From assembly GCA_012523015.1 (NCBI GenBank), contig JAAYJI010000106.1, positions 1 through 39,853 on the forward strand: 39,853 bases of DNA. The letters run 5' to 3'. A model generated the notes under the pieces. It was not told the DNA's origin. It did no database searches and saw only the letters and a list, made by a program, of their open reading frames with translations. The DNA is from Candidatus Hydrogenedentota bacterium (GTDB lineage: Bacteria; Hydrogenedentota; Hydrogenedentia; Hydrogenedentales; CAITNO01). Of the stretch, positions 1 to 39,853 are shown in pieces. A program made the translations under genes and the position numbers. Numbering within the stretch: the first letter of the stretch is position 1; the number at the start of each line of letters is the position of its first letter.

Positions 1-37
1 CATCATAATGAAATCCTTTGAAGCATTACGAAGATTC

Positions 38-1060
38 TCACTGATCAGAGCCTATTTCATTTTCCGGAGCCCCATAATGTGAATATTTTTTAGATAAGAA
101 ATAAAAATATAAACAACACAGAACTAACAAGGTAATTATAATTAAAGGAGTATATCCTATCCTCTCGGGTTCAGATTGTATCCATGACAAAATGATGTTG
201 CCGTAGAACTCCGGTTCATTATGCGAAAGCACATACTGTTTTAGATAAATGCCGAAATCTGTAGAAGAGGTCGAAGGTATTGGGTTCGCAGGATTAATGT
301 GTCTTGTCAAGGCGTAGAGAATACTATTTCGATGATACGTTGCCATAAGGCCAAAAATAGCGTAAAATAAAGCGGTGAAAGGATGTTGCAATATGATGTA
401 CCCCCTCCACAAAGCCGCCAATGCAAAAAAAACAAGTATAAAACAAACAAAATAAATAATATCAACTCCGAAAACATTTGTTTCAAAGAAAAAATACAGA
501 GCTCCATAGACTGCCCAGAATAGTAATAAAAGAATAATTCCTATGCGTGTAGATAAGGAGAGAGGTATTTTCTGCATCGTTTCCTTTGTTTTTTGCTCGC
601 CAGACCAGTCGTAGTTGCCATATCGCCTTTTATTTTCCCGAAGCTCTTTTATATATTCCTTGACAAGAAAAAAACAAAAAATAGAGGATAAGCAGATCAA
701 AATATAATGATGAAAATAGAGTAGGGGAATAGAATCCGGAGATCCCACAGGAAGTAAATTCCCAGCGTAAGTTTCTGCCTCAATATCTTTAGCAATGAAA
801 TACATCTCGCGCGCATAGAGTCGAATTCTAACAATTGTGACGGGCAGGAAAAGACCCAAGACTGGAAGGCATAGCAAAATGCTCATTAAACGGCCGGCTC
901 CCAGTGGATCATAGAAAGATAGGAGATAGAACAATATTGGGAACATAAACAGAGGGTACAGATAGGACGCAGGCCAAGCATAAAAAAAGGCAACGGAAAA
1001 GATTAGAAATAATGCACAGCCCACATATACTGATAGGGATATTTTGTTGGGAGGACGCAT
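38..1060 (-). CDS. Multi-pass membrane protein of unknown function
   Basis: 340 aa, not recognised as a known family. The sequence is strongly hydrophobic with about eight likely membrane segments (roughly residues 10-28, 35-52, 59-80, 115-135, 172-192, 200-220, 225-242 and 303-325). A charged loop lies around residues 136-170. The ATG is preceded by AAGGAG with a 6-nt gap, so the start is well supported. The gene is visibly more AT-rich than the genes to its right. No catalytic motif is visible, so no function is assigned. Downstream on the same strand, an AAAGGA stands 8 nt before an ATG at position 6, so another minus-strand gene may begin at the left edge, but only two codons are inside the window. 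Confidence 0.75.
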   Translation of the reverse strand: MRPPNKISLSVYVGCALFLIFSVAFFYAWPASYLYPLFMFPILFYLLSFYDPLGAGRLMSILLCLPVLGLFLPVTIVRIRLYAREMYFIAKDIEAETYAGNLLPVGSPDSIPLLYFHHYILICLSSIFCFFLVKEYIKELRENKRRYGNYDWSGEQKTKETMQKIPLSLSTRIGIILLLLFWAVYGALYFFFETNVFGVDIIYFVCFILVFFALAALWRGYIILQHPFTALFYAIFGLMATYHRNSILYALTRHINPANPIPSTSSTDFGIYLKQYVLSHNEPEFYGNIILSWIQSEPERIGYTPLIIITLLVLCCLYFYFLSKKYSHYGAPENEIGSDQ

Positions 1061-1264
1061 AAATTACTCCTTTTTTAAACACTGACGAGCTGAGATATCA
1101 GTGGAGAAAATAGATAGGTTGCGCAGGTTCAAACTCGAATTGCAACCCCTTCCTGAAAAAAACTTCGATCAAGTTCTGTAATTAAATCTTTTTCTTGGTA
1201 TATTATTTAGGTTCTCAACAATCCTTCATACCTGTGTCAAGCACCCCGTTTTTTGATCCGGTTG

Positions 1265-1595
1265 TTATGGAGGGTTTGTGTGTTTCATGAGCGTGTCTCC
1301 CGACAAACTTGCATGGGCGTTTGTGGCTGAACGTAGCAACACGTAACACGAGCGACTGCGTACACGAGTATGGCGCAATTCACGACCCATACTACTTTTA
1401 TAAAACCCGAGTGTCTGAGCTATTTTCCGGTTGTTCAACCCTTGGCTTTTAATGTTTCCGGTTTTATACAGTCATCTTGTGTAAATAGTGATGGGACAGT
1501 ATGGGCTCCTTCGAGTGTTTCAACAAAACTATTGTACCGAAGATCTCTGTGATGTCTTCTTTGGGGAACCGGTTGCCTTTCAACCTTGAACCCGC
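1265..1595 (-). mobile_element. IS30-family element, decayed 5' end (copy A)
   Basis: This fills most of the 535-bp gap between the membrane protein and the FAD oxidase. Reading the minus strand from 1595, it begins with TTCAAGGTTGAAA and GCAACCGGTT, shared with the two other copies near 4515 and 34727. Where the other copies have the transposase ATG this one has CTG (1497-1499). Further in, in another frame, 1364-1426 encodes a textbook IS30 helix-turn-helix (KIAQTLGFYKSSMGRELR). Stops and a frameshift separate the start from the HTH, and nothing resembling the DDE catalytic part follows, so it is a dead fragment. The inner boundary is approximate. Positions 1061-1264 hold nothing I recognise. 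Confidence 0.7.
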
Positions 1596-4430
1596 CTAGC
1601 TTTGTTCCAGGCTTTGTGCCAGAAGTTCAGCAAAATGACGCACAGGTCGGTCTGTACAATGGGTGATCTGCTGCCGGCAGCTTGTGCCCGAAGCAACGAG
1701 ATTGGTATCGCCGGGCAGCGCGTCAATCAACTGCACTAAAGCCTCAGCCACCTCCATGCTCAAGGCGTATTTTCCGGTCATTGCGCCAAATGCGCCTGCC
1801 ATGCCGCAACAGCCGCTGTCCAGCAAGGATGCTCCACCGCCTGCCAGGCGTCTGCCCAAATCTAACATCACGGAAGTATCGGTCAGTGCTTTGGCATGAC
1901 AATGGACGTGCACCGCCACGCCCGATGAAGCCCCTTTGAAGGACAGTGCCTCCGGCTCTCTTCTTAAAAGCAGTTCGATAAAATGTTCGAAGAGAATGGA
2001 GCGTTCGGCAGCATCGTGGGCGCCCTCCAAACCAAGCTCACTGTAGTCCTCACGGAACATGGCATAACAGGAGGGTTCTAAAAAGATCAAAGGGCCTTCT
2101 GTTTGCTGCAGGAGTGCAAGGTTCTTTTTCCCAAAACGGCGGGCAAGATCAAGACGGCCCATGCTAAACGCGGGGCGGCCGCAACAGGCGTGCCCTTCCA
2201 ATAACTGAACCTCGTAGCCGGCAGCTTCAAGCACGGTAACGGCTGCACGGGCGATCTGCGGTTCGTTGTGTCGGGCAAAACAATCGTCCCATAGCAACAC
2301 GCTTCCCCGAGGAAAGACACCGGACACCTTTCGCTTTTTGAACCAATGATCAAAACGGTCTTTCACATAGTTGGGCAAGGGGCGTTCCGGCGCTACACGT
2401 GCCAAATGTTTGAGCACTGTCCTGAACAGACCGTTGCGCAGCAGCGCGTTTGTTAATCCCGGGAAGGTGCTGCCCAGCACGCCGAGCAGATCGGTACGGC
2501 TGAGTACACGGGCATAGAGAGGAACCCCATATTTGCGTTGATGGGCATGAACCAGTTCCGCTTTGAGCAGGGCGAGATTCACATTGGAGGGGCACTCCAC
2601 GGCACAGGCTTTGCAGCTTAGACAATTGCTCAGGGCATGCTCTAAAGACTCAGAGAGCAAGGGCGTGTCTGGATCATCGAGTCGACCTTCCAATACGGCA
2701 CGGATAATATTGGCGCGCCCTCGAGTCGACATGGATTCTTCGCCCGTTGCCTGATAGGTGGGGCACATGGTAGGTACTTCTTTTCGACAGCCGCCGCAGC
2801 CGTTGCATTGTTCGAGATTTCCAACAAAAGAATGGTCTTTCTCTTGGAACAATAAAACAGGGTCGAAAGGAATGGGAATGGTGCTGCCGGCTCCTTGGCG
2901 CAAATCTTGATCAAAACGCCAACGGCCATTATCAAAGATCTTGCCCGGATTCATGAGATCCTTCGGGTCGAAGGCATTTTTCACAAGACTCATTGCGTCG
3001 AGCAGTTCAGGTCCTACTTGATCCAGCATGTATTCTGTATGTTCAATGCCCACGCCATGTTCGGCGGTCAAAGAGCCGCGGAAAGCCTTGGCAAGGGCGG
3101 CGACTTCGTCGGATAGTTGACGATAACGCTGCAAATCATGGGCCACATGTAAATCTACCACAGGGCGAACATGGAGCAGCCCGGAAGCGGCGTGTCCATA
3201 GAAAGAGGCTTTTAAACCCAAGCGCTTTAGAGTCTCGGTCAGCGCGTCTACATAGGCGGGCAGCGTGTGCGGCGGCACCGCGACATCTTCAATGCCTGCT
3301 GTTGGTTTTGCCGGTCCGGCACAGCCCGTTAACAGAGACAAGCCAGACTTGCGCAATTTCCAGATTTGATCTTTTTCTTCCGAACCGTTGCATACATGGC
3401 GGCGAATCCCCAAATTACGCTGAAGCAACGCTTCCACTTTGTCTTCTTGATGGTCGTAAAATTCGACGAGCAGGATCGCCTTGCAAGGCTTGTCATCCAG
3501 TTCGAGCAGGGCGCGGGCGCGGGCGAAAGCAGATTGACCTTTCGTTTGGTTGAACAAGAGGTCGTCAATAATTTCAACACCGACCGGTTCCAGATCCAGG
3601 ATGGAGGCGGTGGCTTCAGTAGCATCACGGATCGAATCAAAAAAGAGCAGAACCAGTCCGCTGGCGGGCGTCAACGGAACGAGCCGCAACGTCGCCTCGT
3701 AGATGGAACAGAGCGTGCCTTCGCTGCCGCCGATGAGTTGAGCCGTATTGGCGTTGCCTGCAGCCAGACTGTGCAGGTAGCGATCAAGTCCATAGCCCGG
3801 CCACCGTTTGGGGATTTCTTTGTGGAAACGTCTTTCAATCTCTTCGCGAAGAGTGAGAATACGGGCGTGGCTCTCCTCAAGGCGCGGACGCATATCTTCG
3901 GAGTCAGCACTGAGTAGGGCAAGGCTGCCGTCGCTGCATACCACCCTCACAGAATCGACATGCTCCATGGTCGTGCCGTAAAAAGGGGCACGGGCTCCCG
4001 AGCTGTTGTTGGCGATCATGCCGCCGAGCGTTGCCCGTGAACTTGTCGCCACGTCGGGTCCGAAAATCAGACCGTGGGGACGGAGAAAAGCGTTCAGTTC
4101 ATCCAACACAACCCCCGCATCCACACGAACCGTACGCGCTTCTGCGTTGAAGTCAAGGATGCGCTGCGCATATCGGGAAAAATCTAGGATGAGCGCCTCT
4201 CCTAAAGCGGCGCCTGCAAGACCGCTTCCTGCGCCGCGCGGGATCATGGGAACTGATGCTGCCGCGCAAGCGCTCATAATTTCTTGGGTTTCTTCAAGGC
4301 TGCGCGGAAAGGCAGCGCCCAATGGGAGTACCTGATAAATGGAGGCGTCTGTGGCATAAAGCTGGCGCGTTAGATCGTCTAAAAAGACGGGGCATTTACA
4401 ATTCTTTTGAATACTTTTCAGATTGGTCAT
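1596..4430 (-). CDS. FAD-linked oxidase fused to Fe-S/CCG domain protein (GlcD-GlcF / YdiJ-like)
   Basis: 944 aa. The N-terminal half is a PCMH-type FAD-binding oxidase: PRGAGSGLAG at 64-73, then the glycine/asparagine FAD loop (GGMIANNSSGA), GGSEGTL and the AEHGVG motif. The C-terminal half has two ferredoxin-type clusters (CNGCGGC starting at residue 542; CLSCKAC near 602) and two cysteine-rich CCG-type motifs (ending GCCGMAGAFG). This fusion is the layout of D-2-hydroxyacid oxidoreductases such as E. coli YdiJ (1,018 aa) and of glycolate/D-lactate dehydrogenases. It would oxidise a D-2-hydroxy acid and pass electrons through the Fe-S clusters to the respiratory chain; the exact substrate is not visible. 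It stands alone, with decayed IS30 ends on both sides; its stop codon touches the end of copy A. Confidence 0.9.
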   Translation of the reverse strand: MTNLKSIQKNCKCPVFLDDLTRQLYATDASIYQVLPLGAAFPRSLEETQEIMSACAAASVPMIPRGAGSGLAGAALGEALILDFSRYAQRILDFNAEARTVRVDAGVVLDELNAFLRPHGLIFGPDVATSSRATLGGMIANNSSGARAPFYGTTMEHVDSVRVVCSDGSLALLSADSEDMRPRLEESHARILTLREEIERRFHKEIPKRWPGYGLDRYLHSLAAGNANTAQLIGGSEGTLCSIYEATLRLVPLTPASGLVLLFFDSIRDATEATASILDLEPVGVEIIDDLLFNQTKGQSAFARARALLELDDKPCKAILLVEFYDHQEDKVEALLQRNLGIRRHVCNGSEEKDQIWKLRKSGLSLLTGCAGPAKPTAGIEDVAVPPHTLPAYVDALTETLKRLGLKASFYGHAASGLLHVRPVVDLHVAHDLQRYRQLSDEVAALAKAFRGSLTAEHGVGIEHTEYMLDQVGPELLDAMSLVKNAFDPKDLMNPGKIFDNGRWRFDQDLRQGAGSTIPIPFDPVLLFQEKDHSFVGNLEQCNGCGGCRKEVPTMCPTYQATGEESMSTRGRANIIRAVLEGRLDDPDTPLLSESLEHALSNCLSCKACAVECPSNVNLALLKAELVHAHQRKYGVPLYARVLSRTDLLGVLGSTFPGLTNALLRNGLFRTVLKHLARVAPERPLPNYVKDRFDHWFKKRKVSGVFPRGSVLLWDDCFARHNEPQIARAAVTVLEAAGYEVQLLEGHACCGRPAFSMGRLDLARRFGKKNLALLQQTEGPLIFLEPSCYAMFREDYSELGLEGAHDAAERSILFEHFIELLLRREPEALSFKGASSGVAVHVHCHAKALTDTSVMLDLGRRLAGGGASLLDSGCCGMAGAFGAMTGKYALSMEVAEALVQLIDALPGDTNLVASGTSCRQQITHCTDRPVRHFAELLAQSLEQS

Positions 4431-4514
4431 TTGCTATTTCCAGAAAAAAAGGAAGGTCAAGGTGGGACTCTATTTTGCCATGAGCGCAGTGGAGTAATCA
4501 ATGAGATTATTCAA

Positions 4515-4735
4515 GGCGAATTCAAGGTTGAAATGCAAGCTGTTCAAAAAAAGAGACTTTATAGAAATCTTCGGTTCAATAGGTTTAATTAAACACCAAA
4601 AGGAGTCCATAATGTCCCACCACCATTTTACACGAGCTGACCCTATAAAACTAGAAATACTTTAATCTGTCCGAGCGAGTCGCCATCCATGACGGTTGCA
4701 GACAGAGAAAGAGAAAAGGGAAGCGAAAACATACG
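4515..4735 (+). mobile_element. IS30-family element, decayed 5' end (copy B)
   Basis: Occupies about half of the 457-bp gap between the FAD oxidase and the FadL-type gene. It starts with the same TTCAAGGTTGAAA end and AAAAAAAGAGAC block as copy C, then AAAGGAGTCC, then ATG at 4612. The reading frame gives MSHHHFTRADPIKLE and stops after 17 codons (TAA at 4663). Beyond the stop, pieces of the IS30 HTH are readable in other frames (RHP, then SMTVADRE). It points the opposite way to copy A, so the two shared ends face the oxidase gene between them. Dead fragment; no right end or catalytic domain is seen. The rest of the gap holds only a weak hairpin (4789-4806) and a lone TATACT (4831-4836) without a matching -35. 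Confidence 0.7.
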
Positions 4736-4887
4736 ACACCGCAATCTCCCCGTGTCATTTTGGGCGCGGCGAGAATCCGGTTTTAAGGCTTTATCCCGGA
4801 ATAAAGTAGGAATCGCTACGATTATTCAGGTATACTGTGCGCACTTTTCCCATAGATAACCGATAAACATAATAGGCAAATAGATTT

Positions 4888-6126
4888 ATGCGAACAAACA
4901 GCAATCATACCCTGATCCACGCGCTGACCGTAATAACCGTGCTCAGCCTTACACCGCTTCTTCATGCAACCGACGGAACACAGTTGACCGGTATCGGCGC
5001 AGTCCAACAAGGTACCGCCGGTGCGGGCGTAGCTAGTCCCGCCGATAGTACCTGGGTTCTTCTCAATCCCGCGGCGATCATTGATTTAGATACGCGCCTC
5101 GACGTGAGCTTTGAACTCTTTGCGCCGGAGCGCCACAACCGTCCCCGTGGCCTTTTCGGAAATTCATTTGCCGGTAACATGAGCGACAACGGCATGTTTA
5201 TGATCCCATCCATGGGGTACAGCCATCGATTGGAACATGGAAGATCGGCTTGGGGGATTGGCTTGTATGGAGTCAGCGGCATGGGCGTGGAATATAAAGC
5301 GTCACGCGCCATATTGCCCCGTCTCTTTTTACAAAACGGTGATCGGCGCACCGAATACAGTGTTGCCCAGTTGGTCTTTGCCTATGCCCATCGTTTGGGA
5401 GATTCAGGATGGACCCTTGCCTTTGCGCCCCATTTGAACTATTCCATGTTTAAGTCAGACATGCTCACCTTGAGTTTTTCAACGACACGGGGCAACAACC
5501 ATTGGGATGACGCTTATGGCGCGGGCTTTTCTATTGGCGCCTATAAACGTTGGGATCGGCTGTCCTATGGATTGACCTACACGTCGCGCCAATGGCTGAC
5601 TGAATTTAAAGATTATAAGGATTTATTCTTTGAATCGATGGATCTGCCGCAAATGGTACAGACGGGCTTCGCCTATGCCATTACACCGCAGCTGCAGGCG
5701 GCGATTGATTATAAATGGATCGATTGGACCGGCATCGGTCAGATCGGCGTCTCTCCCATACGCGGCGGTTTCGGCTGGAAAGACCAGCACATTATCAAGC
5801 TGGGAATGACGTGGACCACGCCGTCGCGCTGGACTTTACGTGCGGGATTTTCTCATGCCGAGTCACCCATTGACAGACGGCATGTTTTCGCCAATGCTTT
5901 GTTCCCGGCCATTACAGAAAATTCTGCGGCTGTAGGGGCATCCTTTAGAATTACTGAGCAATCAGAAATTCATTTTGCATATACCCACAGCTTTGAAAAT
6001 ACCTTGACCGATAACGGTAAAGGCGATTTATTTTCACTGGTCGGCAAAGGCAGCAAGATCTCTCTTCGCGAAGATGAATTCACCGTGCAATACACGTGGA
6101 AATTTGGCAATCGCAAAAAAATATAA
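4888..6126 (+). CDS. FadL/OmpP1-family outer-membrane transport protein
   Basis: 412 aa. A signal peptide of about 27 residues ends at LLHATDG. The mature protein opens with the family's hallmark N-terminal stretch (GAVQQGTAGAGVASPAD followed by LNPAAI), which in FadL forms the hatch region. The remainder alternates short aromatic/polar strands as in a 14-strand beta-barrel, and the C-terminus (FTVQYTWKFG) looks like a final barrel strand. Members carry long-chain fatty acids or other hydrophobic compounds such as aromatics across the outer membrane; the substrate here cannot be read. The gene is transcribed alone, divergent from the FAD oxidase and convergent with the HEAT gene 21 nt away. 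The ribosome site is weak (TAGGCAA, 11 nt before ATG). Confidence 0.85.
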   Translation: MRTNSNHTLIHALTVITVLSLTPLLHATDGTQLTGIGAVQQGTAGAGVASPADSTWVLLNPAAIIDLDTRLDVSFELFAPERHNRPRGLFGNSFAGNMSDNGMFMIPSMGYSHRLEHGRSAWGIGLYGVSGMGVEYKASRAILPRLFLQNGDRRTEYSVAQLVFAYAHRLGDSGWTLAFAPHLNYSMFKSDMLTLSFSTTRGNNHWDDAYGAGFSIGAYKRWDRLSYGLTYTSRQWLTEFKDYKDLFFESMDLPQMVQTGFAYAITPQLQAAIDYKWIDWTGIGQIGVSPIRGGFGWKDQHIIKLGMTWTTPSRWTLRAGFSHAESPIDRRHVFANALFPAITENSAAVGASFRITEQSEIHFAYTHSFENTLTDNGKGDLFSLVGKGSKISLREDEFTVQYTWKFGNRKKI

Positions 6127-6136
6127 GTATGCTGAT

Positions 6137-6166
6137 CTGCGGACTGCTTAGGATTCCGGCAGTTTT
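6137..6166 (+). terminator. Weak hairpin after the FadL-type gene
   Basis: CTGCGGA at 6137-6143 pairs, with one bulge, with TTCCGGCAG at 6154-6162, followed by four T. It lies just past the FadL-type stop and overlaps the end of the convergent HEAT reading frame. The short T-run makes this a weak candidate. Confidence 0.25.
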
Positions 6167-6858
6167 ATGATCGCCCTTGCCCGCTCCAAAGCTTCCAAAT
6201 CAGCTGGGGTCGAACGCAGCTTGGGAGCGATGGTGGTCGCCGCTTGCAGTGCTTCATCCCGGATTGTTTCGTCGTTCAACAGATCCAGCGTCAGCATCAG
6301 CGCGCAGGCATGCCCTACTTTTGACAGACCGCTCAGGATAAGCTTCCGTTCTTCTGAAGACACAGACTGTTTCACCAGTTCCGCGTAGCTGCTGCAAAGA
6401 CCTTCAGGATCATTCTGTCCCAGCATCAGCAAGCGCACGGCACCTCGGAATGTGCGGGCTCGTAAAGGGGCAAGGCCGGGGTCTTTGATCCAGTCCATCA
6501 GTACAGGCAAGGCGATACCATCGGGCCAATCCGCTATTGCACGCCGCGCAGCTTCCTGCAGCGCCTCATTTTCGGAGATTGTCAATGCCAGCACGGCATC
6601 AAAGGCTTTGCGGCTTGCCGTGACAGTCAAGAGCCGCAGCAGCGCAAGTTGAACTTCGCTGTCATTTTGGCTGAGTTCGGCACAAAGGGGATCCACCAAA
6701 GCAGGAATCGTTTCAGCACCGGGACGAAGAAAGACCTGTCCCTCGGCCAGGAGTTGGCGCGCAGGGGCGCCGTCAATGAGGTAATCCACTTGCAGTTGTT
6801 TCGGTACATCGGGAGCCGTGTCGCCAAAGTTGGCATTATTGGCATCCAACGCACCCAC
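6148..6858 (-). CDS. C-terminal part of HEAT-repeat protein, cut off by an in-frame TAG
   Basis: 236 aa if started at the GTG at 6858. It is in the same frame as the HEAT gene just upstream; only TAG (6883-6885) and eight sense codons (FQQLLESG) lie between. The join is conserved in sense: upstream ends AVYGDLSSGPQKDVTE, and this part continues NFGDTAPDVPKQLQVDY. Together they resemble the domain found after DnaJ-like or HEAT modules in many planctomycete-type proteins (DUF3395/DNAJC11-C-like, recalled pattern: YG, DVT, then NFGDPAPG and K-L-x-V-x-Y). The rest (about residues 60-236) is again HEAT-like helical pairs. There is no good ribosome site before the GTG (only TTGAG), so it is better read as the severed end of one 713-codon gene than as a separate gene. 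Confidence 0.6.
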   Translation of the reverse strand: MGALDANNANFGDTAPDVPKQLQVDYLIDGAPARQLLAEGQVFLRPGAETIPALVDPLCAELSQNDSEVQLALLRLLTVTASRKAFDAVLALTISENEALQEAARRAIADWPDGIALPVLMDWIKDPGLAPLRARTFRGAVRLLMLGQNDPEGLCSSYAELVKQSVSSEERKLILSGLSKVGHACALMLTLDLLNDETIRDEALQAATTIAPKLRSTPADLEALERARAIIKLPES

Positions 6859-6882
6859 GCCGGACTCAAGCAGTTGTTGAAA

Positions 6883-8289
6883 CTATTCGGTCACGTCTTT
6901 TTGCGGCCCGGACGACAGATCGCCGTAGACAGCTTGGGTTATTTCCAAGGTGACATTGTCAAAATTCTTCTTTTGTTCACAGAGTTGGCGCAGTCCTTCT
7001 TCAGCGGCATTTCTTTCCCCTTCGGAACGCGCTTCTTTTAAATGGCGCAGCAATTGTTCCGCATGAGGAAGATCAATGTAAGGGCGGAGTCCTTTCAGTG
7101 CTGTCAGCCGAACGCCCTCGTCCGCATCATTTTCGGCTATCTCCAGGAGTAATGCCGCCGGCGTGGGGAGTCCGCCTTTACCCAGCAATTCCACGGCGAT
7201 TTGGCGTTCCACCACGTCCTCACTATCCAACAAGGCGCGCAGCGTGGCATTCCCTCTGTTCTTCGGGAAATAGGCGATGCCGTTCCGTGCGGCGCGGGCA
7301 AGATCGGCGTCCTCGTCATTGATGAGATCAGCCAATAAGGGGAGCACAGGTTTATAGGCGATTCGTACAGCGGCATCGATCGCTGCCACACGCAGCACCG
7401 TAGCGCCTTCTTCCGCCTCTTTCAATAAAGCAGTTCCTGCCGTCTTTTGTCCGATTTCGCCCAATACGGCAATGACCGCTTCTTTGCGATCGGCGGGCAG
7501 TTGGGGCAGCAGCCTCGCTAAGAGTTGGGCAACAACTTTTTTCTGTTTCATTTCTTGGGCAGCACGCAGACCCGCAGCAAAGAAAGCAGGTTCTTCCGAT
7601 CGCAGGACTTTTCGTAAACGCGCCAGTCCGCGCGGTGCAGCGCCATAGCTGAGCAGTACGCCCCGCAAGGCAGCGGCGCGCGTCGTTATAGGAAATGCTT
7701 TTAAGCTGAAGACACGATTATAAATAAGTCGCGCATCTTGACCTTTGCCCTGCTCGATTAAGGCTTCTGCGGCAAAGAAAAGACCGTCGGCTAAGGCGCT
7801 TTGCAGTGCAAAGGAGAGATCCTTACGCCCTGCCGTTTCCCATAAGACGGCGATACCTGCAGGCGCAGCGATGCGGCCGAGGCTGCGCGCCGCCGCCTCG
7901 CGGACGACCTCAGCCTCTGTATCGCTGTCCAGTAAAGGGATGATTTCGAAGAGCCCGTCACGGTCGCGGCGAACACCCAAAGAGGCGACGACACCCGCCC
8001 TGAGCCGGTCTGAAGTGAGAGGTAGCGCGCGACGCAATGCGGCGCCCGCTTCAGCGTCGGGCATGGGTTCCAAGGCGTAGCGCGCCATATCCGAAAAGAT
8101 TTCATCGGTGAGCAAAGCTTCCAAAACAGGGATGGCTTCGGTAGTTCCGGAAGTGGCGAGGAGCCGGCAGGCGTCCAGTTTCTCAAATTGAGAGGCATCC
8201 GATTGGAGGATCGTTAAGGGGTCAGTGGCAGCGTAGTCGGCGCCAACCACGGCAAAAAGGATCAAGCTCAGTATAAAATGCGTACGCAT
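6883..8289 (-). CDS. Secreted HEAT-repeat protein (N-terminal part, ends at in-frame TAG)
   Basis: 468 aa from the ATG at 8289, chosen because AAGGAAC stands just before it and a signal peptide follows at once (MRTHFILSLILFAVVGADYA). Longer in-frame starts up to 8388 overlap the preceding gene. After the signal come ten or so alpha-helical HEAT/PBS-lyase-like repeats of about 30 residues, rich in Ala, Leu and Arg. HEAT solenoids are protein-binding scaffolds; this one would act outside the cytoplasm. It ends inside a conserved C-terminal domain at TAG (6883-6885), while the same frame stays open for a further 243 codons. Its gene starts 37 nt after the Gfo/Idh/MocA stop, so the two are likely one operon. 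Confidence 0.8.
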   Translation of the reverse strand: MRTHFILSLILFAVVGADYAATDPLTILQSDASQFEKLDACRLLATSGTTEAIPVLEALLTDEIFSDMARYALEPMPDAEAGAALRRALPLTSDRLRAGVVASLGVRRDRDGLFEIIPLLDSDTEAEVVREAAARSLGRIAAPAGIAVLWETAGRKDLSFALQSALADGLFFAAEALIEQGKGQDARLIYNRVFSLKAFPITTRAAALRGVLLSYGAAPRGLARLRKVLRSEEPAFFAAGLRAAQEMKQKKVVAQLLARLLPQLPADRKEAVIAVLGEIGQKTAGTALLKEAEEGATVLRVAAIDAAVRIAYKPVLPLLADLINDEDADLARAARNGIAYFPKNRGNATLRALLDSEDVVERQIAVELLGKGGLPTPAALLLEIAENDADEGVRLTALKGLRPYIDLPHAEQLLRHLKEARSEGERNAAEEGLRQLCEQKKNFDNVTLEITQAVYGDLSSGPQKDVTE

Positions 8290-8326
8290 AGTAGGTTCCT
8301 TTCTTAGTTGCGGCACAGCGCCTGTA

Positions 8327-9625
8327 TTAGAGGGTCCAGGGAGCGCGTTCGGCTCGCGACAGATACCGGTTCGCCTCATCATCATCAATAAAGCGTTCCG
8401 CTTCGGGATCGTAGTTCAAATCGCGCTGAAGCCACATGCAGATATTTGCTGCGTGGACCGTGCACATGGAGTGATGCATAACGCGCGGGTTGGCTACCGG
8501 TTCTTGTCTCGATTTTACACAGTCCAAGAAGTTGCGCATGTGATCGAGGGCGCGACCGGTTCGCGCTTGATAATCACCTACCACTTCGTCAAATTCCTGC
8601 AGCAATTCCGGAGAGGATACATCAGGCCGAGAATAGCCGTCGGCGGCAGCGACCCAACCCCGTTCGCCGTCAAACAATTCACCACAGGAGCCGTGCCAAT
8701 ACTGGTCGCCTCGCGAAAAGATCAGCTTTTGTCCGGTGGCAAAATGGCAGACCATACCATCGCCGCTGTCATTGTCCACATAGCTGTAACGGATCGGCGA
8801 GCTTTCGCCCATATGAATGCCCATTTGTGCTTGGGCGAAGGTGTGCGCGCCCCATTCACCAATACAGCTGGTGTGGAAATCATAATCGTCGCGCCACTCA
8901 CCTCTTATATAGGCGGCATTAAAGGGCCGCCACGGACACGGTCCCAACCAAGCGTCCCAGTCCACCTCATCTTTGGGCGGTTCAGGTTCAGCTTCCTTCC
9001 ACTGCCGCGGCATTTTCGCGGAATCCCAAGGCGCAATATGGGCATAGGCCGTGTCTACTTTTCCCAGCCGGCCCGTGCGTGCCATCTCAATACAAAAAAC
9101 ATGGTTTGCCTCACTCAACCGTTGGGTTCCGGTTTGGTATACGCGCCCGTAAGTCGCCGCCGTTTGCACCACAGCCCGCCCCTCGGCAATGGTCATGGTA
9201 GAAGGTTTTTCCGTGTATACATCTTTGCCCGCGCGCATGGCGCGGATCGAGGCTTGGGCGTGCCAACGATCGCCCGTCGCGATCAACACCGCATCAATAT
9301 CCGGGCGCTCGGCGAAAAAATCACGCATGTCCGAATACATGGCGCAATCTTGGTTGCCGTAGAAATTATCCACCTCACTTTTGACGGCGCGACGCTGCTT
9401 TCTCTGCACATCACAGATGGCTAAAAATTGCACATCCGGGTTGCGCATCATCCAATGCAGATCATGCATACCCCGGCCGCGGATACCGATGCCTGCCGCC
9501 GTAATGCGTTCTGAAGGGGCGATGGTGCCATCACGGCCTAAGGCGGATGCAGGCACAATCAAAGGCGCTGCCAATGCCACGGAGGCTCGTTTCATAAAAC
9601 TTCGTCGGTTCATTGCTTTCTTCAT
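8327..9625 (-). CDS. Tat-exported Gfo/Idh/MocA-family oxidoreductase
   Basis: 432 aa from the ATG at 9625, preceded by AAGGAAAGCGCCC; a longer open frame to 9667 lacks both a ribosome site and signal logic. A twin-arginine signal follows (MNRRSFMKRASVALAAP). The Rossmann core is degenerate but clear (ITAAGIGIRGRGMHDLHW, then LAICDV), and the family's catalytic-loop EKP is present in YTEKPSTM. The C-terminal half is the usual GFO/IDH/MocA alpha/beta domain. Members oxidise or reduce sugars or inositols using a tightly bound NAD(P). Tat export means it folds with its cofactor before crossing the membrane. This Tat form is frequent in PVC-type and Hydrogenedentota genomes. The substrate is unknown. 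It lies directly upstream of the HEAT gene. Confidence 0.88.
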   Translation of the reverse strand: MKKAMNRRSFMKRASVALAAPLIVPASALGRDGTIAPSERITAAGIGIRGRGMHDLHWMMRNPDVQFLAICDVQRKQRRAVKSEVDNFYGNQDCAMYSDMRDFFAERPDIDAVLIATGDRWHAQASIRAMRAGKDVYTEKPSTMTIAEGRAVVQTAATYGRVYQTGTQRLSEANHVFCIEMARTGRLGKVDTAYAHIAPWDSAKMPRQWKEAEPEPPKDEVDWDAWLGPCPWRPFNAAYIRGEWRDDYDFHTSCIGEWGAHTFAQAQMGIHMGESSPIRYSYVDNDSGDGMVCHFATGQKLIFSRGDQYWHGSCGELFDGERGWVAAADGYSRPDVSSPELLQEFDEVVGDYQARTGRALDHMRNFLDCVKSRQEPVANPRVMHHSMCTVHAANICMWLQRDLNYDPEAERFIDDDEANRYLSRAERAPWTL

Positions 9626-9743
9626 GGGCGCTTTCCTTCCGGTCGGGAACAGACGGCGCTGCTCCAAAGATCCAATCGTTCTATGGGATAGTACAACCGG
9701 AACAGGGGCATTTTTACGGAGAAAGCTCCGGCTCCGGGCTCTA

Positions 9744-10709
9744 TTATGCGTCCTTTAAAAAACGATCCAAGAGAACATCATCCAACATGCGTTCTATCGG
9801 TTTACGTGCTTGTTCCGCAATAGCTGCATCGACGACGATTTCTCCGGACAACTCTTCAAGACACCATTTCAATTTGGTCAGTGTCGCAAGTTTCATGTTT
9901 GGGCAATCGGCTATGGTTGACGCAGGATAAAAGATCTTGTCCGGATTATCGGCACGGAGCCGATGCAATAAACCGATTTCTGTGCCGATGATAAATTCGC
10001 GTGCAGGATTCTGCGCGCAAAAGTCGAGCATGCCCGTGGTACTGGCAACAGCGTCGGCCATATCAAGCACCTGCGGTCGGCACTCGGGATGGGCTACAAA
10101 TAAAGCTTCGGGATGCTCCTGCTGCACAGCTGCTACATGCTCGGGTAAGATGCGTTCATGGGTGGGGCAAAAACCCTTCCATAAAATAATGTCACGGTTC
10201 AGCATTTTGCCCGTATAATGACCCAGATTGCGATCGGGAACAAAAAGGATTTCTCGGTCTTCGGGAATGCGCCGCACAATATCCAAAGCATTGGAAGAGG
10301 TGCAGCATATATCGCTCATGGCCTTGATGGCTGCTGAGGAATTGACATAAGTGACCACAATAGCATCGGGATGTTGCGCTTTCATTTCTGCCAGCTCACG
10401 AGGCGTTACCATGTTGGCCATGGGACAGCCCGCGTTGCTGTCAGGCATAAGCACCTTTTTGTGTGGTGAAAGAATCGCTGCTGTTTCCGCCATGAAATGG
10501 ACGCCGCAAAAAACGATGATATCGGCATCGGTCGAAGCAGCCCGACGGGAAAGCCCCAGGCTGTCTCCGGAAAAGTCAGCTATATCCTGAACTTCTCCCA
10601 GCGTATAATTATGGGCGAGAACGATCGCATTTCTCATGCGTTTTAATTGAGCAATATCTTCCGCAACAGTGTTCATGGAAGGGGAGGTATGTTCCGAAAA
10701 TGCTGCCAT
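9744..10709 (-). CDS. nadA: Quinolinate synthase NadA
   Basis: 321 aa, a full-length NadA. The enzyme condenses iminoaspartate with dihydroxyacetone phosphate to quinolinate in de novo NAD synthesis. The three cysteines that bind the [4Fe-4S] cluster are present in conserved settings: C95 (PDSNAGCPM), C210 (HPECRPQV) and C269 (STIADCPNM). Three internal repeats of the NadA fold and the substrate-binding motifs (AHNYTLGEVQDIADF, GTEIG) are intact. The start at 10709 follows AAAGGC at 9 nt; the next ATG (MNTV, 10676) has no ribosome site. No nadB or nadC is nearby. A 345-bp leader with two perfect hairpins precedes the gene. Confidence 0.95.
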   Translation of the reverse strand: MAAFSEHTSPSMNTVAEDIAQLKRMRNAIVLAHNYTLGEVQDIADFSGDSLGLSRRAASTDADIIVFCGVHFMAETAAILSPHKKVLMPDSNAGCPMANMVTPRELAEMKAQHPDAIVVTYVNSSAAIKAMSDICCTSSNALDIVRRIPEDREILFVPDRNLGHYTGKMLNRDIILWKGFCPTHERILPEHVAAVQQEHPEALFVAHPECRPQVLDMADAVASTTGMLDFCAQNPAREFIIGTEIGLLHRLRADNPDKIFYPASTIADCPNMKLATLTKLKWCLEELSGEIVVDAAIAEQARKPIERMLDDVLLDRFLKDA

Positions 10710-11054
10710 GCCGGGTTGCCTTTCGTCGAAAGTGTTGTTGGTTTCTATTGGTTAGGACTCCGGTCGTGTTGAAGTACGTTTCAATGCAATTCCTTACCCC
10801 GCTAAGGTGGGAAGAAATAGGGCTATTCTTGTGCATCCGGCCGGGGAGGGACACGCTATCGTGTCCTCAAAAGTTTAGGTTACAGCCAAGAAAAACGCTT
10901 CTTGGAATTAAATAAACGGTAACACTTTTTACGGGGTGATTACAACAAGGGAAAGCGCTTTTTTTGGAAGCAGAGAAGCTGATGAGTCCATGGGAGTATT
11001 GTGCAAGCAGGATCGCTTCTCCGCGTCATTGCTAAGCCTTTCTAATGGGCATAA
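10710..11054. other. Intergenic leader of nadA with two perfect hairpins and a palindrome
   Basis: No gene is seen in this 345-bp gap. On the nadA strand, order 5' to 3': the palindrome AAAGCGCTTT (10952-10961), which resembles the half-symmetry of LacI-type operators; a 7-bp perfect hairpin, CCAAGAA/TTCTTGG with a 6-nt loop (10886-10905); and a second 7-bp perfect hairpin, GGACACG/CGTGTCC with a 4-nt loop (10849-10866). The start codon comes about 140 nt later. Neither hairpin is followed by a T-run, so neither looks like a terminator. They could be leader structure or operators. Confidence 0.4.
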
Positions 11055-11876
11055 TCAGCCAAGTATTTTTTTGCCGCTGCTCTCATAGCCGGCGAGATCC
11101 AAGGTGATATGTTGATAGCCCAGCTGTCGAAAATGGCGCAGAATACGGAGGCGGTGATCGGGCTGAATCAGAAGTGCCATGTCTTGGGGATCGACCTCTA
11201 TACGGCAAAGGTCTCCGTGATGACGGACGCGATATTGACGACAGCCAAGATCGCGCAGCAATGCTTCCGTCGATTCGATGGTGTGGAGAAGATCACGGGT
11301 GATGGGCGTATCTTTGGGCAGACGGGTGGCGAGGCAGGCAAAGGCCGCCTTTTCTGACGTGGGCAGCCCATGCGCACGGCTGCGCATACGGATTTCTTCT
11401 TTGCGAAAGCCGACTTCCGCCAAGGGCGCGAGAATCCCGGCTTCTTCAGCGGCGCGCATACCTACCCGTGTCAGATCGTCACGATCCTCCGCATTTTCAC
11501 CGTGCAACAGCACTGAAATCCCTTTGCCCTTTCCGATCTCGGCAAGAACACGAAATAAGGATTGTTTACAATAATAGCAGCGGAGTTCGTCGTTGCGCAG
11601 AAACCGTTGGTCTTCCAAAGCGTCAAAGTGGAAAACTTCAATCTGCCACTGCTGTTGGTGCGCAAAATTTAAGGCTTCTTCCAGTTCTTGGCGCGGGATG
11701 AGCGGCGTGTCTGCAATGTAGAAATGGGCTTGTGAAGCTAAGGTCTTGTGAGCCAACGCTCCCAAATAGGTAGAATCCACACCGCCCGAATAAGCGACGG
11801 CAACAGTGCCATATTCTTTCAGCAATGCGATGAGACGCGTTTCTTTTTGAAGTGCCTCGTGCTCGGCAGTGTTCAT
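11055..11876 (-). CDS. larE: LarE-type ATP-dependent sacrificial sulfur transferase
   Basis: 273 aa. The PP-loop ATP pyrophosphatase motif is at 30-35 (SGGVDS). Other LarE features are RCYYCK (C100, C103) and ACLATRLP, whose C181 corresponds to the cysteine that donates its sulfur in Lactobacillus LarE. LarE adds sulfur to the pyridinium dicarboxylate mononucleotide on the way to the nickel-pincer cofactor of lactate racemase. No larA, larB or larC is in the window, so lactate racemisation itself cannot be claimed; many LarA-like enzymes use the same cofactor. The two cysteines at 100 and 103 together with C181 fit the three-cysteine, cluster-using LarE type, but this is inference. The ribosome site is weak (AGAGAC). 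Confidence 0.88.
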   Translation of the reverse strand: MNTAEHEALQKETRLIALLKEYGTVAVAYSGGVDSTYLGALAHKTLASQAHFYIADTPLIPRQELEEALNFAHQQQWQIEVFHFDALEDQRFLRNDELRCYYCKQSLFRVLAEIGKGKGISVLLHGENAEDRDDLTRVGMRAAEEAGILAPLAEVGFRKEEIRMRSRAHGLPTSEKAAFACLATRLPKDTPITRDLLHTIESTEALLRDLGCRQYRVRHHGDLCRIEVDPQDMALLIQPDHRLRILRHFRQLGYQHITLDLAGYESSGKKILG

Positions 11877-11903
11877 GTGTGTTGTCTCTGAGGGAAGGAA
11901 GCG

Positions 11904-12341
11904 CTAAATAACCCGCGGGATTTCCTTGTTGTCGTAATAGAGTTTGTCGCCGATAATATCGCAGTCGACTTCAAATCGTTTCCCTTGAAATTCGACAGAA
12001 GCCTTCAGTTTGTCCCCTTGAACTGACCAAGAGCCGGTAAGTCTGTCTGTACCGATTTGACTTTTCGCAAGAGCCGAAAACATGGGTGGAACAGTAGCGA
12101 CAGCCTGACCGCCGGCATTCAACGTTATCGTGATTGCAATGGGTATCTCGGGCGTTTTTACATTCCAAACGGAACCGGCCAGATTGCCCGCATCCAGTAA
12201 AGGCGCTGCTTTCGGTCCGGCCGGCGGAGGTCCGCCCATCTCGCCGCCAGCGGTCGTAGCGCGGACAACGCCAACCACGATCGGCAAGACGAAGACCAGC
12301 AAAACGATTACTAAAAAACCTATTAGAAGTTTGACATTCAT
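11904..12341 (-). CDS. Small membrane-anchored protein of unknown function
   Basis: 145 aa. One N-terminal membrane helix (residues 4-27, VIVLLVFVLPIVVGVV) is followed by a Gly/Pro/Ala linker and an exported domain of about 100 residues. That domain is made of short beta-strands (GSWSVQGDKLKASVEF, then DKLYYDNKEI), suggesting a small lipocalin-like or beta-sandwich fold that I cannot assign to a family. The start has a good ribosome site (AGGGGT, 6 nt before the ATG). It lies 27 nt upstream of larE on the same strand, so co-transcription is possible, but nothing links the functions. Confidence 0.7.
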   Translation of the reverse strand: MNVKLLIGFLVIVLLVFVLPIVVGVVRATTAGGEMGGPPPAGPKAAPLLDAGNLAGSVWNVKTPEIPIAITITLNAGGQAVATVPPMFSALAKSQIGTDRLTGSWSVQGDKLKASVEFQGKRFEVDCDIIGDKLYYDNKEIPRVI

Positions 12342-12486
12342 GTTATTACCCCTTGAAATAAGTGTCCGAACATAGAGATCGGATCATACGGAAGAATTAG
12401 TGTATCGAAATAGGATAGATGAATGCAATTGTAACGAGTGGAGAAGAAATCGCGCAAGGCTTTAAAAGCAATCGATCATGCGGGAT

Positions 12487-13905
12487 TTAGGGCGCAGCTT
12501 TTTCCTCTTCGGGAAATGCCGCCAATACTTCTTTCACCAGTGCCCGGGGTCCTCCGGCTTTGAGATCAAGCGAAAGTTTTACAATCACCAGTTTTCGTGC
12601 CGGAACCACAATAATGAACTGTCCCTCGAAACCGGAAGCCCAAAAGATCTCCGCCGGATCGGCAGTTAGTTCTCGCGGCGCGCCCGAAGCGGAAAGATCG
12701 GGGACTAACCACCAGTGGGCGCCATAGTTGCCATTTGGCGCAGTGGGGGTGGGCGTGCGCCCATAGTCGATCCAGCCCTCAGGCAGGATACGTTCGCCTT
12801 GCCACACACCATCATGGAGGTAGAGCAAGCCAAAGCGCGCGTAATCCCGTGCCGTAGCGTACATAAAGGAGGAGCCCATAAAGGTGCCCGCAGCATCAGC
12901 TTCCAGTATGGCACTGTTCATACCGATCTTTTCAAAAAGACCGCGGTAGGGCAGTTCATAATAGGCTTCGTCGCCATAGATATGACGCAGGGTGTGGGAC
13001 AAAAGATTGGTGCTCGCGCTGGCATATGCCCAATGGGTATCAGGCGGATAGTTCAGGGGCAGCATTGCGGCAAAGACGCCTGCGCCCGGACTTAAGAAAA
13101 GCATGGTTGTCAGCGGGGTGGGCGGAATGAAATCAAATTCATTGTAATCCAGACCGCTGCTCATGCGCAGGACCATATCGATAGTGATCGCAGCCCGTTC
13201 GTCGCCCGGCTCTTGCCAAAAAGGGATGCCCTCTTGAATGGAGAGTTTCCCTTCTTTCACGGCAATACCATAGAGTGCATGGAAGACGCTTTTTGTGGCA
13301 GACCACGCTGCAAAACGTTGATCGGCATCAAAGCCTTCAGCATAGCGCTCCGCCACAATTTCATCGTCGTAGACGACAAGAAATGCACGGGTATGACTTT
13401 TCAGGAAACCGGCGGGCAGTTGGAACATATCATCCATGAGCGCCTCTAATTTCGCATAATCGACTCCGACTCGTTTTTCCTTGCTCGAAGGCGTATCGCC
13501 CACGGGCCAGGGCAAGTCGGCAGTATCCGGCCGAGGTCGGATCAACGTGGGCCGCGCCTGGGCCTGCAGCGATCCAATGTCTGCATCTTGCGCCACGGCA
13601 ACACCCAGCCCTTCACGATAGACAGCGGTCTTCGCATATTTTTTAAAAATCCAAGCGGTGACCGTTTTCTCCTCCCAATTGACCCTATATCGTAGAGGCA
13701 CCAGTAAGGCAAGCTCCTGTTCTCTCACGGACTCCGGCGTGCGGCCTGCAACAAACACACCGGAGGCAATCAATTTCGCGCCATAACCGGCGAATACGTC
13801 GGAGCCGCGCCATACATACCAATAGAGGAATGAGAAACTGCCGATAATCAGAACAAGAAAGACAACCAATAAGAAGCAGAGCAACTTGCGCAGGATTCTT
13901 TTCAT
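12487..13905 (-). CDS. Membrane-anchored serine hydrolase (class C beta-lactamase / PBP4* fold)
   Basis: 472 aa. A single N-terminal membrane helix (residues 8-32) anchors a periplasmic domain. Beta-lactamase (PF00144) motifs are present: S202-A-T-K205 as the SxxK nucleophile motif, Y294-A-S296 in the place of YxN, and SGFEGQ near the C-terminus in the place of HxG/KTG. Family members include class C lactamases, D-aminopeptidases and esterases such as EstB. The replacement of Asn by Ser in the second motif argues for an esterase or peptidase rather than an antibiotic-hydrolysing enzyme. The roughly 120 residues between anchor and catalytic domain are unassigned. AAAGAGA lies before the ATG. 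It appears to be a single-gene unit. Confidence 0.85.
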   Translation of the reverse strand: MKRILRKLLCFLLVVFLVLIIGSFSFLYWYVWRGSDVFAGYGAKLIASGVFVAGRTPESVREQELALLVPLRYRVNWEEKTVTAWIFKKYAKTAVYREGLGVAVAQDADIGSLQAQARPTLIRPRPDTADLPWPVGDTPSSKEKRVGVDYAKLEALMDDMFQLPAGFLKSHTRAFLVVYDDEIVAERYAEGFDADQRFAAWSATKSVFHALYGIAVKEGKLSIQEGIPFWQEPGDERAAITIDMVLRMSSGLDYNEFDFIPPTPLTTMLFLSPGAGVFAAMLPLNYPPDTHWAYASASTNLLSHTLRHIYGDEAYYELPYRGLFEKIGMNSAILEADAAGTFMGSSFMYATARDYARFGLLYLHDGVWQGERILPEGWIDYGRTPTPTAPNGNYGAHWWLVPDLSASGAPRELTADPAEIFWASGFEGQFIIVVPARKLVIVKLSLDLKAGGPRALVKEVLAAFPEEEKAAP

Positions 13906-14303
13906 AACTGTCTCTTTCTGTTGCGGATTTCAAACGGTATGAAGCGCCGCTTTTTATAAAGGTTACGGCGACTTTTTGTCACGCCCTTGTTGCATGCCAC
14001 AGGCGGCACGCCGAGAAGCGTGACCAATTCTATTATAGTCGATTTCTTCGCTCAGCCGGTGGAGCGGCGGCGGATATGTTTTTCCAAAGAGGCACCGGAG
14101 GCTTTGTTCAAAGATTCCTAGCATGGAAATACGGGCATTCCCGGGTATAACCTTCACCTCGAAGCTTAGCTGTGAAGCGGCACCGATTCCGCGAGCCAAT
14201 CATGATACACTATGATGACCGTATTCCTGTTGCGGCGCGGCCGCGGGCAATACGCGGAAAAAACAGCATAGAAACCTAATTGGGCAAAGAAGGAGCAGTT
14301 GTT
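13906..14303. other. Intergenic region between divergent serine-hydrolase and UDP-glucuronate decarboxylase genes
   Basis: 398 bp with no convincing gene. It contains a wide inverted repeat, GTCACGC (13978-13984) and GCGTGAC (14018-14024), without a T-run, and an AT-rich patch (GATACACTATGATG, about 14204-14217) that could include a -10 for the rightward gene. No matching -35 is visible. Promoters for both divergent genes must lie here, but I cannot place them. Confidence 0.3.
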
Positions 14304-15245
14304 ATGACCCATGTGAATTTGGTTACGGGAGGCGCCGGTTTCATCGGCTCCCATTTATGTGAAGCCTTGTTGGATCGGGGCGAAGAAGTACTTTGCCTAG
14401 ACAACTTTTTTACCGGTCGAAAAATGAATATCGATCATCTCCTAGACAATAAACGCTTCGAACTGGTGCGTCATGACATTGTCAATCCCATTACCTTGGA
14501 AACGGATCGTATTTTTAATTTTGCGTGTCCCGCCTCGCCCGTACACTACCAATATAATCCTGTGAAAACGATCAAGACCAATGTCATGGGCGCGCTGAAC
14601 ATGCTTGGTCTGGCCAAGCGTGTGAATGCTCGGGTTTTGCAGGCCTCTACCTCAGAAGTCTATGGCGACCCCACAGTCCACCCGCAAGTAGAAAGCTATT
14701 GGGGCTATGTTAATCCTGTGGGGCCGCGCAGTTGTTATGATGAAGGGAAACGCGTCGCCGAGTCCCTTTTCTTCGATTATTACTCCCAGAACAAGGTAGA
14801 TATTCGGGTCATCCGTATTTTCAACACCTATGGTCCGCGCATGTTGGTCAACGATGGGCGGGTCGTCAGCAACTTCGTGGTGCAAGCCCTCAAAAACGCG
14901 CCCATAAGTATTTATGGCGAAGGCGATCAAACCCGATCCTTCTGTTATATTGATGATTTGGTCAAAGGTATTTTGGCCATGATGAATTGCGATGATTTCA
15001 ACGGGCCCGTAAACCTCGGCAACCCCGAAGAGTTCACCATTTTGGAATTGGCTAAACTCGTGATAGAACTAACGGGCTCCTCTTCGAAAATAACCTTTCA
15101 TCCTTTGCCGGAAAATGATCCTACCCGACGGCGTCCGGACATTAGTTTGGCGAAAGAAAAATTGCAGTGGCAGCCAACCATTGCACTCCGTGACGGTCTG
15201 AAGCATACCATTGCCTATTTCGACGCGCTTTTATCTAAAGAATAA
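14304..15245 (+). CDS. UDP-glucuronate decarboxylase (UDP-xylose synthase), SDR family
   Basis: 313 aa from the ATG at 14304, preceded by AAGGAG at 8 nt; an in-frame TTG at 14280 lies upstream of that ribosome site and is not used. The NAD-binding loop is GGAGFIGS (9-16). The catalytic set is STSEVYGDP (T116, Y120 region) and Y145-DEG-K149. The substrate-binding motifs ([18 protein letters not shown]) match UXS-type enzymes, which convert UDP-glucuronate to UDP-xylose by oxidation, decarboxylation and reduction with bound NAD. The product feeds polysaccharide or lipopolysaccharide sugars. No other polysaccharide gene is adjacent. The length is normal for bacterial soluble UXS. Confidence 0.92.
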
Positions 15246-15285
15246 ATGTCCGCACAGTCTGTTTAGGTCGTACGGCCGCCCAACC

Positions 15286-15684
15286 TTAGAGGTATTTCCT
15301 TTTGATGACCTCAACCACGAGTGCATCTTCCGGTGTGTCCGAATTGCTTTCTTGTGCTGCTTGTTTTAATTTGCGGATAGCACTACGGATCGTGCGGTAT
15401 ACTGTGGAGAGATGGACGTCGTACCGTTGCGCCAAGGCCGCTACAGACTGGTTACTAAGATAACGCGCCTCTAAATAACGGCGTTCTTTTTTCGTGAGAC
15501 GCCGCCGCATTTCACGGCGAACCCAATTTAGGAGCAGGTCGCGTTCGCGCGCTGCTTTAAGGGCCGCTTCAATTTCTTCCTCGCTTTCTTCCCACAACCC
15601 GCTTTTTTGGAATTTACGCGCAAGTATATGCGGGTCATAGCTGTATTCCCGACGTGATTGGCGGCGCATCTTTTTCAAGTTCAT
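15286..15684 (-). CDS. Sigma-70 region 4-like helix-turn-helix protein
   Basis: 132 aa. The first 60 residues are highly basic and acidic in turn with no fold I recognise. Residues 63-107 form a LuxR/sigma-region-4-like HTH: LTKKERRYLEARY, then VAALAQRYDVHLSTVYRTI, then a basic helix. This is the DNA-binding unit of ECF sigma factors and small autonomous regulators, but region 2 is missing, so it is not a sigma factor by itself. The ribosome site AGGAGA precedes the ATG by 7 nt. It is convergent with the UDP-glucuronate decarboxylase gene. The partner and target are unknown; phage-type transcription regulators of similar size also fit. Confidence 0.75.
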   Translation of the reverse strand: MNLKKMRRQSRREYSYDPHILARKFQKSGLWEESEEEIEAALKAARERDLLLNWVRREMRRRLTKKERRYLEARYLSNQSVAALAQRYDVHLSTVYRTIRSAIRKLKQAAQESNSDTPEDALVVEVIKRKYL

Positions 15685-16047
15685 GATGAAGTCTCCTATG
15701 TTGATCTAATTGCAACTTCGCGCACTGATCCCCAAAATCTGTGCGAACGTGAAAAGGATAGCTGCGGTGCTCTTAAAAAGAATTTTGCTTTCTCTTTGCA
15801 TGCTCTTGGCTTAAACTTTGTTTTGGGAGAGGATGAAAATCAAAGAAGAAAAGGGAGGGTCAAAGACAGCGGTGACGGTCTTGCGTATCGTTGAGGGAAA
15901 AAAAATAACCGATGTGTGCCCGTGACGGGGACACACACCGGTAAAGCAGACTAAGAATCCCGTGACCTTTCGGATGTGTTCGGGGATGGGTACTCCGGGC
16001 TTCGCCAATTCCAGACGCCCAATGAGCAATCAGAAGAGATGATCCGT
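15685..16047. other. Intergenic region between the HTH gene and the helicase terminator
   Basis: 363 bp. It holds the intrinsic terminator of the large helicase gene (15898-15941) and presumably the promoter of the small HTH gene. Short open frames here lack ribosome sites and family resemblance. I looked for a copy of the tRNA-Val 3' end that would mark an attachment site and found none. Confidence 0.4.
15898..15941 (-). terminator. Intrinsic terminator of the helicase/nuclease gene
   Basis: On the minus strand a hairpin (GTGTGTCCCCG, loop TCA, CGGGCACACA, with a mismatch) at about 15941-15912 is followed after CGGTTA by a run of eight T (15905-15898). It lies about 110 nt after the helicase stop and is the clearest intrinsic terminator in the window. 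Confidence 0.75.
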
Positions 16048-19000
16048 TCAGACAAGCCGCACTCGTTTGTTTTTCGCACGATATCGTTCAACAATCCCGC
16101 GTTTTTCGAGACCAGTCAAGCTGCGCATTACGCGTTTTTCGAACTCGATCCGAGGATTCCCGCGCGTCAATACGCGCACTTCCTTGAGCACGCGAGAGGT
16201 TAAGGAATGCAATGTACATGATTGATTCGGACACTTCGATAAAGCAGAAAGGATAGCCTCCTGAATTTCCGCCGGGGCTATTTCCTCAGCGCGTCGGCCT
16301 GGTGGACTGCAGCCATTATCTGAATCGCCGGATGAGCAGTCTTCATCGTCACAAACGTCATCACCTTCATCGTCACAAACGTCATCATCTTCTTCGTCAC
16401 AAACGTCATCATCTTCTTCGACAATATCATCGCAAAGCTCATCGGAATCCTCTTCCTGCCAATCGTCATCGGGAGACGAATTCCTACTTAGTGATCGTGG
16501 AAAGATGCGCCGGTCCCGCAGTGTTTGCCAGAGTCCGACGAGCGCGTTCTTCTTGTTAGAGTAAAAGGCCGACTCTCTGACTCGAAAGAATTCCCAACCG
16601 CATCGCTCCAGTTGGCGTTGGCGTTGCATGTCCGCTTCGTAACGGTCTGCGCCGTGCCAATTGTCACCGTCGCATTCAACTGCCAGCCGCGCCTGTCCGC
16701 CTTCAACCACGAGGTCAATTCGTTTGCCCGCGACTTCATGCTGGGAAAGCACATTAAAATTCTTGCGAAGCAGTTCCAAGGCAACATCTACCTCGAACCA
16801 GCTTTCAAATGGCGCGGGAGGTTTAACAACACTCCGATTGTCTTGGACTGCCCGCCGTTCCAGTTCATCCCGTTCGATGCCGGCAATCTGTTGCGGCTTT
16901 GTGTTCTCGAAAAATTCGAGCAACTGTCGCCGAAGACAAGTTGCGCTAAGATCGTCGCAAGTGACGGAATGGAAAAGAATCATCATATCGCGGGCGCGGC
17001 TAGCAGCGACATTGAAGCGCCTCTCGTCCGCCGGCTTTGTGAGAGGGCCGATTCTTTTGTTGCTTGCCGCGACAAGCGACAAGAACATGATGTCGCGCTC
17101 GTCACCCTGAAAACTGTAGGGATTGCCACAGATCAGGCGTCGCCGTTCAATTTCCTCAGCCCCCAGGCGTTCAAGCAATAGTTTCTCAATTAAGCCTGCT
17201 TGCGCATTACCTTGAAGTATCACCACACCCATCGTTTTGTCATTGTACCGGCTGTCATGGCAGATCGCCATGATCCTATCGAGGATGGCTTCGGCTTCCG
17301 GCCGGTTAATTGTCAGGTTGTTTGAGCCTTCGCGATATCCGCCGCTTATAAAGACGTGCTCTAGCGGCGGCAAGCGGTCCGGGCCATACTGTCTCAAAGG
17401 AATGAGCGGCGTATCCGAATAGCAAAGATCGTTGCTGAAACGGATGATTTCCGGCATGCAACGAAAGTGCTCGCGTAGCGTGATCCGCTGAGTTCCGTAG
17501 AGGAGTTTCCCGTGGTCGAACAGGCTGCTCTCAACATCGAACGATGACTTGTATTGGAAATCATGAAGGAACTCTTCCATTAAGCGATGCACCGAGTCAC
17601 GGGACAAACCCACGGCATCCGGGCTTATCTGCTTGTCATCGCCAACAATCAATATCTTCTTCCCGAGATAGAGCAAGGGAAGCGCCTCGACGCCGCATTG
17701 CGAAGCCTCATCAACGATAATTACATCGAACATGCCTGGGGCGGGAGACACAGTGTCCCAAACGCGATGCAGGGGCATCACCCATGCGGGAACCGCCTCG
17801 CGACATTCGTCGAGGTGCCCTTGTGCTTCACGACGATGGCGCGGCGCATACTTCCCTGTCCCCTTGCCAAGCCGGCGCATGGACTGCCGCCAGGCTTCCA
17901 TGTGGCGGCGATGGTCTTCTTTTAGCCGTGAGAAGCAGAACGACCAAGCGTGAAGAGAAGCCAACTTCGCAATGATGCCGTGTATCTCATCCTCGATTTG
18001 TTTGGCGCACTTGGTGAGCGCCTGAACATCTTCCTTTCGAATGTATTCCTCGATCCAGTAGCGCGCCTGCCCCCAATGCCAAGCGTCGTTAATGTGTTGA
18101 ATTCGCTCCTCCCAATTTAGCTCATTGTAGGTTTGCTCTATGGATTTCGTGAACTGCGGAAGCAAGCGTCGTAGTCTTGAGAGATATTTGTGTACCTGCT
18201 GAAGGTGCTTGCGTTCCTTCTCCAGAACCCGAATCTTATTCGCGCACTGAGCGAACCCATCCATGTTGCGATTCTGAATAGCGTGCAGCAATTCATTTGT
18301 CAACGGATGCGCACCGTCCTTGTCGGCTATACGAGAAATGGGAGCTTCAACGCCTTGGATTTTCTCGCTGGCAAGCCGCTTGCCGATACGGGCCAATGCA
18401 AGGCGGCACGAGGAAACGATGCTCTCAATTTTGGATTCGTCGGCCCATATAGGCTCGCCCATACCCGGACATTGGCTTATCGCTTCCCGGCACTTGGCAA
18501 TAAGCTTTTCTAATGCCACGGTGTTTTCGAGCCCATCGCGCAACGACTTCAGGGCGGTTAATTGGAGAGCATATGGCCCTTCAACCTTTTCACTCCGCCC
18601 TTTCCAAAAACTCCATGCTTTTTCGCATTCAATACGAACGTGCATCGCATCGGCAAGATTTGTGAAATGCTCGACAGAGGAGCACTGACGACCGTCAATC
18701 TTCACAGTCTTGATAACATACAGCCGCTCTTTCACGAGTTTAGGCCGAAACCACCCCCGGCCCAGTTTCCCGCCATTCTCCATGTGCTCTTTCAATTTAC
18801 GGGCGTCGTCATGCAACGATATGATATCAGTGGTATCGGGGAATTCGACTCGGGACTCGTCAGCGGTCGCAACGAGTTCTTCAATGGATGCAATAACATC
18901 GCGCGTGAATCGCAGGAGTTCATGCCAAAGAGACGAGTCGCCGCCCAGAACATCGCGCAAAGCATCATTCATCCATGAATGCGGTGCTGCGAGAAGTCTT

Positions 19001-20937
19001 CTGCGCATGTCCCGGAAAGAAGAGAACGCGTTAAGACTTGCCTCAATGAACCGAGAATTGGCTTTTGCCAACAGATCGGCAAGGCGTTCGTCAGCCTCAC
19101 GCGCCGCGCTTTGTTCTTCTTCAATCGCCTTTGCCTCATTCTTCACGAGATTGGCGAAGTGGTCAGAAGGCGGCAACCCTTCGGGCAATGAGAGTTTAAG
19201 TTCCCGGCGCTTGTCCGGTGTGAAGTGGCGCAGGGCCTCAATGACATTTCGTAAATTGCTTGCATCAATCTGGCAAGTCTTGTTCAAAGGAACGGAATCC
19301 GTGAACCATTCGTAGTCGGCTTGATCTCGATTCACAGCTTCGGCGATTCTGGCCGCCGTCCCCCGATAGGTTCCTTCCGCAATGGAATGAGAAAGTATTT
19401 CAGACTCCCGAATAGCACGAAGCCGCCGGTTGACCTTCTCTTTCTCACTGCGGAGTTTCTGTAAGTGATCTTCAAGTTCCTCGCGCTTTTGCTTGGCGTT
19501 GTTTTCGTTCCAATCTTGATTCTCGCGAAGAATGCCACCCACACTCGATTCGAGTGAGCTACGTTCCTCAAGTCCGCTGCCAAGCAGATTGATGCAGAGG
19601 GGCCGCAATTCAACAGGTAAAAGACCTTGAAGTACTTGAAGTGCGCGCGGAGTCTTAGCCGTGATGAGCGTTCGCTGTCCCGTGGCATGCAGATGGCAAA
19701 TCAGATTGGCGATGGTATGGGATTTCCCAGTCCCAGGCGGGCCTTGCACAAGCAGGCCATTTGTTGCTCGAATCTTGTCCACAATACGGCGTTGTTCCTC
19801 ATTCGATGGTTTGGGAAAGAAAATCTCACCATCGAATGCAGCGTTTCTCTCTTTCGGATCAACCCTTGGTTCGCGATCATTCTTCGGACCGATTCCCGCG
19901 AGGTCCGCAAATTCGCTGGGGATGGGTTCGCCGTCTTCGATCTGTTCCTTGATCCGTTTCAAGGTTTCGGTAAGGCCTTTGGAGGAACGCTTGCGTAAGA
20001 TCAAGGCTGGAGCATATTCCACGATAGGCTTCTTCGTGGCGCGGATCCCTTTCGCTTCCAGCGAGTCATCATAATCGCCTTGCGAGTTGATCGAATGAAC
20101 CAAGGCCTGAAGGACACCTTCGATACAGTCTTTTTCCCACGGATTATCTTCGGCTTGGGTTAGTGAGTCCTTTGCGGTTTCCTCTGCGCGCGCCGGTTGC
20201 TCTTCGATGTCCAGCATGTCAAGTTCAGGCCGCAACCTGGCCCCATCGGTGTGGGGGCGAACTGTGAACTTCCCTAAGCGTGCTTCAAATTCAAGAACGG
20301 CGTCGGCGACAATCAGATGACGCCGGACGTGATGCCCGGTGGGTGTTTGCCAGGACAGCAAACCCAGACCAATCACGAGTTCATATTCTTCGCCAAGCCG
20401 AAGTTGTTCCTGATGGATGGCGAAGAGCGTGGAATAGACATTGTTTACTTTCTCCCACGCATTATGCTCTTCCGTCCAAGGCAACCACTTGTCTCTGACA
20501 TACCGATCCCATGCCTGTTGAATCTCAGGTTGGTTCTCAAGACGTTCAGTGCGCGGGACGGTCTCCGGCTGGTCCGAACCTTCGTACCAATTGGGATTTG
20601 GGATTTGCCGGGTGATTTCCGAGTTGAGTTGGGGCCGGTCATTCTTATTTCTAAGCGATGGATTGTTCGCCCAGTCCTTGCACTGAGCGGGAATGGGGGG
20701 AGGTTCCGGCTCGCGCCGGTTTTGTACTTCTAGCCATTCATCCGCTTCGTGTTCTTCGTCACTTCCCCATGCTTGCGTGAAACACCCCCGCTCACGGGGA
20801 ACTTTCGAAATCCAAAGCACCTTCTGATAGTCAGTAATATTACGGATCAGCTTCGTGCGCAGAGTTGCGAGCTTCAGTAGATAGTTAACAAGCCGAATAG
20901 CCTTTTCATGCTCGTTGCGTTGTTGTGTAGCGGTCAT
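16048..20937 (-). CDS. Giant SF1 helicase fused to MTES_1575-type restriction nuclease (defence-type)
   Basis: 1,629 aa. An N-terminal region (1-390) starts with KAIRLVNYLLKLATLRTKL. An SF1 helicase core is split by a long helical, partly coiled-coil insertion: Walker A GPPGTGKS at 399-406, Walker B VDEASQ with D1076/E1077, GDDKQ soon after, and motif VI (NVAASRAR) near 1307. A PD-(D/E)xK nuclease follows (RIDLVVEG, then VECDGDNWHG with E1421), the REase_MTES_1575/Vsr-like type. An acidic repeat (about 1505-1533) and a winged-helix-like tail (1550-1629) complete it. Large helicase-nuclease fusions of this kind occur in defence islands and are thought to act on invading DNA; this role is inference. 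The start overlaps the stop of a small upstream ORF (TAATG), and a terminator follows, so this is a compact two-gene unit beside a tRNA gene. Confidence 0.88.
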   Translation of the reverse strand: MTATQQRNEHEKAIRLVNYLLKLATLRTKLIRNITDYQKVLWISKVPRERGCFTQAWGSDEEHEADEWLEVQNRREPEPPPIPAQCKDWANNPSLRNKNDRPQLNSEITRQIPNPNWYEGSDQPETVPRTERLENQPEIQQAWDRYVRDKWLPWTEEHNAWEKVNNVYSTLFAIHQEQLRLGEEYELVIGLGLLSWQTPTGHHVRRHLIVADAVLEFEARLGKFTVRPHTDGARLRPELDMLDIEEQPARAEETAKDSLTQAEDNPWEKDCIEGVLQALVHSINSQGDYDDSLEAKGIRATKKPIVEYAPALILRKRSSKGLTETLKRIKEQIEDGEPIPSEFADLAGIGPKNDREPRVDPKERNAAFDGEIFFPKPSNEEQRRIVDKIRATNGLLVQGPPGTGKSHTIANLICHLHATGQRTLITAKTPRALQVLQGLLPVELRPLCINLLGSGLEERSSLESSVGGILRENQDWNENNAKQKREELEDHLQKLRSEKEKVNRRLRAIRESEILSHSIAEGTYRGTAARIAEAVNRDQADYEWFTDSVPLNKTCQIDASNLRNVIEALRHFTPDKRRELKLSLPEGLPPSDHFANLVKNEAKAIEEEQSAAREADERLADLLAKANSRFIEASLNAFSSFRDMRRRLLAAPHSWMNDALRDVLGGDSSLWHELLRFTRDVIASIEELVATADESRVEFPDTTDIISLHDDARKLKEHMENGGKLGRGWFRPKLVKERLYVIKTVKIDGRQCSSVEHFTNLADAMHVRIECEKAWSFWKGRSEKVEGPYALQLTALKSLRDGLENTVALEKLIAKCREAISQCPGMGEPIWADESKIESIVSSCRLALARIGKRLASEKIQGVEAPISRIADKDGAHPLTNELLHAIQNRNMDGFAQCANKIRVLEKERKHLQQVHKYLSRLRRLLPQFTKSIEQTYNELNWEERIQHINDAWHWGQARYWIEEYIRKEDVQALTKCAKQIEDEIHGIIAKLASLHAWSFCFSRLKEDHRRHMEAWRQSMRRLGKGTGKYAPRHRREAQGHLDECREAVPAWVMPLHRVWDTVSPAPGMFDVIIVDEASQCGVEALPLLYLGKKILIVGDDKQISPDAVGLSRDSVHRLMEEFLHDFQYKSSFDVESSLFDHGKLLYGTQRITLREHFRCMPEIIRFSNDLCYSDTPLIPLRQYGPDRLPPLEHVFISGGYREGSNNLTINRPEAEAILDRIMAICHDSRYNDKTMGVVILQGNAQAGLIEKLLLERLGAEEIERRRLICGNPYSFQGDERDIMFLSLVAASNKRIGPLTKPADERRFNVAASRARDMMILFHSVTCDDLSATCLRRQLLEFFENTKPQQIAGIERDELERRAVQDNRSVVKPPAPFESWFEVDVALELLRKNFNVLSQHEVAGKRIDLVVEGGQARLAVECDGDNWHGADRYEADMQRQRQLERCGWEFFRVRESAFYSNKKNALVGLWQTLRDRRIFPRSLSRNSSPDDDWQEEDSDELCDDIVEEDDDVCDEEDDDVCDDEGDDVCDDEDCSSGDSDNGCSPPGRRAEEIAPAEIQEAILSALSKCPNQSCTLHSLTSRVLKEVRVLTRGNPRIEFEKRVMRSLTGLEKRGIVERYRAKNKRVRLV
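16341..16421 (-). repeat. 24-bp tandem repeat encoding an acidic Cys-containing octapeptide
   Basis: Three copies of a 24-bp unit (16341-16364, 16365-16388, 16389-16412) and a partial fourth, inside the helicase gene. Copies differ by one or two bases. Each encodes eight residues of the form DDVCDDE plus one variable residue. Keeping to 24 bp preserves the frame, so copy number can change without breaking the protein. It lies between the nuclease and the C-terminal winged helix. Confidence 0.9.
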
Positions 20938-21101
20938 TACAGGGCAACACTCCAGGACAGCAATGAAGCTGTTTTCTGCGTAGCACAGTCCGGCGGGAAC
21001 GAACGGCGTGATGGATAGACGGCCAGTTTTGTCGTCAGACCGGCGCCGATGTCCTGTGTCAGGAGGAAAATCCCGGGCTCCTTCATGGGGGAGTGAGTCA
21101 T
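20937..21101 (-). CDS. Possible 54-aa protein translationally coupled to the helicase
   Basis: A 54-codon ORF (MTHSPMKEPGIFLL...) whose ATG at 21101 has a near-ideal ribosome site, AAGGAGG at 9 nt. Its TAA shares two bases with the helicase start (TAATG), the classic arrangement for translational coupling. The helicase itself has only a distant GGAG (12 nt), so it may depend on ribosomes arriving from this ORF. The predicted peptide has no motif I recognise and is neither clearly membrane nor clearly basic. It could be a true small partner protein, or only a leader that delivers ribosomes. An in-frame start further up (21140) has no ribosome site. Confidence 0.45.
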   Translation of the reverse strand: MTHSPMKEPGIFLLTQDIGAGLTTKLAVYPSRRSFPPDCATQKTASLLSWSVAL

Positions 21102-21311
21102 TACTCGTAGCCTCCTTATTTTGCGGGGTTTATCCGCCATTTGGGGCGCTCGACGCGTCCCGAAATTAACTTCAATGGTGACGAATGTGCCTTATTTGCT
21201 TCATAATCAGCTTCATCCGTGACATCTCACGTTTGAGTTGCGGTGACTGAAGCCCGATTCGGACTCATGGCAAGCCTAGTCAGTCGCATCGCAAACGTCG
21301 TCCGATCTTCC

Positions 21312-21524
21312 TCAAGTCGGTTTCTTAATTTTCTTTGTCTGCTTCGGCGGTTTGGAGGCTTGTTTGCTCTCCTTGAGATACTTATCCTAATCAGCGGTAT
21401 CGTAACGCAATGTAAGGCCCACTTTGTGAGCGGGTACACGTTAGGTACAGGCTCTTTTATAGTGTGTCGAACGGCTTATCTTCAAATATTCCGCCACTTC
21501 TTTGAGTGTAAGGCAGTCTATCAT
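21312..21524 (-). pseudogene. Dead excisionase-family HTH gene (two in-frame stops)
   Basis: 71 codons with a good ribosome site (AAGGG, 5 nt before the ATG at 21524). The single frame reads LTLKEVAEYLKISRSTHYKR, then TAA, RVPAHKVGLTLRYDTAD, then TAG, DKYLKESKQ, then a lysine/proline tail and TGA. This is the HTH_17/excisionase pattern (LTxxEVAxxLxISxST...GRVPAHKVG...RYDxADxDxYL) over its whole length, without a frameshift but with two nonsense codons. Proteins of this family control excision of integrated elements. Its position between a tRNA gene and a defence-type gene fits the remains of an integrated element; no integrase is left in the window. Because one stop is TAA and one TAG, codon reassignment cannot explain both. 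Confidence 0.7.
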
Positions 21525-21564
21525 TTTGACCCTTGTACCTTCCACTTTCTACCAACCGAGACTA

Positions 21565-21593
21565 AATATAGTCAAGCCCGGCCAATAATTCAA
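21565..21593 (-). promoter_or_regulatory. Sigma-70 promoter of the excisionase relic
   Basis: On the minus strand TTGAAT (21593-21588), a 17-bp spacer and TATATT (21570-21565) stand about 40 nt upstream of the excisionase-type ATG. Both boxes match the consensus in four or five of six positions. It may also drive the small ORF and helicase further down, since no other promoter is evident between them. Confidence 0.45.
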
Positions 21594-21719
21594 TGCCCGA
21601 TTTCGGAACGCGTATTTTAGATTACGGAATGTAGTGGTCGCGGGCATGCGCGTATCTGCAAATTCGACAATCCCTGTCCTAAGGGCGAGCGGAACAATAG
21701 TTGTTCACGGCGGCAATAT

Positions 21720-21757
21720 CCGCATGCGGGGATGACTGGCCGACGTCCCGCATACGG
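21720..21757. repeat. 11-bp inverted repeat between the tRNA gene and the excisionase relic
   Basis: CCGCATGCGGG (21720-21730) and CCCGCATACGG (21747-21757) pair at 10 of 11 positions with a 16-nt loop. Nearby is a perfect 6-bp inverted repeat, GAACAA/TTGTTC, at 21692-21706. These lie in the otherwise empty stretch 21594-21958. They could be recombinase or regulator sites of the old element, or part of the tRNA transcript's downstream structure. No T-run follows. Confidence 0.35.
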
Positions 21758-21958
21758 TAAGAGTTGGGAAGCAAGGCAGCGCGGGACGGGTTGTTTGCGA
21801 CGGAGATCACCACCCCCACCACCCGTGTGATGTCCCGTCATTTCTTGCCATGCAGGCCGGCACAGAACGGGCCGGAGAAGTTTTTGACTTGGAACGCCGT
21901 TATAGCGGATGCGGAATCCTCTCGGCCGTTCTTTCCGAATGGAAGTGAAAAAGAAAGA

Positions 21959-22035
21959 TGGTGGGCGATACTGGACTCGAACCAGTGACCTCTGCCGTGT
22001 GAAGACAGCGCTCTAACCAGCTGAGCTAATCGCCC
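21959..22035 (-). tRNA. tRNA-Val (anticodon CAC)
   Basis: A complete 77-nt cloverleaf including an encoded CCA. The acceptor stem GGGCGAT pairs with ATCGCCC. The D arm is TAGCTCAGCTGGTTAGAGC. The anticodon stem CTGTC/GGCAG carries the loop TTCACAC with anticodon CAC, which reads GTG codons. The T arm holds the universal GGTTCGAGTCC. Its 3' end faces the excisionase relic and the helicase unit, the side on which elements that integrate into tRNA genes usually lie. Confidence 0.95.
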
Positions 22036-22047
22036 CCCAGTCGCAAA

Positions 22048-22077
22048 ACAATAGCATATTAACAGGGATATGTTCAA
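22048..22077 (-). promoter_or_regulatory. Promoter of tRNA-Val
   Basis: On the minus strand TTGAAC (22077-22072), an 18-bp spacer and TATTGT (22053-22048), with TGC before the -10 box making an extended -10. Transcription would start a few bases before the mature tRNA, with a GC-rich start region as is usual for stable RNA genes. Confidence 0.55.
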
Positions 22078-22295
22078 ACCGCCTTTATCGGAAAAAGGAC
22101 CGCTCCGCACATACTTTCTACAGAACAATCTGTGCTAAACTTGAGTTGCTCGTTTCCCAATGCCTTGCGATGGATGAGTGCGAATCTTGGGGAGTAATAC
22201 AAGACGAAACACGAATAACATAGGGTAATCGCGGGGCGAATGCATGCTTCAATGCGAAATTTAAGCACACTGTTGCAGCGGAATAAGGAATTGAA

Positions 22296-24350
22296 ATGTC
22301 AACTGCTTTTGAATCAACAATCACCGAGTTTCTAAAGACTCATCGGGACCAAATCGTAGGACAACTTGCACACGCTGTTGCTGACATAGGTATTGAAAGC
22401 CAGCACAGCCGCCAGATTAAAGTGTGGGGAAGCGAGATTGATCTATTGAAAGAGCACTTTGAAGCGTTGACCTTAAAGAATTCTGAAGTGGCGAATTGGC
22501 ATATTCTACTTGAATATGACTTGCCGCGAAGACAGAAACGACCGGATGTTGTGATCCTTGCCCACGACGTCATCCTTGTCTTGGAGTTTAAAGTTGGTAC
22601 TTCATCTTTTGACGCTGCTGCCCGTTGGCAAGTGATGGATTATGCCATGAACCTAAGAGATTTTCACGCGGAAAGTGCTAATCGTCTCATCGTCCCCGTC
22701 TTATGCGCAACAGAAGCCCAAGATTCGGATTTGAGAGAATCCATTTCTTTTTCCAAAGACATTGCCACTATTCAAGAAACAAATGCCCACAATCTTGGAG
22801 ACTGTTTATTGCGTGTCTTCCTAGCCGCGCGGCGCTATGACCGAGAAGCCATCAATCCAGAAGCCTGGACGCGCTCCGCGTATCGTCCCACGCCGACAAT
22901 TATTGAAGCGGCCGAAAGACTATATGAAAACCATGATGTCCGTGAGATTACCCACAGTTACGCGGAAAATCTCGACAAAACAACCGATAGAATTGCGGAA
23001 GTCATTCTCGAAGCGAAGACGATGCAGAAGTATACGATTGTTTTCATCACAGGCGTTCCGGGCGCGGGGAAAACGCTCACGGGGCTGAATGTGGTGCATG
23101 ATGCGACCATTCGCTCAAAACAAGGACCATCAGGGATCTTTCTTTCCGGAAATGGTCCGCTCATAAAAATTATCCGTGAGGCCCTTGTGCGAAACCAGCA
23201 ACGCCAGGGGCGCAAGCGTCAAGATTGTGAACATGAAGTATCGACCTTTATTCAAAATGTGCATAATTTTCTCCGTCATCATCGAGAGAATCTTGATGCT
23301 GTTCCTCATGAACATGTGGTCGTCTTCGACGAGGCACAACGTGCTTGGGATCTTGGTCAGATGAAGCGCAAATGGGGCGTTGAAACTTCAGAACCTGCCC
23401 AGCTTCTTGAGGTAATGGAACGTTTGCCAGGATGGTCGGTTGTTATCGCCTTGGTGGGCGGCGGTCAAGAAATTTTCAAAGGAGAAGCAGGGCTTGGTGA
23501 GTGGGGGAGAGCTCTTTTGTCTTCTGAGAAGCGGTGGTCCATCGTTGTTTCGCCGGAAGTATTGCATGGCGGCGCAAGTGTTGCCGGCCATTCTTTGTAT
23601 GAAGAAGGCAAACCCGAAGATTTAGAAATCATAGAAGAGCCCCTCGCTCACTTGAAAGTGAGTGTCAGAAGTCACCGTGCCCAATTGATTGCGGAATGGG
23701 TAAATGCTCTTTTGTTATTGGATGATGAGGAGGCCAAAGCGAAACTACCTGATCTAGATGAATTCCCCATCGTCGTGACCCGTGATTTAGATGCCGCCCG
23801 ACAGTGGCTTTGGGCACATAGTCAATTTGATCTTAATGCGCGTTGCGGCTTTGTCGCGACTTCCGGAGATACGCGCATGCGTGCCTACGGTCTAGAGCTT
23901 TCAACGGATTTTTTAGGTGGATATCCTTTCGAAAAGTGGTTCCTTTTCGGAAGTGAAGATATACGATCGAGTTTTCGGCTTGAGGTAGCAGCGACTGAAT
24001 TTCAATGTCAAGGACTCGAATTAGACTGGGTTGGTGTTTGTTGGGGTGGTGATCTCGTTCCTAGCATGAATGATAAAGAGTGGGAGTATCAAAAATTCAG
24101 AGGAACGAAATGGCAAAACTGTCGATCCGCGATTGATCAAAACTATATTCGCTACCGTTATCGCGTACTCCTTACTCGGGCTCGATTAGGTATGATAATT
24201 TGGGTGCCAAGAGGAGATTCTTCCGATAAGACGCGGGTCCCTCATCGATTTGACCGCATCCATGCACACCTGAGAGCTTCCGGCGTACCCGACCTAGAAC
24301 TATCTTCTATAACAAATCGTGACAGTCATCACTATCGTTTCCGTGGCTAG
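22296..24350 (+). CDS. DUF2075 (Schlafen group 3) ATPase/helicase with N-terminal nuclease-like domain
   Basis: 684 aa. Residues 70-100 carry a PD-(D/E)xK-like core: D84 in KRPDVVIL, then E97-F-K99 in VLEFKVG. The DUF2075 P-loop domain follows: Walker A GVPGAGKT at 253-260, Walker B VVVFDEAQ (345-348), a sensor-like ALVGGGQE, and a C-terminal arginine-finger-type motif in VLLTRARLGMIIWVPRG. Proteins of this kind are common in defence islands and next to restriction systems, acting on DNA or RNA; the exact role is unknown. AAGGAA stands 5 nt before the ATG. It sits on the 5' side of the tRNA gene, divergent from it, and converges with the NERD helicase gene. Confidence 0.85.
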   Translation: MSTAFESTITEFLKTHRDQIVGQLAHAVADIGIESQHSRQIKVWGSEIDLLKEHFEALTLKNSEVANWHILLEYDLPRRQKRPDVVILAHDVILVLEFKVGTSSFDAAARWQVMDYAMNLRDFHAESANRLIVPVLCATEAQDSDLRESISFSKDIATIQETNAHNLGDCLLRVFLAARRYDREAINPEAWTRSAYRPTPTIIEAAERLYENHDVREITHSYAENLDKTTDRIAEVILEAKTMQKYTIVFITGVPGAGKTLTGLNVVHDATIRSKQGPSGIFLSGNGPLIKIIREALVRNQQRQGRKRQDCEHEVSTFIQNVHNFLRHHRENLDAVPHEHVVVFDEAQRAWDLGQMKRKWGVETSEPAQLLEVMERLPGWSVVIALVGGGQEIFKGEAGLGEWGRALLSSEKRWSIVVSPEVLHGGASVAGHSLYEEGKPEDLEIIEEPLAHLKVSVRSHRAQLIAEWVNALLLLDDEEAKAKLPDLDEFPIVVTRDLDAARQWLWAHSQFDLNARCGFVATSGDTRMRAYGLELSTDFLGGYPFEKWFLFGSEDIRSSFRLEVAATEFQCQGLELDWVGVCWGGDLVPSMNDKEWEYQKFRGTKWQNCRSAIDQNYIRYRYRVLLTRARLGMIIWVPRGDSSDKTRVPHRFDRIHAHLRASGVPDLELSSITNRDSHHYRFRG

Positions 24351-24506
24351 AAGTGCACCCATAAAAATCCTGTATTCATGTTAATCTGCGGCGCACTTGG
24401 ATACACGCGGCTTATATTTTTACTTCCTTTGCTGAGAACAAAAGATTCAGAACGATATTTCAGGATGTCTGCAGAATATTTTTCAGCGGTAACATTTTTA
24501 AATCCC

Positions 24507-26267
24507 CTATTTAATATTATGTAGTAACGTATTTTGCCAGTCCTGTTTGCATCTTTCGTGTAAATTTAATACTAGTTCAAGCCGCGCCCGCGTCATGCCA
24601 ATATACAGTAAAGCTTTGGAAATGTCTTGATTAATGTTTTCAATATCCGTGAGAATTATGGCGGCTGCCTCAAGCCCTTTAAAGGCATGAATACTTGAAA
24701 AACGTACAGCAGGTGTTTGGGATGATTCTCGATAAGGAAGGAAGGGGACGCTTGGATTTTCTTGTGACAAACTGTATGCGCAGGACTCCGAGTCTCTTTT
24801 TGTGGACAGTACAACAATATCTTCGACACTATACCGTTCGCACAGTTTGGACGTATATTTGTCTAAAAGATTCCGCTGGTTATTTGAGTTTTTATAAAAT
24901 GACACTTGAACATCCAAATCCGGTGCCTCATTCAAAACACGCGAATAACCGGGCTTCAAATTACAGCAGAACTCCACTGCTGCCGCGATCTGCGCGGTAT
25001 TTCTGCAGTTTACGCGAAGCGGGTAGGGCACATACGATAGGTTTCGCTTGTTAAGCATTGCCAAAGCGTCTTGTTGGGAGGTATTTTCTTGAGCTGTATA
25101 TATTGCTTGACGCTCAAAATCTCCAAACATGGCCCATTGTCCGCCTGTCAGCCCACCTTCCAGCAATAGGTCCAGTATGTCAAGATAATTCTCAAAGAGC
25201 AGATCTTGTGCCTCATCTATTACCAGTGTCTGAAAAGCCGGGATTTGAATGGTGCCATTAAAAATATTTTCAATTACCCGCAGTGGAAGCGTTTCAGTCC
25301 AGAAGTCAGGCCCGGCATTCTCGGGAACCGTGCTTTCTGATAGGGTTAATAGATAGTGATGGAATGTTCCACAAAAGACCAAGGATGGATCATTAAAAAA
25401 GAGCTCTCCCATTTCATCAGAAATCCAGTTGCCAAGGTGTCGGTTATAACAGAGAAAGAGGGTATTTTTTTTCTGACTTATGCTGCGCCGCGCCATTTCA
25501 ATGGCGAGAAATGTTTTCCCTGTACCGGCAGGTCCTTTAAACAGGATCCGTGGATTTTCCAGCATAATGTCCAAGGCTGAAAATTGTTCTTCCGTAAAGC
25601 GGCGTATTCTATTTTCGGTATCAGCAAGTGTAGATTTGAATAAAACAGGATATTCAAAATTTGAGCGGAACACATTCATTAATTTTTTGACATGTTCCGT
25701 TTTGGGCCGGCTTTTACCGGGGCTATACCATTTGCAGGAAGGTGTGCCCTGAATGTGATTATGGGCGCCAGCTAGAATACGCAAACAACATGCTGCAATA
25801 CCCTTTCTAAGCAGTTGACTTCGATTAACATACTGCCACCGATGCCATTCAGGTGATTCTTCTTCAAAGTCTATTCCCGTAAAAATAACGCCGAACCAGA
25901 AAAGCAGTCCGGCTAAAGAGGGTTCTTGATCTATTGCCGTCTTCATGACGGAATGCATAGCATCTGACGCTTGACGAAAAGGCCCTACAGATGACTTCGT
26001 CGCGTGTAACCCTCTGCCATAAACCCATAATCCATCCTTGCGTTCTACAGCGCCTGATTTAACTTCCAGACACAAAATACCTTCTCCGGGGACAACGACA
26101 AGGAAGTCAATTTCACCCATTTGTCTTTGGGAGTGGTCGGCAACGCCCAAAGAATGAAAAACAACCCAATCCTTACATTCTTGTGTTTTCTGAAAACGGT
26201 CAAAGAGCATGCGTTCACCGGGGGATACGCATGAGGGTAATATAATTGGGGGAACCATTTTTGCCAT
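24507..26267 (-). CDS. NERD-domain UvrD-like helicase
   Basis: 586 aa. An N-terminal NERD nuclease-related domain (about 15-90) has D54 in GEIDFLVV and E68-V-K70 in CLEVKSG. An SF1A helicase follows: Walker A GPAGTGKT at 245-252, Walker B VIDEAQD (351-355), GDFERQAIY (motif III), VNCRNT (motif IV), SIHAFKGLE (motif V) and IGMTRARLEL (motif VI). All motifs look intact. NERD-helicases are found on plasmids and in defence islands; a DNA processing or degradation role is likely but unproven. The start has only a weak ribosome site (GAGAG), and a second ATG four codons in is possible. A good promoter is visible upstream. It converges with the DUF2075 gene, 156 nt apart. Confidence 0.88.
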   Translation of the reverse strand: MAKMVPPIILPSCVSPGERMLFDRFQKTQECKDWVVFHSLGVADHSQRQMGEIDFLVVVPGEGILCLEVKSGAVERKDGLWVYGRGLHATKSSVGPFRQASDAMHSVMKTAIDQEPSLAGLLFWFGVIFTGIDFEEESPEWHRWQYVNRSQLLRKGIAACCLRILAGAHNHIQGTPSCKWYSPGKSRPKTEHVKKLMNVFRSNFEYPVLFKSTLADTENRIRRFTEEQFSALDIMLENPRILFKGPAGTGKTFLAIEMARRSISQKKNTLFLCYNRHLGNWISDEMGELFFNDPSLVFCGTFHHYLLTLSESTVPENAGPDFWTETLPLRVIENIFNGTIQIPAFQTLVIDEAQDLLFENYLDILDLLLEGGLTGGQWAMFGDFERQAIYTAQENTSQQDALAMLNKRNLSYVPYPLRVNCRNTAQIAAAVEFCCNLKPGYSRVLNEAPDLDVQVSFYKNSNNQRNLLDKYTSKLCERYSVEDIVVLSTKRDSESCAYSLSQENPSVPFLPYRESSQTPAVRFSSIHAFKGLEAAAIILTDIENINQDISKALLYIGMTRARLELVLNLHERCKQDWQNTLLHNIK

Positions 26268-26335
26268 TACGTTTATCTCTCTATTCCTGTGCGTTGTTTA
26301 ACTTATTGCCCGCTAGACTTTCATCCTCTTGAATA

Positions 26336-26365
26336 AATATAAATTATGTTAGAAAGTGGTCTCAA
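26336..26365 (-). promoter_or_regulatory. Promoter of the NERD-helicase gene
   Basis: On the minus strand TTGAGA (26365-26360), an 18-bp spacer and TATATT (26341-26336). Both boxes match the sigma-70 consensus at five of six positions. The start codon is 69 nt downstream of the -10. Confidence 0.5.
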
Positions 26366-26583
26366 AACGACCGGTAATTTATTTCAAGGTTCTGCGATCT
26401 GTTCTTTCGGCGCTTTTTTGGGATTACGAACTGCATCCGGTCTCTTTTTGTTTGCGGAATGATTTAAAAGTTGTAATTTTTCATCTTCATCCATGTATAC
26501 TATAGTTAAGTGATTGTGGGTTGTGAAAGAAGATTTCTTTGCCCTCATGTCGCGTGTGCACCGAGATTTCAAGGAGTTGTATC

Positions 26584-26655
26584 GTGGAAGATGTAATCGC
26601 TATCTTTTTCTTTATGTTTTTCTTCATGATGATGATGGTTGCCGCGTTATCGTAA
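26584..26655 (+). CDS. Possible 23-aa hydrophobic membrane peptide
   Basis: GTG start at 26584 with AAGGAG 7 nt upstream. The 23-residue product begins MEDVIAIFFFMFFF and continues with four Met and VAALS, a single membrane helix with an acidic N-terminus and no basic end. It is flanked by a possible -10 (TATACT, 26496-26501) with a poor -35 (TTGTAA at 19 bp). Its size and composition resemble small membrane proteins or type I toxin peptides, but no antisense RNA is evident and low-complexity sequence can produce this by chance. The 412-bp gap 26268-26679 otherwise holds only the NERD-helicase promoter. Confidence 0.35.
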   Translation: MEDVIAIFFFMFFFMMMMVAALS

Positions 26656-26679
26656 TTTCGCAGTCCCCCTTTATTACTG

Positions 26680-27891
26680 CTATTTGTCATCCGAAATAAT
26701 TCCCTTTAGAGCGGGTAAAAAGGCTTCAGCAAAAAGATGATTACCCTTGGGAGTGGGGTGTCCATCGAGGTCAAAGTATAAATCAGGATCCTCCTGATGG
26801 GCTCTAAATTGATCGGTAACCCCGTAATAGGGAAGTTGTGTCTTTTCAGCGGCTTGTTCAATGCTTTCATCAGGACTGGTCGTTTGGAGCAGCCACTCCG
26901 GAAGATTGTACCCGACCCGCCTCATATTGAGTAGGGATGCCCGGTTAACATAGGGACCTTCCGGTATATTGACGACAACGGTTTTAGCGCCGTAGCGATC
27001 TGCCACGCCTTTGATGCGTTTGAAATGAATCGCTGTACGGTCAATGCAGGTGTGTGTCCACCCGTCGTCCATGTCCATGGTCAATATGTAGAAGTCCGGA
27101 TTTTGCATCGCGAGATCGACCAAATAAGGATTGAGCATTCCTTCCCGATACGCTTCTTTCACTTCATCATCGAAACTATCGAAACGTTCTTTTTGCTCCG
27201 TCGTCATGGATTCTAAGAAAGTTGCCGCAGTGTTCGCTGTCCATTTTCGATTGTCCTCGGCGCTGCTGATTTGCCTGGGCATTTCCGTATGACTGCGGCC
27301 GCCATATTCTTTTTCACGTCGGAGATCTCGCAGATAGAGGCTAAGATTCGGGTATATTTTCCGTAAGATTTCACCGACCTTTTGCCTGGGCAATGCCGCT
27401 TCTTCTGGTCCTGCCGCGCGGATGTCATCGCCCTGAAGCATGCAAACAAGCACTAAATCGGGGCGCAATAAAGGAATAGCTTTTTCCGCAATCTCAGAAT
27501 AAAACGGCGGTCCCGATCCCGGTTTCCCCAAATTGAGGATTTCCACCTCGTAGCCGGATTCATGGGCAAGTTGCTGCAAGATTCTGGGCCAGCTGTTTTC
27601 AATATCCACGCCCCATCCATAGGTAAAGGAATCGCCTATGGCAAGGATTCGATAGCTGTCGCCCCGTTCCCGGGGAAGTTCTCTGTCCCGTATGCCAATT
27701 GAATTGATGTAAACGGAATAGCGGAATTCCAAGGACTCATAGTGTTGCTCGGCAAAAGGCGGGAAAATTAATTCGATGGTCTCCGGCAGTCCGGGAACTT
27801 TTCGTAGCTTACCAAACACACGGTCCGCGGCGACGCTAAGGCCCACTACCAATAATACAGAACACAGCACAAGTGCCATATTTTTAAACAT
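26680..27891 (-). CDS. Secreted SGNH/GDSL-family hydrolase
   Basis: 403 aa. An N-terminal signal or anchor helix covers residues 1-22. Block I is AIGDSFTYGWG with the nucleophile S88. A second block is LNLGKPGSGPP, a third is LVCMLQGDDI, and the catalytic Asp/His pair is in DLDGHPTPKGNHLF near the C-terminus. Such proteins are lipases, esterases or O-acetyl transfer/removal enzymes acting on polysaccharides. The long stretch between blocks (about 160-330) is unassigned. No ribosome site is visible before the chosen ATG; a second ATG five codons in is equally unsupported. The gene stands apart from its neighbours (310 bp upstream gap). Confidence 0.8.
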   Translation of the reverse strand: MFKNMALVLCSVLLVVGLSVAADRVFGKLRKVPGLPETIELIFPPFAEQHYESLEFRYSVYINSIGIRDRELPRERGDSYRILAIGDSFTYGWGVDIENSWPRILQQLAHESGYEVEILNLGKPGSGPPFYSEIAEKAIPLLRPDLVLVCMLQGDDIRAAGPEEAALPRQKVGEILRKIYPNLSLYLRDLRREKEYGGRSHTEMPRQISSAEDNRKWTANTAATFLESMTTEQKERFDSFDDEVKEAYREGMLNPYLVDLAMQNPDFYILTMDMDDGWTHTCIDRTAIHFKRIKGVADRYGAKTVVVNIPEGPYVNRASLLNMRRVGYNLPEWLLQTTSPDESIEQAAEKTQLPYYGVTDQFRAHQEDPDLYFDLDGHPTPKGNHLFAEAFLPALKGIISDDK

Positions 27892-28201
27892 CGTTTTTAA
27901 AACCAGGCTTGTTTTCTCCTCAGAAAGTAGCAGCCGAGTTTATGCAGGAAGCTACCATCTTACTATAAGTGCGGGGAATAAAATCCAGATTCCATTCACG
28001 AGCAATAGCTTCAATTACCATACGATGCACAAGCGCGGCGGCGTTTTAGAGGCGGTTCATTTTGTCCGTGAGAATCTTCGATAGTCTGTACTTGGCATTG
28101 TACATGAAGCCGGCCGTTGATGCGTCGTTCCAGTTAACAACTCGGCGTAGTCTTGCAATCTTAAAGGTGAAGCTGTGTTTTTGAAAGAGGCGGGTATGGG
28201 A
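27892..28201. other. Intergenic region upstream of the SGNH hydrolase gene
   Basis: 310 bp, no gene seen. A 5-bp hairpin, TGTAC/GTACA, lies at 28087-28104. TATAGT occurs on the minus strand about 80 nt before the hydrolase start without a recognisable -35. Short open frames here lack ribosome sites. Confidence 0.3.
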
Positions 28202-29380
28202 TCAATTAAGATCGGTTCCGGAAAAGAGGGCGCGGAACATACGTGCGCGCTCAGCAGCAAGAGCGACGGGATTCGCTGGAATTTCGTGTAAAATCTGCAA
28301 ATGTGCTTGCTGACATTCTAAAATGGCACGATTAAGGGCGTTTTGATTGTACCCTGATGCCAGGCCTAGGGCGGTGCCTAATCGGATCATAGACGCAAGT
28401 GCCAGTGCTTCACCCATGCCCAGCAGTCTGGCGCTTCGTGCGATGCCTAAGGCACGGCCGATGTGGTCAAGCAAGCGTTCACGTTGATTGCTCAAGAGTT
28501 TTTCCCGTGCTTTTTCTTCCTCCCGAATAATGGCGGCAATGACTTGCTCGATTTGAAAGAGCATTTCCCCTTCAGATACTCCCAGCGTATCTTGACTGTT
28601 GAGCAAAAAAAGATTTCCAACCGTTTCATCCAAGTTCGTATGAAAGCTGCTGAATGCGTCGAGATAAAGGCTTTGTTGCAGCACGGGTTCGACATCAGTT
28701 CTCGGTATTTTTCCCGCTGTTGTGGAAGCAGGAGCGGCGCTTTTGGTTTCGCCCAAGCTCAAACCACGAAAGAGAAGGCGACGGGGACGGCAAAGTTCGA
28801 TGATTCTCGGAATTTCTTGAGTCATTACAATGGCGGGCAAGTGGAGCAAGGCGGACAGATTCAGACCTGTGCCCACCAAGCGCAAGGAAGAACACAGATA
28901 TCCGTAGCGTTCATGATAAGCGTAGTCAAGATGCTTGCCAAGCTGCGAATCCAAGCGGTCTATACTTTCCCAAAGATGTTGAAGCGTGTCGTCTCCCGAT
29001 ACAGCATGGAATAAGAGGTGGTCAAAAACATTTACACCGACGGAGAGCGTCTGTTTTTGATCGACAAAAACGCCGCGCAAACCCGGTTCTATGAGAAACT
29101 CGTAAGGAACAACGCGACGTTCCGACAAGAAGCGGATCATGTTCGTGTCCATATCGGCGGACGAATAATAGGACTGTTCGACATCGGGGAAAACGACTGC
29201 CAGCGTATTTAATATGCGTGCCTCTATACTGCGTCTTTCCTCAATGGAAGAGCGTCCGGGAAAATTAAATCCTTCCGAATTGCGTGCTAGGGAACATTGA
29301 TATAAAATGACGGGCTCAGGCGCATTTTGTGTTGTCGTAATCCAGCGAGGAAAAGATTCGGTCAAAGAATGAATAGCCAT
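28202..29380 (-). CDS. McsB-like ATP:guanido phosphotransferase homologue lacking catalytic residues
   Basis: 392 aa, full length for McsB (about 360), with the phosphagen-kinase fold recognisable throughout: SLARNSEGFNFPGR, VGTGLNLSALLHLPAIVMT, LLNSQDTLGVSE and the helical C-terminal domain. McsB phosphorylates arginines to mark proteins for ClpCP. Compared with Bacillus McsB as I recall it, SSRIR becomes YQCS, NEEDH becomes N117-VF-DH, SCPTN becomes SSLRL and GLRAS becomes GLNLS. The arginines that bind ATP phosphates, the catalytic Glu and the active-site Cys are therefore all replaced. The C-terminal RDxxRA phospho-arginine motif also appears altered. It follows mcsA by 8 nt in one operon. 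This looks like a pseudokinase kept as a binding or adaptor protein, not a broken gene, because the frame is intact. Confidence 0.85.
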   Translation of the reverse strand: MAIHSLTESFPRWITTTQNAPEPVILYQCSLARNSEGFNFPGRSSIEERRSIEARILNTLAVVFPDVEQSYYSSADMDTNMIRFLSERRVVPYEFLIEPGLRGVFVDQKQTLSVGVNVFDHLLFHAVSGDDTLQHLWESIDRLDSQLGKHLDYAYHERYGYLCSSLRLVGTGLNLSALLHLPAIVMTQEIPRIIELCRPRRLLFRGLSLGETKSAAPASTTAGKIPRTDVEPVLQQSLYLDAFSSFHTNLDETVGNLFLLNSQDTLGVSEGEMLFQIEQVIAAIIREEEKAREKLLSNQRERLLDHIGRALGIARSARLLGMGEALALASMIRLGTALGLASGYNQNALNRAILECQQAHLQILHEIPANPVALAAERARMFRALFSGTDLN

Positions 29381-29388
29381 AACTTTTT

Positions 29389-29904
29389 TTATCCTGATAC
29401 AGTCGTTTCCTGGGCTTTGCGTTCCATCCGTGCGATTTCATCGCGTAATCGCGCTGCTTCTTCGTAATTCTCTTCTTTGACCATTTGCCGCAACAGCACG
29501 CGCTTCTCCCGAATATCTTTGCTAAGACGTACCCGGTCATCATCGCATTTAAATACTTTGCCGCGGTAGCTGGTTTCCGGCTGGATTTCCTGTAACATGG
29601 CATCGATTTCTTTTTCGAAGGCGGTGAAACAGGTTGGACACCCTGCTTGACCGAGTTCGAGCAGAAAGGCGGCCATAAGCCCACATCCGGGGCATTTAGT
29701 CTGCCCGCTTCGATCGATGTTGACCTCCGCTTTTCCGCCGCCGCCACTGCTTTCGGGCTTCGGAATGGGAAAAGAGAAACTCGCGGTACCTTCTTGGAAT
29801 GCTTTGTAACAGTCAGGACAGAGTGCGTGCCGTATCGCTTTGCCATCTACCACTTCTGTAAATTTAACGGAGGCAAGATTTTTCTTGCAGAAATTGCACA
29901 TCAT
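29389..29904 (-). CDS. mcsA: McsA-like zinc-finger/UVR protein
   Basis: 171 aa from the ATG at 29904 (AGGTG, 6 nt upstream; a GTG at 29913 and an ATG three bases later are alternatives). It begins MCNFCKKN, giving a first CxxC, paired with CPDCYKAF. A second zinc module is CPGCG with CPTCF. The C-terminus is a UVR motif (about 130-165; LRQMVKEENYEEAARLRDE). McsA activates the McsB arginine kinase and helps load ClpC; UVR domains mediate protein contact. The zinc ligands and UVR motif are intact, unlike the catalytic site of the McsB homologue directly downstream. A minus-strand TATACT lies 20 nt upstream (29929-29924), but its -35 is poor. Confidence 0.85.
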   Translation of the reverse strand: MMCNFCKKNLASVKFTEVVDGKAIRHALCPDCYKAFQEGTASFSFPIPKPESSGGGGKAEVNIDRSGQTKCPGCGLMAAFLLELGQAGCPTCFTAFEKEIDAMLQEIQPETSYRGKVFKCDDDRVRLSKDIREKRVLLRQMVKEENYEEAARLRDEIARMERKAQETTVSG

Positions 29905-30067
29905 CACAATCACCTCAATACATAGTATATCACGCAGTCATCTTTGTTCCTGCTAGAACCATGGCGTCATCTTTGTTTTCTTTACTACTTGTACCCTCAA
30001 AACACCTTAAAAAGATGCACTATTCCATCATCATCGCCGGTGTTTTTAGCAGATTGGATAAGAGCGC

Positions 30068-30766
30068 TCAAGGTTTCTCTTGTGCGGTAGTCTCAATGAA
30101 TTCCAAGGACGCGCGAAGCTTTTGTATCCACAGCGCGTATCCCTCTGTATTCAAATGTACACCGTCCCCTGTGTGGTATGAGGGCTTCAAATTGCCCGTA
30201 TCATCCGCCAAGATAGGCGTCATATCAAGGAAGGCGTAATCCTTTTTCTCGCAGAGATCTTTCAAACATGTATTGAGTTCAAGAATCCGTTGGTTATAGT
30301 GTTTTTCTTCCGGTTTGTTACGTTCATCCAAGGGCAGAATGGCGCTGAATAGCAAGGGAACATGGGCAGGAACCGCCTGTATAATCTTTTGATAATTCTC
30401 AACAATCGCGTCATTATCCCGTCGGCTCAGATCATTGACACCGATGGCGAAGACGATGGCCGCCGCTTGTTCTGCGGATTTGTAGACGGGAAGCCGCTCA
30501 AGAACGCCGAGGGTCGTATCGCTGCCGATGCCGTAATTAATAGCGCTTGGGTGAACCGCAGCCACGCATAATCCTTGGGTGATGCTGTCGCCGATAAAAA
30601 GCACCGATCCTTCCGGCACATTACCATCCATGTATTTATGATAAACCAGCATACGATTAAAATGTTCTGTAATATCCGGATTCGCTTCTTGTGTGTATCC
30701 GTGGCTGCTCAAGCCCGCTATCAGCAGACCCAAGACAAAGAGACAGCTTATCTTTTGAATTTTCAT
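30068..30766 (-). CDS. Secreted SGNH hydrolase (PAF-acetylhydrolase-like)
   Basis: 232 aa. A signal peptide spans residues 1-25 (LFVLGLLIAGLSSHGYTQ). Block I is LFIGDSITQGL with nucleophile S61, block II is NYGIGSDTT, block III is AIGVNDLS and block V is DGVHLNTEGY with the catalytic Asp and His. This is the compact GDSL-2/PAF-AH-beta type common in PVC-type bacteria, usually acting on acetylated glycans. All catalytic blocks are present. The ribosome site is weak. It is not close to either neighbour, so it is probably transcribed alone. Confidence 0.85.
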   Translation of the reverse strand: MKIQKISCLFVLGLLIAGLSSHGYTQEANPDITEHFNRMLVYHKYMDGNVPEGSVLFIGDSITQGLCVAAVHPSAINYGIGSDTTLGVLERLPVYKSAEQAAAIVFAIGVNDLSRRDNDAIVENYQKIIQAVPAHVPLLFSAILPLDERNKPEEKHYNQRILELNTCLKDLCEKKDYAFLDMTPILADDTGNLKPSYHTGDGVHLNTEGYALWIQKLRASLEFIETTAQEKP

Positions 30767-30876
30767 AACAACACGTCCATTCTTTTTTTTTAGTGACGCC
30801 TTAAGGGGCAGACAAACGGAACCATGGTTTCGGTAATGATGCGGAAGAGAAGGTGCTTCGGGAAGATAAAAGCATC

Positions 30877-31356
30877 TTATCTACGCCGTTTTCCGGGCGT
30901 AGGTACCACAAGCACGGCACAGGGCGCTTTTCGAACGACCTTCTCCGTGACATTGCCAAAGAGCACACTTTCAAGGGCGCTGTGTCCATGCCTTCCCTTA
31001 ACAATGAGATCCATATTTTCTTGCTGTGCGTACTCCAGTATTTTTATGTAATCGCGGCCAATACGTACAGCAACCTTATATTGCAGTGACTCGGGAAGTT
31101 GCGCGAGGTAAGTGCTTTCTATGCGCTGGTCAATATCCTGTTTCGCTTTTTCATCGACGCCGTCCACTTCGTAAATATAGGTTCTCCAAAATTGGGCGTC
31201 AGGCTCCGGTATGACGTGAAAAATGTGCAGGACTGCTTTGGGTCTGCGTATGGCAGCGTCGAGGGCGTAGGTGAAAGCGGTATCGGCGTTTTCAGAGAAA
31301 TCGGTACAAAAGAGGATGCGTTCATTGATCGATTTTGGAAATGCAGTAGTGTCCAT
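30877..31356 (-). CDS. Universal stress protein linked to a TRAP transporter
   Basis: 159 aa. The start is set at 31356 because AGGAG directly abuts an upstream in-frame ATG (31365) and is 9 nt from this one. It has a UspA fold with the ATP-binding signature GRHGHSALESVLFGNVTEKV and a final beta-strand (APCAVLVV). It follows dctM by 39 nt in the same direction, so it is probably the last gene of the TRAP operon. A Usp (TeaD) in Halomonas is encoded with, and dampens, the TeaABC ectoine TRAP transporter; a similar role here is inference. The tail GKRRR is basic. Confidence 0.88.
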   Translation of the reverse strand: MDTTAFPKSINERILFCTDFSENADTAFTYALDAAIRRPKAVLHIFHVIPEPDAQFWRTYIYEVDGVDEKAKQDIDQRIESTYLAQLPESLQYKVAVRIGRDYIKILEYAQQENMDLIVKGRHGHSALESVLFGNVTEKVVRKAPCAVLVVPTPGKRRR

Positions 31357-31395
31357 GGTTTTCATCTCCTATTGAGCGGTTAAACAGGCCCAACG

Positions 31396-32697
31396 CTACG
31401 AAACGAGATTGGGCAAAAACAACGCTATTTGCGGAAAGATAACAATGAGAATGGCTGCTACAATCAACGCGAATAAAAAGGGCATGGCGCCCCGGAACAC
31501 CGTCGTCAGCGGTATATCGCGTTCCATACCGGCAACAACATACACATTGACACCGACGGGCGGTGAGATCACGCCCATCTGCGTTACTACCACAATGATA
31601 ACACCAAACCAGATGGGATCAAAACCAAGATCAAGAATGACGGGATGAAATATGGGAACCGTCAACAATACCAAGGCGAGCGCGTCGACGAAACATCCGG
31701 CGATCAAATAGAAAAGAATGATGAATAAAATGATTATCCATGCAGGCAGCGGCAAAGCGCCCAACCAAGATGCCAATTCATAGGGGATTCGCGTAATGGC
31801 GAGGAATCGACCAAACATGAGTGCACCTGCCACGATCACAATGACCATGCAAGATGTGCGTAAAGTTTCGAGAAGGGCGCGCTGCAATATTTTCCAGGTC
31901 AGCTGACGTTTGGCCAAAGCGATGGCTACACTGCCTGCAGCGCCGCCAGCCGCCGCTTCTGTTGCGGTAAAAAATCCGGTGAACATGCCGCCCATGACTG
32001 CAATGAAAAGGATCAAGGTTTCTCCGGCGCCGGCAAGAGACGCAATTTTTTGGTAGAGCGTCGTCTTGGGTCCGGTAGGCCCGAGTTCAGGACGCAGGGT
32101 GCAGCGGATATAAATGGTTGCACAAAATAACAAGGCAATGAGCATGCCCGGCAAGACGCCGGCAATAAACAATTTTCCAATGGAGCCTTCGGTGATAATA
32201 GCGTAAACAATAAAAACAACACTGGGCGGAATCATCATGCCCAAGCTGCCGCCGGCAGCAACGGTGCCCGCTCCTAATTCCATACTGTATTTATAACGGC
32301 GCATCTCGGGCAGTGCTACAGCGGACATGGTAGCTGCCGTGGCGGGACCGGATCCGCAAATCGCGCCGAAGGCAGTGCAGGCGCCAACAGTCGCCATGGC
32401 AAGGCCGCCGGGTAACTGTCCCAGCCATTGGTAGGCGGCATGGAAAAGGCGGCGGCTGATGCCGACGTGGAAACAAATTTGGCCCATGAATACAAAGAGA
32501 GGGATAACGGTCAGACTATAGGAGGAAAAAGTCTCGAAAAGATCCGCTGTGACCATGCTCAATGCTGCGGTGGGCGTCACGAGATAGGCGAAACCCGCCA
32601 CGCCTACCAACGCCATGGAAAAGGCAACGGGCATGCTGGCAGCAAGCAACAGGACCAGAGCAATACATCCGAGAATTCCGACTTGTACAGGGGTCAT
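31396..32697 (-). CDS. dctM: TRAP transporter large permease subunit (DctM)
   Basis: 433 aa with about 12 membrane segments. DctM signatures are present: an N-terminal PVAFSMALVG, GAICGSGPATAATMSAVALP near residues 110-130, a mid-protein GGSLGMMIPPSVVFIVYA, and a C-terminal half beginning GGMFTGFFTATEAAAGG. It is the ion-driven channel of a tripartite ATP-independent transporter, an elevator-type carrier powered by sodium or proton gradients. The gene overlaps the stop of dctQ by 4 nt (ATGA), indicating coupled translation. Confidence 0.93.
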   Translation of the reverse strand: MTPVQVGILGCIALVLLLAASMPVAFSMALVGVAGFAYLVTPTAALSMVTADLFETFSSYSLTVIPLFVFMGQICFHVGISRRLFHAAYQWLGQLPGGLAMATVGACTAFGAICGSGPATAATMSAVALPEMRRYKYSMELGAGTVAAGGSLGMMIPPSVVFIVYAIITEGSIGKLFIAGVLPGMLIALLFCATIYIRCTLRPELGPTGPKTTLYQKIASLAGAGETLILFIAVMGGMFTGFFTATEAAAGGAAGSVAIALAKRQLTWKILQRALLETLRTSCMVIVIVAGALMFGRFLAITRIPYELASWLGALPLPAWIIILFIILFYLIAGCFVDALALVLLTVPIFHPVILDLGFDPIWFGVIIVVVTQMGVISPPVGVNVYVVAGMERDIPLTTVFRGAMPFLFALIVAAILIVIFPQIALFLPNLVS

Positions 32698-33227
32698 GGT
32701 TTGATCATCTCCCGGCCCGGATGCAATATCTTATAGAGCAATACTAAGGTAGTCAGCACGCAGGCTGCAGCAATAATGAAGGATAACCAAAACATGGGAA
32801 GCCCCAGTGTAGGTGAAATTTCCCGAGCTGCTTTCAATGAGAGACCGTGGCGGACACATTGCCATGAAAAGGTACTGAACAAGATCATGACAATAAGCCG
32901 GCTGAGACTATCGACGACAACCCTGCCCAAGCGGTGCATTTTTTGGAAGAAAAACTCCACGGCTACGTGTCCTTTCACAGCCGTTGTGTAAGGCAGTGCT
33001 CCGGCAATGACAAGGGTCCCGAGGAAACGGACAATATCATATGCGCCGGGAAAGGGGTGGTGGAGCCATCGCGCGACAATGTCAATGCAAATGACGAGCG
33101 CCATGGCGAGGGCGGCAAGTCCCGCAATGGCTGCGAAAGCCATCACGGTATAGCGCACACCAAGCCAAAAGATATCCCGTATCCTAAAAAATGCGCGAAC
33201 AAGGGGCATGTCGAAAACAGCGTTCAT
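32694..33227 (-). CDS. dctQ: TRAP transporter small permease subunit (DctQ)
   Basis: 177 aa from the ATG at 33227, which overlaps the dctP stop by one base (TGATG); a TTG one codon earlier is possible. Four membrane segments (about 25-50, 65-85, 105-125, 145-170) fit DctQ, with the usual conserved R-W region (DIVARWLHHPFPGA) and the GALPYTTAVKGHVAVEF stretch. It pairs with DctM in the inner membrane. The gene order dctP, dctQ, dctM with overlapping ends shows a single transcript. Confidence 0.9.
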   Translation of the reverse strand: MNAVFDMPLVRAFFRIRDIFWLGVRYTVMAFAAIAGLAALAMALVICIDIVARWLHHPFPGAYDIVRFLGTLVIAGALPYTTAVKGHVAVEFFFQKMHRLGRVVVDSLSRLIVMILFSTFSWQCVRHGLSLKAAREISPTLGLPMFWLSFIIAAACVLTTLVLLYKILHPGREMIKP

Positions 33228-34291
33228 CAAGAGGCATTCGCCTCAATACCCGCTTGCAGATCGGCTAAGAAGGCATCACCGGGAAGTTGTTTATCTGCAC
33301 AGGTTTTCACGTACTCATCTAGAATCGGTTTGACCGCATCAACCCATCGCGCCTGTTCTTCGTCGGAGAGGGTGATTTCTTCATGGTTTAGGCTTTGAAT
33401 GAATTCGCGGCCCTCATCATCCGCCACATCCCATGCGGCGCCATGACGATCTACCCATTCATTATTGACCTCTTCAAAAATGGCTTGAATATCAGCGGGC
33501 AATCCTTCCCACTTCGCTTTATTCATGCTAACAAACATGGCCGTTGTATAACCGATCGCCGAGCTGTCGGTCACATACGAAATGACTTCACCTTGTTTCC
33601 AGCCTTTCAGCGTTTCTATGGGGCAAAGGGTAGCTTCTACGACCCCTTTTTGCAGCGCCTCATAGGTTTCCGGTTGACTCATTCCTATAGGTGTCGCGCC
33701 TAAGTGCGAAATAATGGTTGCGGACAAGCCTGTACCGCGCACTTTAAGACCTTCCATTTCGTCAAGTGTGTGGATCGGTTTTTTGCTGGCGAGAATGCCC
33801 GGGCCGTGGGCATGCAAGTACATGAGTTGCGTATCATTCATTTCAGCCGGCGCATATTTTCGTGCCAGATCGGTGGCGAGTCGTGTCGCAATTTTACCGT
33901 TGGGGTAGCCCACGGGCAAATCCAATCCTTCCAATAAGGGGAAGCGTCCGCGTGTGTAGGCGAGGCAACTCATGCCCAAATCGGAAATTCCCGACACGCC
34001 GCCCTCATAGACCTGCGGTGCCTGTGTCAAAGAGCCGCCTGCGTAGATGGTAACTTTTACGCGGCCATCGGTGCGCGCTTCAATTTCTTTCGCCCATGCT
34101 TCCGCTTCTTTGCATTGAATGTGGGAAGGAGGAAAGAAAACACTATACTTTAATTCTATCGCTTTCTGCGGGCGTGCCGATCCATCTCCTCCCGCATCAT
34201 CTGCCGGTTTGCTACAAGCAGGAACCAATAAAAACAGCAGTAGGATCATGGACAAAAGGCTACATGCATAAACATATTTTTTAAAGATCAT
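33227..34291 (-). CDS. dctP: TRAP transporter substrate-binding lipoprotein (DctP)
   Basis: 354 aa from the ATG at 34291, which has GGGAGGAG upstream; the longer open frame to 34348 lacks one. A lipoprotein signal ends at LLVPAC, so the receptor is tethered to the membrane. DctP-family features follow: [20 protein letters not shown], then [19 protein letters not shown]-like strands, and [20 protein letters not shown] containing the arginine that usually pairs with the substrate carboxylate. The substrate is therefore likely an organic acid or zwitterion; its identity is not readable. First gene of the TRAP operon; a promoter and palindromic operator lie just upstream. Confidence 0.9.
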
Positions 34292-34349
34292 TACAACTCC
34301 TCCCATACTTGAAACTGTAACATTGACGCTACCCATTTCTAAACACAAC

Positions 34350-34399
34350 GGCTGATTCAGCCTCCGTTTAGTATAACGAATGGGCTATTATGGGCGCAA
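34350..34399 (-). promoter_or_regulatory. Promoter and palindromic operator of the TRAP operon
   Basis: On the minus strand TTGCGC (34399-34394), an 18-bp spacer and TATACT (34375-34370). A perfect 13-bp palindrome, GGCTGATTCAGCC, at 34362-34350 begins about where transcription would start, an ideal place for a repressor to bind. The dctP start codon is 59 nt beyond it. No regulator gene adjoins the operon. Confidence 0.5.
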
Positions 34400-34447
34400 T
34401 AAAGAACCATAGGATTATTTCAAGCAATGGATGAGCTTAAACCGGCT

Positions 34448-34727
34448 TTAAAAACAAAGCACGCCGCAGTACATTCTTAACAGCGCACAGGGTTCATTGC
34501 CGAGCTTCGTATGGAAGGTAGATCCAAGCTCGAAATGCAGGCTATTCTGAAAAAAGACTTCGGCAGAAGTTCTGTAAGGAAACGTTTCTAGCTTTATAGG
34601 GGCGTCTCGTGTAAAATGGTGGTGGGACATTGTGGACTCCTTCGGGTGTTTTGTCAGGACGATTCTACCGAAGACTTCTATGATGTCTCTTTTTTTAGAC
34701 CGGTTGCTTTTCAACCTTGAAGCCGCC
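34448..34727 (-). mobile_element. IS30-family element, decayed 5' end (copy C)
   Basis: The best-preserved of three copies. On the minus strand it begins GGCGGCTTCAAGG, then GCAACCGGT and a block shared with copy B, then a ribosome site GAAGGAGTCC and ATG at 34630. The frame starts MSHHHFTRDAPIKLET, the usual IS30 transposase opening, and then departs; a decayed HTH (RIACISSLDLPSIR) is readable in another frame. No right end or DDE domain is present. The outer end lies 46 nt before the D-2-hydroxyacid dehydrogenase start. It fills most of the 482-bp gap between dctP and that gene. Confidence 0.7.
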
Positions 34728-34773
34728 GATTATTGGCACATGGATATGGTCTTTAGACGATAGGATAGAAAAT

Positions 34774-35739
34774 ATGAAAATTGTAATTACACGACGGATC
34801 CCGCAAGCAGGGATGGACATTCTTATTGAGGCAGTGGGAAAAGATTCGTTAGTACACCATGATTCAGATCTGCCGTTAACTCGGGAAGCACTGTTGGCGA
34901 TGCTGCCCGGTGCAAAGGCGGTATTGTCCACCTTATCAGAGAAAATGGATGGTGAAGCGATGGATGCTGCGGGCGGCGGTCTGCAAGTGATCGCGAACAT
35001 GGCCGTGGGTTACGACAATATCGATTGCAAAGCGGCAGCGGCGCGTAATATCGTTGCCACCAATACGCCCGGTGTGCTGACCGAAGCCACGGCAGACTTG
35101 GCTTGGGCATTGATCTTGGGCGCGGCGAGGCGGACAGGGGAATCGGAACGTTTCCTGCGCGCAGGCAATTGGAAAGGCTGGGCGCCGCTTCAGTATCTGG
35201 GCGCTTCTATCCATGGTAAAACCTTGGGCATTTATGGCATGGGCCGCATCGGATGTGCCGTGGCACGGCGTGCCTGCGGCTTTGAGATGCCTGTGCTGTA
35301 CTGCGATGCGCAACATGCTGATTTAGAAACAGAAAAAGCCTTGAACGCCCGTTGGGTCGATAAAGACACTTTAGTGCGCGAGTCCGATATCCTGACGCTC
35401 CATTGCCCCTTGACTGATGAAACACGTCATGCCTTTACTTTAGCCGAATTCAAGAAGATGAAAAAGGAAGCGGTTATTGTCAACACCTCACGGGGGCCGG
35501 TCATTAAAGAAGAAGATTTGCATCAGGCGCTCCGCGACGGGCTTATTTTTGCTGCAGGACTGGATGTTTATGAATTGGAGCCGACCATTTATAAGCCGAT
35601 CCTCGAATTAGAAAATGTTCTCATGCTTCCTCATCTTGGCAGTGCTACCGTAGAAACACGGGCAACCATGGCGCGTATGGCAGCTGAAAATATCGTGGCT
35701 GTACTCAACGGCCGCCAAGCTCCCAATCCCATTCAATGA
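34774..35739 (+). CDS. D-2-hydroxyacid dehydrogenase (glyoxylate/hydroxypyruvate reductase-like)
   Basis: 321 aa from the ATG at 34774 (AGGA at 8 nt); an in-frame ATG at 34717 lies inside the IS30 relic and is rejected. The NAD-binding loop is GIYGMGRIG (152-160). The catalytic triad is in place: R240 (NTSRGPVI), E269 (VYELEP) and H287 (LPHLGSAT). The substrate loop MAVGYDNID and the NTPGVLTEATADLAW stretch match glyoxylate reductase (GyaR/GhrB) members, which reduce glyoxylate or hydroxypyruvate. An acidic residue at the end of the second strand (C-D178) suggests preference for NADH, though this is weak evidence. Transcribed alone, convergent with the secreted protein gene. Confidence 0.9.
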   Translation: MKIVITRRIPQAGMDILIEAVGKDSLVHHDSDLPLTREALLAMLPGAKAVLSTLSEKMDGEAMDAAGGGLQVIANMAVGYDNIDCKAAAARNIVATNTPGVLTEATADLAWALILGAARRTGESERFLRAGNWKGWAPLQYLGASIHGKTLGIYGMGRIGCAVARRACGFEMPVLYCDAQHADLETEKALNARWVDKDTLVRESDILTLHCPLTDETRHAFTLAEFKKMKKEAVIVNTSRGPVIKEEDLHQALRDGLIFAAGLDVYELEPTIYKPILELENVLMLPHLGSATVETRATMARMAAENIVAVLNGRQAPNPIQ

Positions 35740-35750
35740 ACAGGATGCAG

Positions 35751-35794
35751 GATAAAAAATCTGTTTAGACGGCGCGATGATTTAATCGCCCGTC
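35751..35794 (-). terminator. Hairpin between convergent genes, possible terminator
   Basis: GACGGCGCGAT (35768-35778) and ATCGCCCGTC (35785-35794) pair over 10 bp with one bulged base and a 6-nt loop. On the minus strand a T6 run follows 8 nt later (35759-35754), which is farther than usual. The hairpin includes the stop codon of the minus-strand gene at 35793. It may serve both convergent genes. Confidence 0.35.
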
Positions 35795-36452
35795 ATAAGG
35801 GCAAGGCTTTCACAATATCATCCATGCTCGCCCAAGCCTCAGCATTCCGATCAGCCGGTACAGCCTTTTCTTCAAAGAGATCTTTTAGAAAAGCCGTGTC
35901 CGGAGAAAATTGTGCGTAGCTGAGGATACCGATGGGATCTTCCTCATCCGCTTTCGGCGGCGTATAAAAGGCTAATGAAACATGATCTTTGCTTTTCCAA
36001 TAAAAAACAGCAACAACCCGTTCATCGGTTGAGTCGGGGAAAACAAACATACTTTTACGCTCGTATTTTTTCCCATGACGTTGGATAATGGCGCCAAAAA
36101 ATTGGGCGGCACGGGCGCGCATGGCTCTCGCTTCTCCCTTCCAAACCGCTACCAGCTCATATAAGCGCTTATCTTTAAATCCGAAATTGGAAAATTGATA
36201 ATGGCCGAGGAAAGGATCCTGATCATGAACGATGAGCATGGATCCGGGCTGTTCCTTGGTGACAGGCGTATCACGCATTGCCTCATCACTATAGGCGGCT
36301 TCAGGGTGGGTATCGACAAAGTCATCAAAGGACATCCCAATTTTTGCGCCTCGCAAAACGCTTTCGAGTTCCGTATAGCTTTCCTGCTCTGCCGATGCTG
36401 TGTGCATGAGGAGAAGGCAGGCGAAGATTCCAAAAAGAAGCCACTTTTGCAT
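35793..36452 (-). CDS. Secreted protein of unknown function
   Basis: 219 aa. A clear signal peptide (LFGIFACLLLMHTASA, cut near residue 21) is followed by a soluble domain that I do not recognise. The mature part alternates strands and helices (IGMSFDDFVDTHPEA at the start; SMFVFPDSTDERVVAVFYW in the middle), loosely like small beta-lactamase-inhibitor or SmpA-type folds whose first helix begins GMsxxxV, but this is only a resemblance. The ribosome site AAAGGAA stands before the ATG. It lies 32 nt after the MBL-fold RNase-like gene on the same strand, so the two may be co-transcribed. Confidence 0.7.
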   Translation of the reverse strand: MQKWLLFGIFACLLLMHTASAEQESYTELESVLRGAKIGMSFDDFVDTHPEAAYSDEAMRDTPVTKEQPGSMLIVHDQDPFLGHYQFSNFGFKDKRLYELVAVWKGEARAMRARAAQFFGAIIQRHGKKYERKSMFVFPDSTDERVVAVFYWKSKDHVSLAFYTPPKADEEDPIGILSYAQFSPDTAFLKDLFEEKAVPADRNAEAWASMDDIVKALPL

Positions 36453-36484
36453 GAAGAATATTCCTTTCCCAAAATGGGCGTTGA

Positions 36485-37864
36485 CTATACAATAATCGGC
36501 ACTCGTTCTTCCATGATGACCGTGTTTTGTACGCCTTTTTCTTGGAGTCCCGATTGCAAGGCATTAAGGGATTTGGGCTCACCGTGGACCAACAAAACTT
36601 TTTTGTTTTTCCCATGGAACCGCGCCCCAAAATCAATCAATTCTGAACGGCCTGCGTGGGCGCTAAACGCATTCATGGTCTTCACTTCTGCGCGCAAAGC
36701 TCGTTTCACACCGAATATTTTTATTTCAGGCCGCCGTTCTACAATACGGCGTCCCAGGGTATTTTCTGCCATAAAGCCGACAATCAAAATGGTGTTTTTC
36801 GGGTCTTCACAATTGTTGCGCAGATGGTGGAGAATACGGCCCACCTCACACATGCCCGACGCGGAAATAATGATACAGGGTTCTGTAATGCTGTTGAGTC
36901 GCATGGAATCATCCATATTGCGTACATACTCAATATGGTTCAATTCGAAGGGATCGCCGGCCTTCTTCATCACCTCTTTAGTTTCCGTATCGAAAAGGTC
37001 CGTATGAAAGCGGAATATTTCGGTGATGTTCACGGTCAACGGACTGTCCACATAAACGGGAAGGGAGGGAATGGCTTTCTTCATTTCCAGCCGTTTCAGG
37101 GCAAAGACAATCTCTTGGGCTCGTTCTAGGGCAAAGCTCGGAATAATAATCTTGCCGCCCTTCTCAATGGCACGTAATACCACATGCGCCAGTTGCTCCT
37201 CCATCGCCTCAATAGGGTCGTGATCGCGGTCGCCGTAAGTGCTCTCCATAATGACGATGTCCGCGTCTTCGGGTATCCAAGGATCTTGTAAAAGGGGCAT
37301 GTTTTTTCGACCCAAATCGCCGCTAAAAAGGAGGCGTCGTTCTACTCCGTTTTCTTTGTAATCTACAACAACCATAGCGGAGCCCAGCACGTGTCCAGCA
37401 TCTTGAAAGGTGATAAAAACATCGGGCACAATTTCAAATCGGTCGTTATAGGGATAGCCGACCAGATGACGCATGGTCTCATAAACGTGCTCTTCTGAAT
37501 AGAGCGGAGCCACAAATTCACGATTCTTTTTTTGCAGCCATTCCGCGTCACGGCGCTGGATATTGGCACTATCCAACAACATGACACCGCATAGATCAAG
37601 GGTGGCAGGGGTGGTATAAATGCGTCCGTTGTACCCGTGCTTATGCAACATGGGGACAGTGCCCGTATGATCAATATGGGCATGACTCAATACAACGGCA
37701 TGGAGTTTGTCGACGGAAAAGGGGAAGGATCTATTTTTGCGTGCCGCTTCTTCACGACGCCCTTGGAACATGCCGCAATCAAGGAGAATACGATAGCCAT
37801 TAATTTCAAGGAGATGTTTGGAGCCGGTGACACCGCCGGCAGCGCCGAATGAGGTAATCTTCAT
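36485..37864 (-). CDS. MBL-fold beta-CASP RNase-like protein
   Basis: 459 aa. The metallo-beta-lactamase zinc motif is HAHIDHTG with H61, H63, D65 and H66. Further ligands are in DAGHVLGS and SGDLGR. The inserted beta-CASP domain (about 180-380) has ESTYGDRDH and ends with the CIIISASGMCEVGRIL stretch. A C-terminal RMMBL motif follows (MNAFSAHAGRSELIDF). This is the CPSF73/YSH1-like bacterial group, metal-dependent RNA-cutting enzymes with exo- or endonuclease activity; cytoplasmic, as no signal is present. All metal ligands are intact. AAGGA stands before the ATG. Probably leads a two-gene unit with the secreted protein. Confidence 0.92.
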   Translation of the reverse strand: MKITSFGAAGGVTGSKHLLEINGYRILLDCGMFQGRREEAARKNRSFPFSVDKLHAVVLSHAHIDHTGTVPMLHKHGYNGRIYTTPATLDLCGVMLLDSANIQRRDAEWLQKKNREFVAPLYSEEHVYETMRHLVGYPYNDRFEIVPDVFITFQDAGHVLGSAMVVVDYKENGVERRLLFSGDLGRKNMPLLQDPWIPEDADIVIMESTYGDRDHDPIEAMEEQLAHVVLRAIEKGGKIIIPSFALERAQEIVFALKRLEMKKAIPSLPVYVDSPLTVNITEIFRFHTDLFDTETKEVMKKAGDPFELNHIEYVRNMDDSMRLNSITEPCIIISASGMCEVGRILHHLRNNCEDPKNTILIVGFMAENTLGRRIVERRPEIKIFGVKRALRAEVKTMNAFSAHAGRSELIDFGARFHGKNKKVLLVHGEPKSLNALQSGLQEKGVQNTVIMEERVPIIV

Positions 37865-37980
37865 ATTTTTTTCCTTAAATCAGAGTCTATCTATAGCAAG
37901 GGCGCGGACGGATAGTATCCGCTACTTGAGATTCGTGACGATTCAAAAGGCTGCGCCTAACGCCGCCGAAAATGAATGGA

Positions 37981-39546
37981 TCACGCCTCCTCCACCACAG
38001 TGTATCCCAGCGCATCAGCAAGGGCAAAGACGTCTTCTTTTAAATCACCATAAAAGGTTACGCGGTGCCAACTCCACTGATCCCATTGGGTAAACAGTTT
38101 CTCTATATCACCGACCGGCTCGGCGCACAATTTGGTGCGGCAAGCGCGGTCATCGGGATCGTTGGCAATCGCCTTCGCTTGATGGAATAAAATTTCTTTC
38201 CGTTCCGGACATACCTCCAACGAAGTGGTCATGTAGCCGCCGGGCAAGAAAGAGCGTACTGCTGCGCCTTGCCGATCTTCAGAGTGGGTCATGATCGCAA
38301 AGGGATTCTCCGATCCCTTCGGGCCAAATACACGGTTGGAGGCAACACAATGAGCATAAATAATCTGCCCACGTGCGGTGTCTATGACCGGATCCGAAAT
38401 ATAACCGGGCCGACCTTGGGTCAGGGCGGTGAAAATCGTCATGGTTGCCGTGGAACGCACATCCGCCTCACACGCGCCGATCAGTCCCTCATTATTCAGT
38501 TCATGGAATCCTAAGCAGGGATAGGCGTGGATGTGGTTTCCATAGAATCCGCCCAGGCAGTTAATGGTGATTGCATTGGCATCATATTGGTTGAGCAGTG
38601 CTTTGTTGGCAAGGTACATCGCGGCCGAAGCCTCCAGCGTTTCACGGCTAACATCGGTGATATATGCTGCGCCTTTTTCCCAACGATCCGCTATAGCTTT
38701 CGCCTCGTCTTTATCCGCAGCCTCCCACAAAGCGTTCAATTCTGAAAAAGCCGCTTGTACCATGGGCACACCCGCGTAGGCTTCCAAGGCTTTGGCTTCC
38801 TCATCACGTACCACCACAATTTTGGAAGCCTTCATTTGTTCGATACATTCAGCCGGTGTAAGGGTCTTCAGTGGATCAGCAATACAATCCGGATTGCCCG
38901 GCTTCAGGGTAGCCTTCACTCGGGTTTGGGTGACGGCAGCGGAAAAGGTGGAGGCATCTTGTCCGTCTGCGATCCCTTTAAAACAGTTTACCGCAGCAAA
39001 AACATCTTCCATACGTGAGGAAGCGATAAAGCCTAGGTTCGAAACATTTCTGCGAATAAAGTCAGCTGTGTAGACAAGGAAACCGCCGCTGCCGCCGAAC
39101 TGAAAATCTACATATAGGATAGCTTTGCCTGTATCCGCCACGGTCTGCACAACGCGATTCCAACAGTTCATCTGGTAGACGATGTAGCCTAAGATATTTT
39201 CCGACGCGCTTTCCTTGAGGATAGCTTCTGCTTCTTCAGGGCCTTGTGCCATGACCGGTAAAAATTCAAAGTCGGGGCAGCCCTGTATCAGCGCATTCGT
39301 AATCGTGTCCATGACAGGCGTGAAAGCGAAACCCACATTGGGCCAGTCAGGTCCCGGTTGTGTTTCCGCGTGCAGTGAATACACAATTTTGATGCGTGGT
39401 TTTCCGGTTCCGTCCGCCGCAAACAGGCGCCGCGACGATGTCATAACGCCCAATGTCCCCGCACAAGCGGCGCAACTTGATACTAAAAATTGACGTCGTG
39501 AAAGGGGGCAACATGCACATCCACCGAGAACGAATTGATCTTTCAT
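37981..39546 (-). CDS. Tat-exported fucose/arabinose-isomerase-like protein
   Basis: 521 aa with AAAGGAG 6 nt before the ATG. The N-terminus has a cysteine-rich lead (GGCACCPLSRRQFLVSSC) containing the twin-arginine motif, then CAACAGTLGV and an export site near residue 45. The rest resembles the L-fucose/L-arabinose isomerase-like fold: three alpha/beta layers, a mid-protein ITINCLGGFYGNHIHAYPC, EADVRSTATM, and a C-terminal barrel. Members isomerise aldoses and ketoses with a metal, but Tat-exported members are mostly uncharacterised and substrate is unknown. The unusual six cysteines around the signal could support a cofactor or disulfides, or be removed with the signal. Confidence 0.78.
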   Translation of the reverse strand: MKDQFVLGGCACCPLSRRQFLVSSCAACAGTLGVMTSSRRLFAADGTGKPRIKIVYSLHAETQPGPDWPNVGFAFTPVMDTITNALIQGCPDFEFLPVMAQGPEEAEAILKESASENILGYIVYQMNCWNRVVQTVADTGKAILYVDFQFGGSGGFLVYTADFIRRNVSNLGFIASSRMEDVFAAVNCFKGIADGQDASTFSAAVTQTRVKATLKPGNPDCIADPLKTLTPAECIEQMKASKIVVVRDEEAKALEAYAGVPMVQAAFSELNALWEAADKDEAKAIADRWEKGAAYITDVSRETLEASAAMYLANKALLNQYDANAITINCLGGFYGNHIHAYPCLGFHELNNEGLIGACEADVRSTATMTIFTALTQGRPGYISDPVIDTARGQIIYAHCVASNRVFGPKGSENPFAIMTHSEDRQGAAVRSFLPGGYMTTSLEVCPERKEILFHQAKAIANDPDDRACRTKLCAEPVGDIEKLFTQWDQWSWHRVTFYGDLKEDVFALADALGYTVVEEA

Positions 39547-39689
39547 CTTTGGCTCCTTTTAAGAACAACGTTGACTTCCGAACAATCACAGCATCTACAG
39601 TAATACTATACGGTGAAGGCTTTTCTTGCATCAACTTTTTAAAAAGAGGACCAATTCGAGTTTGAACCTGCGATCCCCAAAAATAAGAC

Positions 39690-39718
39690 TTGACTTTTGA
39701 CCCCAGATTGTCTATTGT
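39690..39718 (+). promoter_or_regulatory. Promoter for the gene at the right edge
   Basis: TTGACT (39690-39695), a 17-bp spacer and TATTGT (39713-39718). Spacing is ideal and both boxes match at four to five positions. It is followed by an 83-nt leader to the GTG at 39802. Confidence 0.45.
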
Positions 39719-39801
39719 AGTTTTATAAAGATGAATCTTACCATGCGTGATTGATAATACTTTGGAGGCATACTCAACCACAAAATAGGAGGATTTATTC
39801 T

Positions 39802-39853
39802 GTGTTAACAGTATTTGGTAATCGTGCAGGGGGCGGGAGAGTAACTACCTCAG
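39802..39853 (+). CDS. Start of a protein, probably DUF1501 family (partial)
   Basis: Only 17 codons are inside the window. A GTG at 39802 has a strong ribosome site (AGGAGG, 9 nt). The reading is MLTVFGNRAGGGRVTTS. DUF1501 proteins of planctomycete-type bacteria typically begin MLTxxG and soon reach a twin-arginine RRxFL signal, which would be the next residues outside the window. The family match is inferred from so few residues that it must be considered tentative. Confidence 0.4.
   Translation, partial: MLTVFGNRAGGGRVTTS

Follow-up and report, generated by a model that had tools for sequence, protein, structure and literature searches.

The closest described systems are the McsB arginine kinases of Bacillus, Geobacillus and Staphylococcus (PDB 6tv6, 6fh1-3, 8gqd and 8wtb), which are encoded next to their partner McsA. 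Such McsBs label damaged proteins with phosphate, which marks them for destruction. In B. subtilis McsB, mutagenesis identified R29, R31, R34, R125, R176, R207 and R337 as essential, and R-to-K substitutions at R255, R272, R281 and R341 abolished stimulation by McsA and left autophosphorylation (PMC7235348). In the S. aureus complex, the McsB loop Y147-Y153 touches the zinc finger of McsA, which has been described as positioning the catalytic cysteine of McsB (reviewed in PMC12467219). Part of the proteolytic role of McsB is kept by the laboratory mutant McsB(C167S) of B. subtilis, which has no kinase activity: the mutant stabilized MgsR less than deletion did, and the authors read this as a kinase-independent adaptor role, possibly for ClpX (PMC7235348).

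We investigated a McsB homologue from Candidatus Hydrogenedentota. The nearest relatives found outside this phylum are the McsBs of Planctomycetota and Omnitrophota (loci L070-L139), which keep all catalytic motifs and whose genes are preceded by an McsA-like gene at most of the loci read. Neither a pseudokinase of the phosphagen-kinase fold nor McsB in Hydrogenedentota was described in the papers found by a literature search, which took in a minority of subscription papers and may have missed an earlier mention. Chlamydia was considered as a precedent and set aside, its McsB being described in papers as a putative arginine kinase.

A McsB fold that has lost its catalytic residues

The window, the whole 39,853-nucleotide stretch of contig JAAYJI010000106.1 that was analysed, encodes a McsB homologue directly after McsA (Table 1). 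The protein scored 108.8 bits against PF00217 (ATP-gua_Ptrans; curated cut-off 22.4), placing it in this domain family. When the cut-offs of the two McsB equivalog models were applied to it, it fell below both, with 174 against 500 for NF053707 and 208.6 against 385 for NF002194. An AlphaFold2 model built from 57 natural sequences had a pLDDT of 92.6 and a pTM of 0.90, and all of its best PDB matches were solved McsBs, with TM-scores of 0.86-0.89 to 6tv6 and 6fh1 (normalised to those chains). The predicted structure is a McsB fold with its C-terminal dimerisation domain, and the first-pass annotation, made from the letters of the sequence, had likewise described a homologue that keeps the fold, length and frame of arginine kinases. 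Like the McsBs of Bacillus, Geobacillus and Staphylococcus, it combines a two-domain layout with an adjacent mcsA gene.

Table 1. Coordinates of the mcsA-mcsB locus and its motifs; residue ranges are those of the window proteins, and residues lost or kept follow B. subtilis numbering unless equated.
Feature	Position	Strand	Remarks
McsA, two four-cysteine zinc sites and UVR motif	29389..29904 or 29913	(-)	directly upstream; stop 8 nt before mcsB ATG
McsB-like putative pseudokinase	28202..29380	(-)	392 aa; ATG start, no internal stop; phosphotransferase fold and dimerisation domain
Residues 26-34, LYQCSLARN, degenerate SSRIRLARN	29279..29305	(-)	phosphate-binding R29, R31 lost; R34, N35 kept
Residues 117-125, NVFDHLLFH, degenerate NEEDHIRIQ	29006..29032	(-)	E120, E121, R125 lost; N119, D122, H123 kept
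Residues 155-161, YHERYGY, McsA-contact loop counterpart	28898..28918	(-)	matches S. aureus McsB Y147-Y153; pattern kept
Residues 161-176, YLCSSLRLVGTGLNLS, degenerate YLTSCPTNVGTGLRAS	28853..28900	(-)	C167, R176 lost; GTGL kept
Residues 206-251, lineage-specific insertion region, ~39 aa	28628..28765	(-)	replaces lid loop carrying catalytic E212
Residues 370-379, NPVALAAERA, degenerate pArg pocket	28244..28273	(-)	R337, D338 lost; R341, A342 kept = R378, A379

Active-site residues are numbered here as in B. subtilis McsB, and eight were followed as the essential set: R29, R31, E121, R125, C167, R176, R207 and E212. The B. subtilis reference was built from PDB alignments, which cover residues 7-211 and 216-329; for the N-terminal start, the short gap at YGEG and everything after 329 we used what we take to be the native sequence. 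The R337-D-x-x-R341-A pattern supplied in this way agrees with PMC7235348. Aligned to this reference, the window protein has Q28 for R29, S30 for R31, V118 for E120, F119 for E121, L123 for R125, S165 for C167, N174 for R176 and N249 for E212, and in the phosphoarginine (pArg) pocket L374 for R337 and A375 for D338. A single member of the essential set is left, R207 in the RG motif (window R205); it is also all that remains of the arginines that bind the ATP phosphates (R29, R125, R176 and R207), the glutamates E121 and E212, and C167. R34 and N35 of the LARN motif are intact. No catalytic residue was found at a shifted position: the sole nearby cysteine, C163, stands opposite T165 in the alignment, and relatives do not conserve it. 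The alignment thus bears out the first-pass annotation, which had listed the replacement of the phosphate-binding arginines (SSRIR to YQCS), the catalytic glutamate of NEEDH, the cysteine of SCPTN and the arginine of GLRAS. The residues read strongly support the view that the window McsB would be a catalytically dead pseudokinase.

In eight families of the phylum and part of a ninth, an insertion of ~30-65 residues takes the place of the lid loop with E212, and it contains a Q-[SC]-L-[YL]-x-D motif that recurs among them. In the window protein, AlphaFold2 modelled residues 231-240 of the insertion with high confidence and the preceding stretch with low confidence. The insertion is possibly a docking element.

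Two GDSL/SGNH hydrolase genes that differ from each other flank the mcsAB pair (26680-27891 and 30068-30766, both on the minus strand). Elsewhere in the window, a 1629-aa helicase with a C-terminal MTES_1575 restriction-endonuclease-like domain (16048-20937, minus strand) matches PADLOC PDC-S37 with 186 bits, and a 684-aa protein with a Schlafen group 3 helicase domain (22296-24350, plus strand) matches the candidate defence family PDC-S41 with 760 bits. Convergent with the latter gene is one for a 586-aa NERD-nuclease and helicase protein (24507-26267, minus strand; best PADLOC match RTasNERD-Hel, 141 bits). The three matches together likely mark a defence island.

Loss throughout the phylum and retention under selection

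The closest relatives of the window McsB in a collection scan all came from Candidatus Hydrogenedentota, and we examined 68 genomes, a number at which phylum, class and order coincide. (Locus L060 and the contig of G003, a genome of the window's genus, are one and the same.) McsB was present in 62 of the 68, at one locus apiece. The losses recur in all 59 Hydrogenedentota McsBs compared, as the first-pass annotation had proposed to check: 18 keep none of the eight essential residues, 24 keep one, 11 keep two and six keep three, and the catalytic C167 is absent from every one (0/59). By contrast, all eight are present in 67 of 68 McsBs from Planctomycetota, Omnitrophota and other outside groups, and seven in the remaining one. 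This sole exception, L070 from a termite-gut planctomycete, reads ACRIRLARN, SCITN and GTGLK. The pArg pocket is lost as well; of R337, D338 and R341, only the last is kept, R337 being found in 2/59 and D338 in 0/59. Around the cleft, N119, H123, R34 and GTGL are nearly invariant, and the positions of R29, R31, E121, R125, C167, R207 and E212 vary from genome to genome.

A second, intact McsB was also sought. PF00217 has one locus in the genome of the window itself, which is 3.7 Mb in size and 95.8% complete. A PF00217 search whose positive control worked found no intact copy there or in the 67 relatives: intact McsBs scored 225-238 bits in 6/6 comparator genomes, and the best score in the whole phylum was 162 bits. 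In a phylogenetic tree, a single branch (SH-aLRT 100) sets off all Hydrogenedentota McsBs, which is most simply explained by one loss that was then inherited. Families f4 and f5, which branch near the active McsBs, retain scattered essential residues, as expected if the cysteine and the SCPTN loop went first.

The gene is kept under selection and is not decaying. Every complete Hydrogenedentota copy is a full-length open frame, pairwise dN/dS between close pairs is 0.04-0.20, at some 20 positions a residue that is rare in active McsBs has become fixed or almost fixed (for example Q110, L166 and A314), and the fold is predicted to be that of McsB. The open frames and low dN/dS rule out a frameshift, pseudogene or assembly artefact. 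The long branches and many unusual substitutions might suggest a functionless relic; however, the same observations, the conserved operon and the presence of the gene in most genomes of the phylum leave this reading a negligible chance, and we count it as already refuted by dN/dS and conservation.

Partners of the degenerate McsB

The McsA of the window retains C3, C6, C29, C32, C71, C74, C89 and C92 and the UVR signature, as the first-pass annotation had stated. All eight cysteines and the signature are found in every McsA of a 23-member alignment, and the four CxxC pairs in the other McsAs read. The six genomes that lack McsB also lack McsA; in two further genomes without a detectable McsA, the mcsB match starts at a contig end. 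Features of McsB that concern McsA are kept in turn. The McsA-contact loop has the same pattern in Hydrogenedentota as in active McsBs, and the arginines required for the McsA response persist in the dimerisation domain, with R255 (R292 in the window protein) in 57/59, R272 (R309) in 59/59, R281 in 47/59 and R341 in 58/59. R86, also McsA-responsive, is present in 31/59, and in 1/68 of the active comparators, so it is not conserved there either. R255 and R272 may be kept for reasons of fold or dimerisation only. The cysteine that S. aureus McsA is described as positioning is absent in Hydrogenedentota.

In most of the phylum the operon also includes clpC, an arrangement shared with the McsB loci of Bacillus, Geobacillus and Staphylococcus. 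Outside the window's family (f1), mcsB is directly followed by clpC, with the same orientation and after 4-442 nt, in 35 of the 39 genomes whose sequence reaches far enough, across eight families. In f1, clpC is not beside mcsAB; in the window's genome it is on another contig, and the ClpC that it encodes has its pArg-pocket residues intact and, in the middle domain, a UVR-like stretch. We considered this pocket as an indicator of pArg use and found it uninformative: its residues T7, E32 and E106 are intact in 36/36 ClpCs, and they also hold the resting state. The intact pocket is compatible with pArg made by another enzyme. In two f1 genomes, a short gene directly follows mcsB (L039:1219-2055 in G014 and L046:906-1724 in G016, both minus strand). 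It encodes a ClpC-like N-terminal domain alone, with two Clp_N-like repeats, a UVR-like tail and no ATPase. Lying where other genomes have clpC, this stand-alone domain might serve as a decoy or as a docking partner.

Other parts of the pArg pathway are missing. The CTGNTCRS loop of YwlE-type phosphatases occurs in 0/72 low-molecular-weight phosphatase (LMWPc) hits of the phylum, with none in the window's own genome, and CTGNTCRS phosphatases were found in five of six comparator genomes, namely all five planctomycetes. The threonine of this loop, as in YwlE, presumably marks an arginine phosphatase. A single amino-acid change decides arginine-phosphatase specificity (reviewed in PMC12467219). 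CtsR was detected in 0/68 Hydrogenedentota genomes, an absence expected outside Firmicutes anyway.

Proposed regulation of ClpC by binding, and the competing explanations

The best explanation, to which we give a probability of about 0.66, is that a dead McsB together with McsA works by binding, with no phosphorylation of arginines, and in this way regulates ClpC or supplies it with clients. A catalytically inactive member of the McsB lineage, its kinase activity lost before the Hydrogenedentota radiated, would form a complex with McsA through the retained contact loop and the dimerisation domain, and this complex would be a scaffold or binding adaptor for ClpC. The UVR and zinc modules of McsA and the McsB platform would dock clients on ClpC, or switch ClpC, and no phosphoarginine mark would be put on clients. 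What we infer from sequence is that the protein lacks activity and binds McsA and ClpC, and that the outcome for ClpC is activation or client delivery and not inhibition. An adaptor acting by binding alone had been suggested in the first-pass annotation, and it finds indirect support in the co-occurrence with McsA, the mcsA-mcsB-clpC operon, and the McsA-response arginines and contact loop; the operon argument does not extend to the window's own family. The missing YwlE-type signature and CtsR and the precedent of McsB(C167S) would also favour such a role, again indirectly. That mutant carries one engineered change, whereas the Hydrogenedentota state is natural, phylum-wide and spread over many residues. 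The proposed mode of action, in which ClpC is bound and clients are brought to it without a covalent mark, resembles that of MecA-type ClpC adaptors; the MecA fold is unrelated to that of McsB.

Binding could also serve restraint. McsA and the pseudo-McsB might hold ClpC in its resting state, or McsB might sequester McsA, with release on thiol or metal stress through the zinc sites. The McsA of B. subtilis senses redox state and changes partners, and McsB and ClpC of that species hold one another; in Hydrogenedentota all zinc cysteines of McsA are kept, and an operon with clpC fits any ClpC regulator. However, the known effects of McsA and McsB on client turnover are positive, and we consider inhibition unlikely, even though delivery of clients and restraint of ClpC cannot be told apart by any sequence feature. 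Less likely still is a noncanonical or residual kinase, or other ATP-dependent chemistry, in a rearranged active site. Some pseudokinases of other folds have proved active, and the near-invariant residues around the cleft would suit such an enzyme, but the phosphate-binding and catalytic positions are free to vary, unlike those of a conserved new active site, and the loop of E212 has given way to a variable insertion in many members. The first-pass annotation had also suggested a regulatory variant of protein-arginine phosphorylation; the search of the rest of the genome, which turned up no arginine kinase of this family, speaks against it. A protein that reads pArg made by a different kinase and brings marked proteins to ClpC would be compatible with the intact ClpC pockets, and pArg has been reported in Mycolicibacterium, a group without a known McsB (PMC9604228). 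Against such a reader stand the lost McsB pocket and the lack of a YwlE-type phosphatase signature, and we judge it highly improbable.

Regulation of ClpC by a kinase-dead McsB with McsA would set the Hydrogenedentota apart within a familiar framework. The case is a variant of the known McsA-McsB-ClpC module and not a new kind of system. Compared with the proteins of Bacillus, Geobacillus and Staphylococcus, the window McsB has lost seven of eight essential residues. On balance we favour the view that the whole phylum runs ClpC with an McsA-McsB pair that permanently gave up arginine phosphorylation, the McsB fold serving as a pure docking platform. Annotation by name would wrongly credit Hydrogenedentota with arginine phosphorylation. 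With the gene, McsA and the ClpC link kept and the kinase half lost, the phylum offers a ready-made test of McsA-McsB without phosphoarginine; if the proposal is true, nature has here split the adaptor function of the pair from its kinase function.
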